Assembly (NCBI RefSeq): GCF_001661265.1
Contig: NW_017567006.1
Span: 1-64,000, forward strand
DNA from: Saitoella complicata NRRL Y-17804
Lineage: Eukaryota; Ascomycota; Saitoellomycetes; Saitoellales; Saitoellaceae
Direction: 5' to 3'
DNA: 64,000 bases
Below the pieces are notes generated by a model that saw nothing but the letters and a program-made list of their open reading frames with translations, was not told where the DNA came from and did no database searches. Positions 1 through 64,000 of the stretch are shown in pieces (position 1 is the stretch's first letter; each line of letters begins with the position of its first letter). A program made the position numbers and the translations under genes.

Positions 1-1253
1 TTCCTAGCGTACGCGATCGTCTATGTCGCTTGTGTGTTGTGGTAGAAGGGCATGGCATATCGGTAGCGGTAGAAGCGTTGTTGGACGTCGGGTGGGAAGA
101 AGGAGGAGGAGATGTCGAGGACGAGCCAGAGGATGGGGAAGAAGGGGAGGAAGGAGGGACCGAGAATTGTGATCATTGATTCCATTGCAAGGCCGATGGA
201 GAGACCGGATATCCTGTGCGAACACGTTTAGATAAGATCGTTGGAAGGAAAGGGAGTGAGAAAACGTACCATGCCAGCAACCGAAAAACCCAAAATCCCA
301 CGGCTCCTAGTCCACCCCACAACGGCACATGAAACGTCAGGTTGATCAACGTATACCACAAACTCAACACCACATAGATAGCAGCTGGCGCCGCAATCCG
401 AAATATCACCGACGACGAATACTTCAATATCTTCTGCAGCGGTTCGCGTGCCGTGTTCAAGAAAAGCGCAACATGAAGACAAAAGATAAGGTAGTGAATC
501 AACCCTGCCTCCAACGGCGCTTGAATCGCTCAAGAATGCATCGCCCGTATATTATGCGTTCCATACGAGAACGGCTGACCCGAGGCTTGTAGCAAGCTTC
601 CCGCAACCCCTGTCAAATCCGCCGCTGTCGCCGTCCCCAAATACCCCGACACAGCCACCTGACTCGCCGTCACCGTGGCAGTCTGCAAGATTCGGTAGAT
701 GAGGGGTACCACAAACTCATCTACAACCTGAAAGAACCTGACTTCATTGTAATACACCGTGATCGCGTCCATCGGATCATAACGAATCTCCACTCGCCAA
801 CGCCTCTCTTCACCTCCTGGTCGCATTCGGGTTTATGGTTACCGCACCCCAATTCTCCTCGCTGACCGTACACCACGCTACGTCCTCTCCATAATTTGGA
901 AACTGATTCGCCGGGACAACATCCCATCCCAAATGCGCATGCTCTCTCAAGGCCCCCAACGCAGTCGACGTCACGGCGGACGCGATGGCACTCTCTCCAA
1001 CTCGTCTCCGTATCGAAATCCACTATCCAGATTGGGAGGCGGAAGAGGTAGGTTTCTAGCACCCAAGGACTTCCCCAGAAGATGGAGAGGCAGCACCACA
1101 TGGACATAGTGATCACGCGAATCCGAGGAGGAGCTTCTTGGAGATGGCTTGGCGTTCCTTCTTTATGGCTGGATCCCAGAAACCGGATGATTCCTCATTG
1201 CCGGGCTCAGGTTCGGGCGATGTCGCCGTCGCTGTGTCTGTTCATCCTGGCAT
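1..1253 (-). pseudogene. decayed SNG1/DUF3533-family membrane protein gene
   Basis: Pieces of a DUF3533 (yeast Sng1-like) multi-pass membrane protein can be followed on the minus strand from about 1253 to the window edge, but never in one frame. Readable blocks match the neighbouring plus-strand paralogue: an N-terminal 'FWDPAIKKERQ' block, a 'LPIWIVDFDTE' block, 'HLGWDVVPANQFPNY', 'DPMDAITVYYNE', then the C-terminal membrane half. The frame changes near 1115, near 1000 and near 790, and in-frame stops lie at 810-812, 530-532 and 21-23, with homology seeming to continue past each. One ordinary intron survives (214..269, GTACGT..ACAG). Sng1 relatives are plasma-membrane proteins linked to drug and nitrosoguanidine resistance; this copy cannot make a whole protein unless the sequence is wrong. 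It stands head-to-head with a second damaged paralogue. Confidence 0.8.
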
Positions 1254-1744
1254 GTCGCCAGTCGTGGGCCGTGAGAGATTAGAGGAGGTCGGAGGAGGTC
1301 GCAATAAATTGCAAGGTGATAGGTCGGTTGTTTAATAGATAGCCGTAAGTTGGTCGTCGCGTCGTCGTCTCTCTTCGTATTTCCTACCAAACTCTTCGTA
1401 TATCTCCTTGAGTTAAGCTTAAAGTTTCCTCTTCGATCTTATATGAGACATTCTCGAAGTCTGTGACGCGGGTTGACGCAGCGAACCGACGACCATCGAG
1501 CACGCGCGTCATTGCCGGAAATCTGGACCCCCGATTCTCGAGGTATGGAATGTAACGTAGACATGCCTTGTACTTCTTCTGCTCCTGTTTAGTCAGTCTT
1601 CTGGGTTGGCCGATATGGTCTCTAACGACCTCCGGCTGACTTGACAAGGATCACCTCCGTTCTCCTCGATCGCGCGGTACCGGTTACTCCCACGCTTACT
1701 GCTCCCGCTCCTCATCGACCGCACGCAAGTTCGGTGCACCGAAG
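1254..1744. other. intergenic gap between two damaged DUF3533 genes
   Basis: This would be the shared promoter region of the two divergent DUF3533 copies. A minus-strand open frame at 1384-1647 has no ATG start and no recognisable motif. I see no RNA gene, repeat or other element here. Confidence 0.5.
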
Positions 1745-3029
1745 ATGTCCGACGAAAAGGATCAAAACCCCCTCGATGACCCTGAAGTTTATCGATCTCA
1801 CTACTCCTTTTGGGCTCCGGAGCTCACGAACCAAAGACATGCCTTCAAATTCATCGGCCTCGTCCTCTTCCTCACCACGGTCTTCATGTGGCTCACCCTC
1901 CCGATCTACTGGGGCTCCTACTGGCAACAACCATAAAACCGCTGGCGACTGTCCGTTTGCATCCTCGACCTCGACTCCGTCGTATACCGCACCGCAGCAG
2001 TCCTCGGTCCCGCAATCATCCAAGCAACAACCCAAGACCGCCAAAACCAATTCCACCTCGGCTGGACCGTGAAAGATCCCACCACAAATCCCAAACTACT
2101 CCGACATGGACGGAACAGCTTGGGCCCGCTACGCCGTCCAAAACCAAGATTGCTGGGCCGCGGTCGTAATCCACTCGAACGCAACCTCCGCTGCCCTCGC
2201 GGCCGTAAACACCGACGTATCAACGTACGACCCAACCGGCGCAATGGGTTTCTTCTACTCTGAAGGCCGCTCGTATTTGACCGTCGACCAATGGATCCCA
2301 CCGCAAGCAATCCCCGTCCTCTCCCGCGGTCTTGGTATCGCGAACGCCGCTTTCGCCGCTCAAGTCCTCACCACCGCGCCCACGTCGATCCCAGCCTCAG
2401 CTTTCGGATTCAGCGAGTATAACGTTGATCGCATTACGCACTTCGCCGCCCTCCCCGTTGTTTCGATTTGTATGCTCTACCTCCTCGTCTACACCTTCTT
2501 CACCGTAAACCTCTGGTCCGAACCACGTCTCCAGCTCCAAGCCCGCCTCCGTCTCTCTTCAGCCCTCGCGATGCGACTCCTCATCCCACTCATCCAGTAC
2601 TTCTTCCTCAGCTTATGGTTCTCGCTTGTCAGTTTAGCGTGGGACGTTAGCTTTACGGCATACTTCGGACATACCGGCTTCTTCCTCTTCTGGATGTCGA
2701 ACTGGGTGACGATGACAGCTCTCGGGTTTGCGATCGAAGGAGTTTACACCCTCTTCGGGCAGGCTTTCATCCCATTCTTTCTCGGTGTGTGGATTATCGC
2801 GAACGTGAGTGCCGCGTTCGTCAGTATCGCGGACCAGCACTGGTTTTACGGGTACGGGTATATTATGCCGGTGTGGAATGCGGTGGATGCCGCGAAGTGT
2901 ATTATCTTTGGAACAGCAAATCGTCTAGAACAGAATTTCGGAGTGAACCTGGGAAGTGTGGTCGGGTACGGCTTAAGTATCTGTCTATTCACTTGGGCGA
3001 GCAGGAAATGGGGTGGCAGAGAAGGATAG
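1745..3029 (+). pseudogene. SNG1/DUF3533-family membrane protein gene with a stop and a frameshift
   Basis: The ATG at 1745 opens a DUF3533 protein: a polar N-terminus, then a first membrane segment ending 'IYWGSYWQQP'. A TAA at 1934-1936 follows, yet the same frame carries on with clear family sequence ('LSVCILDLDSVVYRTAAVLG', 'FHLGWTVKDPTTNP') to about 2090. There a one-base shift, probably an extra A in 'cccaaactac', moves the rest into the frame of 2106-3029. That C-terminal part (about 308 codons) is intact, with five or six hydrophobic segments. No intron with GT..AG ends removes either lesion. Either the gene is freshly dead or only the C-terminal part is expressed. Family members are SNG1-like plasma-membrane proteins associated with resistance. 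Sequencing error remains possible, but two different kinds of lesion make it less likely. Confidence 0.75.
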
Positions 3030-3143
3030 GATAAGACAAAGACCAAGACGTAGTAGAGAAGACTTAGACAGGTCTTAGAATATCGGACCTAATAGTAATT
3101 CGTACGCGATCGTCCCGCACACAACCTCATTGAGAAGGCCTAT

Positions 3144-6100
3144 CTATGTCTCCCCATCCGAATCCCCCAAGATATCATCATCCAAACTCGTCCTCCCGAG
3201 CGTCGAATACTCTCCCCTCGCAAAACTACCCCTGGTCGTGAACCTCTTATTTCTCGAAATCATCCCCGCAACAGCCCCCCCAAGGGCTTTCAAGAGTGCC
3301 GGAACAGTCATCACCACCGCAGCGAGTGCAGAAACCGCGATAATGGGGTATCGCACAACGGGACTATCCTCAACCCTGACCCCCTCATCCCCGAGCCTGA
3401 TTTGGCCATATCGAGCTTGCCATCTCGCGTACACATACCACGCAACACCACCAGCAGCCAAGAACGGCAGCAAGATCACCACGAACAATCCGAAACCGTG
3501 CAAGCCCTTCTTTCCCCTCTCACGCTCAAATTCGCGTTCTTTTCCGGGGCAGGCGTGTGCGATGAATTTATCCAACTCCTTTCCACCCTGACAAGTCGTG
3601 ATCGGAATACGACGGTATCCAGTCGGCTCGAACCACTCCACCACATCAGCCTGTGCACAAACCAGCGAGTGATCCAGGGGCGTCGCACCATCGACGAGCA
3701 CACACGACCCATCACTCGCTCTCTGGTAGTTGAAATCACATTCGAAGTCCTGGCGGGTACAAGTGCAGTTATCAAGAATCTTGTGCGGCTGCGGGATCCT
3801 GGAGCCAATGTAGCAGAGATGGTCCGTAAGTTTGCGGTGGTACTGAGCTTTATGGCCGAAGAGACAGCCGTTCTCGGATTCAGGGTGCATGGGAGTCCAG
3901 AGCTCGAAATCGTCGTCCGCGGCGTTCTCGGGGTCGAGGTTACATTGACGGTCGGTCAGGCCAGTGAAGTCAAGCTGAATAGCCAGGACCTTGTCAGAGT
4001 GTGTCGACTTGCCAAAGAGGAGGAAGCGACGGCTGGTATCCGAGGGAACAGTGGCGATATCGGTGACCTTTACCTTCGCATCCTCGTTCGCGAACACGTA
4101 CTCCTCCCAGCTTTCACCCTCGTTCAGGGTGTAGAGGATCTTGTTCGTAGGCTCGCGGTCATTGACGATGACGATGATCGAACCCTGGTCGCCGTACTCC
4201 CACATGTACGTACCCTTGTGTGCCTCCTTCCAGGTCACGCCACCATTACGGGTAATGAACGTGTTGCCGTCACCGTAACCCGTCAAGTATTCGCCAACGT
4301 TTCCAACACTGAGCATGAGGCCGACAGCAGATCCAGAAGACAATGTGTCCCGGAAGTCCTTGCGCTCGGTGTAGCCGTGCAAGTTGAGAGAGCACTGCTC
4401 CAACGATCCAGAACAGAAGGACTTGCCCTCCGAATCTTTTTTCGGCGGCGCAATGAAGTTCCACTCCCCACCATCGTTGTGAGTAGCTTTCGTCTTAAGC
4501 TTCTTATTGGCTCCGGCCAAAGCATCGTCAGCGTTGGTCACGACGTTGATGACCGCAACACCTTCCAATCCCTGCATCTTCTCGAAGTCGACGTAGCCGT
4601 AGGTGTCACGATTGACCTTCTCCTCAGACAGGACATAATACGTTCCGTTCGAGTTGGACTTCATAATGGAACCCCATTCAGATCCAGTCCTCGGGTTGGT
4701 CGTTACGTGCAAGAAGATCGAGTCAGTGACAGAGTCCATAACGGTGTACGCCTGCTGATGATCGATCTTGAACTTAGGCGGGAAGTGCGCCTTGGCGTAG
4801 TTCTTGCCATCGACGGTAACATGCATGGTCAAAGCCTTGCTTTCCTCGTCAAGCTCAGCGACAACGATATACTCCTCCACGGGGGCGAACCCAACCATTT
4901 GCTTGAAGTGCACATTCTTGTCTTTCTCGAAGTAATCATTCGAAGAGATCAACTGAAGGTCGCGCGCAGTCATCGACTCCTGTGCTCCAGACTCGGAAGA
5001 ATACTTCTCGCAAATGACAAGATCGTCGTCAACCACGAACTTCTTTCCGCGAGCCCAGGAGCAAGTGCGAACATACTGCGCAATCTTATCCCAGCTGAAA
5101 CCACCGTCCTTGGAGTAGTATGCGACAGCATGGCAGTTGTCACCGAAGACATCCTCGCAGTTCTTGCCGCCCGTGTAAATGATCCAGTCTGAATGAACGG
5201 GATGGAACTGCAGCACCTGAACTCCGAACCCGTTGGGAGGAAGTGGTGTTTCAACTTCCGAGATCGTCTTTGCGCGATCCTTGGAGAAGAAGAGCTTTTT
5301 CGACACAGTCAAGAAGTAGACGTAATCCTTGAAGTAGGGGTGCGGAACGATCGAGATGACCTCCTGGTCAACCAAGATCCTGTCCCACTTACCACCCTGG
5401 TCATGCGTCTTCCACACCTCATTCTTCGTGGTCCTCAGAATCACAGTCTCATCATTTCCAGATGATGTCTCAGAGCGCTCGAGATAGTAGTACTGCTTCA
5501 CCTCGCCCTTGAACTCGGTCTGGTGGTGTCCGACCTTTCCGCTAGGCACGTGCATCTCTCCACAGGTCTTCTCGACCGGCTCATCCTTCCTGACACCCTT
5601 GCTCTTGTCGCAGGTGTTGCCGGGAATGAGTCGGTAGCCGCTAATGCCCATGTACTTGTCACCGGGCTTGGTACACTGACCAGGTGGGATAAGATCCGGT
5701 GCACCAGTAGCAGGAACACACTCACCATTATCTCCACGGACAAAGTTGTAGTCACACTCATAATCGGCATCCGTGCAAGGGCAGTTTTCTTCCACAGGGA
5801 CAGGATCTTCATACTTGTCTCCGACAAAGCACTCCCTATCAACCTTCTTCCTCCAGAAAAACTCCTTGTGTCCCATCAAGCACTGCGGCTGTCCATCCAC
5901 AGTACGTGCATACCACTTCTCAAAGTCGGACTTTCCTTCATCCTTCTCATCAAGCTTACACTTCTTCTCCCGCTCATCGAGGTCGGCAAAGTCGACAAAG
6001 ACCACGAGGGTCTTGCCCTCGTCTTTCTCACCACGAGCACCGGTTGCGAGGAGCGTGAACTTCCTACTCGTGGAGTCAGGGACGGTGGTCAACATTCTCG

Positions 6101-7613
6101 CCTTGACTTTACCATCCAAGTCGACCTCCTTCCACGTCCTGCCAAAGTCCAAGGAATAGGCGACCTTGTCCGTAGATTCCTCGTCATCAACAGCGATAAG
6201 GATAGATCCACCATCGCCAAACTCGTACTTGTGCGCTCCACTGCGAGACAGAGACCACGTCAACCCAGCATCCGTAGACGCATACAGGTCGCCTTCAGTG
6301 TACTCCTTAATCTCAGAGCCAACGTTACCGACACCCATCAAGATTCCAGGCGCGGCAGTAGAAGAGAAAATCCGACCAGAGTTATGCGGAGAAGTAACAG
6401 AATGAAGATGCAGACTACACTCATCCGCGCTCTTCCCATCGCATCCCGGACCCTTGAGACGGTGCCAAGTGTTACCGTCGTCAAAGGAGATCCGAGACTG
6501 GACCTTCTTAGTAGTCATGCGGCGCTCTTGGACCTCTTCCCAGTTCGCGACGATGTTGGCCAGGACGACACCCTCGACATTATCAACCTTCTCGAAATCC
6601 ACGTTTCCACCGACATTGCGGTTCGTGTGCTCGAGGCGCCTGACGAAGTAGGTACCGTTGGAGTTCGAGGTGTAGAGCGTACCCATGGGGTTGATGGCAT
6701 TGTTACCAAGGACATCGACTTGAATAGCGTATGGCGTCGATTCGAGCACGGTGTAAGCGTCCTCCTCGAGCTTAGAGTCGTGAGGGAACTCGGCGCGATC
6801 CCAAAGGTTGCCGTCCAGGGAGACATACATTCTCATCTCATCCGTCCCAGAAGACTTCACAGCAGCCACGAGGAATTTCTCTACGACAACGATACCGACG
6901 ACTCCGCGTACAGCGCGAGAGCCTTCAAAGGAGACGTCCTCGGTGGTCTGGAACCAGTCGGAAGATTTGACGAGTTGTAAGTTGTCCGGGAACGAGTCCT
7001 TGGAATCAGGGTCAGGACGAACGCAAAAGACAGTCTGCGGATCTCCCTCCTTGAAGTGCTTCGAAGCTTGCATAAACGCACACTGAATCACATTCGACAA
7101 CAACGGCTTAGGATCCGTGTCGAACGCATCCTTCGTGTAAAACGCAACATCCTGACACGACCCAAAAATCCCAATCTCGCACTTCATCCCAGTGAAAATG
7201 GCGTAATTCCCCTTTGTCGCCGAGAACGCAATCGGCGCGCCCATGTTTGTCGGCGGATGCGGCGTCGTGAACGATTGCCACGACTTTCCCTGGTTTTCGG
7301 TCCTCCAATGCTTCGTGCCCGTACTCAAAATAAACGCCTTCTCATTATCGAATGGATGCTGAATCAAATCCCGCGCCTCGCCCTCCTTCACGCCCTTCAC
7401 CGGATCAAACGTCTTGCCCTCATTGTCAGACCGGTACACGACCCCCGTAATCGGGTCATGGTAAAGCAGCACCGGAGAATCATTGAAATAAAAGTAATTC
7501 GCAGGTAAATTGTCGAATGTCGTTCGGTGGACCTTGGGTTTATCTGCCAAGACTCCGCTGAAGACGGCGAGAGCCAGTAAGGTGATCAGCTCGAGCAGCC
7601 GGTGTCGCTGCAT
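3144..7613 (-). CDS. VPS10: vacuolar protein sorting receptor Vps10 (sortilin family)
   Basis: A single-exon gene of 1489 residues, close to yeast Vps10 (about 1580). A signal peptide (residues 1-23, 'LLELITLLALAVFSGVLA') leads into two tandem Vps10 domains, each a ten-bladed propeller with Asp-box-like repeats ('SDNEGKTF', 'SKDGGFSW', 'TRNGGVTW', 'TLNEGESW'). Each ends in a cysteine-rich 10CC module, about 640-760 and 1265-1360. A membrane segment ('FGLFVVILLPFLAAGGVAWYVY') lies near 1372-1394 and a second hydrophobic stretch near 1422-1450; the tail ends acidic ('DDDILGDSDGET'). The family cycles between late Golgi and endosome and delivers soluble hydrolases such as carboxypeptidase Y to the vacuole, with retromer recycling. 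The start is the first ATG, directly before the signal peptide. The gene lies tail-to-tail with the damaged DUF3533 gene, 114 bp away. Confidence 0.97.
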   Translation of the reverse strand: MQRHRLLELITLLALAVFSGVLADKPKVHRTTFDNLPANYFYFNDSPVLLYHDPITGVVYRSDNEGKTFDPVKGVKEGEARDLIQHPFDNEKAFILSTGTKHWRTENQGKSWQSFTTPHPPTNMGAPIAFSATKGNYAIFTGMKCEIGIFGSCQDVAFYTKDAFDTDPKPLLSNVIQCAFMQASKHFKEGDPQTVFCVRPDPDSKDSFPDNLQLVKSSDWFQTTEDVSFEGSRAVRGVVGIVVVEKFLVAAVKSSGTDEMRMYVSLDGNLWDRAEFPHDSKLEEDAYTVLESTPYAIQVDVLGNNAINPMGTLYTSNSNGTYFVRRLEHTNRNVGGNVDFEKVDNVEGVVLANIVANWEEVQERRMTTKKVQSRISFDDGNTWHRLKGPGCDGKSADECSLHLHSVTSPHNSGRIFSSTAAPGILMGVGNVGSEIKEYTEGDLYASTDAGLTWSLSRSGAHKYEFGDGGSILIAVDDEESTDKVAYSLDFGRTWKEVDLDGKVKARMLTTVPDSTSRKFTLLATGARGEKDEGKTLVVFVDFADLDEREKKCKLDEKDEGKSDFEKWYARTVDGQPQCLMGHKEFFWRKKVDRECFVGDKYEDPVPVEENCPCTDADYECDYNFVRGDNGECVPATGAPDLIPPGQCTKPGDKYMGISGYRLIPGNTCDKSKGVRKDEPVEKTCGEMHVPSGKVGHHQTEFKGEVKQYYYLERSETSSGNDETVILRTTKNEVWKTHDQGGKWDRILVDQEVISIVPHPYFKDYVYFLTVSKKLFFSKDRAKTISEVETPLPPNGFGVQVLQFHPVHSDWIIYTGGKNCEDVFGDNCHAVAYYSKDGGFSWDKIAQYVRTCSWARGKKFVVDDDLVICEKYSSESGAQESMTARDLQLISSNDYFEKDKNVHFKQMVGFAPVEEYIVVAELDEESKALTMHVTVDGKNYAKAHFPPKFKIDHQQAYTVMDSVTDSIFLHVTTNPRTGSEWGSIMKSNSNGTYYVLSEEKVNRDTYGYVDFEKMQGLEGVAVINVVTNADDALAGANKKLKTKATHNDGGEWNFIAPPKKDSEGKSFCSGSLEQCSLNLHGYTERKDFRDTLSSGSAVGLMLSVGNVGEYLTGYGDGNTFITRNGGVTWKEAHKGTYMWEYGDQGSIIVIVNDREPTNKILYTLNEGESWEEYVFANEDAKVKVTDIATVPSDTSRRFLLFGKSTHSDKVLAIQLDFTGLTDRQCNLDPENAADDDFELWTPMHPESENGCLFGHKAQYHRKLTDHLCYIGSRIPQPHKILDNCTCTRQDFECDFNYQRASDGSCVLVDGATPLDHSLVCAQADVVEWFEPTGYRRIPITTCQGGKELDKFIAHACPGKEREFERERGKKGLHGFGLFVVILLPFLAAGGVAWYVYARWQARYGQIRLGDEGVRVEDSPVVRYPIIAVSALAAVVMTVPALLKALGGAVAGMISRNKRFTTRGSFARGEYSTLGRTSLDDDILGDSDGET

Positions 7614-8372
7614 GGTGGTGGATCAATTGATCACAGGCTGATGAAGCTGGGGTATTGATGGGTATATCCTGCCTCTTCAGCTGCTTTTTAATTGAGTCCT
7701 TGGTGTTTGGTCTCGAGACGGTCGGCTCGGGCCGCGTACGGGGTCACGGGCGGCCATGACGTGGTATGCCTCAGGTTCAGGTTTATACATGCCTTACCAG
7801 GTCAGTTTATTGCCAATGTATATAAAGCCAGTTCCCACATGCCTCAATCTGCCTTTCAATATCTCATGTTCCTCACAACTGACGGCGGTTCCCTACGGTG
7901 CCGCGGAGAAGGTGCACCCTCTGAACCTATGACATGCTCCTGTAAGAGTTCAACTGTCACAGAGCCAGAATCCAGAGCAACGATAAGAACATGCTTTTTT
8001 GAAACCTCGGGGCTCTACCCACAAATCCCGTTGTGACCTGTGAAACGGACATGCCAACGGCCCGGTCCGACCGCAAGTCAATTCGCAGCACGCCGTCAAT
8101 ATCGAAGATTTGACAAACCTTTCCCGCAGTTAATGGAAGCCCATAATGAATCACATGTCCTCGATAAGCTTAAGCGATGCCATATTTGCTACATCTCAAA
8201 AGCGATTTGAGCCGAGCCCCGTCGGATCCTAAATCGGGTGTATGCATGAATCGATATCGCACTATACCGAGCTCAACTCTGCCTCGGGTAGTGAATCCCG
8301 AGTTGAATGGTATAAGTGTCGGTTGCGACTCGTGCTGTTCTTAACTGTATCCCCTCGAGATGAGTCCCGACC
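7614..8372. other. intergenic region upstream of VPS10 and of an orphan gene
   Basis: A 759-bp divergent gap. It holds a short inverted repeat (CTCGGG / CCCGAG with an 8-base loop, about 8282-8301) and a TATAAG about 60 bp before the ATG at 8373. An unlikely minus-strand open frame at 7957-8154 shows no family. Nothing else is recognised. Confidence 0.4.
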
Positions 8373-9069
8373 ATGACTTCTATGCTCAAGAAATCCCTCA
8401 ACAAACTCGCCCTCGGCGGTCCTTTGAAGGCCTTGACTCCAACGGTAGACCTACACGATATCTACCTCTACGCAGAAAGTAACTTTGTCCCATCCTCACG
8501 ATCCCAGAGCCGGCAAGTGTCCTCAACCTTTACCGGGTTCACTCCACGGACCTCGACGTCTACTCCTGCCCCACCTATTCCGCAGCTGGAAGAGATCGAA
8601 GCGGATGAGGTCTATGGCATTGAGGTGCTTTCCCTCGTGCTGCCTGCTTGCCCGTGTGGTCCGCTCTGCCATCAGAAATTACGAGAGTGTACTGATGATA
8701 GGTGTAGAGCAGTTCTACGACCGGCTTGTCGCCCTCCACGACGTTTGTCGTTCCACGCCAGGTGTGCTCCCGCTAGGGAGGCTCCTCGATTTCCACCGTC
8801 AGACAACGCTACCATTACTCGGCCACGAAATGATCTCAAATACTGGCAGTGATCAAGCTACCTTGCGCGCAGTGGAGTCTTGCTTGGCCCCGGACTATCT
8901 CCGCACAACCCTCGTGCGCCTCGAGGTCCTGGATGCCATTGCTGCAAAGTTCGAAGAGGTCGTCGGGATAAAAAGTGGATACGGGAGTGGTTGGATTACG
9001 AATAGAGTCCCCAGTGCTGGGAAATCAGATGATGAATGGTCCGGTGCAAATTCGAGTGTGGTCTGGTAG
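8373..9069 (+). CDS. orphan protein, reading frame split in two
   Basis: The ATG at 8373 opens a frame with coding character (a basic amphipathic N-terminus, a Ser/Thr/Pro-rich linker, then 'EEIEADEVYGIE') that runs to about 8640. The convincing downstream part ('ARVVRSAIRNYES', 'VEQFYDRLVALHDV', 'LLDFHRQTTLPLLGHEM') lies in the next frame and runs to the stop at 9067-9069. Joining them needs either a short intron (for example 46 nt ending in 'gatag' at about 8711, with a TACTGAT branch-like sequence) or a one-base frameshift near 8650. The product would be about 220-230 residues, mostly helical, with no signal peptide or membrane segment. I do not recognise the family. The 'FHRxxxLPLL' helix faintly recalls Rho-GEF DH helices, but that is not enough for a call. 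Confidence 0.45.
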
Positions 9070-9521
9070 CGTAGCCTCAATTTATCTTTCAGTTCTCACG
9101 GCGTCCGGGCCCGGTTATGATATTGCATGCCCGTAACAACGAGCACTGACAGTCAAAGACTTGTAGTCCCACTTGGTTAACCCTAAGGAGACATCATCAT
9201 CAAGATGGCTTTAGCGAGTAAAATGTTACTTACTGTGTAAGCAGCTGCGGCTTCGACGATCCCTGTAACGTTAACTTAGCCATGACAGTTACAATACGTC
9301 CGCTCGGTACTACTACTCGCGTGGCGAAGCCGAGGTATACCAAAGAAAATAAGGTTACAAAGCCGTCGGAGGTATCGCATGCAAACAGTCAGTGCAGTTA
9401 ACCCCATGACCATCTGCCTCGGCGCGACATTAATGTTTGAGGATATAAGGAAGCGTACGTCCTCCCAGACCGTCCATTCAACCCCCAACCCTCAAACAAT
9501 ACCACTACCCCACCACATAAC
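9070..9521. other. intergenic region with a TATA-type promoter
   Basis: A 450-bp gap. A good TATA-like sequence (GATATAAGGA, about 9441-9450) stands about 80 bp before the ATG at 9522 and is followed by a C/A-rich leader typical of fungal 5' untranslated regions, which supports a real transcript at 9522. No repeat or RNA gene is recognised. Confidence 0.4.
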
Positions 9522-9901
9522 ATGACCGGTAACTGGAGAAGACTGAGCAAGATCAGTCTCAAACCCAAGTTCATCAACAGCGATGCGCCGCTCAGGTTTT
9601 GCGCCATCGACGCCTTTGGTACCGTGAGCCCCGAGCCAACGCCCTGCAAGCTTAAGGGAGAGCGGAAGCGCGTCCATTTCCGAGAGCCCCTGTGCGACTC
9701 TTCAAGGACCGACAGTTTTCAGAGAGTCGCTACATCTTTGTCTCTCTTTACGGCTCCTCGTGGTGGGCCGTGCCCAGTCCTGGAAGAGGAGCAGGGTGTG
9801 GGACATTCCTGTATGAGGTACGGAACGTGTACAGCTACCGCCGTAGGACCGATGTGTTGACGTTTGAGTTCGGGGCAGGGATGACTCTGTTTGGATTCTA
9901 G
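9522..9901 (+). CDS. small orphan protein, frame interrupted once
   Basis: The ATG at 9522 starts a small basic protein ('WRRLSKISLKPKFINSDAPL', 'KRVHFRE'). Near 9690 the plausible continuation ('RLFKDRQFSESRYIFVSLYG', 'TFLYEVRNVYSYRRR', 'LTFEFGAGMTLFGF') switches to the next frame and ends at the TAG at 9899-9901. No intron of usual size with good splice sites explains the shift, so it may be a one-base change or a recently broken gene. Intact, it would be about 125 residues, rich in Arg, Phe and Tyr, with a beta-type C-terminal half. No family is recognised. The TATA box and leader upstream argue that it is transcribed. Confidence 0.4.
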
Positions 9902-10154
9902 ATCTGATTGCCATAGTTGTACTTCGTGAACGACCAGAACATGAATCCTTTTAAGTTATCAATGAATCCTAGCAGCGATTCCTGAGTTGATTAATCTTGA
10001 TTCACTTAATGTCAGGATTAATTGGGCGACGGCTGTCAGTCGGGATCAACCTCCGTCATAGCGAACAGCCACTACACCAAAAGCAACAACGTACCCCGAC
10101 AGCGATACCCATAGCAATTGATTCACCAGACGTAGACGGGCATCGCATACAATC

Positions 10155-13100
10155 ATGACCGCCTTTATCGGCGTCTACAGGGCGCTCTACGACTACCCTC
10201 CCCAGACTGAGGAGGAACTTGCAATCGCCGAGAATGACACCCTTCTCCTCCTCGAGACCTCCGACGATGAGTGGATGAAAGTAAAGAAGAAGGTCGATGG
10301 TGAGGAAGAAAACGAGGAGATTGGTCTCGTTCCGTCCAATTATGTCGAGGAGGTATGTGTTGTGCCGAAGTTGTGATGAATTGTGCTGATCTGGGGTATA
10401 GGTCATTCCGGAAGTCAAGGCAAGGACATTGTACGACTACGAACGACAAACCGACGAAGAGCTCTCCTTCGCAGAAGACGCTATCGTCGACGTCTACGAT
10501 AAGAAGGACCCAGACTGGTGGCTCGTCCGACTCGGCAGTGAATACGGCTTCGCGCCATCAAATTACCTTGAAGAACAAGCTGACGGCGCAGTTGCCTCAC
10601 CCCAGCAAATCTACGTGCCACGGCAAACGTACGAGCCAGAGCCCGCGTATGAGCCCGAACCTGAGGAAGAGCCAGAGCCGGAGCCGGAACCCGAACCAAC
10701 AGCGCCCAGGATGCCAGCGCGGGCATTCGCTCCACCACCCCAACACGTCGACCGTGAATCCTTCGCTCCCCGTGCTCCCTCCCCACCACGAGCCCCATCC
10801 CCCCCTCCTCAACCCCCAGTCCTCGCCCTCCCCGCCGCCGGCCCAGCCTCTGTCCCCAAGGCCTCAGCGGCCCCCGCAGCAGCCCCCATCGGCGGCTCCT
10901 TCCAAACCTTTCCCGTCCAAGAAGTCATCGGCAAGAAAAAAAAGCGAAAGGGCACCCTCGGCATCGGCAACGCCTCCATCATCTTTGGCGTCGACGACGC
11001 CAAAACCCCCGTTCGAACCTGGAACATCACATCCCTCCTCCGCTACTCCTCCGAGAAAAAGCACGTCTACATCGATGTCGTTTCGCCCCCCGAAACAGCC
11101 TCTTTCGACTTCCACGCCGGGTCCACTGCGGCTGCGGAGGAGATTGTCGGGGCGCTCGGCGATTTGGCGGGAGCTGCACGGGCACCGGGCTTGAGAGAGA
11201 TCGCGGAGGCGATTGGGAGACCGATGCCGTCTTTACCCGAGGGAAGTGGATTAGCGCAGAAGAACCGTGAGTCGATGTACGTCGATACCCGCAAACGCTA
11301 CGACTCCGAAGACTCGGACAACGAATACTCCCCTCCCGCCCGAAAAGTAGAACCACCCTCCCTTTCCGCCTCAGCCGTCGCACAAGCCGCTTCCCGCGCC
11401 CCCCGTACGGTCGAGAAACTCGGAATCGTACTCTATGACTTTGAAGCCCAAGGTCAGGACGAGGTCTCGGTCCGTGCGGATACAGAGGTGGTTATCGTCG
11501 ATGACACCAAATCCGAGGATTGGTGGATGATCCGGGTTGGAAGGAAGGAGGGTGTCGTTCCTGCTTCGTATGTCGAGCTTGTTAAGGATGGTGGGCGGAA
11601 GAAGAAGGAAGAGAAGAGGGTTCGGATGGCGGATGAACCCACCTCCTCTACCCGCGACCGCCGCGTCGAGAGATCTGATAGCGGAAACACCAGCAGCAAG
11701 GGTAACGGAAAAGAGAAGGAGAAGGAACGCGCGAAGCCCAATCCTGCGAATATGCGTACATGGACGGACCGTACGGGTACATTCAAGGTCGACGCAGAGT
11801 TCCTGGGCTGTGTGGATGGCAAGATCCACCTCTACAAGATGAACGGTGTCAAAATCGCCGTTCCAGTTGGTAAGATGAGCGCGGAGGATATCGAGTACGT
11901 TGAGCGTACGACAGGCAAGAATCTCTCCGCTGACAAGCCCGCCTCTGAGCCCGCCAAGAAGGTTTCCGTTCCTCCTGCGCAAGGAAGGCCAACCGGTAGT
12001 GACTACGACTGGTTCGAATTCTTCCTTAACGCGGGTGTGGACCCAACCTCCTCCCAACGCTACGCCCATAACTTCGAAAAAGACGGCATGGACGAATCTA
12101 TCCTCGAAGACGTCGGCCCGCAAACCCTCCGCACCCTTGGCCTGAAAGAAGGGGACATCATCCGCGTCATGAAATCCCTCGACAAGAAGTTCAGTAGAGG
12201 AAAACCTGCACGCTCCGTGTCGTTTGGTGGAGCGGAGTTTGTGGGGGCGGAGGATACGAGTAAGGATGAGGATATGGCGAGGCAGTTGCAGGCGCAGCTT
12301 GATTCTGAATCCTCGGGCTCTGGAAGTAGGGATGGGAGTGGATTGTTTTCGGGGCCTGGTGGGGGTTTGAGGAATAATACGAGAAGGGGAAGGCCGGAGG
12401 GGACGAAATCTGCTCCGGAGACGGTTGATCCGAATGCGTTCAAGCCGTCGTCCTCGACTGCGACGGTCGAGGCTCCCAGAACTGTTGCGCCGCAGCAGAC
12501 AGGTAACGCGGTGGGTGGGTTTGAGGATGATGCGTGGACCGTCAGACCTAAGCCCGCGGCTGCCGTTGCTCCCCAGGCTACGGGTCAGACTGTCGCTTCT
12601 GCCCCGCCATTCCAGATACCTGTGTCGAGCCCGCCGATCGTGGGTGCGGCACAGGATTTGTCGCTGTTGAGCCAGCCGCTCGTCCCTACTCCGCCGCCGG
12701 CACCTGCGCCTGCTGTTATGGCTGCTCCTCCTGTTCAGCAGATGCAGCAACAGCCAACGGGTATGATGCAACAGCAACCTACTGGTATGATGCACCAACC
12801 CATCGCCCAGCCGCAGATGACGGGTATGGCACCCCAGTCTACCGGCATGTCTCTGCCGCCTGTCTCTCAAATCCCTCAGGCATACCCACCCCGCGGTCGT
12901 CCGGTCGCTCCCCAGCCAACCGGACAGGGCATGCTCCCTCCTCCACCACCCGTGTCTCGTCAAGTCCAGCAGCCCATGATGAGCGGAGGTCAGCCTACCC
13001 TGGCCGCGTTGAATATGCAGATGCAGCAGACGCATTTGTCGCCTCAGCCTACGCAGCCGATGGGACAGGTGCAGCCCATGCATACGGGATACATGCCTCA

Positions 13101-13816
13101 ACAGCAGATGCCCGTTCAGCAACCTATGCAAACTGGATTCCAGCAGCCCCAACAACCGCAGCAGACTGGATTTATGCCTCAGCAGACCGGTTATCAGCCC
13201 CAGCAGGTGAATGGCATGATGCAGCAGCAGCAGCAACCGCAGATGTCTGGGTACCAGCCTCAGCAGCAGCAGTTCGCGAACGGTGCCGGTATGCAGCAAT
13301 TCCAGCCTCAGCAGCAGCAGCCCATACAGACGGGCTACCAACAGCCAATGCAGCAGCCGATGCAGGCCCCCTCGCCTCTTCCATCCCAGCCAACAGGTTT
13401 CATGCCCCTTCAGCAACCCATGCAAACAGGCTTCCAGCCTCAGCAGAAAATGCGACCAATGTCCACCGGACTCCCTCAGCCCCTCGTCCCAACGATACCA
13501 CAGATGCCGATGCAGACGAACCCAATGGGATACCAGCCTCAGCAGCAGCAGGTTCCCTTTATGCCTTCGCAGGCAACTGGGTTCATGCCTTTGCAGGTTC
13601 AGCCAACTGGGTATCAGGGTGCGCAGCAGACTGGTTTCGGAGGACAGCAACAGCAGCAACCACAGCAGTTTAAGCCGGCGAGCTTCGGGCTTAAGCCGCA
13701 ACCAACAGGAAGGAGGGCGAATCTCTCCGCAGCGAGTAAGTTTATATTCTGTGCATGCCAGTTTTGTACGTTTACTGATTCGAGTTGCAGCACCGCAAAA
13801 TCCTTTCGGATTCTAA
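10155..13816 (+). CDS. SLA1: actin cytoskeleton-regulatory complex protein Sla1
   Basis: Three exons, 10155..10352, 10402..13735 and 13791..13816, encode 1185 residues. The introns are 49 and 55 nt, and the last exon supplies the terminal 'TPQNPFGF'. Domains in order: SH3 (about 3-66), SH3 (74-125), a Glu/Pro-rich linker, a PH-like region (about 213-325), a third SH3 (about 405-460), SHD1 (about 517-570, 'GTFKVDAEFLGCVDGKIHL'), a SAM-like SHD2 (about 600-665, 'YDWFEFFLNAGVD') and a long Gln/Pro tail with some two dozen QxTG repeats. In yeast Sla1 links ubiquitinated or NPFxD cargo to clathrin and the actin machinery (Las17, Pan1, End3). The QxTG repeats are sites for the Ark1/Prk1 kinases, which dissolve the coat. 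The SH3-SH3-SH3-SHD1-SAM order fixes the identity. Confidence 0.96.
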
Positions 13817-14089
13817 GTATAGGGATGAATGTGATGAGATAGTAAAGGGATCTCATGTGATGATCATGAAAGATTGTATGTGGAGGTGTCATTGTGAGAT
13901 TTATGGGACATTTTTTCACTCTTTTAATATCCATAGTTGGATAGTCGGGTACGATATAAAAATCACTGAGTTTACGCCGGTTCTACACGTTCCTGCTCGT
14001 TTAGGGAAACGGAGACCTCATATGGATTTTCAGATGCTCAAACGGTATATTTTGACATCATCTACATCAAACCGAAGCTACAGGTGTCC

Positions 14090-16545
14090 TCAAACGCGAA
14101 GCTTCCTGACGACGCCCTTGTTGCCACCACTCCTTCTCCTCTTCTTTTTGCCCTGCTCGAACTGCATCGCAGAAGCATGGTCGCGCCCAACGTTATCTAA
14201 ATCCTTCACCTTGTAAATCCTCACAATCCAGTTTTCACTGGTGAACGCCTCCTCAAGGGTATTCAACACCGGTCCCTCGGCCGGCAAGCGCGAGCCACGA
14301 ACACGGTCCATAGCCTGTCCCTGAGGGAAGAGCTTGTCGTAGTTATAGTACGACATCTTGTACATCAAACTATTCTTCATCGTAGGGGTAGCTTCGTCGT
14401 CGATACGGTACTCACCCCTCGCAGTAAAGAAATCGCGTTCCTTGACCTCATCAGGCCAAATCCCCTCCGCGATCCTCACCATCCACAAGAACTTGTTGAT
14501 ATCATCACCAGAGTATCCCAACAATCCACCAAAGATGACAAGGACGTAGTCAACGTCGTGCTTTTTGAGGATAGGGTACGACACTTCCTCACGACTCGAC
14601 ATCGCTTTACCGACAGTAGCGATATGGGTGTTATTCCAGGTGTTGTTATCGACCAACGTGGTACGATCAGCCATACCCGCAATCTGATATCCGTAATCCC
14701 ACCACGACATGATCCTTGCATCCTCAGGCGTGTTCTTCCTCAACCAATAATACGCCTCGCGGTAATCATCGATAATATGCTGACTTCCATCGGGCATACG
14801 CGAGGCGAGAACGACGGAGGGGGAAGAATAAGCGTTCGAGGTGACCCAGGTACAGTGGTACACGAAGAGGATGAAGTACATGAGGAAGGAGGAGACGACG
14901 ACGAGTCTGTTGGCTTTGGAGTAGATCCCGACGGGCTTCTCAGAGCGCTTGTTGCTCATGCCCTTGATCATCTTGCTGGCCTGAGTCTCGATGGCAGAGG
15001 TAGATTTCTCCGCAGCGGGCTTGCCAGAGTTGCTCTCGACAGCAGCAGTCGTGGCCGCCTCAGCAGAAACTGAAGGAGAGGTGGTGACATCCAGGAAGGA
15101 GTCCAACAACGTGCTCGCAGCCATTGCAGCAGAGACACAGACGCAAGGAGTGAGCGTCAACATCAAACGAACCATGACACCAGAAAAGTAGGAAGCCATG
15201 ACAGCGTAAACGATGACGAAGACGTGTTCATCCCTCAACTCGCGGAAACACATGTAGACACCGGCAGGGAAGAGCCAAATCAACATACCGAGATCGAAGA
15301 AGTACGATGGCCAAGCGGTAGGCTGGTGTTCAGAGACCGACGCAATGATAGGAATATGCACCTTAGCATAGCCAGTATCCCAAAGGGAGTAGAAACGACC
15401 AGTCCAAGGCGCAATAGTACCGCTCAGAGTGAGGCCTACCAATGCAGCCAATCCACCGACAAACATGACAACAACAAATGACCTCAACAAGACCTGGAAC
15501 TGCTTGCTAGGAACCTGGCCCCTAACAAACTCCACAAACGCAACAATCTGGACCAATCCGAAGATTCCGAGAGCGGCCATGTGCTCGCTCGTCCTAATGG
15601 GCTGGAACCCGACGAAGGGAATCTGCATGGACATCAACGTACCGAGCGCGTACCAACTCGAGTACGCGACGTAAATCCGGTTCGAGAAACGTCCCATGAG
15701 GATAAGGACGAAAACATGGAGCGGGATCATGTTGGTGATGAACACGTATCCACCCCACGCAGCGACCATGTAGTAGTAGAACAGTGCCGCTAACCCACCC
15801 CAGAACGCAGATCCAACCTTCAACGCCTTAATCCACAAGAAGAAGGTGAACATAAGCAAGAAGATCGCAATGGCTTCGTTATCATACGACCCGGCCACCG
15901 AACGAGAGATGTACCCCGGCGCAATCCCAATAAACGCCGCAGCCAATAACCCCGCACTCTCGTCCTTCATCTCCTTCGTGAACCAGTACGTCGCGAGCGC
16001 AGTCAACCCAGAAAATCCTGGAGCGAGGAGTACACAAATATTCCTGATATCGACGGGGTAATTGATTGCCTTCAACGCATTGTGGATCAAGCCGGAGGTG
16101 ATCATGAGACCGGGGTAAAGCGTGCCTCCGGCGACACGGCCGAGGGGGTACCAGGAGCGTTCGTCGAACCAGTTGATGAAATCGTAGAAACCGTTTTTGA
16201 CGAGGTATTTGGATGCGCGGAAGTTGAACCCTGTACGAGAGAACATCAGTTTAAATGATCCTCGAGAATGTGCACAACGACAACCACAGCACGCAATTGG
16301 CGAGGAGAGGAAAGACGTACAAGGATCAAACTCGTGAATGACCGACTCGAAACGAATCACAGAAAACAAACGAGACGCAATCGCGGCACCTATACCACCC
16401 AACTGTTAGCAATCCAACTCCCACGAACACACCACGCTCGATCGTGCCACGCTCAGTACGCACCTGCGATCAGCGCCAAGATGACAACCTTGAGCAGGCC
16501 TCGAGCATCTCGAGAAGTCTGCTTCGACAGAACTGCTTCTGCCAT
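14090..16545 (-). CDS. STT3: oligosaccharyltransferase catalytic subunit Stt3
   Basis: Exons 16464..16545, 16321..16389 and 14090..16230 (introns 74 and 90 nt, both phase 1) give 763 residues. The joined start reads 'MAEAVLSKQTSRDARGLLK', and 'IHEFDP' joins 'W FNFRASKYL' across intron 2, rebuilding the conserved DxD-type loop. About a dozen membrane segments follow, then the lumenal catalytic domain with WWDYG (plus-strand 14680-14703) and the N-glycosylation-like 'NNTWNNTH'. The basic C-terminus is 'KKKRRRSGG'. Stt3 transfers the Glc3Man9GlcNAc2 glycan from dolichol to Asn-X-Ser/Thr in the ER lumen. Length and motifs match yeast Stt3 (718). It is divergent from YOS9, another ER glycoprotein gene, across a tRNA-Ile. 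Confidence 0.97.
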
Positions 16546-16837
16546 TGCGGAATTGGTTGGTGATTGTCGAGGGAGTCGCTGCGTTACTTACTTGGGATTC
16601 GAACGACGTGTTGGCGGCGCGCGAGCGTCAGGGCGACAAGCAGCGGCAGTCAAGGTCGTGGGAAAGTAAGAAGTGTGTTGTTTCTGAACTCCAGCTGGCA
16701 GAGAATACGCTCTGAGGGAGATACGGATAGTGTAAAAGCAGAGACCTGGCTCGCGAGGTGAACGGTGTTAGGGAAGCAGATTAGTTGGCACAAAACGCCC
16801 GGTGGAGCGTGAGAAACATCGCAGGTGAAAGGAGAGC

Positions 16838-16842
16838 AAAAA
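16838..16842 (-). terminator. RNA polymerase III terminator of tRNA-Ile copy 1
   Basis: Five T residues on the minus strand follow the discriminator base directly, the usual Pol III stop. Confidence 0.75.
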
Positions 16843-16916
16843 TGGTCACGGAGAGGCTCGAACTCTCAGCCTTGGCGTTATTAGCACCACGCGCTAACCA
16901 ATTGCGCCACGCAACC
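16843..16916 (-). tRNA. tRNA-Ile (anticodon AAT), copy 1
   Basis: A 74-nt cloverleaf without intron. The 7-bp acceptor stem GGTTGCG/CGTGACC has two G-T pairs, the D stem is GCGC/GCGC, the anticodon stem TGGTG/CGCCA holds the loop CTAATAA (anticodon AAT), and the T arm is GAGAG-TTCGAGC-CTCTC with discriminator A. The sequence is identical to the copies at 20207 and 30713. A 5'-flanking TAACAG is shared by all three copies. Confidence 0.97.
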
Positions 16917-17027
16917 TGTTAGACATTATTAAATCACCTAAAATGAGGACAAACTACTGCACATATTGTCAACGTTACAAGCGCGCCCAACGTCATCGCA
17001 CCACCCACCCCCAAACCCTCCCCAACA

Positions 17028-18569
17028 ATGTTCGCCCGATTCGGTGTTCTCCTCACAGCAACCGCCCTTCTCTCCTCCTCAGCTGCCTCCATCACCCTTC
17101 CAGATCCGCATCCAGTCTACCCATACACCGTCTCGTTCGATGTCCCACGCATGCTCCGATCTGAAGCTTCGGAACTCCTTGCGCACCCACCACCGGAGGG
17201 AACATATGAACTGATGCGACTGCATGGGTGGCCGTATCTGTGTTCATACCCGGCGTCTGTATCGAACGAAGTTTCTCAACAAAGACAGGAGGAACAGGCA
17301 AAGGGCCCAGCTACGAAGGAAGATGTCGTCAAAGCACTCGAGTTGCTGAAGGGGCTGGAAAAGGGATGCTTATACACCGGAAACGGAGATTGGTGGACGT
17401 ATGCGTATTGTCATGGTACTCATGTCAAGCAATTCCACGCCTTACCGCCGTCGAAGGATTCAATTCAGCAAGGATTCCGGACCCTCCCGCTCCCGAGAGA
17501 AGATGAATCGAGTCCGCACTTCATCTTGGGAAAGATGCCCCAGGTAAACAAACTGACAGATGACTGGATCAAAGACCATGTCGAGATCCTGGAAGGTGAC
17601 GGGGTCGCAACGAGCACCAGTCTACGAATGAAGTTGGGCGATGGTACGTTATGTGATCTAACTGGATTGCCCAGACGACTGGATGTGTTATTTGAATGCG
17701 CACCCGGAGCGAAGGGCGATTTAATCACGCACCACAAGGAAATCGCGACGTGCACTTATGAGATGGTGGTACTCACCCCAAGGCTGTGTTCCGAGAAGAG
17801 GTTCTTACCGACGGAGGTACCGGAAGCAAAAACAATTACTTGTCATCGTGTTGTTGAGGCGTTACAAGAGGACGGATCGGCGGGAGACATCGAAGGATCG
17901 GAGCAGGAGAAGGAAGCGAAGGGTGAGGATCACGGCCGGTTGTTGGACGTCGGGGAAGCCTCCAGGATCGCGACCCTATTTGCGGAGGAGGAAGCGAGGG
18001 TCCTCGAAGAACAGGAAGCACAGGCACAGGTCGATGCGGAGATTACCGCCGAAACCGCCGCTCTTCGGGCGTCGAAGAAAGCCGGACAAGCTACAACTGA
18101 AGATGAACACCTCGGAAGGGCCGCAGCGGCGATCCAGCACATCCTCCAGGATTTCGAAAGACATGCAGGTGCTGATCAAGCTCCCGACTCCCCAAAGAAC
18201 GCCGACAAGACTCAGTCCAACACCGACGACGATCCTTTCTTGACGAACGTCATCCAACAACTGATCACCCAAGTCCAAGCCGAAGTCGATCAAGGCTCCG
18301 ACCTTCCCAACGAATATCTCGTCCAACTGGAAACCGAGACCGGAGAGGTATGGGCTATCGTCCAAGTCAATGTGCGCGACGGAAAAGCCAGCGTCGAAGC
18401 CGTACCAGAGGACAAGTGGGAAGAAGTCATCTTGGCTGACGACGCAGCACAGAAGGCAAACTCCGCCAAGAGCAAGAACGAGAATGTGAAGCAGAAGGAG
18501 GAGATGGAGAATAGGTTTGGGTTGCCTGAGGGGTTGTGGGACGAGTTGAGGGGGATGATGGGCGTGTGA
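17028..18569 (+). CDS. YOS9: ER lectin Yos9 (OS-9 family), ERAD component
   Basis: A single exon of 513 residues with an N-terminal signal peptide ('VLLTATALLSSSAASITL'). The MRH (mannose-6-phosphate-receptor-like) domain spans about 110-275, with 'GCLYTGNGDWWTYAYCHG' at its start, 'GTLCDLTGLPR' and the C-terminal 'ATCTYEMVVLTPRLC'; the conserved Tyr, Glu, Arg and Cys positions of OS-9 proteins are visible. An acidic, Ala/Glu-rich coiled tail follows, with no HDEL-type signal. Yos9 reads trimmed high-mannose glycans on misfolded glycoproteins and hands them to the Hrd1-Hrd3 ligase in the ER lumen. The first ATG stands directly before the signal peptide. Its neighbour STT3 puts on the glycans that Yos9 reads. 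Confidence 0.93.
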   Translation: MFARFGVLLTATALLSSSAASITLPDPHPVYPYTVSFDVPRMLRSEASELLAHPPPEGTYELMRLHGWPYLCSYPASVSNEVSQQRQEEQAKGPATKEDVVKALELLKGLEKGCLYTGNGDWWTYAYCHGTHVKQFHALPPSKDSIQQGFRTLPLPREDESSPHFILGKMPQVNKLTDDWIKDHVEILEGDGVATSTSLRMKLGDGTLCDLTGLPRRLDVLFECAPGAKGDLITHHKEIATCTYEMVVLTPRLCSEKRFLPTEVPEAKTITCHRVVEALQEDGSAGDIEGSEQEKEAKGEDHGRLLDVGEASRIATLFAEEEARVLEEQEAQAQVDAEITAETAALRASKKAGQATTEDEHLGRAAAAIQHILQDFERHAGADQAPDSPKNADKTQSNTDDDPFLTNVIQQLITQVQAEVDQGSDLPNEYLVQLETETGEVWAIVQVNVRDGKASVEAVPEDKWEEVILADDAAQKANSAKSKNENVKQKEEMENRFGLPEGLWDELRGMMGV

Positions 18570-18707
18570 AAGATGAAAGCGTTTATATTAGTACCGTGAT
18601 GTAAGTGAAAATATACCCCGTGTAAGCCCATAGTCTAGCAAATGTCCCTTATCCGATCTCTGTCCCTTTGCGCCTCTTGTTACAGTCCCTCTATGCCCCC
18701 ACAACGT

Positions 18708-20015
18708 CTAAGTCGCCGCAGTAGCAGCACCTCCCTCCTCATTCACAACCATGACAAACCCACCATCAGTATCGCCATGCCCCAGTCCCCCTCCCACACT
18801 CCCATCCCCAACAACAACCCCCTCCCTCTCGAAATCCATCCCCCTCAAAAACGCATCCCCATGTCCCTCTAAAAACCCACACGCCTCAATCCTGGACATC
18901 AACAGCCCCCACGCCGCTCCCTCACCCTGCCACGACATCTGTCTCATACGCCATTCGAGGAGGGCGCGGTGTGCGTTCGTGGTGAAGATGGTTTGAAGCG
19001 TGCCGTGTGCGTCTGCGGAGGTAGCGAGCCAGCCTCGAGATTTGGCGAGCGTCAAGGCGGAGCGGATATCGGTTCGGAGGAGGTACGAGGGGTGTAAGCC
19101 GTCCGGGTACCTGTTCAAGAATGCAGACAGGAGAAACCACAGATTCTTGTCACTGTTGAGCTCGTGGGAAGACGGGATGAGGCCGAGGTGGACGAGATGT
19201 TCGGAGAGCGCGAGGAAGAAGTATGGAACGCGTTTCCGAATAAGGTGGAGACAGATGCGGAGGATGGATGGATGACCTTCGGCGAGTGCTTTGACGCGGC
19301 GACGGAGGGGTGTCGAGAGTCGGACGTGATGTGTATACTCCCAGGACTCGATGAACTCATCCTGTTCATCCGGCGCAAAAACAACACTAAGCATTCTCAA
19401 CCGATCCAAGCTCCGTTCTGGCGCATGAAGATACACCGTACTCGGCGGCGGCCTGGGCGTCACCGTCCGCGCCGAAGTAACGATGAGACACATGAACGGT
19501 TTCGCACGGAAATCGGCGTTGGCGAGGAGGGAGTACAGGGACATATCATCCATCGTGACGTCCGCCTCGTCGATGATCAGGAGTTCGCTTTTCATCCACA
19601 TTTCTTTGTAGCTGGTTCCGGTACGTGCGAAGATGGCGTCTTTGGCGTTGTATTCGTAGTCGACTGGGTTCCATCCCTTGGTGTAGTGCACCCGAGACTT
19701 TGGGTTCAGGTAGAGGTAGTAGTGAGCAAGCAGCGCACAGAGAATCGTATTCCCTGTCTTCGGCGGGGCGTGTAGACGGACACAGTGGTCGCGAAGGAGA
19801 CGCTCGTGAAGGCGGCCGACGGTGTATGGCCTCAGAACGAGATGAGGAACGAGCTCGAGGCCTCTGACCATTTTCGGCCCGATACTGAGCTCAGGCGTTT
19901 TCGAAAGACATGTGATACGAATAGGAGTCGTATTGTACTCAGGCGTTTGCTGCGTTATCAAGTCCAATCCAAGCACCTCCTTCTCACGCGTTCTATCGAC
20001 CGGTGGCCTCGGCAT
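18708..20015 (-). CDS. P-loop NTPase-like protein with altered Walker A
   Basis: A single exon of 435 residues. A helical N-terminus leads to a P-loop-like motif 'LHAPPKTGNT' (about 81-90), in which the invariant Lys of GKT/S is Asn. A clear Walker B, 'LLIIDEAD', lies at about 145-152 and a sensor-like 'LIVTSAR' near 178. A helical C-terminal half follows, with 'HPSILRICLHLI' resembling the lid and winged-helix parts of STAND/AAA ATPases, then a Gly-rich tail. This layout is common among fungal proteins of unknown role, some of them in expanded families. No partner or pathway can be named. With Asn at the P-loop Lys, hydrolysis is doubtful. It is convergent with YOS9 (138 bp). Confidence 0.7.
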   Translation of the reverse strand: MPRPPVDRTREKEVLGLDLITQQTPEYNTTPIRITCLSKTPELSIGPKMVRGLELVPHLVLRPYTVGRLHERLLRDHCVRLHAPPKTGNTILCALLAHYYLYLNPKSRVHYTKGWNPVDYEYNAKDAIFARTGTSYKEMWMKSELLIIDEADVTMDDMSLYSLLANADFRAKPFMCLIVTSARTVTPRPPPSTVYLHAPERSLDRLRMLSVVFAPDEQDEFIESWEYTHHVRLSTPLRRRVKALAEGHPSILRICLHLIRKRVPYFFLALSEHLVHLGLIPSSHELNSDKNLWFLLSAFLNRYPDGLHPSYLLRTDIRSALTLAKSRGWLATSADAHGTLQTIFTTNAHRALLEWRMRQMSWQGEGAAWGLLMSRIEACGFLEGHGDAFLRGMDFEREGVVVGDGSVGGGLGHGDTDGGFVMVVNEEGGAATAAT

Positions 20016-20206
20016 CTTTCATGAACAGCCAGGCGTGGGTGCAGGGAAAGCAGCTGAGGCAGAAGGAGGTCTAGGGGGTTGGGGAGACGAGGGGAGGTAT
20101 GGCTTGACCAGGGAGGCCTGACCAGGAGGCTCCCTTCATTCTTCGAAAGCTACGTGACCTGCGTGGGGCTTTGTAAATATTTCATGTTTTTCCTTCCCAT
20201 CTAACA

Positions 20207-20280
20207 GGTTGCGTGGCGCAATTGGTTAGCGCGTGGTGCTAATAACGCCAAGGCTGAGAGTTCGAGCCTCTCCGTGACCA
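20207..20280 (+). tRNA. tRNA-Ile (anticodon AAT), copy 2
   Basis: Identical over all 74 nt to the copies at 16843 and 30713 but on the opposite strand. With copy 1 it forms an inverted pair around YOS9 and the P-loop gene. The flank 'CTAACAG' precedes it, as in copy 1. Confidence 0.97.
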
Positions 20281-20286
20281 TTTTTT
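20281..20286 (+). terminator. RNA polymerase III terminator of tRNA-Ile copy 2
   Basis: Six T residues directly after the discriminator base. Confidence 0.75.
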
Positions 20287-20464
20287 CGGTTTTGTCGACC
20301 ATATTTTCCATGACGGCTCTTACATGGCTTCTGACTGAGATGCGTCTTTCTCCACCTTTGTACATGGTGACTCGCTAATCTTGTGTATGTGGCGGGCATG
20401 GGAGATAGAGATATGCCATTGTAACTACGCTTTGCCTTATGTAACGATATCCTCTTCTACTACT

Positions 20465-21310
20465 CTACATACACCCAACAGCCGTCGCACCACCATCAAC
20501 AACGATATTCGCTCCGTTAACATAGCTCGAGAACCCACTAGCCAAGAACCCCACAACCTTCCCCACCTCCTCCGGCTTTCCCGCCCTCATCAACGGAACG
20601 CCCTTCACCACCGCTGCCTCCTCCCTCCCCCGATGCTCAATCACCCCAGCCGAAATAGCATTAATCCGCACCCCCGTCCCAGCGAGCTCACGGCATCCAG
20701 ACCTCACAACCCCAAGCGCCGCATGCGAGGCCATCACCAACGCAGGACCCCACGGCCCCGCAACCTGGCTCGCGGTATGCGTGACGACGATAATGGACCC
20801 AAACGACGACTTCTTCGGCGCAGCATTCGGATAATCCCGCTTCGAACAAACCTTCTTCATCGCACCCGGCGCCCACTTGACCGCCCAAAACGGCGCAACG
20901 GCTTCCGCAACCATCGTCTCCGTCAACCCCCCCGGTCCCGTACTCGTGAGATGTCCAGGCCCTAATGCGGTAGAAGTACTAACCCACACATCCAGCCTCC
21001 CCCACAAATTCAAGATATCATCGATGAGTTCCAGATGTCCCTGTTCACCATTAACGTCGAGCTCCACGCCGAGGATTTTGGTGTTGGGGGAGGTGGAGGC
21101 ACACGCGGAGACAAGGGCGTCGAGGTTTGGGAGGGTGGTGTCGATTGCGTAGATTACTGCAACACCGTGGGCTGCGAGTTCGAGGACGGTAGAGTAACCG
21201 ATTGCGTTCTTGGGACCGGCGCCTGTCACGACGCAGACGAAGCCGTAGAGCTTGCCCTGGGGATGGTATGGGGAGGCGTACTCCTGGGAACCGGAAACTT
21301 CGTCGGGCAT
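20465..21310 (-). CDS. short-chain dehydrogenase/reductase-like protein lacking the catalytic Tyr-Lys
   Basis: An SDR Rossmann fold of 281 residues from the chosen ATG at 21310; the frame stays open to an upstream ATG at 21442 (325 residues) that would add a polar leader. The nucleotide site is present ('VVTGAGPKNAIG', near residue 26) and so is the C-terminal 'VNGANIVVDGGAT'. But the NNAG motif reads 'VSTST', and the active-site YxxxK region reads 'LVMASHAALG' where 'YxxSKAAL' is expected, so both Tyr and Lys are gone. The Ser of the triad may survive ('THTASQ'). It is therefore probably a non-catalytic or repurposed SDR; substrate and pathway are unknown. Codon use resembles neighbouring genes and the frame is intact, so it is not simply decayed. 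Confidence 0.75.
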   Translation of the reverse strand: MPDEVSGSQEYASPYHPQGKLYGFVCVVTGAGPKNAIGYSTVLELAAHGVAVIYAIDTTLPNLDALVSACASTSPNTKILGVELDVNGEQGHLELIDDILNLWGRLDVWVSTSTALGPGHLTSTGPGGLTETMVAEAVAPFWAVKWAPGAMKKVCSKRDYPNAAPKKSSFGSIIVVTHTASQVAGPWGPALVMASHAALGVVRSGCRELAGTGVRINAISAGVIEHRGREEAAVVKGVPLMRAGKPEEVGKVVGFLASGFSSYVNGANIVVDGGATAVGCM

Positions 21311-21885
21311 GTTCGACGATGACGATTGATCTGTCTTGCAATTGGGTTGAGTAGAAGTTGTAGAGGTCCAGATGTTCAGTTTTTCTACATGTTTACGGTG
21401 CGTTTTCGTGTGACGTCGGGGCAGAGATAAACGTCCGGTCAAGTCTGGGGTAAAGCCGGCCGGTGATTCGTTGGAGATAAAGGCTACCGGTGGGAAGGTC
21501 GAGTTGTGTGAAGAGCAGAGAAAAGGCGTGAAAGTACATGGCAGAAAGAGTAATCGAGCATCCGAATTACTACAGACAGTCGGCCGGGATCACTGAGGAT
21601 TATCGCGACGCCGCCGTCGCCTGATCCCGCCCGAATTCGAACTCGCCCCCAACTTGCCGTCCTCGCCTTCGAAGCATAGAAATAGACAAAAAAACCGAGC
21701 CCTTTTACACGTACAATCCGAAAGACGTTTTTCCCGATCGTCCTGCACCTATCCTTCCTCGTTTTTCCGTATGCATGTCCCTTAGCTACAGTGCCCCCCT
21801 TCCACCGCTCTTCACCGCTCGTAGACACCCTCGTTTCGATATATATTCCTTCTCCATCGCTTCTTTTCCTTCCCCTGTTCATCCC
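21311..21885. other. intergenic region between the SDR-like gene and RSM19
   Basis: About 575 bp carrying the SDR promoter and the RSM19 3' end; both genes read leftward. A minus-strand ATG frame (21484-21882, 132 codons) overlaps the RSM19 3' region and has no recognisable domain, so it is not called. Nothing else is seen. Confidence 0.4.
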
Positions 21886-22528
21886 TTAACGAGCCTTCGT
21901 CTGCCTGAAGGTGAACCTCGTCCTGGTCATAACGAACTCGCCCAACTTGTGTCCGACCATCTCGTCGGTGATATCAACAGGCATGTAGTTCATACCGTTG
22001 TGCACCAAGAACTTCAACCTATACATAAACGTGTTAGCTGCCAAACTCGGACAGGTGGGAGCCAGGGAGGGGATGGATCAAGCCGTCGTAAGCGCAAGGA
22101 GTGGAAGGGATCGTAGGACAACGCGAGGTTCGACGCTATGGTGCCAGCACCGAACTGGAGCATGCCATCCATTCGACAAAGGTCGAGGAACAGACACGAT
22201 GCGTTCCACCGTCCCTCCTTCAACATCTTCTGCTCCTTGCGGTCACAGACCCAACCTGCATCCACCTCACACCCCGCCCTCCCAAAAAGAAGTCACACTC
22301 ACCCTACGAAACTCGGCAAAATCTGACAACTCCTCTGCTGAGTACGAATCGGAGTCTTATTCTTTAACGCCTGCTGCAAATTCACCGGGAACGAGACGAT
22401 GTTGGGTCCTATTGAACCTGCATCAGCCCATGAACTCCAAGACCCGGCACCAACAACACTGGGACATTCTCCGGATACTGACCCTTCCATACTGATCGCT
22501 TCAGTGCGACTGGTGTTGGTCTGAACAT
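21886..22528 (-). CDS. RSM19: mitochondrial small ribosomal subunit protein uS19m (Rsm19)
   Basis: Exons 22483..22528, 22303..22408 and 21886..22018 (introns 74 and 284 nt) encode 94 residues, matching yeast Rsm19 (91). The joined protein begins '[20 protein letters not shown]', continues '[17 protein letters not shown]', crosses intron 2 at '[11 protein letters not shown]' and ends '[19 protein letters not shown]'. These are the S19 hallmarks: the SxWKGP start and the GHKLGEF RNA-binding loop. It sits in the head of the mitochondrial 30S subunit. No single long open frame shows this gene; it emerges only after splicing. It is divergent from the permease at 22825, with 296 bp between the ATGs. 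Confidence 0.93.
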
Positions 22529-22824
22529 TCTGCCTGGTATATTTCTTGATTATTGTCGTCGTTACCTAGAATGCCGGGTAATCCTCGAATTTTAGGGTGC
22601 GGCGCGGGTGGCAGCCCAGGGCAATCAATCTCTAGAGTAGCTGAGCCCCGCGCCCGCGGAAGCGAAATCATCGAAAGCAGGAAGATCGTACAAACCTTAT
22701 TCCTTCTTTTTTTTGCAGGTAAACAGTCCGTCTCGGCTCTTTGTCTGTCTTTCCCCTTCGATACCAGCCGGATCAATTGCAATCGGATCAGAGCAATTGA
22801 AAGCGTCGGATCAGAAAGTTCAAT

Positions 22825-24504
22825 ATGTCCTCTAAAGCTCCCATCGAGCTCTCACCCGTCGAATTGGGATCTCGCGATGCCAGTCCTCACTTTGATGGCT
22901 CTCGCGAAAACACCCTCGTCGTCGACGATGACGCCAAACTCGCCCAGCTCGGCTACAAACAAGAATTCGTCCGCGAGTTCACTTCGATCTCCACCTTCTC
23001 CTTCGCATTCTCCATCATGGGTGTCCTCGCTTCCATCACCTCCACCTTCATCTACCCTCTCATGTCCGGGGGCCCCGCGGCTGTCGTGTGGTGTTGGTTC
23101 GCCGGTTCCATTTTCGCGTTCTGTTTGGCGTGTTCCGTTGCGGAGCTCGTGAGTGCGTACCCGACGAGTGGAGGATTGTACTACACCACCAAGCACCTCG
23201 TTCCGAAAAAGTACGTGCCTGTCGTTGCGTGGTGTACCGGATGGCTCAATCTTCTTGGTCAGACCGCCGGTGTGGCATCTACCGATTTCGCTTTGGCTCA
23301 GATGATTCTCGCGGGTGCGACGATGGGATCCAAGTACGATGCGGAGACTGGGTTGTTTGCGTACACTCCTACTAACAACCACACCGTCGGTGTCTACGTC
23401 GCCATCATATGTTTCCATGGCCTCTGGAACTCGCTCCCTACCAAGTGGTTCGCTTCCATCACCAAGTACTTTGCTTTCATCAACATCGCTGCCTCCATCG
23501 CCGTCGTTGCTACCCTCTTCGCTAAGCAGGATACTCTTCACTCCCCCTCCTACGTCTTCGGACACGTCGAGAACAACTCTGGCTGGTCCTCCACCGGTTT
23601 CTCTTTCATCTTGGGTTTCCTCTCTGTTGCATGGACCATGACCGACTACGACGCCACTGCTCACATCGCCGAAGAGACACACAAGGCCGCTATTCGCGCT
23701 CCCGTCGCTATCGTCTCCGCCGTCACCGGTACCTTCATCGTCGGCTTGCTCCTCAACATTACCTTCGCCTTCACCATGGGCGACCCCACCCTCCTCACCT
23801 CCTCCCAAACCGGTATGCCCATCTCGCAACTCCTCTACAACGTTGTCGGCCGTAAGGGCGCACTCGCAATCTGGCCTTTCATCATCCTCGTTCAGAACTT
23901 CACCGCTGTCACTGCGCTTTCCGCAACAGCTCGTACTGCGTTCGCGTTGGCGCGTGATCAGGCTTTACCGTGGTCGAGCCAGTGGGCAAAGATGAACAAG
24001 ACTGTTAAGATCCCGCTTAACGCCGTTTGGTTGATCGTTGTTTGCTGTATCCTCCTCGGTCTCATCGCTCTTGGATCCACCGAGGCAATCTTCGCTATCT
24101 TCTCCTTGACTTCCATCGCGATGGATTGTTCTTACATCATCCCCATCAGCGCTCGTCTCATCTGGGGTGAGCAACTCGGATACACCCCCGGTCCTTTCAA
24201 CTTGGGTTTCGCCGGTAAGGTCATGTCCGTCATCTCCATCGTCTGGGTCTTGTTCATCTCTACCGTGTTGTGTTTCCCGACCTACATGCCCGTTACCCCG
24301 CAGAACATGAACTACGCCGTCGTTGTCTTAACCGGTGTTGCGTTGTTCTCCGTGTTCTGGTGGTACGTCGATGCGCACAAGTGGTATGTCGGTCCTCGTG
24401 ACAACCTCGAGGAGGCCGAGGCCGAAGCGTTGGATTACAAGCAGACTCCAGAAATTGCGGAGGTGAGAGCGGCGTTGCACGTCGATGACAACTCCCATCG
24501 GTGA
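22825..24504 (+). CDS. amino acid/GABA/choline permease (APC superfamily)
   Basis: A single exon of 559 residues with 12 predicted membrane segments and soluble ends. It belongs to the fungal amino acid/choline transporter family (yeast Uga4/Hnm1 type). 'GYKQEFVREFTSISTFSFAF' precedes TM1 with the glycine-rich 'SIMGVLASI', then 'YPTSGGLYY' in TM3, 'SVAWTMTDYDATAHIAEET' between TM6 and TM7, and 'ALSATARTAFALARD'. These proteins import GABA, choline, polyamines or amino acids across the plasma or vacuolar membrane using the proton gradient; the substrate cannot be read from sequence. Codon choice is strongly biased to C-ending codons, suggesting high expression. The start is the first ATG after a purine-rich leader. 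Confidence 0.9.
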   Translation: MSSKAPIELSPVELGSRDASPHFDGSRENTLVVDDDAKLAQLGYKQEFVREFTSISTFSFAFSIMGVLASITSTFIYPLMSGGPAAVVWCWFAGSIFAFCLACSVAELVSAYPTSGGLYYTTKHLVPKKYVPVVAWCTGWLNLLGQTAGVASTDFALAQMILAGATMGSKYDAETGLFAYTPTNNHTVGVYVAIICFHGLWNSLPTKWFASITKYFAFINIAASIAVVATLFAKQDTLHSPSYVFGHVENNSGWSSTGFSFILGFLSVAWTMTDYDATAHIAEETHKAAIRAPVAIVSAVTGTFIVGLLLNITFAFTMGDPTLLTSSQTGMPISQLLYNVVGRKGALAIWPFIILVQNFTAVTALSATARTAFALARDQALPWSSQWAKMNKTVKIPLNAVWLIVVCCILLGLIALGSTEAIFAIFSLTSIAMDCSYIIPISARLIWGEQLGYTPGPFNLGFAGKVMSVISIVWVLFISTVLCFPTYMPVTPQNMNYAVVVLTGVALFSVFWWYVDAHKWYVGPRDNLEEAEAEALDYKQTPEIAEVRAALHVDDNSHR

Positions 24505-25144
24505 ATGGATGGGATGAGATGATTGAGGAGAGGAGAGGAATGTGTTTGCACGAGAAAAACACTTGTTCAACACAAAGTTAATACGTTGAGAACTCGTCAA
24601 CCGAGCATCTCCGTCAAAGAATGTTAGGCTTTACAGTGCCTTATTATTTATACAACAACTTAATATACATTTTGGATATTGCAACGAATTGCCAAACCTC
24701 CGCCTTTTCTTTCCAGGGACAGCCTACTGGTGGTGTTGTAGAATACCCTTACAGTATCACGGCCGCTCAGTTGCAAGATGATGAAAGCCATCTACATCCG
24801 ACAGCTTCAGTCTCTAAATCAAATTAGCAACGGGACAACTGAATGTCCCTCGCCTAGCTTGCTGGAACCACCGGTAACCTGAAGGGTGCGGTACAAAGCC
24901 CGGGAAAGCTGGCGACTCAGTCATCCAAGAGGTCCACATTGTTCAATCACATGTGACAATGAGATTGCAATTCGAGTGCTTCTCGATTGTATATCGAATT
25001 CGAATTAAGTAACAAAGATCCTGCCTAACTACTCTTTCTCGTAGTAAGATGCGTAACGTAAATCTCTATATGAAGTAAAAGTTGAAAACAAAACGAAAAC
25101 AAAAAACAAAAATCAAAAATCAAAAATCAAATCACGCCAATATC
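24505..25144. other. convergent 3' region with A-rich simple repeat
   Basis: 640 bp between the convergent 3' ends of the permease and the ABC transporter. Near 25083-25130 is a low-complexity (A)nC / CAAAAAT tract, perhaps part of the ABC transporter's 3' processing region on the minus strand (T-rich there). A 68-codon open frame at 24621 has no support. No gene is seen. Confidence 0.4.
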
Positions 25145-28100
25145 TCATACAGCGTGCCTACCCTGCAATCCGATATCACTGTTCTGGCTCGTGACAGTAG
25201 TCTCTTGCAAGGGGCCCATGCCCGAGGCCTGAGCACCAACAGCAGCATTCTGCTCCTGCCTGGCACCAGAGTTAATCACCTCGTGACCGGGGTTCTGTCC
25301 GTCACCCTGGTTCAAGACGACCTGGTTGCCAACAGCAGCAGCACCAGCCTTAGCGGCGCTGACAGCCTTGGCCTGCTTACCAGCTCCGCGGTTCCAGTTG
25401 TGGAGACGGAAAGCCCAGAGCAAGACAAAGGTCATGATCATATTGAACGCAACGTAACCGAGGAGGATACCAAAGTCCCTCCAGCGGTTATCCCAGGACA
25501 TGTCACGCGTAGCCAAGAAACCGTCACCGGTCTTGAAGGTACAGTACTGACAGTCAGCGGTAGCGTCAGGGTTGTAGAGGTAACCGGGAGCAACAGCGAG
25601 GTAAGCACCGGCGTACTCGTTACAAGTCTGTCCAGCAGCGGGCTGAAAGATGTTGATCTCCGCACCCTCGCACCGAACTGGAAGCTCGTGAAGCACATTG
25701 GAAAGCATACCCTCAATGAGGTAGGTGAAAGGAGACAAATGGTACATCCAGTGCCAGAAACCAACGAGCTGCGACAAAGGCTGCAAGACACCGTTGAAGA
25801 TAAGGACGAAGGAGAAGAAGAGAGTCTGAATGATAGCGGCAGTCTGAGCGTTGGGAGACGCAGCAGCGATAGCCTGACCGAAAGACGCAAAGAACATCTC
25901 GAAAACCATGAGCATCAACCACATGTATGCGTTTCTGTCAGCACCACCGGTACCGTTACGGAAGAATCCGATGGGCAAGTACCAACAGGCGTAGAACAAA
26001 GTACCGGCGAGCATGTTGTACGGAATCTCAACAATGATAGCAGCAAAGGTGAACGCAACCCAGTTGTACATCTTCGAGGGCCTCTCACGGACTTCGTACA
26101 AAGAACGCATGTCAATGAACCTCGGCTGAATCTGGTTGATCAACGAAGTGGACAAAACAACGGCCATGAAGATAGCGAAAAGACGGTTCTGCAAAGCAGC
26201 GAGACTGACGTCGAGCTTGTAGAAAGTGAAACCAATAAAGAGACCAGCGATGATGTTGAGAGCAACCTTGGAGGTGATGTACTCGGGGGAACGCCAGTAA
26301 AGACTGAACGTCCTCTTCATGACCTCCCAGAACTGAGTGCTGAAAGGCATGGCATACGAGGACAAGGAAGCAGAGTCCTGGTTATCCCTGTCATGCGCAT
26401 GCTCAGCCCTAAGACGCGTATGCATCTCATCCAACTCCTGAGTAACAGCCTGATTCTCAGGCGAACTCAACCAAATCTGATGCCAATCCTGAGACGCGCT
26501 AGCAGTGGCTCCAGCACCGATCACATCCAAGATGTACTCAGCGGGGTTATCGGTACGTCCACACTTGTGACCACCATTCCTCTCAAAGTAATCGATCATG
26601 GTACGAGAATCCCGTCCGATGTCACCAAAGTAAACAGTCTTACCACCCTTCTGCAACAACAAAAGACGGTCGAACTGCTCGAACAAGACAGCGGAAGGCT
26701 GGTGAATGGTACACAAAATAGCTTGTCCAGCGTTGGCCAACTTCCTCAAGAAAACGACGATGGACCAAGCGGATTGGGAGTCAAGACCGGAAGTAGGTTC
26801 GTCCAAGAACAACAACAAAGCAGGCTTGGCAGCAAGTTCAACACCGACCGTCAAACGCTTCCTCTGCTCCACATTCAATCCCTCTCCAGGAACGCCAACA
26901 ACAGCCTCAGCATAATCCTCCATCTCGAGCAACTTGATAACAGTCTCAACATACTCATGCTTCTCCTTCTTACTCACACTCTTAGGCTGTCTCAACATCG
27001 CCGAGAACCTAAGCGCCTCCCTAACAGTCGTCTGAGCAAGATGCACATCCTGCTGCTGAACATATCCAGTCTTCCTCTGGAAAGAAGCATCGAGTGGGGA
27101 TCCATTGACGAGCATGTCACCAGTGATAACACCGGTCGTAACACGCTGCGCAAGAACATTCAACAACGTCGTCTTACCCGCACCAGACTCACCCATGAGC
27201 GCAGTAAGCGTACCAGGCTTCACGAATCCCTGAACATCACTCAACAACTTCCTCGGGTTGCCCTTGATCATGATGTCGTAATTCACATGCTGCCACGAGA
27301 AGGTATCCTTACTCAACGCAACGCTCTCCATCTCCTTACTCGGGGTCGTATCAGCCAACGCGCCTTGCTCACTCGCAATCGCCCCAGAATCCTGAGCCTC
27401 GAGATCGTCGACCGCCTTCCCAGCCGAAAGCGCCTCAGTAACGTGCTTCGGCGCCTTTCCCTTCCTGAAAACAAGAACCTCGCCACCAGCCTGAGCGGTA
27501 GACATGAACTCCGTCGCCAACAGATTCACAGCAAGGAAGAAAATCCAAAACCCGATAATGATACCGAAATTCCTCCACAAGTGCGAAAAGGAATACCCAA
27601 ACGACGCATCCAAATACGAATCACCCGAGACGATGGTAGAGCCAGCCGTAGCTCCCGTGACCGCACAGACCTGTCCATTTGGGACAGCAGCATACGCAGC
27701 ACCGAATGGCACCAAAGACGTCGCGGCACACTGCACGTTACGTCCATGGAACTCGTTAACCATGAGCGACTCAAACCCATAAGCAACAGGATTAATGTAC
27801 GAAATCCACCTGAAATACCCACGCATACTCGGGCGGGGAATGACATACCCAGTATAGATCGCAATGGCAAGAACACCAATACCACCCAACATCATCGCAT
27901 CATTCACCGTCCTCGTCAACGCCGCAAGCGCCCGGAAAAAGGCAGTCATGCAAAGCGTCGTAATGAACGTAAACAAATAGAAAATCCAAAACTGTCCAGC
28001 TTTCCGCTGAAGCCCCGTCATGAAATACAGAATGATATCAAACGCGGTCAACACAGCAAGCTGAATCGGGATATCACTCAACAACGATGCAAACGCATCC

Positions 28101-29821
28101 GCACTCGGATGGTAGAGCGCATAACTCTTATGCTTCAAAATAATCGGCCTCTGCTCATACATCGACGCAATCTCCGACATAGCCTGCAAGGCATTATACA
28201 GAATCGCAAAAAACAACACACCACCCAACGAGAAAAACCCCGAGGTGTCTTGTGCCGTATCATAAAACACACTCCCAATAATCAAACTCTGGAAAATCGC
28301 CGCAAAGACTTTCGAGAACAAGAAGGGTTTGTCGCCCCATGTGCGTTGGTAGGAGCGTTTGATACAGGCGTTGAGTTGCATGCGGTAGTTGACCGTATAC
28401 GGAGACTTTTTGCGTTGGTGCTTGGCCTTTTCCTGCGCAGTGGACGCATCAAACATCTCCAACGTTTGCTGCCCGTCATGTCGGCCTTCATGCGCCCCCA
28501 TCTCCACCAACATCCTCTGATACTCCGGACTCGCGCGCCAGTACTTCTCAAACTCATCCGCCGTCCTCGGTACCCGACTCTCCCACCCCGACTTCGGGAA
28601 ACGACCAGCGGGATCCGTAACAGCGGTCAAGAAATCCGCGGTGGCTTGGCGGGGGGGACATTCGAATCCCATCCTCTCAAAGAACTCTTTCGCGTCTTCG
28701 ATGGGTCCGAAGAAGATCTGGTGTCCGTCATACAGAATCGTAACTTTATCAAAAACCTGATAAATCTGCTCTCCAGCCTGATAAATCGCGACAACAGCCA
28801 CGTTCTTGGCAAGGTTTGTCGCAACCCTCAAAGCACGGGCGAACTCGAGCGCGGTAGAGGCATCCAATCCACGCGTCGAGTTATCCCACATCCCAAGCCT
28901 GGCCCTGGTCGCCAACATCTCCGCGATACTCACCCTCTTCCTCTCACCCCCACTAACACCCCTCACGAAATCATTCCCAACCTTCGTATTATACGTATGT
29001 CTCAGCCCAAACACCGTAGCGAGGACATCCCTCACAATCGCGATATACTCCTTCCTACTGTGATCCTCCAACCGCGAACGAGGGGCGCGGGCTTCGGCTG
29101 CGAAACGGAGGGTTTGGTCGACGGTCATGGTAGGGAAGTGGGTATCGACTTCGGCGTTGTAGACGACTTCTCCCCTGAAACGGGATTTCATGGTTGCTTG
29201 GTCGAGGCCGTGGTAGGTGACCGCACCATCAACTGATTCGAACCCCGATGTTTCTCCCGCCAAACTCTTCAAAAGGGAGGTACACCCCGCTCCAGGCCTC
29301 CCAAGCACGAGCAACATCTCCCCTTCCTCCACAACACCATTAAGCCCATGCAAAATTGTCTTCATCGGCGTCTTCGCAAACATCCCGCCCAGATTCCAGT
29401 TGGAGAGGGTAGGCTGGAATGTCGCGCCAGCACCCTTTCCGCGGACCGTTAAATCCTTAAACAACAACCCCGCACTACGGTGCAAGATACCCTGCTTACT
29501 GCTTCTCGCCAACACATCTCTCAAGTACTTTTCCAGATCGAAGCCGTCGGGAGAGAGGAGGTGTTGTTGATCGGAGTGGGAGGTGCGTTTGGAGAGAGTG
29601 CGGACGAGTTCGTCCATCTCTGCATCCGTGAGATCGTGGGCGGCGACGGCGGGGGTGTTGACGCCGGAGGGATAGGCGGTTGTGGTTTCGGTGCCACCAT
29701 ACTGAATGTTGTCGTGAGCGACCGCGACCGTCCGAGGCGACGAAGACGAAGTGGAGGTCTGCAACTCGATCGGCTCAGCCAACGTGAGATCATGATCAGG
29801 GTGAGCGGCGTTCATGGCCAT
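25145..29821 (-). CDS. pleiotropic drug resistance ABC transporter (PDR/CDR, ABCG full-size)
   Basis: A single exon of 1558 residues in the reverse (NBD-TMD)2 order of PDR transporters. NBD1 has the fungal-type Walker A 'GRPGAGCTSLLK' (Cys replaces Lys), the signature 'VSGGERKRVSIAE' and a Walker B region 'GMWDNSTRGLDAST'. TMD1 has six helices. NBD2 has the canonical 'GESGAGKTTLLN', the degenerate signature 'LNVEQRKRLTVGVEL' and 'LLFLDEPTSGLDSQ'. TMD2 has the large cysteine-bearing external loop before the last helix. This asymmetry, with one composite catalytic site degenerate, is normal for Pdr5/Cdr1/Snq2 proteins. They export azoles and other hydrophobic compounds across the plasma membrane. 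Two ATGs (29821 and codon 3) lie close together. Its codon bias creates a 1384-codon antisense open frame that is not a gene. Confidence 0.96.
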   Translation of the reverse strand: MAMNAAHPDHDLTLAEPIELQTSTSSSSPRTVAVAHDNIQYGGTETTTAYPSGVNTPAVAAHDLTDAEMDELVRTLSKRTSHSDQQHLLSPDGFDLEKYLRDVLARSSKQGILHRSAGLLFKDLTVRGKGAGATFQPTLSNWNLGGMFAKTPMKTILHGLNGVVEEGEMLLVLGRPGAGCTSLLKSLAGETSGFESVDGAVTYHGLDQATMKSRFRGEVVYNAEVDTHFPTMTVDQTLRFAAEARAPRSRLEDHSRKEYIAIVRDVLATVFGLRHTYNTKVGNDFVRGVSGGERKRVSIAEMLATRARLGMWDNSTRGLDASTALEFARALRVATNLAKNVAVVAIYQAGEQIYQVFDKVTILYDGHQIFFGPIEDAKEFFERMGFECPPRQATADFLTAVTDPAGRFPKSGWESRVPRTADEFEKYWRASPEYQRMLVEMGAHEGRHDGQQTLEMFDASTAQEKAKHQRKKSPYTVNYRMQLNACIKRSYQRTWGDKPFLFSKVFAAIFQSLIIGSVFYDTAQDTSGFFSLGGVLFFAILYNALQAMSEIASMYEQRPIILKHKSYALYHPSADAFASLLSDIPIQLAVLTAFDIILYFMTGLQRKAGQFWIFYLFTFITTLCMTAFFRALAALTRTVNDAMMLGGIGVLAIAIYTGYVIPRPSMRGYFRWISYINPVAYGFESLMVNEFHGRNVQCAATSLVPFGAAYAAVPNGQVCAVTGATAGSTIVSGDSYLDASFGYSFSHLWRNFGIIIGFWIFFLAVNLLATEFMSTAQAGGEVLVFRKGKAPKHVTEALSAGKAVDDLEAQDSGAIASEQGALADTTPSKEMESVALSKDTFSWQHVNYDIMIKGNPRKLLSDVQGFVKPGTLTALMGESGAGKTTLLNVLAQRVTTGVITGDMLVNGSPLDASFQRKTGYVQQQDVHLAQTTVREALRFSAMLRQPKSVSKKEKHEYVETVIKLLEMEDYAEAVVGVPGEGLNVEQRKRLTVGVELAAKPALLLFLDEPTSGLDSQSAWSIVVFLRKLANAGQAILCTIHQPSAVLFEQFDRLLLLQKGGKTVYFGDIGRDSRTMIDYFERNGGHKCGRTDNPAEYILDVIGAGATASASQDWHQIWLSSPENQAVTQELDEMHTRLRAEHAHDRDNQDSASLSSYAMPFSTQFWEVMKRTFSLYWRSPEYITSKVALNIIAGLFIGFTFYKLDVSLAALQNRLFAIFMAVVLSTSLINQIQPRFIDMRSLYEVRERPSKMYNWVAFTFAAIIVEIPYNMLAGTLFYACWYLPIGFFRNGTGGADRNAYMWLMLMVFEMFFASFGQAIAAASPNAQTAAIIQTLFFSFVLIFNGVLQPLSQLVGFWHWMYHLSPFTYLIEGMLSNVLHELPVRCEGAEINIFQPAAGQTCNEYAGAYLAVAPGYLYNPDATADCQYCTFKTGDGFLATRDMSWDNRWRDFGILLGYVAFNMIMTFVLLWAFRLHNWNRGAGKQAKAVSAAKAGAAAVGNQVVLNQGDGQNPGHEVINSGARQEQNAAVGAQASGMGPLQETTVTSQNSDIGLQGRHAV

Positions 29822-30273
29822 CTCTATTCCCTATTGTCCAACCTGCTCTACTGTTTGGTCGTTGTCGGGGATGTATGCGCATACAGCTCTATATATTTCT
29901 CCCCCCGGCGTCGTGTTTACAGCCGCGATCTTCCCTCGGAATCACCGCTCGTTCCGGGTACCGCGCCCGATGCACGCTGCCATGCTAACCCAAGCCTTAG
30001 TGCGTAGGCGAATGCGTTCCAGATGTCGTCGGGGCTAACACTGTTTGTGTGTGCCTGAGGGGCGCAGCAGTGGAACTTTGTTGAGCGGGCGGCGGCGACG
30101 GCGACGGCTAGACGGGGGAGCGGTTAACACCCAACATCCCAGCATACATCCCCATCGCCACCCCCGGCCCCGGAACCACCTCGCCCAACCTTAAAGCTTC
30201 TGAGCCCCCGGGACACAACCATATCCACGTACCGTACGCCCGGCCATCTATACCGTACTCCCGCAGCCCGCGC

Positions 30274-30313
30274 CGTGCTGTGCTGTGCTGTGCTGTGCTG
30301 TGCTGTGCTGTGC
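30274..30313. repeat. (GTGCT)n microsatellite
   Basis: About eight uninterrupted copies of the pentamer GTGCT stand about 450 bp upstream of the ABC transporter start. It is a simple tandem repeat expected to vary in length between strains. Confidence 0.9.
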
Positions 30314-30699
30314 CTCGAGTATTGAGGATTGGAGAGTTTCAGCTACCGATACCGGCCGTTGCGCACATGTCATGCAGGTAACCGTCATACATCTGACCGT
30401 ATTACGTGACAGCTTGTACATAGGGTGGATTTGATTAGGTAAAATGAGGTGTCACTGGGAGTAGCTGCTGAGGTAAACAAATCTTTCAGGAGGGGGGGGG
30501 GACAAGGCAAGTGACGACAAGACATGAAGGATCCCGGGCCCGAGGAGGGAATGTCCTTGCGAGTGGCGAAGTCGACATGAGCACGCCCTCGAGCTCACTT
30601 GCACACCACCTCCTATGTAACACGTACCTACCCTGATACCCAATACACTACCGTCAACAAAAGCAAAAGAAAAGAGCAAAAAGTGGATGCACTGACAAG

Positions 30700-30704
30700 A
30701 AAAA
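30700..30704 (-). terminator. RNA polymerase III terminator of tRNA-Ile copy 3
   Basis: Five T residues on the minus strand, nine bases beyond the tRNA 3' end. Confidence 0.6.
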
Positions 30705-30712
30705 GCTTAACA

Positions 30713-30786
30713 TGGTCACGGAGAGGCTCGAACTCTCAGCCTTGGCGTTATTAGCACCACGCGCTAACCAATTGCGCCACGCAACC
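30713..30786 (-). tRNA. tRNA-Ile (anticodon AAT), copy 3
   Basis: Identical in all 74 nt to the copies at 16843 and 20207, again preceded by TAACAG. A run of five T residues (minus strand, 30700-30704) nine bases downstream serves as terminator. Confidence 0.97.
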
Positions 30787-31247
30787 TGTTAAACAATTTT
30801 GGAACCTCGTAGACAACCCACAACTTCTTTCCCATGTTCGTTCCAATCGGACAAGTGAACTTCTTCGAAAACCAGCACTCGGCGCCCGAAGTGAAGGTAA
30901 GAAACGGAAGGAAATTCCCAATGTGTGGTGGATGCGGAAGCTCTCATGCTTGCTGAATGTTCTGAGGTTGTACTGTAGGAAGCTTTATTGGCAAAAAAAA
31001 AAAATTGCCCTATTTTCACATCCGAACCAAGCTCACGAGGTTCTTTACACTTGATCCGATGAGAGGAAGCTTTTTAATAAGAACACGCACAATACAAGAT
31101 CAAACACGAGCGAGAACAGCGAAAAGAATTAGCGTGAAGAAAGCAACGTTGACCGAGCACCTGTTACACTTAGTAATCATGACACTTGTTGGTTCCAGGT
31201 TCTACTCGAGATGATGCCGGGAACGCTGTTCATGAGAGGCAACACGG
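30787..31247. other. intergenic region between tRNA-Ile copy 3 and RRN7
   Basis: About 460 bp with an A12 run near 30993-31004. It is mildly A-rich and carries the RRN7 3' end on its right. No gene or repeat is recognised. Confidence 0.4.
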
Positions 31248-32864
31248 TTAACCTGGCAGCTGCTTCACCGCAACTTGGTGGCACTTCCTCTCAATCCAGC
31301 GTACACTGTACAACATTTCACTCGTCGTAACCCCAGCCCGTCTCGCAGCCGCTTCCAACAGCGCCGCAGTAACCCTAGGCAAATCTGCGTCAGAGTTGTA
31401 TATAGGATAATGGGCACCCGGTCTACGTGACACCGAAACCCCACGCTGAGCATGGACGGGTCTGGAGTTTAGCGCTTTCAGAAGGTTTAGGATGGTTGAG
31501 TGGTGGGCGATTTGTGATACACGACTGGCGGCTTCGGCTTGAGGCTGGTAGAAGCAGTCGAGGACCTGTTGACCGACTATGGAATGAGTAAGCCTTTGAA
31601 CAAAGAAGGCATAGTTACCGTACGTACCCTCGTTTGCCGAATCAGGGAGACTCCAATTCTGGGCACACCACTCGATGTAGTGATCTATCTCCGTCTCACC
31701 CATACCCAGAACGTCAACCTCGTTAATCTTAGTCTGGATGTCGTGTGATTGAACATCTTCATTCCGAGCATTGATATTCCGCTGCCACAGAATCCAATCA
31801 GGCTGATATGCCGCCGGTTCATCATCAGCAGAAGGACTCCGGCTCAAATCATCAAGACCGAAACATAACTTTGTCGCGACGAGGACGAGCGCCATGATAT
31901 TGTGATGCGGTATTTTTGACTTGTCGCGTTGTGTCGCGACGACGTGCATATCAAGAGCGAGCAAAGACGCAAGCTTTCGTGCAGCAGTGTAGATCTCCAA
32001 GGGAAGTAGAAGATCCCGAACATAACTCAGCAATATCGGTGGCAAATTGATAGCCGGGAAGCGTAACCCAAAACTGCACTCAAACAGCTTCGCCATGGGC
32101 TCAATCCAATGGTGGAAAGTTGCACAGCGCGGAGTAGTCGGAGGATCGAGATCACTCCAATACATGACATGAAGCCTCTCCCGCATACTGCTGGGTATCA
32201 TTTGAATCGCACGCATATATGGATATCTCCCATCAAGAATCCATCCATGTAGATCTGAAATGGTTATTGGCAGTCTGAGTAGCAGTATTGCGAGATAAGT
32301 CCAAACAACGCTGAAAACCAGTGACGGTGTGCGAGGTATTCTTGAATCGGATACAGTACGCTGATCGCCGTCGTCGTTTGTCTGTGAATGCTGCGTACGT
32401 TCTTGCTGCCATAGCACCTCTTCGCTGTCGTCATTCATGTCTCGTTCCATATGTTCGTCTTCTGGTAACTTCACATCGGCATACGTAAGATACAACACCC
32501 ACATATCACGAACAAGCATCTCTAACTCCGCCGGCAAGCCCAAGTCACTAACAAGAGCCTTCGTCTGCTTCGTCAAGATGATCTGAAAACTCTCAAAGTA
32601 CAAAGCTTTACCTTCCAACCCGTAGAGAACTTTGCTTTTAATTGGTCTCTCGTCTAACCGCCTTTGAACCTTTCGTCGCTTTCCGCGGGCTTCACCTGGT
32701 GCGTGATCCTCGTCTTCTGCGATATGGATGTCGCCTTCACGGTGGTGTCCGTTGGAGCAGATCGTTTGGCCGTCCTCGTTGCGGTAACGTGTTGATTTGC
32801 AGTTATCAACTCCGCAGCGGTCACCACGAATCCAACGCGTTCTTTGCGACTGAGACAGACTCAT
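31248..32864 (-). CDS. RRN7: RNA polymerase I core factor subunit Rrn7 (TFIIB-like)
   Basis: A single exon; 538 residues from the first ATG (32864). The N-terminus carries the Rrn7/TAF1B-type zinc ribbon: 'RCGVDNCKSTRYR' then 'GQTICSNGHHREG', a Cys-x4-Cys ... Cys-x3-His arrangement at about residues 16-40. A TFIIB-like cyclin-fold region follows ('ESFQIILTKQTKALVSDLGL', 'LPITISDLHGWILDGRYPY', 'NIMALVLVATKLCFGLDD'). Rrn7 with Rrn6 and Rrn11 forms core factor, which recruits RNA polymerase I to rRNA promoters in the nucleolus; yeast Rrn7 has 514 residues. A non-ATG extension upstream is ignored. It faces away from TRM61, with a 970-bp gap holding a duplicated element. Confidence 0.85.
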   Translation of the reverse strand: MSLSQSQRTRWIRGDRCGVDNCKSTRYRNEDGQTICSNGHHREGDIHIAEDEDHAPGEARGKRRKVQRRLDERPIKSKVLYGLEGKALYFESFQIILTKQTKALVSDLGLPAELEMLVRDMWVLYLTYADVKLPEDEHMERDMNDDSEEVLWQQERTQHSQTNDDGDQRTVSDSRIPRTPSLVFSVVWTYLAILLLRLPITISDLHGWILDGRYPYMRAIQMIPSSMRERLHVMYWSDLDPPTTPRCATFHHWIEPMAKLFECSFGLRFPAINLPPILLSYVRDLLLPLEIYTAARKLASLLALDMHVVATQRDKSKIPHHNIMALVLVATKLCFGLDDLSRSPSADDEPAAYQPDWILWQRNINARNEDVQSHDIQTKINEVDVLGMGETEIDHYIEWCAQNWSLPDSANEGTYGNYAFFVQRLTHSIVGQQVLDCFYQPQAEAASRVSQIAHHSTILNLLKALNSRPVHAQRGVSVSRRPGAHYPIYNSDADLPRVTAALLEAAARRAGVTTSEMLYSVRWIERKCHQVAVKQLPG

Positions 32865-32997
32865 GACGAACGACAAAGGCGACCTGCACGTCTGCCGTTT
32901 CTATGGATGGAAGAGAGCCTTTCGTATAAATCAATCAGCACAAATCCCTGCGGAAGGAAGCAATTTCCAGGGCATCACAGATTCGCACAGCACACGT

Positions 32998-33103
32998 TAA
33001 AGTTCATACCTCGACCCCCACGAGGGGAGTCCAGGCAGGTAATGAAATCGTCACACATCCGAGAGGATGTAGGTGTAGCGGTTCATAAAGTGTAATCATT
33101 ACG
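32998..33103 (+). ncRNA. candidate structured RNA element, copy A
   Basis: About 106 bp, nearly identical to copy B 314 bp downstream; the last 73 bases are 100% identical. Predicted pairing by eye: a hairpin GACCCCC-ACGA-GGGG(A)GTC; a closing helix GTAATGA (33039-33045) with TCATTAC (33096-33102); and inside it CAC+ACATCC-GAGA-GGATGT+AG+GTG, a 9-bp stem capped by a GNRA tetraloop (GAGA). The tetraloop suggests transcription on the plus strand. It also contains a 17-codon open frame beginning MKSSHIRED. It does not match tRNA, 5S, U1-U6 or SRP RNA as I know them, and no C/D boxes were found. Whether it is transcribed is unknown. Confidence 0.45.
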
Positions 33104-33313
33104 ATTTGCGTGTGTGTGCGCGTATATGTGACCCACGTGAAAAGAGGAAGAGGGAAGAGAACATACCTGTTGGCGATATAGGGTAGGAGCAAGGGTTGTT
33201 AACGTTGCGATTGGGCCGGCCAGCAGCTGTGTATGAGACAATCAGCACAAATCCCCTCCCAAAAAAATTTGATCCAATATGTCCATCACGATCACATCTC
33301 GCACAAAACACCT

Positions 33314-33417
33314 AAAAGTTCATACCTCGACCCCACGAGGGGATCCAGGCAGGTAATGAAATCGTCACACATCCGAGAGGATGTAGGTGTAGCGGTTCAT
33401 AAAGTGTAATCATTACG
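33314..33417 (+). ncRNA. candidate structured RNA element, copy B
   Basis: Second copy of the element at 32998. The closing helix is GTAATGA (33353-33359) with TCATTAC (33410-33416), with the same GAGA-capped hairpin. Relative to copy A the first hairpin lacks one C on its 5' side and one G on its 3' side: GACCCC-ACGA-GGGG(A)TC against GACCCCC-ACGA-GGGG(A)GTC. One whole base pair is gained or lost while pairing is kept. It carries the same 17-codon frame. It lies about 420 bp upstream of the TRM61 start. Confidence 0.45.
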
Positions 33418-33838
33418 GTGCTTGTGTGCGAGATGTGATTGGTCTGGAGCGGAAGAGCGCAGAGACGTACCAGTTGCGATTGGGTATAGGGGGTAAAGAG
33501 GAGGGATTGAGGTGGTGAGGTTTTGCAATTGTGTTGGTGGTGAAGGGGCTCGAGCTCGGATTATTATTCGGGTCGGTACTTATGCCGTCACGTGCGAAAC
33601 TTCACGGAAAGGTCATGCACTCAGTACAGCAGAGAGAACAAGTGGAAAGAGCAATTCTTTTATCTGTGTTTACGTTCTTGCGTCCATCTTTGATCATATT
33701 TACTCGTTTCTCAAACAACCCGCTCCCGAATCGCGCCTAGTCTGATGTAACGTCGACTCGAAATATTCCTCAGCTTATCGATAACTTTATACCCTGTACA
33801 ACCTCCCCACCCCTCCATCTCAATCCAAAAACTCCAAA

Positions 33839-34894
33839 ATGTCCGTATTCGGCGGCTACAAAAAGACAATCTCAGAAGGCGACCTCGTCCTTGCCTGGAT
33901 CACCCGCGACAACATCCAACCCATCATCGTAACCCCCGGTAAAATCTTCAACAACCGTTTCGGTTCCTACCACCACGAAGACATGCTCAACCTCCGCTAC
34001 GGGTCCCAAATGCTGTCTAAGACCGGACACGGGTTCATCCATCTCTTGCACCCGACACCCGAGTTGTGGACGTTGAGTTTACCCCACCGGACGCAGATTC
34101 TGTATACGCCTGATATCGCGTTCGTGACGAGTATGCTCGCGTTGAAGCCTGGGAGTAAGATGATTGAGTCTGGGACTGGGAGTGGGTCGTTTACGCATGC
34201 GCTCGTACGGACGGTTGGAGGGACAGGAAAAGTCTGGACGTACGAATACCACGAACGACGATTCGAAGCCGCAAAAGAGGAATTCATCGAGCATGGGATG
34301 TTGGGCGATGGGTTACCACTCACGATCACCCACCGCGACGTCTGTAAAGAAGGATTCGATATCGAGGGCGAGACATTGGACGCACATGCCGCATTCCTCG
34401 ACCTTCCGGCACCATGGGAAGCGATTCCTCATTTGAGCCGCGTGATTTCGAAGAAGCGTCAAATCCGTCTTTGCTGTTTTTCCCCCTGTATCGAACAAGT
34501 CCAACGAACCCTGGCCGCTCTCCGCGCAAACGGTTGGTCAGACCTTCAAATGTTCGAAATCGTCCACCGAAACTGGGAAGCACGACAAACCCTCATCACC
34601 CCCCTCTCGTCCGCAATCGATCGTTTGAGGGAGGTACGGGATAAGCGGAGACTCCCGCCTGGTGAGGCGAGGAAGGATCTGCCGAAGAAGAGGGTGAAGG
34701 AGGGGGAGGAGGGGTATGATTGGCGGGCGGTGAGTGTTGGCGAGAAGGAGGTTAAAGGGCATACGAGTTATTTGACTTTTGCGGTTATGGCGCCAGGGGA
34801 GCATGAGGAGGTTGGTGGGGAGGGTGAGGACGTCGAGGAGCATGCGGGGGATATTGCAGCGGCTGCTGCGAAGGCTGCGGATGAGGCTGTGTGA
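33839..34894 (+). CDS. TRM61: tRNA (adenine-58-N1)-methyltransferase catalytic subunit Trm61
   Basis: A single exon of 351 residues. The N-terminal beta-barrel ('GDLVLAWITRDNIQPIIV') and the Rossmann methyltransferase domain of the Gcd14/TrmI family are both present: SAM motif I 'IESGTGSGSFTHAL' near 110-123, 'TYEYHERRFEAAKEEF' (motif II) and the catalytic-region 'AAFLDLPAPWEAI'. Trm61 with Trm6 (not in this window) makes m1A58 in the T loop of tRNAs in the nucleus and stabilises initiator tRNA. The C-terminus is Glu/Ala-rich and low complexity. The first ATG follows a short A/C-rich leader. It converges with the Tim17-like gene (144 bp). Confidence 0.95.
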   Translation: MSVFGGYKKTISEGDLVLAWITRDNIQPIIVTPGKIFNNRFGSYHHEDMLNLRYGSQMLSKTGHGFIHLLHPTPELWTLSLPHRTQILYTPDIAFVTSMLALKPGSKMIESGTGSGSFTHALVRTVGGTGKVWTYEYHERRFEAAKEEFIEHGMLGDGLPLTITHRDVCKEGFDIEGETLDAHAAFLDLPAPWEAIPHLSRVISKKRQIRLCCFSPCIEQVQRTLAALRANGWSDLQMFEIVHRNWEARQTLITPLSSAIDRLREVRDKRRLPPGEARKDLPKKRVKEGEEGYDWRAVSVGEKEVKGHTSYLTFAVMAPGEHEEVGGEGEDVEEHAGDIAAAAAKAADEAV

Positions 34895-35038
34895 GTTTAG
34901 TAGACTTTACAAGATGCGAATGTAGGAGACTGATGCAAGCTGAATTGAATTGTCATCAGAGCGGACCACCATCGATTTACCAGCTGGACATGCACTGGTA
35001 TAACAATAGAGACAAGTCCCCTCCTCGACCGTAGCAGC

Positions 35039-35755
35039 CTAATTCCGGTCCTCCTCAAGCTTCATAATATGCTCCAACTCCGCATCGACCTGCGCAATCT
35101 GCATATCCACATTGACCAATTTCTCCTGTAGAATCACCCGATGATCCTCCGATGTAATCTGACGTATCGGCGAATACGACCACCATTTCTTCTCTTGTGA
35201 GGGAAGGACTGCGGCTAGTTCTGGTTCAAGTTCTCCGGCCTCTACTTTTTTGTGGAGGATGTAGGAGCGGCGGAGGGATTGGACGAAGTTAATGGTGAGT
35301 TGGCCGGAGGTGCCGATTAGGCCGTAGACGATTGCGGCGGGAATGGCAGCTCGTGCGTTCTTTTCTGCGGGCCATGGTAAGGATCAGGGATATGAGGAAG
35401 GGTAAGGTGACATACGGTATATTGCGTTGAGGAAACCCCCGACGAGCGCGCCGGATACACCACTGGCACAAAGTCGGTCCTTGTCTGTTACTAGTCTGGA
35501 ATGAAAACCGGTAGTACCAGTCAGGATTATTTGCCGTACTCCTGAAGGGAAATGTCAGGAAAGGCTCTCTCGAGGCCGTGCAAACGAGGACATACCAAAG
35601 AAACATCCACCAAACACTCCGCAGCTGATCGCTGTCGGTATCGCCCAAGCGTTGGTCGGCTTGTTCTTCAAGACGGCAACGCTAGCTGCGACAGATCCGC
35701 CCGTCAAGGCAGATGCGATGCCACCTTTTACCGTATCGCCGAATATCTCGGCCAT
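35039..35755 (-). CDS. small Tim17/22-like glycine-rich membrane protein
   Basis: Exons 35596..35755, 35416..35541 and 35039..35364 (introns 54 and 51 nt, all phase 1, GTATG donors) splice into 203 residues: 'MAEIFGDTVKGGIASALTGG' ... 'WAIPTAISCGVFGGCFFG' ... 'SGVSGALVGGFLNAIYQ' ... 'AAIVYGLIGTSGQLTINF', then a charged C-terminal tail. Three or four short Gly/Ala-rich membrane segments resemble the Tim17/Tim22/Tim23/Pmp24 family, so an inner mitochondrial or other organelle membrane protein is likely. The exact homologue is not recognised. None of the exons stands out alone, so the gene is easily missed. The splice frame closes exactly at the TAG at 35039-35041. Confidence 0.75.
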
Positions 35756-36355
35756 TGCTGTTCTCTTAGATATTGTTCAACTTAACGCGCGGCGTCAGGT
35801 CAAGAATGAGGATGGATAGATGTCGTACGGCCGTCTGCGTATACTTCGTTCCCTGGGTGCATTTGAGTTGTTGCGACGGGATGTCCCAATTTCGCCGCAG
35901 CTCTCGACTTTCCTCGACTTCGTGTACCGCATACTGCATGCCATGTGAGATTTTATTGCAAGAGCACCCCAAACCCCCCCGGAGCTCCGTATATCCTTCC
36001 CAGACGTAAACACCAAAAACAATACAACCTTGGAACTTTCTGATGTACCCTGAGAACAGCGATCCTTATCAGATCTCATCTCAAGCAGCTGCAGGTGTCC
36101 AGAAAAAAGTTGAGCTTGGACGTGTTAGTGGAAACTACTCCACCATCCGCTCCAACCACCAACATCCAAAAGTCTAAGAAGGTCTAGAGATGCTTGATGC
36201 TTAGAGTCAAAGGACAACTTGCGTATATCTCGAGAGCACTGTATCCCCCATAACACCACCATCCATCATCAACTTTTGGCTTTCTGTCTTATTTCTTTGA
36301 TCAATTGATCCTCGATCGACCGCGACGTGATCTGCGAAGGGACTATCTGTAAACC
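35756..36355. other. divergent promoter region of the Tim17-like gene and ORT1
   Basis: 600 bp with no coding frame I can support. A palindromic TTGATCAATTGATC stretch lies at about 36297-36310. No RNA gene is recognised. Confidence 0.4.
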
Positions 36356-37520
36356 ATGCACGACTCATCATCACAACCAGCAAAAGACCCCGCCCGTGCG
36401 GCATTCTTCGATATCCTCAATGGATCCGTACGTCCCCCCCCCCCCCCCCCCCCTTCTTCAGAGTGCACGTCGTTCCGTATCACACACGATACCGGACGGC
36501 GTGCACTTATTTTCGTTTCCTGCTTCCAGGATCAGAGACTAACGAGTGTGATTCTAGATGGCAGGCTCAGCAGGAAAACTAATCGAATACCCCTTCGACA
36601 CAATCAAAGTCCGCCTCCAATCCCAACCCCACACCCTCCCCTCCCCCTCCTCCCTCTCCTCTTTATCTGCCCCAAGTTCCGCTTTCGCTCCACCCCACTT
36701 CTCCGGCCCCCTCGACTGCCTCCGCCAAACCCTCCGCAACGAAGGCCCCACCGGCCTCTACCGCGGCCTCTCCTCACCCCTAATCGGCGCAATGGCCGAA
36801 AACGCGGTGTTATTTTTCGTGTACGCACGCGCACAAACGGTGATAAAGACGTGGCAAGGGCTGGGGGAGGAGGAGGAGTTGGGGATTGGGGCACTGGTAG
36901 GGGCGGGGGCTATTTCGGGGGCTGTTGCGAGTGGGGTTTTGACGCCGATTGAGTTGGTGAAATGCAAACTGCAAGTTCAGTCACTCCAACATCCCACCTC
37001 CTCCACCGTCTCAGCACCGTCCCGCGGCACCGGCACTGCGGGTTTCCACACCAAAGCAGCTGGAGTGGTACACTCAGCACCGGGCCCGATTGCTTTGATC
37101 AAAGAAATCTACCACGAAGCCGGCCTACAAGGCTTTTTCCGCGGCCAAACCGGCACCTTCCTCCGCGAGACAGGCGGAAGCGCAGCCTGGTTCGGCATGA
37201 ACGAGTACATCAAACACATCTTCCGCGCCTCGTCCCCAACCCCCCGCACAACCAACACAACCTCAGAAACCCTCATCGCAGGAGCCTGTGCCGGAGTATC
37301 ATACAACTTTTCGCTCTTCCCCGCCGACACGATCAAATCCCGAATGCAGACCTCTACCAAGAAAGAGGGAGAGACCTTCGTGGGTGTTGCGAGGGATATT
37401 TGGAGGGCGAGTGGGGTGAGGGGGTTTTACCGCGGGTGTGGAATTACGGTTGCTAGGAGTGCACCGAGTAGTGCGTTGATCTTTTTTGTGTATGAGAGGT
37501 TGGGGGAGGTGTTGAAGTGA
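36356..37520 (+). CDS. ORT1: mitochondrial ornithine/arginine carrier
   Basis: Exons 36356..36427 and 36558..37520 (intron 130 nt, phase 0) encode 344 residues. Three mitochondrial-carrier repeats are visible: 'GKLIEYPFDTIKVRLQSQP', 'LTPIELVKCKLQVQ' and 'LFPADTIKSRMQT', each the Px[DE]xxx[KR] signature of SLC25, with six membrane segments. The wording 'AGSAGKLIEYPFDT', 'ENAVLFFVYARAQ' and 'GQTGTFLRETGG' follows yeast Ort1 and Aspergillus AmcA. The carrier exports ornithine made in the matrix for arginine synthesis. The intron begins GTACGT and then has an unbroken run of 20 C (36434-36453). A nearby AG at 36460-36461 would give an implausible 34-nt intron, so the AG at 36556-36557 was chosen. 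Confidence 0.9.
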
Positions 37521-37817
37521 GTGTGAGGGAGGGGGGGGCGTTATATAGAAGGCATCATTTGGGGTTTTGGACAATGGAATTGCATTGATAGATGGGAAGA
37601 ATAGGCAGCATCCGGTATATCATAGGGACAGAGTAGTATTAATCGATCACTTTCAGATCTTTAAAAGGGTTGCTTCCTGGGCCATTCCGTCTTGAAATGG
37701 TACGCTCTTACGTTTGCGTCATCGCCAAGCAGGGCGCAGTCAAACCCAGCGGCACGTACAGTTCAGCACGACTCCAAAACTCTCAACGAACCCCACAAAC
37801 CAATTGAAACTGCAACA

Positions 37818-40076
37818 ATGACCCAAGTTTCCCTCAATCAAGAAATCCAGGATACCTACGAACGTATCAAGTCAAATGATCCCTCCATCACCTGGGCAAT
37901 CTACGGCTACGAGCGCGGCTCCGAGAGCGCCATCCATGTCGTCGAAACGGGATCCTCCTCCATCGCCGACATGGCTGAAGAATTCTCCGACGGAAAGATC
38001 CAGTATGGATTTTTGAGGGTGCAGGATCCGAACACGAGACTACCGAAGTTCGTGTTGATCGGGTGGTGTGGAGAGGGTGTCCCCGAACACCGGAAGGGAA
38101 TGTTCCAGAGCCATATCAACGGTGTTGCCAGATACTTGCGTGGCTACCATGTCCAAATCACTGCGAGATCAAGTGAGGATCTCGAGGAAGAGGCAATTAT
38201 GCGGAAAGTCGAAGACGCATCGGGAGCGAAATACAGTGTCGGGAATATCGCTTCCAGGTTCGAGAGTGCACCACCGAAGGCTGCACCCGCGCGTTCTACA
38301 CCCCTTCTTGCGAAATTGAAGGCACAGAACTCTGGATCAATTGTCGGAGCACCTACCTCTCCTTCGACCTCTGCTCCCACCGCACCAGCGGCCACGAAAC
38401 AATCTCCCTCAATCCCAACGAAACTTCCGACCAGACCACCTGTCACGACTACCAACACCACCGACGACAATGACTGGGACTCGACCACAACAACCGGCAC
38501 GGCCTTGACCTCTGTCCCCTCCGCCTACAAACCTACCAAAGTCGACATCAACGCCCTTCGCTCCCAAGCCTCTTCTTCCACCGACCCATCAACCGACTCG
38601 GGTGCAGGATCAGAAGGGGTGGTCAAGGGTGGGTATACCCCGATCGGGAAAGTCGATATTGCTGCGTTGCGTGCTCAGGGCGAGAGCATGAGCCAGACGG
38701 CCCCTTCCTCCGCCCGCGCTGTATTCGAGCAGAAATCTCAACCTCAGTCACAGCCATCCTACGCACCTAAACCCATCGCCAATAGGTTTGGTTCCGGTAT
38801 TGGTCGTGGGACATCCGCACCGGTCCCCGCCCCTCCCTCCGCCGCAACAATCTCGAAAGCCATCGGCGGCGCATCCAAGAACTTTGCTGCCGCAGGCGGA
38901 AAGACTCCATCCCAACTCTGGGCTGAGAGGAAAGCCGCACGAGAGGCCGCGTCGTCTACGGGCGGTGGAAGTGCGGCGGCCGTGCCGCCGAAGACGCTGG
39001 AGCCGGTTGGACTGGGTATGAGGGAGGATATGCCCCCGCCTGTGATGACGACCAGGGCTGTTGCTCCGCAAGCTGAGGAGGAACAGGAGGAAGACGAGGA
39101 GGAGACTGGTGGTGGTGTTGCGGCTATGAGAGCGCGGTTTGCTGGTGTGCAGATTGCGCCGTCCCCGGCTTCTGCTCGTCCCACGCCTCCAGCACCCGTA
39201 CCCGCCGCTCCCGCTCGCGAGCCTACTCCCGAACCTGAACCCGTATACGAAGAACAGCCCGAAGAGGAAGAGCACCACGTCATCCCCCCACCCATGCCCC
39301 TCGCCACAAAACCCCTTCACTCCGCTCCTGCCCCTACTGAGGACTGGGACGAGAGTGTGGAGCCTGTTGATCAGGATAATGCTGATGTGCAGGCACGGGA
39401 GGTCGCGCAGATTGAGGCGGAGAGGGCTGTTGAGGTTGAGGAGGAGAGGGCGGAGTATGAGGAGCCGCCGACTGTGCAGCACCAGGAGGAGGAGAGGTCT
39501 GTTCCGCCCCCGCCGCCGATGGGTGCTGCGCATGTCCCTGCTCCTGTTTCGCATGAGGAAGAGCCCGAGCCTGCTGCTGGCGGTGCTAGCACTGGTGCGT
39601 TGAGAGCAGTCGTGATGTACGAGTATGAGAAACAGGAGGAGAATGAGATGGATCTCGTCGAGGGCGAGGTTATCGAGGAGATTGAGATGATTGATGATGG
39701 GTGGTGGGCGGGTATTGGGGCTGGTGGTGTAAAGAGGGGTTTGTTCCCTAGTAACTATGTGGAGTTGGTGGAGGGCGACGCGGCTGCTGCTGTCCAGCAT
39801 GCCGCTCATGAGCCTGAACCAGCTGCTGTGCAGGAGCAGTATGAACCCGAGCCCGAACCTGTGAATGAGGAGGAGCACCATGTAGCTGGAGGTGCGGCGG
39901 GTGGGGTGAGAGCTGTTGCGCAATATGACTATGATGCTGCTGAGGAGAACGAGCTTTCGTTCCCTGAGGGAGCGGTGATTGAAGATATTGATCAGGTTGA
40001 TCCTGATTGGTGGCAGGGAACTTATGGAGGACACACGGGGTTGTTCCCGGCAAATTATGTCGAGTTGCAGCAGTAA
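37818..40076 (+). CDS. ABP1: actin-binding protein Abp1 (drebrin-like, ADF-H plus two SH3)
   Basis: Single exon, 752 residues from the first ATG at 37818; the open frame extends upstream without an ATG. The N-terminal ADF-homology domain (about 1-135: 'TYERIKSNDPSITWAIYGYE', 'FVLIGWCGEGVPEHRKGMFQ') is followed by a long Pro/Ala/Glu-rich linker with short repeated 'KVDIxALRxQ' motifs, then two C-terminal SH3 domains, roughly 560-620 and 695-752 ('WWAGIGAGGVKRGLFPSNYVE', 'WWQGTYGGHTGLFPANYVE'). Abp1 binds F-actin, activates Arp2/3 weakly and recruits Ark1/Prk1, Sjl2 and Srv2 to cortical patches. Yeast Abp1 has one SH3; two are usual in fission yeast and many filamentous fungi. SLA1, at 10 kb, acts in the same patches. 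Confidence 0.95.
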   Translation: MTQVSLNQEIQDTYERIKSNDPSITWAIYGYERGSESAIHVVETGSSSIADMAEEFSDGKIQYGFLRVQDPNTRLPKFVLIGWCGEGVPEHRKGMFQSHINGVARYLRGYHVQITARSSEDLEEEAIMRKVEDASGAKYSVGNIASRFESAPPKAAPARSTPLLAKLKAQNSGSIVGAPTSPSTSAPTAPAATKQSPSIPTKLPTRPPVTTTNTTDDNDWDSTTTTGTALTSVPSAYKPTKVDINALRSQASSSTDPSTDSGAGSEGVVKGGYTPIGKVDIAALRAQGESMSQTAPSSARAVFEQKSQPQSQPSYAPKPIANRFGSGIGRGTSAPVPAPPSAATISKAIGGASKNFAAAGGKTPSQLWAERKAAREAASSTGGGSAAAVPPKTLEPVGLGMREDMPPPVMTTRAVAPQAEEEQEEDEEETGGGVAAMRARFAGVQIAPSPASARPTPPAPVPAAPAREPTPEPEPVYEEQPEEEEHHVIPPPMPLATKPLHSAPAPTEDWDESVEPVDQDNADVQAREVAQIEAERAVEVEEERAEYEEPPTVQHQEEERSVPPPPPMGAAHVPAPVSHEEEPEPAAGGASTGALRAVVMYEYEKQEENEMDLVEGEVIEEIEMIDDGWWAGIGAGGVKRGLFPSNYVELVEGDAAAAVQHAAHEPEPAAVQEQYEPEPEPVNEEEHHVAGGAAGGVRAVAQYDYDAAEENELSFPEGAVIEDIDQVDPDWWQGTYGGHTGLFPANYVELQQ

Positions 40077-40409
40077 GGCTTAGATGAGAGAGGCCACGGA
40101 CAATGTTGGAGCGCATATGTGCGTGAAGAGTGAGAATTGGTATATCGATTTGTACGTTGAGAGTTTGGTATGATTAAGCAATATGACTACTACGTGTCAC
40201 GTCGTCAACGGTGTGGATTCCATCCATGAGGTTAAATGCATGCCATATTTTTCATCTCTGTTTGAAGATGGCTGAGGGGCTTGTGGACATGTGTTCATTC
40301 GTGCTCTCTTTCCAGAATGCCTGAACCCGTATATCGTGATGTGCTATCATCGCCGCTTATCTTGGGAATCCATCTTATCATCTTCAATTCGCACCCATCC
40401 GTTCGAAGG
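40077..40409. other. convergent 3' region between ABP1 and SEN54
   Basis: 333 bp of 3' flanking sequence of two convergent genes. Nothing is recognised. Confidence 0.4.
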
Positions 40410-41741
40410 TTAATATCCATCACTTCCCACGTCACACTTCTCATCTGTCCCCACCCCAATCATCACCTCCCGCGTCCCCTCCCTCTCCCCCTTCCTTTTC
40501 CCGCCGCCCCGCCCTCTTTTCGCTTCATCACCCCGTCTAGGATACACAACCCCCTCATCCCCAAAACTTAAATCCCCAATCCTCAAATAATTCACTACCC
40601 CACTATCCACAACAGCAAGCAACACGCTCTTCCTCCCCTCCTTCAGCTTTCTCATTTGTGCCCCAACTCCAGCTTGTCCTTCTCCCTGTGGAGATAGGGG
40701 GAAGGGAATGGTTGAGAGGAGAGCGTTGATATCGGTAAGGGAGGGGGTGTGTGTTGACTGTGAGCTGACAACACTGATACGGAAGTCGGGGGAAGGTGGT
40801 TCGGAGCGTTTGAATTTTGTTGTGGGTTTCCAGATGTTGAAGTGGACTCGCCAAGGCGAAGGATGAGCCGGCTCATTTGCCGAGCTTTGCGAAGTCGATG
40901 TCGATGAGGTTTGGGAGGAGAAGGAGTGGTAGGGCACAAGGGAAAGGAGCTTGTACGCATCTTCGTAGTGACGGAAATTCCGGTCTGTTGGGATGATTGA
41001 GTCGTCTGTTGTTCGTACCGGCGGTTGTGAGGGATTGAATGCTGCTGCAAAAACCGAGCTGAACACCCCCCTCACCCACGGACTCCACAAACTCCTTCCC
41101 ACCACCTCCTGCACATGATGCTCCTCACCCGGCGTCCCATCAAATGTCGCAGCCCGTCGTACAATATACCCACTCCTCTTCAGACTAGCATAAACTGCAT
41201 AAACCTCCGCCTCCACCCGTGTCTTGGAAGAGCCAATACATGCTGCATAGATGCCTTGGAGAGACATTGGGATACCAGATGGATAGAACACTTCAAGAGA
41301 GCCGCGTTCAAGCATGTAGATTGTTTCTTCGGGGAGGAGGTATCCCAGACTGGTCTTCTCCACGGGCGAATCAGCAGTGGTCGCTGTCATGTTGGGAGGT
41401 GCAGCGATGCCGAGGTTCTTGAAATGCGGTCCTCTGAGTTTGTCAACCCGTGCAAGCCCAAGTTCTTCGAGCCAGGTACACTGACAACTCGTCTTTCCTG
41501 CAAACTTCCTTTCCACCTCTAAGGCGCTCCTCATCGCCTCTCTACTCTCATTCAACACTTTCTCCTGGCGATTGGTGCCATCTGGTTCAAAATTCTTTTC
41601 GCCGCGGCGAGGGAGAGATGTGGGGTCGGATTTGGAGGAGGTTAGGGAGGAGAGGAGGCGCCAGTCCTGGATCTCGTCGGCGAGGTCGGTGTCTTCCGGT
41701 GGTGCAAGGGTGGGGTTGTCTTCGGGTTCGGGCTCAGCCAT
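40410..41741 (-). CDS. SEN54: tRNA-splicing endonuclease subunit Sen54
   Basis: Single exon, 443 residues from the first ATG (41741, 'MAEPEPEDN'); the frame continues upstream only with non-ATG codons. The Sen54 N-terminal domain is clear: 'DWRLLSSLTSSK', 'LPRRGEKNFEPDGT', 'HFKNLGIAA', 'GYLLPEETIYMLERGSLEVF' and 'EVYAVYASLKRSGYIVRR', the last leading into the endonuclease-fold region. A C-terminal part carries 'SVLLAVVDSGVVNYLRIGD'. Sen54 is a structural subunit pairing with Sen2, Sen34 and Sen15 to cut introns from pre-tRNAs. The three tRNA-Ile genes here lack introns. It is head-to-head with CUT9 (309 bp). Confidence 0.9.
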   Translation of the reverse strand: MAEPEPEDNPTLAPPEDTDLADEIQDWRLLSSLTSSKSDPTSLPRRGEKNFEPDGTNRQEKVLNESREAMRSALEVERKFAGKTSCQCTWLEELGLARVDKLRGPHFKNLGIAAPPNMTATTADSPVEKTSLGYLLPEETIYMLERGSLEVFYPSGIPMSLQGIYAACIGSSKTRVEAEVYAVYASLKRSGYIVRRAATFDGTPGEEHHVQEVVGRSLWSPWVRGVFSSVFAAAFNPSQPPVRTTDDSIIPTDRNFRHYEDAYKLLSLVPYHSFSSQTSSTSTSQSSANEPAHPSPWRVHFNIWKPTTKFKRSEPPSPDFRISVVSSQSTHTPSLTDINALLSTIPFPLSPQGEGQAGVGAQMRKLKEGRKSVLLAVVDSGVVNYLRIGDLSFGDEGVVYPRRGDEAKRGRGGGKRKGEREGTREVMIGVGTDEKCDVGSDGY

Positions 41742-42050
41742 TGTGGTTGTTGGGGTAGAGTATGAGAAAGAAGAAACGGGCGTTGGGATGATCGTGAATG
41801 AGCCTCCCACTCCTTACGCTTGATCCTTCTCGTGGGGACTCAGACGGGTGTTGCCCGTGCTCCTTCGTCATGTCACGTGACAGTAAACAACTGGTCGTGA
41901 GCTCGAGGAAGTCAACAACAGCAATCGCAACCAATTGTCGTCAAAACGATCGCAAGGAGCGACTCCTCAATCCAGAAATCCACTTCATCTCCTCCCTTTC
42001 CCACCGGCGCCGCCGACATCCCCTCAATTGCAAATTCGAACGATCCAGTT

Positions 42051-44393
42051 ATGAAAAGAGCAACCTCGCACGCCAATGCCTTAGCGACTCCAACAGGTCC
42101 TCCTCGCAATGACCTTCCACATGCTCAGTTTACTCCACCACACTTCAAAGCTCTAGTAAATCACAATATCTCGACACTGACAATCAGTCCACTGGCAGCA
42201 CCCAGCGTCGTGAGCGCCATTCAGACTTCAGTAGACTCGCCAGCAAACATCAGTAATGGTTCTTTCCTTGGCGGACAGCAGAAGGCGCCATCACGGGCTG
42301 AACGGCTGAGGATGTGGAGACATGATGCCTTGATGCAGCATCAGTACGAAGCAGCAGCATTCATCGGCGACAAGCTGCTATCCATGACTGGAGACCCAAA
42401 TGATGCGTTTTGGCTGGCGCAGGTCTATTACAGCACTGGTCATTATGCTCGGGCACAAGGTCTACTTATGCAGAAGGATCTACTCGACAGCAGTGTTGCT
42501 TGCCGTTACCTGGCTTGTTTATGTCTGGTATGGTTGCATATATTCGATTCAAGACTGCTGGAGCTAACCAAAATGCTGTCAGACAAAACAACTAAAATGG
42601 CAAGAAGCTTTGGATCTGCTAGGCGAGCATAATCCCTTCCGATCTGACGGTAAGAAACTATTCCTTGCCTGCGTATCAGGAGCTGATCTCAACGCACCCA
42701 TAGCACGCGTCAAGAATCAAGACGGTGGTATCAAACTGGAAGCATCCATGTGTTACCTGCGAGGTTTTATCTACGCGCAAATGAACAACTTCGATCGAGC
42801 AAAAGAATGTTACAAAGAGGCTGTCCAGGTGGACGTGAAGTGCTTCGACGCTTTCGACCAGCTGATATCGAATAACTTGATGACATCAAACGAAGAGTGG
42901 GATTTTGTTAATAACTTGGATTTCAATGCCCTTGACCCAGACGACGCAGAGTTTGTCAAAATGATTTACGTCACCAAACTTAACAAGTTCAAGGCATCAG
43001 AGGAGTTTGTCGAGGCTGAGGAGCGACTAGCTCGCGATTACAATCTTCAAAACAACCATGACCTGCTCTTATGCCGGGCTGAGATGCTCTATGTCCGACG
43101 GCGGTACAAAGCCTGCTATGAAATCACCGAAAAGTGCGCAAACCCCGAACGCTAGGGTAGATCAGAGCTAACCTCATCTGCCACAGGATCCTTGATGCGG
43201 ACATGTACAAGTTCACTGCTCTGCCAATACATGTTGCTTGCATGTACACACTAGGGATGAAGAACGATCTTTTCCTATTTTCGCATAACCTGACCGACCA
43301 GCATCCCAACGAGCCAGCTACATGGTTTGCTGTTGCCGTTTATTACTTCGCCACGAATAAGATCACAGAAGCTCGTCGATATTTCAGTAAAGCTTCTTTG
43401 ATGAACCCCCAATTTGGTCCTGCCTGGATTGGCTTTGCTCATTGCTTTGCGGAAGAAGGTGAACACGATCAGGCAATCTCAGCATACTCGACCGCGGCAC
43501 GATTATTTCAAGGGTGAGTATGCTGGACTCGGTCACTGAGGAGCAGAGAGCTAAGATTACACTGATAGGACACATTTGCCTCCTTTATTCTTGGGGATGG
43601 AGTACCTTAAGCTGGATAACATTCCCCTAGCCGCCGAGTACTTCAGGTCGGCTCATGGCATGTGTGATTCAGATCCATTATTGCTGAATGAACTCGGTGT
43701 CGTTGCATATCACAATAATAACCTGGAGTATGCCGTGAGTGCTTTCCGTCAGACGCTGAAGGTGGCGAAGGAAATCGAGAGCGATGAACGCTCGTGGGTC
43801 ATAACCTGGGCGAATCTTGGACATTGTTGCCGTAAACTGAGGTGAGTATTCGCACGTGCTTTGCAGATTTCATTTTCGCCAACTAAATACATTGTAGGTT
43901 GTTTGACGAAGCACTGACATACTTTGAGAATGTGCTACGTATGTCCCCACGAGACTCCGGTGTCTACATCGCAATTGCACTCATCAAATTGGAGATGGGC
44001 AAGTCATTTGACGCGTTACACTACGTCCATCAAGTGAGTTCGAGCCTGTCCCCCGAGTTTCCCACGACTAACCAGTTTTTTAAGGCACTGAGTGTTACTC
44101 CTGCAGACCCTATAGCAAGTGATGTATTGCAGCGTGCACTTGAAGCCAATGGTTCTGATTCTCTCGGAGGATCAGGTCTTGATCTCGACGGTGAATTCTT
44201 CTTTGATGATGAGTCGGATCCTATATTTGTTGATCCCTCTTTTGGTGGGCACCCTGAGAGCTCGTTTGCGTTACCCTCCATGAACCAAAGCGCGAGCTCT
44301 GCGGGGCAGTTTGCTCCACCTACTAGTGAAGGCTATGATTCGGAGGTTGCTGATATGGAGGAAAGTATGGAAGTTTCGAATACGAGTGATTGA
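42051..44393 (+). CDS. CUT9: anaphase-promoting complex subunit Apc6/Cut9 (Cdc16)
   Basis: Seven exons: 42051..42527, 42583..42649, 42704..43133, 43187..43513, 43569..43841, 43898..44033 and 44085..44393. The six introns are 51-56 nt, most with a CTAAC/CTGAT-like branch site, and phases agree throughout, giving 672 residues. After a disordered N-terminus with 'RAERLRMWRHDAL' come about a dozen TPR repeats ('AFWLAQVYYSTGHYARAQGL', 'GPAWIGFAHCFAEEGEHDQA', 'PLFLGMEYLKLDNIPLAAEY', 'LFDEALTYFENVLRMSP'). The C-terminal tail is acidic. The last intron could instead be 42 nt with the AG at 44074-44075; the 51-nt form gives the better 'YVHQALSVTPADP'. Cut9/Cdc16 is a TPR scaffold of the APC/C ubiquitin ligase that triggers anaphase. 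Confidence 0.93.
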
Positions 44394-44628
44394 GTGATTG
44401 AGACCAGGTTATGGACAGGCGTTCCGGTTTGCATTTGAGACTGTCAATCCAAAACGAGCATTTGGGAATTTTGTCTTTGCGAGCATCGTACTACATTTCT
44501 TCATCGTCAATTTTTCGGGTTAGATTAGTTATAGCTATCTTGTCCGTCGTTGAGCGACGTACTATTTTGGCACCGTGTATACCCTCTATCATAAATACCA
44601 CTCTTATTTCTCTTCCTCTCCCATCTCC

Positions 44629-45749
44629 TCAATTCATCTCCTCAGGCCAATCAACCCTCGGCTCCAACCACCCCGACTCCGGGGGTCTCAATATCGCCTC
44701 TTGACTCTGCACGAGCCGTAACTCCGCCGCGCGAATAACCCTCACCTTTTCTTCCTTCTCATTCCTATCTAGATCGGTGGAAGAAGTCTGGAGCTCCTCC
44801 TCCATTCCTTTCCGCGTCCGGGAGAGGATGGAGGAAAGCGTACTTAATACCTTCCTGACCACGATCTGTAACGCGCCCCCTTCCGCCAAACTCCCCGCAT
44901 CGAGATGTGCCAGCAGGAGCGCAGCAAACACATCGCCTGTCCCCGAATAGAATCCAGGTTGTTTCGGTACTTGGTACCAGAATTGCGCATGCATGTGTTT
45001 CCCAGGCGTTTGGGTTGAGCCTGCGCAGATGAGGGAGTCGGGGTGGGAGGGGAGTTGGATGGAGGTGATGACGACGTGTTTGACGCCGTAGGCTTCGTGG
45101 AGGGCGGTCATTGCGGTGCGGAGGGTTGGGAGGGAGGTTATTGTGAGTCCTGTTAAAGTCCTGTAAGTCTATAATTAGCATTGCGCCCAGTGAGGGTCAA
45201 GACAGATATAGACTGACTCTGCTTCGAATTGATTCGGGGTGATCACGTCCGCGGACCGGATGATGTCTTTATAGGCTTCCACGCAGCCTTGCGAGACGTA
45301 TAACCGTCCCTGATCCCCCATCACCGGATCACAAACCCACATCAAGCCCTCCCCCATCCTCTTCCTCTCATTCCTTAGCCTCTCCGCAATCTGTCCCACA
45401 GCCATAACACCCTCCTCACCAGGCACATATCCCGTTAACAAATACCCATGTCGACAACTCAACCCGTTCTCCTCCAACCCCTCATATTGCTCCAAGATCT
45501 GCTCGGCCGTAAGTCGGAAACCGCGGAATGAGCCGTATCCAGTGTGGTTTGAGAAATGGACTGTGTTGAGGGCTGAGACGTCGTAGCCGAGGAGTTGGAG
45601 AGGGAAGGTTGAGGCGCGGTTTCCTGCGTAGCCTGAGACTACTGCGGATTGGATGGAGAGGATGCCTGTTCACCACGTATATGTTAGCAAAGATCTCTGG
45701 AGATGCTTCACTACCAAAGGGACCAACGTTTTGGTACTTCATCTGGCAT
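44629..45749 (-). CDS. BUD16: pyridoxal kinase (Bud16 type)
   Basis: Exons 45728..45749, 45218..45665 and 44629..45160 (introns 62 and 57 nt) give 333 residues. The tiny first exon encodes 'MPDEVPK' plus one base and joins 'R ILSIQSAVVSGYAGNRAST'; its donor is GTTGGT, unusual but required by the frame, and the intron has a clean TGCTAAC branch point. PdxK/ribokinase-fold motifs follow: 'FPLQLLGYDVSALNTVHFSN', 'WVCDPVMGDQGRLY', 'ITPNQFEAE' joined to 'TLTGLTITS', and the C-terminal 'GFYSGTGDVFAALLLAHLDA' with the catalytic Asp. It phosphorylates pyridoxal, pyridoxine and pyridoxamine using ATP. It is head-to-head with the ELMO-family gene (173 bp). Confidence 0.92.
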
Positions 45750-45922
45750 TTTGGAGGAGGTGGTGGAGGGGGGGGGGTCTACGTTACAGGCGATGGATTT
45801 TTGGCGGTGACGTCGGGCGCGGCTGGTGGTGCACGTCAATCTACGACGCTCGGACCGGCAACAACTACACAACACAATAAGGAGAACGGAAGTCAACATG
45901 TTCATTACCAATACCGTCCAGC

Positions 45923-48197
45923 ATGAACGTGGTGGAAGTGGTCGAACGGCTCGGATCAGAGCAAGAACCAGGTTTGCATGATTGTTCATGCTGATTTCGC
46001 ACATCATGACTGACCTTTTCGCAAACAGTCCGTAAACTAGCAGCATTCAAGCTCCAAGCGCATATATCCGACCCATCCATCGCAGACGCATTCGTCGCCG
46101 TCGGGGGCGTGAAACCATTACGTACACTCGCTCTCACGTCAACCGGGAACACACTCGCATACTCCCTAACCTCACTCTCCAATCTCCTTGATGTGGATAG
46201 GGGGTGGGACGGCATTGACGCCGCAATCCTCGACCGGATCGTGAGTCTGGTTATCAAGGAACCACTCGTTAACATCTTACGCCCTGCGCTTAGCGTTTTG
46301 GTTTGTCTCGTCGGGCATGGTCGTGGACAGGGGCACGGCATGCTTCGTACCAAGGGATTCCTGGAAGCGATCGTGAATAGGTTGGGGAGTGCGGATCATG
46401 TCCTGTGCGCAAACTCGTTGATGCTCATAAACGCACTTACCCAGGATGCGTGGAATGCGAAGAACATGGGTGGGGGACACTCGAGGACGAATTCGCATTC
46501 GAAGGAGTGGGAGGGATTCGTGCAGGAGATGAGAAGGTTGGGTGTACAGCGTGCTGTCAGCGTACGTCTCCCTCCTTCCCCATCAAAAGTGCAGTAATGC
46601 TGACCTGCCCATGGTAGACATTGATGCAACAAACACCAACCCCCGACCTCCTCCTCCCCCCCCTCCAAGTCTTCCAATCCCTCACCCTAACCCTCCTCCA
46701 CTCCTGGTCCCGTATCCGCGTCGACCCATCCCATCTCTCCATCCTCGACACTATCTGGAAAGAATCTGACCTAAACGTCATCAGTGGTACCAAATGGACG
46801 AAGCTCGGGTTCGCGACGGAGTTTCCCTTGGGTGAGTTTGCGTTTGTGGGGAGGGAGGAGGAGAGGGGTGAGTGTGGGTGTGGGTGGTTGGGGTTGAGTG
46901 ATTTGGTGGGGTTTGTGGAGAAGGATAGGGAGGGGTTCAGGAAGGTATGGAATCCACAGCGCGCTTGGTATATACTGCTAACGCTTCATTGTTTTCGGTA
47001 TAGTTACTGCTCGAACAGCTTGCGAAACCGGAACAGTTACGGTGTCCTCTTGCTCGAGCATCAATCACTGTCACCAACTTGCTCTACGCACATTTCTCAC
47101 TCTCGATGCCGGATCCGTCATCACACCCGAAAATCGAGTCCCCATTTTCGCCGAGAGGGAGTACCATGACCCTCTCAACCGCCTACGACAACGGCCTCTG
47201 TCCCCTCCTCTTATCATGGGGAAGTCTCCACCACGCCACCCTCCTCGCATTCTTCCGCCTCTGGACCGAAAGCCACGCAATAATCGACGACTTTGACCGT
47301 GTGAAAGATTTGGTGGAGGTACTCCTCAGCACCGTCATGTCCGCTCCCGACACGAAAGATAAAGGCGTGAAGGAGGTTGAGAGAGAGTTGTTTGAGTTTG
47401 AGTATAGGTTGTTGAGGAGGTTACAGCTCGAGAGACTTGAACGGGTTCAGGAACGGACGTGGGAGGGCCCTGTGAGGGATCTGACCGAGAAGATCCGGAG
47501 AGAGGCATGGACGTTTGTGAAATGGCAACGGATCAAATGTTTGGGACGAGGTGAATGGTTCCCAATCGAAGACGGCGGGAAGAGAGGGAAGAAATGGCGC
47601 TTCGTAATATTAGAAGAGGAGAAAACCCGGAAATGTCTCCGTATCGGCGAATTCGACACCAAAGACGACACAAAGCCTACGTTAGACATGCTCCCAGAGA
47701 AGGGTGGGAATTGATCAAGGACTGACCATCGTTCTGCGCGCATTTGCTGACACTTGAACCCCACAGTCGACCTCTCCCTCGCCGGCGAAATAACCTCCGC
47801 CATCAAATCCCCTACATCGACACAATCAAACACCTCAACCCTGAAATCCCGTCCCCGATCCTCATCCCTCGCGAACGCCCTAAAATCTACCCCCACAACC
47901 ATTCCGCAAATCGTTGTTAAGGCTCAATCGCCCAATGCGCGATCACCGCTGTTGACATTGAATCCGCAAACACTGCATTCGCATGCGGAGTGGTTGGATG
48001 GACTCTTGATCGCGCTGGGGCGGGAACCGGTATGTGCGGAGACGGAGGGGAGGGTGAGTGTACTTGTTAGCACGGGTGTCAAGGTCCGGTTGATGGAGTT
48101 GAGGAATGAGGGGGAGGGGGTTAAGATTAGTGGTGTTGTTGGTGAGATAAGGAGGGAGGGGGTCGGTGTTGGGTTTTATTACGGGGATCCGCTGTAA
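45923..48197 (+). CDS. ELMO/CED-12 family protein
   Basis: Five exons, 45923..45971, 46029..46561, 46618..46944, 47004..47703 and 47767..48197 (introns 56-63 nt), make 679 residues. The N-terminus has armadillo-like repeats ('VRKLAAFKLQAHISDP', 'LVIKEPLVNILRPALSVLV'). The ELMO domain follows ('DTIWKESDLNVISGTKWTKL', 'GCGWLGLSDLVGFVEKDREG'), then a helical region and a C-terminal PH-type domain ('LRIGEFD', 'LLTLNPQTLHSHAEWLDGLL'). In animals ELMO pairs with DOCK GEFs to activate Rac; fungi have the same pairing with a Dock-like GEF acting on Rac or Cdc42 at the cortex. The family is clear, the fungal role inferred. All splice phases close. Confidence 0.82.
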
Positions 48198-48235
48198 ACG
48201 CAATCTTTCTATATTTCTCTTAGAGGTGGTGGTAA

Positions 48236-49703
48236 TCATTCCGCCAAGAACCGTTCAACTTCAATACCAACACCCCGTCCCAACCCCCTCACAACCTCCC
48301 ACCCAACATTAACCCTCCACCTCCCCCCACCATCCCCAACACCATCCCCCGCCCCCGTCTTAACCATCAACCGTAGCGTACCCAACGTCGCAACCTGCCT
48401 TGAAACATCTACATTCCCCTTCATCAACCTCACATGATCCTCCTCATCGAGCAGCGAATGGAAAATCGCCAACATCCGCTCCAACGGGAATGGTCTGGGG
48501 CCGAGGAGTCGCTGAGGGATCTTTGCGTCGTGTTTCCGGATTTCTTTCGCTACTGCACCGCCTTTTCTGCGGCGAGTGGGGGCTCCGCCACCTTTTGAGA
48601 AGTACCGAGCATCGAGTCGGGCTGGGTTGTAGGATGCCAGGAAGGCAGCGATGAGTAGCATCTTTGCCGTATACGGTAAATCATACTGTCCCATCCTCCC
48701 TTCCTGTACTTCCTCCCCAGGAATAAGCCGTGCCCTAACCCCGTCTTCACCCCGGAACAACCCACTCGCAACAGCGTGCCGATACAACCCCATAAACGTC
48801 CCCCCCGTCCCCGGACTCCACGATTCCCGCCCATTCCGTAAAGGTTTGAGAAACCGCGGCCAAAGTCTCCCACAAGCTTCCTGTAACAGTTCCGCAGAAT
48901 TAAGTCCGAGGGTTTTTTGGATGGTATCGACGAAGCGGGGCCAGTAACTTGTTAGGACTTCCCACCACGCATTCTCTCTCGCTTCGTATTCGTCCTGTTC
49001 CCATTCTGCCTCATCCTCTCCCACGGGGTCGAATGTCACGCGTGGAAAGGGGTGGGAGGAGATGAGGGCTGTTAGGGAGGTTGGTGGGGGTGTTGGGAAG
49101 GAGATGGAGGGCTGTGAGGGGAGATGGCGGGGTGGGTGGGGGGTTAGGAGGAGGGTTGTTAGGGTTGGGATGGAGGTTAGTGAGGAGAGTGAGGTGAGGG
49201 TTTGGAGGAGGGTTGGGAGGGCGAGGGATGTGAGGAGGTGGACGGATGAGAAGACCTGGGACACAATCGGATGTTAGTACATATAGTAAACACAAGTGGT
49301 GGTGGGGACTCACTAAAACGATCTTGGTGGTACGTGAAGTGTAAGCGTGTCGCACAGCAGCCACAAACGCCGTCAAATCACCCATCCGTAGACTCTCACT
49401 CCGTACTTCATCCCCTTCCTCAACCCATACCTCCCCGCCCACGACAGCCTCAAAAATGAGGCGAGGCGTGATGGTCTCGACACAGTTGATCCAGCGGTAT
49501 TCCACGTCATCACTCCCTTCCAGTACAGCTCTCAGTGCATGCTCGGGTAGTCCGCCGGGAATCGATAGAGCTGGTCCGTAGAGTAGGATAGAGGGTGGTG
49601 AGGGCAGGGTGGGGTATGACAGCAGCGTCGTCAGGGTTCGGAGCTGTGTGGTTAGGGTAGGGTATTGAGGGATCAAGGAGGCCAGTAACTCGTTTGGTAA
49701 CAT
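48236..49703 (-). CDS. ORC5: origin recognition complex subunit 5
   Basis: Exons 49314..49703 and 48236..49255 (intron 58 nt, phase 0) encode 469 residues, like yeast Orc5 (479). The N-terminal AAA+-like part has 'PPSILLYGPALSIPGGLPE', where Orc5 proteins normally have GPPxTGKT: the Walker A Lys and Thr are gone. 'YRWINCVETITPRLIFEAVV' and the Walker B-like 'TKIVLVFSSVHLL' (across the intron) follow. The C-terminal Orc5 domain is typical: 'YDLPYTAKMLLIAAFLASYN', 'PARLDARYFSKG', 'RRRKGG', 'PFPLERMLAIFHSLL'. Orc5 is a structural ATPase-fold subunit of ORC, which marks replication origins. It shares a 139-bp divergent promoter with ERG26. Confidence 0.93.
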
Positions 49704-49842
49704 GATATTATGGGAGAATTGGCCGAGGGGGGGTTCGGTGTGGTGTTTATTACCCAGGATCGCAGCCAGGGCACGTGTTCCCCATACAATACGTCGCGGT
49801 GATACAGTACCACGACAAAACACAACTCCGTTCAAATCCAAG

Positions 49843-50951
49843 ATGTCCACAAAGAAATACAACTTCAATTCCGCTCTGGTCATCGGAGGGTGTGTACCCA
49901 TACTCCGTCGCTCCTATGAACAGGACTAACAAGTACACATAGCTGCGGCTTCCTCGGCGGCCACATCGTCTCCCACATCCTCGACAGCGACCCCTCCATC
50001 TCCATCTCCGTCATGGACCTCCGCATCCCCAACACCCCACCCCACCCCTCCGTCGCCTACCATGCCGGCGACATCACCTCCCTGGACGACATGACCCGCA
50101 TCATCCAATCCACCCGTCCAGACGTGATTATCCACACCGCATCCCCCGTACACGGCATGGGCCGCGATATCTACTTCAAAGTCAACGTCGAAGGGACACG
50201 CACAATTTGCCGCGCGGCGAAAGCTGAGGGTGTGAAAGCAATGGTATTCACCAGTTCGGCGGGCGTGGTGTTCGATGGGGATGACCTCATTAACGTTGAC
50301 GAGAGTGCGCCGATCCCCGTGGTTGCGATGGATGCGTATAACGACTCCAAAGCCGAAGCAGAGAAACTCGCTCTCGGCGCGAATTGTGACGAGTTCCGCG
50401 TGTGCGCAATCCGTCCCGCTGGGCTCTTCGGCGAGGGGGATCGTCAGTTGATCCCCGGAATGCTCTCCGTCCTCGCGAACGGACAAACTCATTTCCAACT
50501 CGGCGACAATCTCAATTTATTCGATTTCACATACATCCTCAACGCCGCGCACGCCCACCTCCTTGCCGCCAACCAAATACTCTCCCCAGACCCTTCTATC
50601 GTCTCCACCGTCGCCGGCGAAGCTTTCTTCATCACAAACGCCAGCCCAATCTACTTCTGGGATTTCCCGCGTACACTCTGGTCCCACCTCTCCCACGTCT
50701 CAAGCCGGCACCTCATCCTCCCGCGTTCCCTCGCCGTGGTTCTCGCGGGCGCTGCGGAGTGCTGGAGTTGGATCGTGGGGAAGGAGCCGGGCTTTACGCG
50801 GTTTAGGGTAAAGTTCTCGTGTGCGAATCGGTATTATAATATTGGGAAGGCGAGGAGGGTGTTGGGGTATGAGCCGATTGTGGGCTTGGAGGAGGGGATT
50901 AGGAGGAGTTTGGCATGGGTTGATGAGGAGAAGGCGAAGGAGGGGAAGTGA
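49843..50951 (+). CDS. ERG26: sterol-4-alpha-carboxylate 3-dehydrogenase (C-3 sterol dehydrogenase)
   Basis: Exons 49843..49889 and 49943..50951 (intron 53 nt, phase 2) give 351 residues, the size of yeast Erg26 (349). The extended-SDR NAD site is split by the intron: 'ALVIGG' joins 'CGFLGGHIVSHIL'. The catalytic YxxxK is present ('VVAMDAYNDSKAEAEKLAL') with an upstream 'VFTSSAGVVFDG' Ser. The 3-beta-HSD family motifs 'HTASPVHGMGRDIYFKVNVE' and 'RPAGLFGEGDRQLIPGML' are clear. It oxidises and decarboxylates 4-carboxysterols during C-4 demethylation in ergosterol synthesis at the ER, with Erg25 and Erg27. It faces ORC5. Confidence 0.95.
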
Positions 50952-51055
50952 GTGATAAAAGGGAAGGGAGTCTGTTGGAGGGATATGGGAATATGGTAAT
51001 CTTCATGAGCATGTCCTTTGCCTTTTATCGTATCATCGCGTTGATATCATGACGA

Positions 51056-51709
51056 TTATGTCCCCGGCTGCGGCGCAACCTCCTTCGGCGCCTTCTTCTT
51101 CGGCTTATCCTCCGTCAACTCAATATTATCCTCAGGAACCTCCTTAAACTTCTCCAAAATCACATCCTCAACCTCCTCACTAACATCCCCCTGCACCACA
51201 ATCTCATCCACCCCCGCCGCAGTCTTACTCACACTCGCCCCAGTAGCAAACTTATTCGCAAACAACTTTGCCGCCTTCTTCAAATCAATCCCAAAGTGCT
51301 CAAGCCCCTGAATGGAGGTGATATGTTTTCGTTTATTGCGTTCGACGCGTTTGATCGTCACCTTTGTCCGGGATTTCTTGGCTTCGAGACGTTCGGCTTT
51401 GGCTTCAGCTTTTGCTTCTTTTTTGGCTTGTTCTTTTGCGAGTTTTTCGCGGGCTTCGAGTGAGAGGGTCGATGCGGCGGCAGAGAGGGCGTCGTCGGAG
51501 TAGAGGTGGGTGAAGAGTTCGGGTTCGGAGTCTTGGAGCCATTTTTTGCAGGCTTTGAAGCGGGAGCCGAATTCGCAGTATTCCGGGGGGTAGGAGCAGA
51601 CTGTGCAGACAGTTAGTCGTTGATCCGCGCGTGCGGAGAGGGAGGAATGGAGGGAAACACCTTGACAGTAGACCATTGTCTTTGCTACGGGTGCTGAAGC
51701 GTCGGCCAT
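51056..51709 (-). CDS. TMA22: translation machinery-associated protein Tma22 (DENR)
   Basis: Exons 51661..51709 and 51056..51600 (intron 60 nt, CTAAC branch) encode 197 residues. The N-terminal cysteine motif forms across the splice: 'TMVYCQ' joins 'VCSYPPEYCEFGSRFKACKK'. A Lys/Ala/Glu-rich coiled coil follows, then the C-terminal SUI1/eIF1-like domain ('KVTIKRVERNKRKHITSIQG', 'LFANKFATGASVSKT', 'GVDEIVVQGDV'). Tma22 with Tma20 (MCT-1) recycles post-termination 40S subunits and aids reinitiation. The tail is acidic and lysine-rich. It is head-to-head with the dynein intermediate chain gene (172 bp). Confidence 0.95.
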   Translation of the reverse strand: MADASAPVAKTMVYCQGVSLHSSLSARADQRLTVCTVCSYPPEYCEFGSRFKACKKWLQDSEPELFTHLYSDDALSAAASTLSLEAREKLAKEQAKKEAKAEAKAERLEAKKSRTKVTIKRVERNKRKHITSIQGLEHFGIDLKKAAKLFANKFATGASVSKTAAGVDEIVVQGDVSEEVEDVILEKFKEVPEDNIELTEDKPKKKAPKEVAPQPGT

Positions 51710-51881
51710 TGTAACTGCTATTGGTGCTGAATTGGATTGGTGGTTGTGTTGGAGGATCATTACTCGACGTCTGCTTGAATCGTCGATGCACGTGAATGTG
51801 TTGCCCCTGAACTCGCCCTGGTATACGGCATACACCCCAAAACACTACACCATTGACCATTGCAATTGTTGAAGGACGACA

Positions 51882-54013
51882 ATGTCAACAACGGAAGCGA
51901 GAAGGAAAGCAGAGCTCGAAGCTAAACGCGCAAAGCTCGCCGAGCTGAAGAGAGCCAAAGCGGAGCGGTCATCCGCGTTCGCTGCGTTACAGGCACAACC
52001 CCCAGCCGGCACCGCGGGGTCACACAGCGTGAGTGTATGCACCCCGTTTATACAGGTGGAAGGTGCTGACTTGGGTGTGGGGGTGTGTAGAGCGGTCCAA
52101 GTCCACCACCAACCCGCGATAGAACCGAGATAGACAACCTCGTCTCCTCACTCCTCGGAGATCGACCACGTACCTCAGCTTCTACATCCTCGCATTCCAG
52201 CGGCGTTCCCGCAACACCGACCCAAACTGACTCTGCACCCCGTCCACAGTCCTCTTCGGCTTCGTTAGGGCTTGCAACGGCGCCGCTCGTCACGATTCTG
52301 GATGTTGCGCCGCCGGTGGTGAAGGAGGTTGTGACGTATAGTAAGGAGGTTCAGACGATGGAGGTATGCGTTGGAAGTTACGAGGAGGGTGAGCAGAGGG
52401 ATATGGTGGGACGGGAGACGGAGGAGGAACTACGAGCCAGAATCCGCGTGGAGGTCGAGGAGGAGCAGAGAAGACTGGCGAAGGAAGACCAAGGGGAACA
52501 GCAATTGCAGAAGCGTGACGTCGAGGCTACTCCAGGTCGGATAAATGCCACCTAAATGTACAAGATGGCTGACAATCATCCTATAGAACTCACCGAACCG
52601 GAACTCGATAACCTCCGCACCGCACCCTCCCTCGCCTCCTTCCTCGACCGCTCAACACGCGTACTATCCCGTGCCCTAGCGGAAGAAAACTACGACATCC
52701 TCAAAGATTACTCAGCGTCACTTACCCCCACCAACACGGACACCGAATCATCCACACTCACGCAAATTCACCAGTTCTACGATACGAGCCGAGGAAGAGG
52801 ACGCGCGGTAACGGCTCTTGATTTCTGTACACAGCACCCGGAACTCGTACTCGCATCCTACACCAAAGGCTCCGGCACAGTCGCCACGAGCACGGCGCCA
52901 GGGTTGATCCAGATTTTCAATTCGTATGCGGATCCGGGTGTCGCGGAATACTCGTTCACCGCACCCAGCGATATCTTGAGTGCGCAATTCTCACCATTCG
53001 ATCCGCATATAGTGGTAGGAGGTTTATACAGCGGTCAAATCATGCTATGGGATCTCCGCGCCGGCGAGCGCGCAGTCCTCCGTTCACCCCTAACCACAAC
53101 CTCCTCTTCCACCTCAACCGGCCTCCTAGGCCACTCATCCCCCGTCTACGCAACCTCAATCATCGGAACCCAAAACGCCGCATCCCTAATCTCCGTCTCC
53201 ACCGACGGCCATTTCTGCGCCTGGTCCCTCGACCAACTCTCCGCGCCCCTCGAATCCCTCCCCCTCATCTCACCCCTAAACCACACCGAAATCGCACCGA
53301 CTTGTCGGATGCCACCCAACCCCCGTAACCATCGCACCACCCCCATGTCCCCCAACCCACCCCCTAACCCCCGCCTTCGCACCCGCCCCCCCCGCCCGAT
53401 CATACCTCGCACAACCCCACACCCCCCCCTCCTCCGTCCCCACCACGAACGCCGTCGGATCCCGCGGATGAAACGCGAGGGAAGGGGGATGGGAATGGGG
53501 GTTGGGGTTGGGGAGTTGGGGGAGGTTGTTGTTAGTTGTGGGTTGGATTGGAGTGTGAAGATTTGGCGGGGGCAGAATGCGAACGCGAACGTTAGCACGA
53601 ATGGCAAGTCTGTGGGGCAGGCGAGCGCGAAGGTTAGGGAGGAGGAAGCGGCGTTGACCTATCTCCGGGAAGAAATTGTCTATGACGTCGCCTGGCACCC
53701 AACCCGTCCCTCCATCTTCGCTACCGTCGACGGCTCCGGCGCGCTGGACATCTTCGACATCGTCCGCGACCAAGAAATCAGCGTCGCGCGCGCAACACTC
53801 ATCCCGCACCCATCCACCTCTACAAACGCGAGGAGTAGAAGTTTGAATAAAGTTAGGTGGGAAACGGGGAGCGGTGATGGGAGACGGGTTGCAGTGGGTG
53901 GGTTGGGTGGTGTCGTTAGTGTTTTTGATGTTGGGAAGGAGTTGGGGGGGGAGGGAGGGGGGCTGGAGGAGGCGGGGGCTGTTAAGAGGATTTTAGGGGG
54001 TGGGAGACGATGA
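51882..54013 (+). CDS. cytoplasmic dynein intermediate chain, with an inverted internal segment
   Basis: Exons 51882..52028, 52091..52535 and 52587..54013 (introns 62 and 51 nt) give an open frame of 672 residues. The N-terminal charged coiled coil ('ARRKAELEAKRAKLAELKRA', the p150/NudE-binding type) is followed by a linker with a dynein light-chain-like motif ('TYSKEVQT'), then WD repeats ('VTALDFCTQHPELVLASY', 'SAQFSPFDPHIVVGGLYSGQ', 'SISTDGHFCAWSLDQLSAPL', 'VVSCGLDWSVKIW', 'AWHPTRPSIFATVDGSGALD'). Between 'HTEIAPTC' and the 'GLDWSVKIW' blade, codons 53306-53479 encode proline-rich nonsense; read on the other strand they give the missing intermediate-chain sequence. The frame survives, but a WD blade is lost. 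The chain links dynein heavy chain to dynactin and light chains for minus-end motility. Confidence 0.85.
53306..53479 (-). other. in-frame inversion of 58 codons inside the dynein intermediate chain gene
   Basis: The minus strand of this 174-bp stretch encodes, without a stop, 58 residues starting 'LAFHPRDPTAFVVGTEEGGV', running through 'YDRAG' and 'AKAGV' and ending 'VTGVGWHP'. This is exactly the blade that other dynein intermediate chains have between 'VTC' and the following 'DWTVKLW' blade. Both edges fall on codon boundaries of the plus-strand frame (TGT ends at 53305), and 174 is divisible by three, so the flanking frame stays open. CGGATG occurs at 53306-53311 and near 53465-53470, close to both ends. 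It could be a real micro-inversion or an assembly error. Confidence 0.85.
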
Positions 54014-54194
54014 GGAGAACGAGAGGAGAGTGTTTGTGCGCGTTTGGCTTGGGGGGGTTTGAGACATCATAGATACCCGGGGGCCGATTGAGATTTGAGG
54101 GCAGGTACTGTAGCATCTTGTGACGCGGGAATGAAGGATATGTCTACTACGATAGGTAGAGCTCAGTTTGGTTCCTTAGACACGTAAACTATAG

Positions 54195-56614
54195 CTACCC
54201 TGACCCCCAGACGAGACGAGAGACGTGATCTGTCTTTCTCTTCGTCGGTTTAATGAATCCCATGAACTGCATCTCTGCCATTCCTCTCAAGAACCTCGCC
54301 TGGTCACCCTGCTTCCTTTCTTCCTCCTCGTCCTCCTTGTGCCGTGATCTCGCTTGCCCGTCCTCGGACACCCCTCGACCCTCGTCTCCATCATCCTCGT
54401 CTTCCTTGTGTCGTCTCTCTGCAATAGATCCAAACGCAGTAAACCAGTCATAGACATTGATCAATGACCCACACTCCATGTACAATTGATGTAGAATGGC
54501 AGTGTCTGGCTGCGTCGTGAGACCCCCATCTGCATCGTCATCAAAGATCTCTTCATCACGGCGAGTAGTATTTTGAGGTGGTGCACAACAGCTGCAGGCG
54601 AGGTAGTGATGGGGTTGGGTAAGGGCTGTCTGGATTGCTGCTCGGTGTTGTGCGGAGAATGCCTGATCTTTGAGTTAGCAAAATTTCACACGTAACAAGA
54701 CTCGAAACACACATCCTGATGCGGCTTTGTCACATTGTAATAGAACACTTCGTGCAATGTCAACTCCGTGTATGACTTCAATGACGCCTCAAGGTACTCC
54801 TTCAGAAGTGCATGTACTTTCTCGACGACCTTTGTGTATGCAACTTCACCATTTCGCATACTTGCTTTTGACGAAGCAATGCGGATCTTTTTGCTTACAT
54901 GTGTTGCACGGTCTCCCTCTTTAGCCTCCTGCAGCGTGTATTCGGAGACCAACCCGCGATCCTTCTCCCCCTCTTCATCTGACGATTCCTCTGCCACTGC
55001 AATTTTAACTGCTTCTGCCTCCAAGATCTGGACCAGTTCGTCCAAGAGACCGACAAATGTTGCATTCACATCGGAGCCTGTTGTTCCCTCCACACACTTG
55101 GCCAGGAACTGCTTCAAACTTCCTGAGTTCATCTTCTTCATCAACATGAGCATCTCCTTCAACCATCGACCATCAACAATATCACCTTGCAATGCCATCA
55201 GATAAACCTCCAATCGACCTTTCTTCACAGCGGTGGACACCAGTGAGCTTTGCAGAGCATCCAAAACATTCAACGTCATCTCAAGCTGTGCGGCATGCTT
55301 TACGTTCTCGGCGGCAAATTCAGAAATGAGAGAACTCAGAGTCAAGTCATTTTCAAGCAGGGCACGAACCCGCCCCGCCCTGCAGTCTGGCATTTCCAAT
55401 TGTTTCGAAACAAAGTGACGGAATGACGGCAAAGTTCGGATGGCTTGAAAGTGTTCCTTCTGCAGGACGGCCTCCCAACATGACTCAAGTGCCCCCCAAC
55501 CTTCCTGATTTTCCTCTGTGTCCCAAGTCTGCCGATCTCTCATCGTGTCGGGTGCTGCAACGAGCACAGACAAGGGATTTGCGTAAAAGTGACACATGTA
55601 CGCAAACTGCAATCCATCAACGAAAGATTCGATAGACTGTGTGTGCATCCTCCATTTATCCCACAAGAACTCGTACAGTCTGGCACCTAGTCTGACCTTG
55701 TTGCTTGGTGCAAGGAGGACTTCTCTCACAATGACCTCAAGACAATCCTCTCCGCGTCGGACATCAAATTTCTGGGCTAGGAGAAGACGGGTGGTGGCGG
55801 ACGGTAGAGTTTCTTGGAAATGTTGAAGGGAAGTTGCAATACCTAAAAGAACCACGACAGGGATCTGAGGCAGATAGTTGTGGAGAAGGTTGAGGAGTTG
55901 CGGAAGGAGGTTTCCGGGAAGAGTTTCGGTGTCCTGCACTGCGATGGTGATCTTGAAGGAAGCCGCAGAAGCGCTCATTGCACCCAACTTGTGCTTCATC
56001 CACGCTGCCAGAATCTTCAAATCGTAGTTTGCCAGCTTGATTCCCTTCTTCTCTCCACCAGATCGCAAAGGAGCAAGTTCATCCTCCTCAGTCTCTCCCA
56101 TAACAGCATCCATTGCACCCTCAATGATTTTCTTCAAACAGGCTCTGAGGTTTGGTGCATCTCGTGAGGTCAGGAGAATCACAGGTCCGCAATTGAGGGC
56201 CCGAGTTGCAGAGGTGATCTGATTGAAGAGGCGGGAGTGCGAAGAGATGTTGGGTCCAGCCAGGACGAGGCCCACAGGGACGCCAGCCGGCTCTTCAGTG
56301 TAGGCATGACGGACAAAGTCGCCAAGCTCAACGAGCATCCGTTCATTGACACTGCTGAGGATGTGCTCAATCTTGCGCTTCTGCTCACCCCAAGTCCACT
56401 CATACAACGTCTGCCTAAATCTCACGGCTTCTTTGTTCTCCTTTCCATTCAACAGGGGTTTGAAGGTGTACGCGTGCCCTAGGCGTCTCCTCTTCGGCGG
56501 TCGTCCTTCTCGATAGGTTTCACTGTTTTCGTCCCGGTGCCATATGGACTCGCGACCGGGTGGCATGATGAGAAAGCATGACTGGGTGATTGAATCGAAC
56601 TCGTCTTGTGCCAT
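54195..56614 (-). CDS. ORC3: origin recognition complex subunit 3
   Basis: Exons 54713..56614 and 54195..54662 (intron 50 nt, phase 0) give 789 residues from the ATG at 56614 ('MAQDEFDSITQSCF'). An Orc3 AAA+-like region lies N-terminally ('IPVVVLLGIATSLQHFQETL' recalls the family's GIATS motif; 'VPVGLVLAGPNISSHSRLF' replaces a true Walker A, as usual for Orc3). A long helical insert follows ('FVDGLQFAYMCHFYANPLSV'), then the C-terminal winged-helix signature 'LTLHEVFYYN' before the splice and 'AFSAQHRAAIQTAL', 'DTAILHQLYMECGSLINVYD' and 'WFTAF' after it. Length is larger than yeast Orc3 (616). It shares a 116-bp divergent promoter with COQ3. Confidence 0.92.
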
Positions 56615-56730
56615 TCTCTGGAACTTCCCCAGAGGTGGTGAGGGTAAACACAGAGCTGCGCGTCCGACAGGCACCCGCACGTCGCAGTCGACGTTACAGT
56701 ACTCCACCAAAAATCCAGCAACCTTCACCA

Positions 56731-57627
56731 ATGCCTCCAAGAATACCCCTTCCCGCACTCAGAATACCCGGCACCCTCCACCATGCCCGTCCCCTCCTCT
56801 CACGACCATCGCACATGCCAATCCCACAACACCACCTCCACTCAACCCTAAACCAAGAAGAAATATCCCACTTCGACTCCCTGGCCCAGACATGGTGGGA
56901 CCCACACGGTGAATCCCGGATGCTGCATCTCATGAACCCGACGCGGGTGCGGTTAATTCTGGATCATCTTGCCCCGTCGTTGGTTGAGGGCACCGAACCG
57001 TTAAAGGGAAAGAGGATATTGGATGTTGGGTGTGGAGGAGGTGTATTGAGTGAATCCCTCGCACGACTGGGAGCGACGGTACAAGGCCTCGACGGATCTC
57101 CAATGGCAATCAAAGTCGCAAAAGGCCACGCACGACGATCACCAGAGTTAATGGACGGAAGGCTGGACTACGTGAATTCCACCACAGAGAAGCTCGTGCT
57201 CGAAAAACCCACAAAACAATACTCCGTCATCACAGCAATGGAAATCCTCGAACACGTCGATAACCCCTCCCTCTTCCTCTCCCACCTAACCTCCCTCCTC
57301 GCACCAAACGGGTACCTCTTCCTCTCCACCATCTCCCGGACTCCACTCTCCTACCTCCTCACCATCTTCGCCGCGGAACATCTGCTGAGGATGGTCCCCG
57401 TCGGAACGCATTCGTGGAAGAAGTATATCAACCCGGAGGAGTTGAGGGGGTGGTTTGAGGCGAGGGAGGAGATGGATGTGGTGGAGGTTAGAGGCGTGAT
57501 TTATGTGCCGTGGGAGGGCAAGTGGAGGACTATGCACCCGGGGGAGAAGTGGGCCGAGGGGTGTAATTATTTTTTGGTGGCGAGGAAGAAGGGAGCTGCT
57601 GAACCCCAGGTTGAGGTTCAGGCATGA
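56731..57627 (+). CDS. COQ3: ubiquinone biosynthesis O-methyltransferase Coq3
   Basis: Single exon, 298 residues from the first ATG (56731). The N-terminus is Arg-rich without acids ('MPPRIPLPALRIPGTLHHAR'), fitting a mitochondrial presequence. The mature part begins 'EEISHFDSLAQTWWDPHGES' (family hallmark) and has SAM motif I 'ILDVGCGGGVLSESLARLG', 'VQGLDGSP' (motif II region) and 'ITAMEILEHVDNPSLFL' (motif III), with UbiG/Coq3 motifs 'GTHSWKKYINPEEL' and 'NYFLVARK'. It carries out both O-methylations of coenzyme Q at the matrix side of the inner membrane. The frame is open upstream but lacks another ATG. Confidence 0.94.
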   Translation: MPPRIPLPALRIPGTLHHARPLLSRPSHMPIPQHHLHSTLNQEEISHFDSLAQTWWDPHGESRMLHLMNPTRVRLILDHLAPSLVEGTEPLKGKRILDVGCGGGVLSESLARLGATVQGLDGSPMAIKVAKGHARRSPELMDGRLDYVNSTTEKLVLEKPTKQYSVITAMEILEHVDNPSLFLSHLTSLLAPNGYLFLSTISRTPLSYLLTIFAAEHLLRMVPVGTHSWKKYINPEELRGWFEAREEMDVVEVRGVIYVPWEGKWRTMHPGEKWAEGCNYFLVARKKGAAEPQVEVQA

Positions 57628-57840
57628 GTAGCGGCGAGGACAGGCGGATCGTGACCAAAACTTCCTGTCAAGTAGACAGCCTATAACCACGTCATTGAAC
57701 GGACAACGAAACACTTTTATCCCTCTATCAAATACGCCAATTGCTCCAATATGCTATCCATGTCCTTTCGTCCTCCCTCATTTCCACCCCTGGTCCCCCA
57801 TCCTACCTCCACCCCCCAACTTCCCACGTTAACATCCCAC

Positions 57841-58988
57841 CTACAACCTCGCCTTATTCTCCCACCCCCCACCACCCCCCATCTCCTCTCCCTCGCCCTT
57901 CCCCCCCTCCCTCTCCTCTCTCACCTCCCTAACCAACCCCACAACAACCGTGATATCATCCGGCTTCCCCCCCTCATACTCATACCCATACTTCCTTGCC
58001 TCACGTCCAAACGGAACTTCATTCGCCGTATTCCACCCCGCTTTCTTGGCCGCGATCACGATGGCGCGGGCGAGTGCGTCGACGCCGGGACCGAGGTGGT
58101 CTTCGGTTCCGGGGGGAACGGGGAGAGTGGGCGTACATTCCGAGGGTGAGGGATCGGATGTCCAGGCCCCGCATACCCGCATTTCTTCCCTCACGATGGA
58201 TGCGATGGATTCGGGGGATAAGTTGTCCGTAACGCCGTCCGTGACGATGCATACTACATCTCCGTGTTGGAGTTGATGTGTCGTCTCGGCCGCCGCACTC
58301 GGGTGATCCGTTAGGTGCCCACTACTCCGGATCGAGGGTGGGATGATGCTTAGCTGTAGTGGTGCGTTGAAGAAGTGGGTTTGTGGAGATGAGGCGTGGA
58401 ATAGGGGAGATTTGGGTGTTGAGGGAGATGGGCGGAAGAGGAGGTAGCCCGAATCTCCCAGGTTCGCGACTCGTAGTGTACCGGTTTTCAGACCTATGGT
58501 GGCGACGCACGCGGTTGAGGAACCAGCCTCCACACGCTTACTCTCCACCAGTTTCGTGAATGCACGTTCGAGGATGCTTTTTGGGCTTCCGGCTCTCGAG
58601 GCGACATTTTTGATGGCGGAGGCTTCGGTCTCTAGATCTTCGCAAAGGGCTCGGGAGAAGAGGGAGGGGTCGACACCGATGTCTGACCAGCCGCCTACGC
58701 CGTCCGCTGTGGTCGCAACATGTCAGTATTTTGAACAGTATAAGTGGGAGGGGAGAGCCTACCTACTCCGAGCGCAACTGCGTCCGCATCGGCCATAGAT
58801 GTAAGGAAAAATGCATCCTCGCCCGTATCTGGAACCTCAGGATCCTGTGTCGGTGTTTTCCGGTGTTTTTTTGGTGAGTAAGCGGCGGATAGATAACATG
58901 TATAACTCGGTTGTCTTGAAGCATGTCTCGTGGTCGCGAAAGATCTTGATCCCTTCACGGTGAGACGGAGCGATCGTGGGAGAAGCAT
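57841..58988 (-). CDS. PTC7: mitochondrial PP2C-type protein phosphatase Ptc7
   Basis: Exons 58763..58988 and 57841..58706 (intron 56 nt, phase 1) give 363 residues. A basic N-terminus ('MLLPRSLRLTVKGSRSFATT') suggests a mitochondrial presequence. PP2C motifs follow: 'TGEDAFFLT', 'VALGVA-DGVGGWSDIG' joined at the splice (metal-binding Asp-Gly), 'STACVATIG', 'LRVANLGDSGYLLFR', 'VVCIVTDGVTDNLS' and 'PDDITVVVGLV' (last metal Asp). Ptc7 dephosphorylates Coq7 and activates coenzyme Q synthesis; COQ3 is the convergent neighbour, 213 bp away. The Gly/Glu-rich C-terminus is low complexity. Confidence 0.92.
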
Positions 58989-59168
58989 CGTACGCGTGAT
59001 GGTGGAGATGTTTTTTTTCTTGGAGGTTCGCTTCGGCCTTATCGTGTCGGGCCGCGGGCGAAATTCCGAAAGGGTAATTCGTCAATGAGCGTCAAGATGC
59101 AGCTGGTTGGTGCACACAGCAGTATCGTCGTTACCGAGGACAAAGTCCGAAAGTGGTAATTTCACAAA

Positions 59169-60607
59169 ATGGTTGAATCGACCGGTACAACCTACACGGC
59201 AGTCATTGCAAAGGCGTTGGTGGCTGTGTTAAAGGTGGATGAGGAACGAGCGAGAAAGAATGTGAGGGCGGTAACGGATCCGTTCGTGGGGCATCAGTTT
59301 GTTGTCAACCTCCGTGCTCTACAATATTCCAACCTCGACGACGCTTCTGCACGGCTACAAGGAGTCAGCTGGTCAGAAGCAACAGCAGGACGGATAGCAA
59401 CTGCCGAGATCAACGGCCCCTGCCTCCGTCTCTCCGTTCACAAAGCGCGATGGGTCCGTGACAATTTCGCCAAATGGACCGCACAGACGACATCGCCCTC
59501 CAAGACCGACATCGACACTCACGGAGAGCTGCCGAAACTACGAGTAGTAATCGACTCCCTTGCGGCAGGATTTGGTATCAGACACGTGGAAGCAATTGGG
59601 ATTGCCGGTTTCATTGCGGCGACATATGACGGGCCCGTGGAGATTTACGAGTTCGTGGATGAGGAGAGTAAAGCATACGGTGAGACATCCCATGTCATCC
59701 CTACCAAGCTCCTCTGTTCGGAGTACTGATTCTGGTCTCAGCCTCCCTTCGAAGAACAGTTTACGCGAACCCCCAGGAGTCGCTACAAAAAGCCTGGCTA
59801 ACCTCAAAACACTCCCCACTCCCACCATCCCCACCAACCGCTGCCGAGTTTACACACAACCATGACGAGCAATCATTCCAGCAAACTCTGTTCCGGGAAG
59901 TTATCTACCCACACCTCGAGCGCAGCTCAACCCCACGCACCAGCACCCCAGATATCTTACGCTCAAAAGACTTCCCCTCCATCGACCCCGCGACGAATGA
60001 GGACGTCGTCTGGCTAACCACCCGTCCCCTCCTAAGCTCAATCCAACTCTCCACACCCAAACCCGACGCCCACACAATCCCCGACCTCACCTCCCTCCTC
60101 CAATCCGAACTCCTTCCCACAATCACCGACCGCGAACTCTTCGATGAGAACGCGGCAAAGGGGTTGAGTTTGGAGTTAGCGAGGACGTGTCTCCTGACCT
60201 CGGCACTAGCACACTCGACCGCGAAACCAATGGTGGATCCGGGAGCGGTGGGGTTGACGTTGCAATACACCCACGCACGGCTCTCATTCACCTCCGATCC
60301 CTCTTCCTCTTCCGCCGAGGGGTTGTGCTTCGGGAGAACAGCGGAGACATTCACCCCCCTCGCTTCCCTCCTCTCCCTCCTCTCCTCAACCCTCCCCTCG
60401 GCCCCTTTGGAATCAAACCCCAAGGCGTTCATCGACGCATTATTAAGAGTGGCGAAGGAGTTGAGTTCAGTGATTTCGAAAACGCGGGTTAGGGGCGTCA
60501 CGGATGAGGGGTTGAGAGAGGAGAGGAGAAGGGGGTTGGAGGTTGGTAGGAGGGTTGTTGGGTGGGGTTTAGTGGCCGTTGGGGCACGAGGGGTTGAGAG
60601 GATGTAG
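59169..60607 (+). CDS. arginyl-tRNA-synthetase-like protein without catalytic core (DALRD3-like)
   Basis: Exons 59169..59679 and 59742..60607 (intron 62 nt, phase 1) encode 458 residues. The N-terminal part resembles the ArgRS tRNA-binding (Add-1) domain ('TAEINGPCLRLSVHKARWVR'). The C-terminal part resembles the DALR anticodon-binding domain ('VGLTLQYTHARLSF', 'AFIDALLRVAKELSSVI', ending 'VGARGVERM', like the ArgRS ending 'LGI..PERM'). I find no HIGH or KMSKS motif, and the length leaves no room for the synthetase core. The layout matches DALRD3, which in animals helps METTL2 make m3C32 on tRNA-Arg. A tRNA-binding role is inferred. Head-to-head with PTC7 (180 bp). Confidence 0.65.
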
Positions 60608-60736
60608 GAGTTGTGATTGTGGATAGGACGTGGTGGGGAACAGTGAAGCATAGGAATACATCTCGATTCAAATCCTACACCACATCATACGATGATAACA
60701 TAACATACACCAAGCCATGGTCCGTAAGCGACCCGC

Positions 60737-61546
60737 TTAGCAAATACCAATAACACCACAAGCATTCCTTCCACCAGCATTTCCAGTCTTCAAAGACTCC
60801 TCAACACCACCCTTTCCCAAATCATCAGTGCCAGCATGCACAACAACAGTCCTGCCAACAACACTCTCGGGTCCAATCAACTTGACCAACGAATCCTCCA
60901 CACTCCCTTCCGCCTTGCCCTCCGCATCGGTCTTGAGGTTACCCAAATCACCAACGTGCCTCGTCTCGGCGACCCTATCGCCGTGCGTGACGCCCTTGGG
61001 GTTGAAATGCGGGCCAGCGGAGGTACACCCGTTCGTTTGGTCACCGAATTGGTGGACGTGGAAGCCGCGGAGGGCGTTGGGGTCGTTACCGGTGATGGAC
61101 CAGGTGATTGTTGTGGGGGAGGATTCGGAGGGTTGTTCGAAGGTTACGGTTCCCTTGACGTTGGAGTCTCCACGGAGGACGGCGACTGAGAGGGAGAGAA
61201 AGTTAGTATCACGTTCGTGTGTAAGTAGAAGTAAGTAGACATGAGATGTGAGGAAAGGGATCGGGGCATGTTGGTGAGGGTTCCTCGGGCGTAGGACCGC
61301 TGATCCGCAACAGACGTGGATGGAACAGCAAAACATGGCCATATCCGTCATGTCACCGTCTTGTACGGTTCTGATCGGCCCTTCACCGTACGTGTACGGC
61401 CCACGAGTCCGTCGAACCCTCCGAAAACCCACCGAGGCCACCAAGGTAGTCGAGGCCAACGGCACAGAAACAAGCACCCGGCCGACGATCCCGATCCCTT
61501 CACTCACGTCTCATACAAGGAGAAAGGACGAACCTGCTTTAACCAT
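60737..61546 (-). CDS. SOD1: Cu/Zn superoxide dismutase
   Basis: Exons 61534..61546 (13 nt, 'MVKA') and 60737..61185, with a 348-nt intron, long for this window, give 153 residues, the exact size of fungal Sod1. The protein reads '[18 protein letters not shown]', '[20 protein letters not shown]' with copper His and the bridging-His region, '[19 protein letters not shown]' (zinc ligands), the active-site Arg in '[18 protein letters not shown]', and '[16 protein letters not shown]', where the second disulfide Cys is in 'RNACG'. It dismutates superoxide in cytosol and intermembrane space. The donor GTTCGT is slightly unusual. The whole intron stays open in frame with the second exon, but only the short first exon gives the conserved start. 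Confidence 0.95.
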
Positions 61547-62002
61547 TTTTGCTTGTTTTTGGGTTTGTGTGTGTGGGTTGTAGAAGAAGGAAGGTTAAGG
61601 TGGAGAGAATCTTCGGGTCAGTCGGGGACTCTAGGGAGCGGAGATTGGGGTGATGACGAAAGCACGGTGGGGTCAGGTGATATCGGCAATGTACATGGAT
61701 TTTGCTGTGTGTAAATTTCTAATAATTCCAGAATCAATATCAATGAAGTGATTGAGTCTGGAAGAAAGTCACAGAAGGGAACAGGTTGAGTGCCGATGAG
61801 CCATTTTCTCGCTTCCGCCCCTGACTATCCAACTTTTTTGGTTGTGCTGGCGCGGACTCCACACTCCTCTGAGACGCACCGCCTCACCGCCGGCTCTCTT
61901 CGCTCTCTTCGCTCTCTTCGCTCTCTTTCACGCACTCAGCCTCCACCAACCGTTCATTCTAGCCGACCAAGCAATTGGATCCGGGCTGCTTCGGGAACAA
62001 CC
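61547..62002. other. divergent region between SOD1 and the MFS transporter, with a 9-bp repeat
   Basis: 456 bp. At about 61896-61931 the 9-mer GCTCTCTTC is repeated nearly four times. If translation of the transporter started at the ATG at 61796, this tract would encode 'SLRSLRSLRSLS'; if it starts at 62003, the tract is a pyrimidine-rich leader, which is commoner. Confidence 0.5.
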
Positions 62003-63949
62003 ATGCGAGAAGAACTCCCCTCCAACCCGCTGGAACTGATCCAATCACACCCAGCACCAATCCACCGCCCAACAGAACACGAACTCGAAGACCCAGAACA
62101 CCTCCTAAAAGACGTCCTCTTCCCCCAGGACGCATACACCCCCGACGGAACATACTGGGCCGACCTCCCCTTCTGGCCCCGAGTCCACTGGATCAACGCC
62201 CAAAACTCTGCCGAAACAAAACGCGAATTGGCAGCCCTATGGGCGACCTTCAAAAATGATCCCCTCGACCCCATTCGGATTTACTTCAAGAAGTATGTTA
62301 TGACCGGGATGGGGTTGTTTGTTGAGGGATACACGCTTTTCAGTGTCGGGAATATCAAACCCTTGTTTCAGGTTGTTTGGCCAGCGTGTTGGAGTACTTT
62401 CGCAGTCTGCGACCGGACATGGACCCACGCAGTCGAATACCTCGAAATCGTCGGTATCATCGTCGGGCAGATCTACGTCGGTATCATCGGTGACTGGATC
62501 GGGCGCCGAATGGGAATGATCCAAGATGCAGCGATCATGACACTCGGCTGTATCCTCCTCACAGGAATGTGGGGAACGAGTTTGAATGGGTGGGTCATCA
62601 TGTATGCACTCTCGCTCATGTTTTACTCTGTCGGTGTCGGAGGCGAGTACCCAATGACAGGCATCTCCGCAATGGAAACATCCTCCCTCCGATCCTCCTC
62701 CGACGACAAACTCCACCGCGGCCGGAACGTCTCCCTAGCATTCCTCATGCAAGGCTGGGGCCAACTCGCGAACCAAGCTATCCTCATCGTGGGCATGTTG
62801 GCATTCCATGGTGGTGCGAGTGAGCCTTACAGTAAACTCGCGACACAGTGGACGTTTAGGGTGAGTTTTGCGGCGGTGGGGGTTGTTACCGCATACCTCC
62901 TCTACCACCGAATTTACCACCTCAAATTCGCGGACCAAGCACTCCGCATCTCGAAGAAGAAGCAGAAAGTCACCGGGTATGACGTACAGTCCCTCAAACT
63001 CGTATCTACGCACTACTGGCACCGACTCGTGGGTACCGCGGGGGGATGGTTCGCCAACGACTTTTTCTTTTATGGGAACAAGATTTTCCAAGGTGTCTTT
63101 CTGAGGATCATCACGCCTGATGCCTCGGTTATGGATTTGTGGTTGTGGAATTTGGTCAATATTGGGTGTTCGCTCGCTGGGTACTACCTCGCCGCACTCC
63201 TCATCGACCACAAACTCTACGGCCGGAAACACATGCAATCCGTCGGATTCTTGGTCCAGTTTATTTTGTTTATCATCCCGGCTGCGATGTACGATACACT
63301 CCGCACACCCGGGACCCCGATCAAGATCTTTCAGTTCTTATACTTTTTCTCGAGTTTCTGGCAGCAGTTTGGACCTAATTCGACGACGTTCTTGCTTGCT
63401 GCGGAAGTCTATCCCGCACCTGTTCGCGCTTCTGCCCACGGATTCTCGGCTGCGTGCGGGAAATTGGGAGCACTGATCCCGACAATCATCTACAACTACG
63501 TTCCCAACCACACCAAATTCTGGATCGTGACATGGTTTGGTCTACTAGGGCTCGGTTGCACAGTCCTCTTCATCCCCGACACGACTGGTTTGGATTTGGT
63601 CGAGCAGGAACGGTATTGGACATATGTCCGTGAAGGCCGCGAGCAGGAATATCATGGTATCGCTATCCATCCTCGGCATCTGAGTTGGTGGGAACGGGTT
63701 GTGTTGAAGAGGGATAGGGGGTATGATCCGGTGAAGGATCGGGAGGCGAAGATTAGGGAGTTGAGGGCGGTTTATGAGGCTGGCGTTGTTGAGGAGAAGG
63801 AGGAGGCCGAGAGGATGGGGAGTGGGAGTGTGGGGGAAGGTAGTGTGGATGGGGGGGTGGGGATGGATGAGAAGGTTAGTAGATATTTTGCGAGGGAGAG
63901 GGAGAGGGGTGCGGGGAGTTCTGCGAGTTCGGGGAGTTTGACTGCCTAA
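62003..63949 (+). CDS. major facilitator superfamily transporter (phosphate/sugar-type)
   Basis: Single exon, 648 residues from the ATG at 62003; an in-frame ATG at 61796 would add 69 Ser/Arg/Leu-rich residues with no domain. Twelve membrane segments are visible. MFS signatures: 'GIIGDWIGRRMGMIQDAAIM' (GxxxDRxGRR type, loop 2-3), 'GVGGEYPMTGISAMET' near TM4, and 'AAEVYPAPVRASAHGFSAAC' with 'PDTTGLDLVEQERYWTY' in the C-half. The GGEYP motif resembles the phosphate:H+ symporter branch (Pho84-like GGDYP), but the long N-terminus and tail differ and the substrate is unknown. The C-terminal tail is Gly/Ser/Glu-rich and lies wholly inside the window. Confidence 0.85.
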   Translation: MREELPSNPLELIQSHPAPIHRPTEHELEDPEHLLKDVLFPQDAYTPDGTYWADLPFWPRVHWINAQNSAETKRELAALWATFKNDPLDPIRIYFKKYVMTGMGLFVEGYTLFSVGNIKPLFQVVWPACWSTFAVCDRTWTHAVEYLEIVGIIVGQIYVGIIGDWIGRRMGMIQDAAIMTLGCILLTGMWGTSLNGWVIMYALSLMFYSVGVGGEYPMTGISAMETSSLRSSSDDKLHRGRNVSLAFLMQGWGQLANQAILIVGMLAFHGGASEPYSKLATQWTFRVSFAAVGVVTAYLLYHRIYHLKFADQALRISKKKQKVTGYDVQSLKLVSTHYWHRLVGTAGGWFANDFFFYGNKIFQGVFLRIITPDASVMDLWLWNLVNIGCSLAGYYLAALLIDHKLYGRKHMQSVGFLVQFILFIIPAAMYDTLRTPGTPIKIFQFLYFFSSFWQQFGPNSTTFLLAAEVYPAPVRASAHGFSAACGKLGALIPTIIYNYVPNHTKFWIVTWFGLLGLGCTVLFIPDTTGLDLVEQERYWTYVREGREQEYHGIAIHPRHLSWWERVVLKRDRGYDPVKDREAKIRELRAVYEAGVVEEKEEAERMGSGSVGEGSVDGGVGMDEKVSRYFARERERGAGSSASSGSLTA

Positions 63950-64000
63950 GTTGGCGTGTATGTTCGAAAAAGGCATGGATGGGGATGAAAAGGAAAAGGC

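What the first reader, a model, noticed from the sequence alone, without database searches (positions are those of the whole stretch)
53306..53479. In-frame 58-codon micro-inversion inside the dynein intermediate chain gene
The sense strand between the conserved 'IAPTC' and the next WD blade gives a proline/arginine-rich peptide unlike any WD protein. The antisense strand of the same 174 bp gives the exact blade expected there ('LAFHPRDPTAFVVGTEEGGV' through 'YDRAG' to 'GVGWHP'). Both edges sit on codon boundaries and the length is a multiple of three, so the reading frame is never broken. A natural inversion of this kind would make a dynein subunit with one scrambled blade; a reversible switch or a misassembled repeat are alternatives. 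CGGATG near both ends marks the 'HP' codons of two WD repeats, a possible clue to mechanism.
Basis: partly seen in the sequence, partly recalled or inferred. Interest (0 to 1): 0.85.

Follow-up and report, generated by a model that had tools for sequence, protein, structure and literature searches.

The report
Flipped DNA piece in dynein gene
In this probably fungal record a 174-base piece of a cell-motor (dynein) gene is printed back to front, so one blade of a propeller-shaped protein would be scrambled; it is either a rare, very recent natural flip or an error in the record.

Summary
Window 52556-54013 (+) is the main part of a cytoplasmic dynein-1 intermediate chain gene. Its sense strand matches human DIC2 on both sides of 53306-53479 but not within it. 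The opposite strand of those 174 bases encodes the missing WD blade: of 25,530 six-frame windows the best match to that human blade is here (77; best elsewhere 38). In a codon-usage scan of 21 ORFs this stretch ranks first. The antisense peptide is as close to human (21 of 47) as the flanks (92 of 223, 9 of 28, 34 of 79), so the flip is recent or artificial. The edges carry no symmetric inverted repeat, and CGGATG is a direct repeat, so a switch or repeat collapse is unsupported. The gene lies in the window's most G-quadruplex-dense kilobase, one motif starting at the right edge. I favour a recent, blunt, in-place microinversion that breaks the blade; an error in the record is a close rival. 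Neither reads nor fungal relatives were available to decide.

The parts
51882..54013 (+). Cytoplasmic dynein-1 intermediate chain gene, three-exon model 51882-52028, 52091-52535, 52587-54013; 672 residues in the printed orientation
   Evidence: Open joined reading frame; sense ORF 52556-54013 hits human DIC2, E 1.2e-58. Exon borders are my reading of splice sites; the second donor (GTCGGA) is weak.
53306..53479 (-). Inverted segment; the minus strand encodes the expected WD blade, the plus strand a 58-residue peptide with 18 Pro and 14 Arg (residues 438-495 of the model)
53305..53306 (.). Left breakpoint (one-base ambiguity: 53305/53306 or 53306/53307)
   Evidence: junction 10-mer occurs once in the window
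53479..53480 (.). Right breakpoint (53479/53480 or 53478/53479)
   Evidence: junction 10-mer occurs once in the window
53479..53501 (+). G-quadruplex motif that begins at the right breakpoint
   Evidence: Pattern match; 5 of the window's 24 motifs lie in 53001-54000
53349..53397 (-). Two G-quadruplex motifs inside the inverted segment (53349-53372, 53382-53397), on the strand that encodes the blade
   Evidence: Pattern match
53301..53303 (+). CTT, left arm of the only inverted repeat near both edges (AAG at 53482-53484), 3 nt
   Evidence: 97% of 300 random edge pairs do as well
53315..53342 (+). Left arm of an imperfect 28-nt inverted repeat (75%; right arm 53479-53506, with a 10-nt exact core CCCAACCCCC); one arm inside and one outside the segment
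   Evidence: in the other orientation of the segment the two copies are direct repeats

Best explanation
The sequenced DNA carries a very recent, balanced, in-place inversion of 174 bp inside the propeller-coding exon of the dynein intermediate chain gene. Shown: the segment is reversed relative to the gene that encodes the protein, it is otherwise undamaged, and there is no repeat of useful length and symmetry at its edges. Inferred: two breaks, or two polymerase jumps, in a G-rich, quadruplex-prone stretch (one motif starts at the right edge), with the freed piece rejoined the wrong way round and little or no homology used. Inferred consequence: translation runs through, but one blade of the WD propeller that holds the dynein heavy chain becomes a proline/arginine-rich stretch, so the allele is probably non-functional or weak. 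It would be a private or culture-borne mutation, not an adaptation; dynein intermediate chain loss is survivable but costly in at least one filamentous fungus.
For: Strand swap exactly in the homology gap. Codon usage prefers the antisense strand only here at this strength. No extra decay: 21 of 47 identical to human in the segment against 92 of 223, 9 of 28 and 34 of 79 in the flanks. Rest of the gene is open and complete. Junction 10-mers occur once in the window and there is no exact inverted repeat longer than 10 nt within 300 bp of the edges, so an assembly graph with ordinary k-mers has no obvious path to this order unless molecules with the junctions existed (inference). G4 motif at the right edge: 0.375% of window positions lie within 2 bp of a motif edge; densest kilobase, 5 of 24 motifs. 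Viable but growth-impaired deletion in Magnaporthe oryzae (PMC9971887, passages).
Against: No reads. A broken conserved gene fixed in a sequenced isolate is unlikely a priori. Surveys find such events rare or short in coding sequence: 0 of 59 human-chimpanzee microinversions (PMC8755829), 0 of 143 in a host-gene exon in Drosophila (PMC1779558), 17 coding ones of only 5-24 bp (PMC3227671). All 59 in PMC8755829 have flanking inverted repeats at the edges; here only 3 nt. G-rich stretches also provoke sequencing and assembly errors, so the G4 coincidence fits the rival as well, and it was noticed after the fact. The 10-nt exact core (within +-30 bp matched by 0.7% of controls) might hint at a repeat-aided event, though its arms are not placed symmetrically.
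Confidence: 0.5

Rival explanations
1. Error in the record: the living organism has the ordinary orientation, and the piece was turned round during assembly, gap filling or handling of the sequence.
For: The antisense blade shows no decay, as expected if nothing happened in nature. The gene is conserved and costly to lose (PMC9971887, passages). The stretch is G-rich with G4 motifs, where coverage often fails (recalled). Both outer edges fall on codon boundaries, about 1 in 9 by chance.
Against: Clean blunt junctions, no N in the window, no flanking inverted repeat of assembly-relevant length, no duplicated or lost bases visible, no second copy in the window; several very long intact ORFs (1,492 and 1,561 residues) argue for good base quality.
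Confidence: 0.42
2. Reversible switch: the segment flips back and forth and both orientations exist in a population.
For: The printed sense frame is open, so neither orientation would truncate the protein.
Against: No inverted repeats that could serve as crossover sites at the edges; an open antisense is ordinary (2,133 of 3,888); no recombinase was recognised when I read the ORF list, though it was not searched for by profile.
Confidence: 0.02
3. The printed segment is an intron or is spliced out, so the protein avoids the scrambled stretch.
For: GT at 53304 and AG at 53478-53479 bracket the segment; there is a branch-like CTAAC at 53364.
Against: GT(53304)-AG(53479) is 176 nt, which breaks the frame. 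No GTRNG donor occurs in 53101-53340. The three in-frame GT..YAG pairs (53195-53575, 53224-53535, 53224-53595) have poor donors and would remove neighbouring blades too. The blade on the opposite strand stays unexplained.
Confidence: 0.02
4. The printed sense peptide is a genuine lineage-specific insert and the antisense match is chance.
For: The sense frame is open and the gene is rich in C-rich stretches that code Pro/Ser/Thr elsewhere.
Against: Antisense score 77 against at most 38 elsewhere in 25,530 windows, at exactly the missing place; codon usage favours the antisense; as printed, the protein lacks the blade found at that place in human DIC2.
Confidence: 0.01

Closest known systems
Microinversions between related genomes (human-chimpanzee PMC8755829; Drosophila PMC1779558)
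   Same: A short balanced stretch reversed in place with the sequence otherwise kept
   Different: Those of PMC8755829 are 17-33 nt, all flanked by inverted repeats, none in coding sequence; those of PMC1779558 hit no host-gene exon (7 of 143 hit an exon of a nested or overlapping gene). This one is 174 bp, wholly in a coding exon, without edge repeats.
Ultramicro inversions in coding exons (PMC3227671)
   Same: Inversion inside a reading frame that replaces residues and keeps the downstream frame
   Different: The 17 coding cases there are 5-24 bp and change 2-9 residues; here 58 residues.
Short-range template switch mutations (PMC7954356)
   Same: Locally reversed copying can yield an in-place inversion; 5.5% of the gold-standard events there leave length unchanged
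   Different: Median copied stretch 12, maximum 128 there; here 174 with no priming homology beyond one base.
Cytoplasmic dynein-1 intermediate chain (human DYNC1I2; Chaetomium IC in PMC9771362)
   Same: N-terminal charged helix region (my reading), then WD repeats that align over most of the propeller
   Different: One blade is printed on the wrong strand.

Membership tests
Microinversion (balanced in-place inversion) | Segment homologous to the expected sequence only on the opposite strand, flanks collinear | tested here: met
   flanks on plus at chain residues up to 404 and from 461 on, segment on minus at 413-459
Microinversion (balanced in-place inversion) | No duplication or loss of the segment | tested here: inconclusive
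   No second copy in the window and no visible loss against human, but the genome and close relatives were not available
Microinversion (balanced in-place inversion) | Orientation present in real molecules | not testable with these tools
   No reads
Inverted-repeat-flanked microinversion class of PMC8755829 | Inverted repeat arms at the outer edges, symmetric | tested here: not met
   Within +-10 bp only a 3-nt CTT/AAG, matched by 97% of random pairs; a 10-nt exact pair within +-30 bp (0.7% of controls) has one arm inside and one outside the segment
Reversible DNA switch | Inverted recombination sites at both ends | tested here: not met
Reversible DNA switch | Dedicated recombinase | not tested
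   None recognised on reading the ORF list; no profile search made
Cytoplasmic dynein-1 intermediate chain | Full-length similarity to DIC over the WD propeller | tested here: met
   E 1.2e-58 to human DIC2 chain 7z8k_h, flanks of the segment only
Cytoplasmic dynein-1 intermediate chain | Complete set of WD blades on the sense strand | tested here: not met
   The blade at 53306-53479 is on the minus strand; so this is a DIC gene whose printed product is altered
Cytoplasmic dynein-1 intermediate chain | Light-chain, p150 and NudE binding N-terminus | not tested
   Exons 1-2 give a charged, helix-like start, not compared with any profile

The most novel reading that the evidence does not exclude
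The inversion is real and shared by a population or species: a dynein intermediate chain whose propeller keeps working, or works differently, with one blade replaced by a 58-residue Pro/Arg-rich peptide made from the antisense of the old blade, i.e. a new protein segment born at one stroke from the opposite strand of a conserved domain.
Probability: 0.04. Interest if true: 0.75.

Novelty: new member of a known kind. Interest (0 to 1): 0.38.

Why it matters
Microinversions are a known kind of mutation, but in the surveys whose passages I read they are absent from coding exons or very short there. A 58-codon case in a conserved motor gene would be a clear natural test of how much damage a WD propeller bears, and of inversion without flanking repeats next to G-quadruplex-prone DNA. 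If it is an error, it is a warning: an in-place inversion leaves the gene open and passes ordinary checks of annotation.

Tried and rejected
Assembly-graph cause by flanking repeats: looked for inverted repeats and second copies; only the non-symmetric 10-nt/28-nt pair and short patches turned up. CGGATG as mechanism: same orientation at both ends, hence a direct repeat, rejected. Microhomology for a template switch: one base inside each edge and CTT/AAG two bases outside; judged chance (97% of controls). Splicing out of the segment: rejected. A second flipped stretch: the ORC5-like gene (my naming) at 48236-49913 looked similar, with a Pro-rich frame, but is explained by an intron with the C-rich sense strand coding. 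In the codon scan the next segments (61898-62071, difference 9.5; 56680-56853, 9.1; against 12.2 here) lie near the 5' ends of stop-to-stop ORFs and contain antisense stops; I take them for untranslated sequence but did not test them by homology. ORF names in that scan are my own reading, and the training ORFs include some untranslated and intron bases.

Relatives: no whole genome is held for the window; genome contigs (20 pattern matches, 0 confirmed), viral contigs (73 pattern matches, 0 confirmed) and plasmids (no match) gave none. A second scan of genome contigs was allowed and not used. Structure prediction was not run: no relatives were available for an alignment. Papers; no paper on an inversion in a fungal dynein intermediate chain was seen, whose listings were short and of open-licence papers only.

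Full report
What is there. The ORF at 52556-54013 (+) is the main exon of a cytoplasmic dynein-1 intermediate chain gene (E 1.2e-58 to human DIC2). With two upstream exons that I read from splice sites, the model runs 51882-54013 and gives 672 residues without a stop. The organism is not identified by any search; from the gene structure and neighbours I take it for a filamentous ascomycete (recalled knowledge), and no whole genome is held.

The strand swap. In human chain 9dgr_g the sense frame aligns to residue 404, then weakly at 461-488 and well at 499-577. The translation of the opposite strand of 53306-53479 aligns to 413-459. The pieces are collinear and fill the gap. The single-peptide PDB E-values are weak (0.37 to 1.4; 10 of 12 hits are dynein intermediate chains, the first is CFAP100, one a neurotoxin), and Pfam and NCBIfam give nothing for the peptide. 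A control over the window is clearer: of 25,530 six-frame 58-codon windows the 14 best against the human blade all overlap this minus-strand segment, best 77; the first elsewhere scores 38; the same segment read in sense scores 13. Without any homology, a codon-usage comparison over 3,888 overlapping segments of 21 ORFs, trained without the dynein gene, puts 53303-53476 first (difference 12.2) and the exact segment at 11.5; the next elsewhere is 9.5.

Age. Identity to human is 21 of 47 in the antisense segment, 92 of 223 in the N-terminal flank, and 9 of 28 and 34 of 79 in the C-terminal flanks. The segment has no stop or frameshift on the antisense strand. So the flip is recent on the scale of this gene's evolution, or never happened in nature.

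An inversion keeps the length, so the downstream frame survives whatever the edges. The only risk is a stop inside, and 2,133 of 3,888 comparable segments have none on the antisense strand. The edges are uncertain by one base. The two CGGATG copies are in direct orientation.

Edges and mechanism. Within 10 bp of the edges the longest inverted match is CTT/AAG (97% of 300 random pairs do as well). Within 30 bp there is a 10-nt exact pair, CCCAACCCCC with GGGGGTTGGG, that only 0.7% of controls match, the core of a 28-nt 75% repeat; at +-100 and +-300 bp 9% and 52% of controls match it. Its arms lie one inside and one outside the segment, and in the other orientation of the segment they are direct repeats, so I do not see how they would set these breakpoints, but I cannot exclude a role. 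Each junction 10-mer occurs once in the window. Of 24 G-quadruplex motifs in the window, 5 lie in 53001-54000, the densest kilobase; two are inside the segment and one starts at 53479, the right edge. This fits breakage or fork stalling, and equally a sequencing problem, and was noticed after the fact. The window as a whole has patchy GC skew (SD 24.4 in 150-bp windows against 11.6 for 12-mer block shuffles), and the strongest of the steps listed is at 53465/53466, near the right edge.

Real or artefact. For a real event: blunt clean junctions, no N, no repeat long enough to mislead an assembler within 300 bp of the edges, and very long intact ORFs nearby. For an error: the lack of decay, the cost of losing the gene, the G-rich setting, and codon-aligned edges. 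I put the two close together, 0.50 and 0.42. A switch, a spliced intron and a chance antisense match are unlikely.

Consequence if real. The C-terminal domain of the intermediate chain is predicted to hold seven WD40 repeats that form a propeller binding the heavy chain (PMC9771362, passages). The printed protein has one blade replaced by a peptide with 18 Pro and 14 Arg of 58. Loss of function is the likely result (inference). In Magnaporthe oryzae, deletion of this gene is tolerated but impairs growth and abolishes conidiation and pathogenicity (PMC9971887, abstract and passages), so a broken allele could persist in culture.

Place among known things. PMC8755829 (abstract and passages): 59 microinversions of 17-33 nt, none in coding sequence, all flanked by inverted repeats. 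PMC1779558 (passages): none overlap a host-gene exon, 7 of 143 overlap an exon of a nested or overlapping gene, and three were confirmed by PCR. PMC3227671 (passages): 17 coding cases of 5-24 bp among 65 in exons. PMC7954356 (passages): template switches with a median of 12 and a maximum of 128 bases, depleted in coding sequence. This case belongs to the general kind and not to the inverted-repeat class; its length and its place in an exon are unusual.

Noticed in passing
window 1-64000: Strong patchy GC skew on a scale of 100-300 bp, also inside coding exons: SD 24.4 in 150-bp windows against 11.6 for 12-mer block shuffles. C-rich and G-rich stretches alternate along one gene.
   Followed up: partly
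window 16843-16916 (-), 20207-20280 (+), 30713-30786 (-): Three tRNA-Ile (AAT) genes with identical 74-base sequences within 14 kb.
   Followed up: no
window 25079-29236 (+) and 3099-5192 (+): Very long stop-free frames (1,385 and 697 codons) opposite long genes that look like an ABC transporter and a VPS10-like receptor (names are my reading).
   Followed up: no
window 48236-49913 (-): ORC5-like gene (my reading) with an intron and a very C-rich coding stretch whose wrong frame is Pro-rich; it resembles the flipped segment but is ordinary.
   Followed up: yes
window 52536-52552 and 53304-53319: The second intron of the dynein gene starts GTCGGATAAATGCCACC and the left junction reads GTCGGATGCCACCCAA; probably chance.
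   Followed up: no
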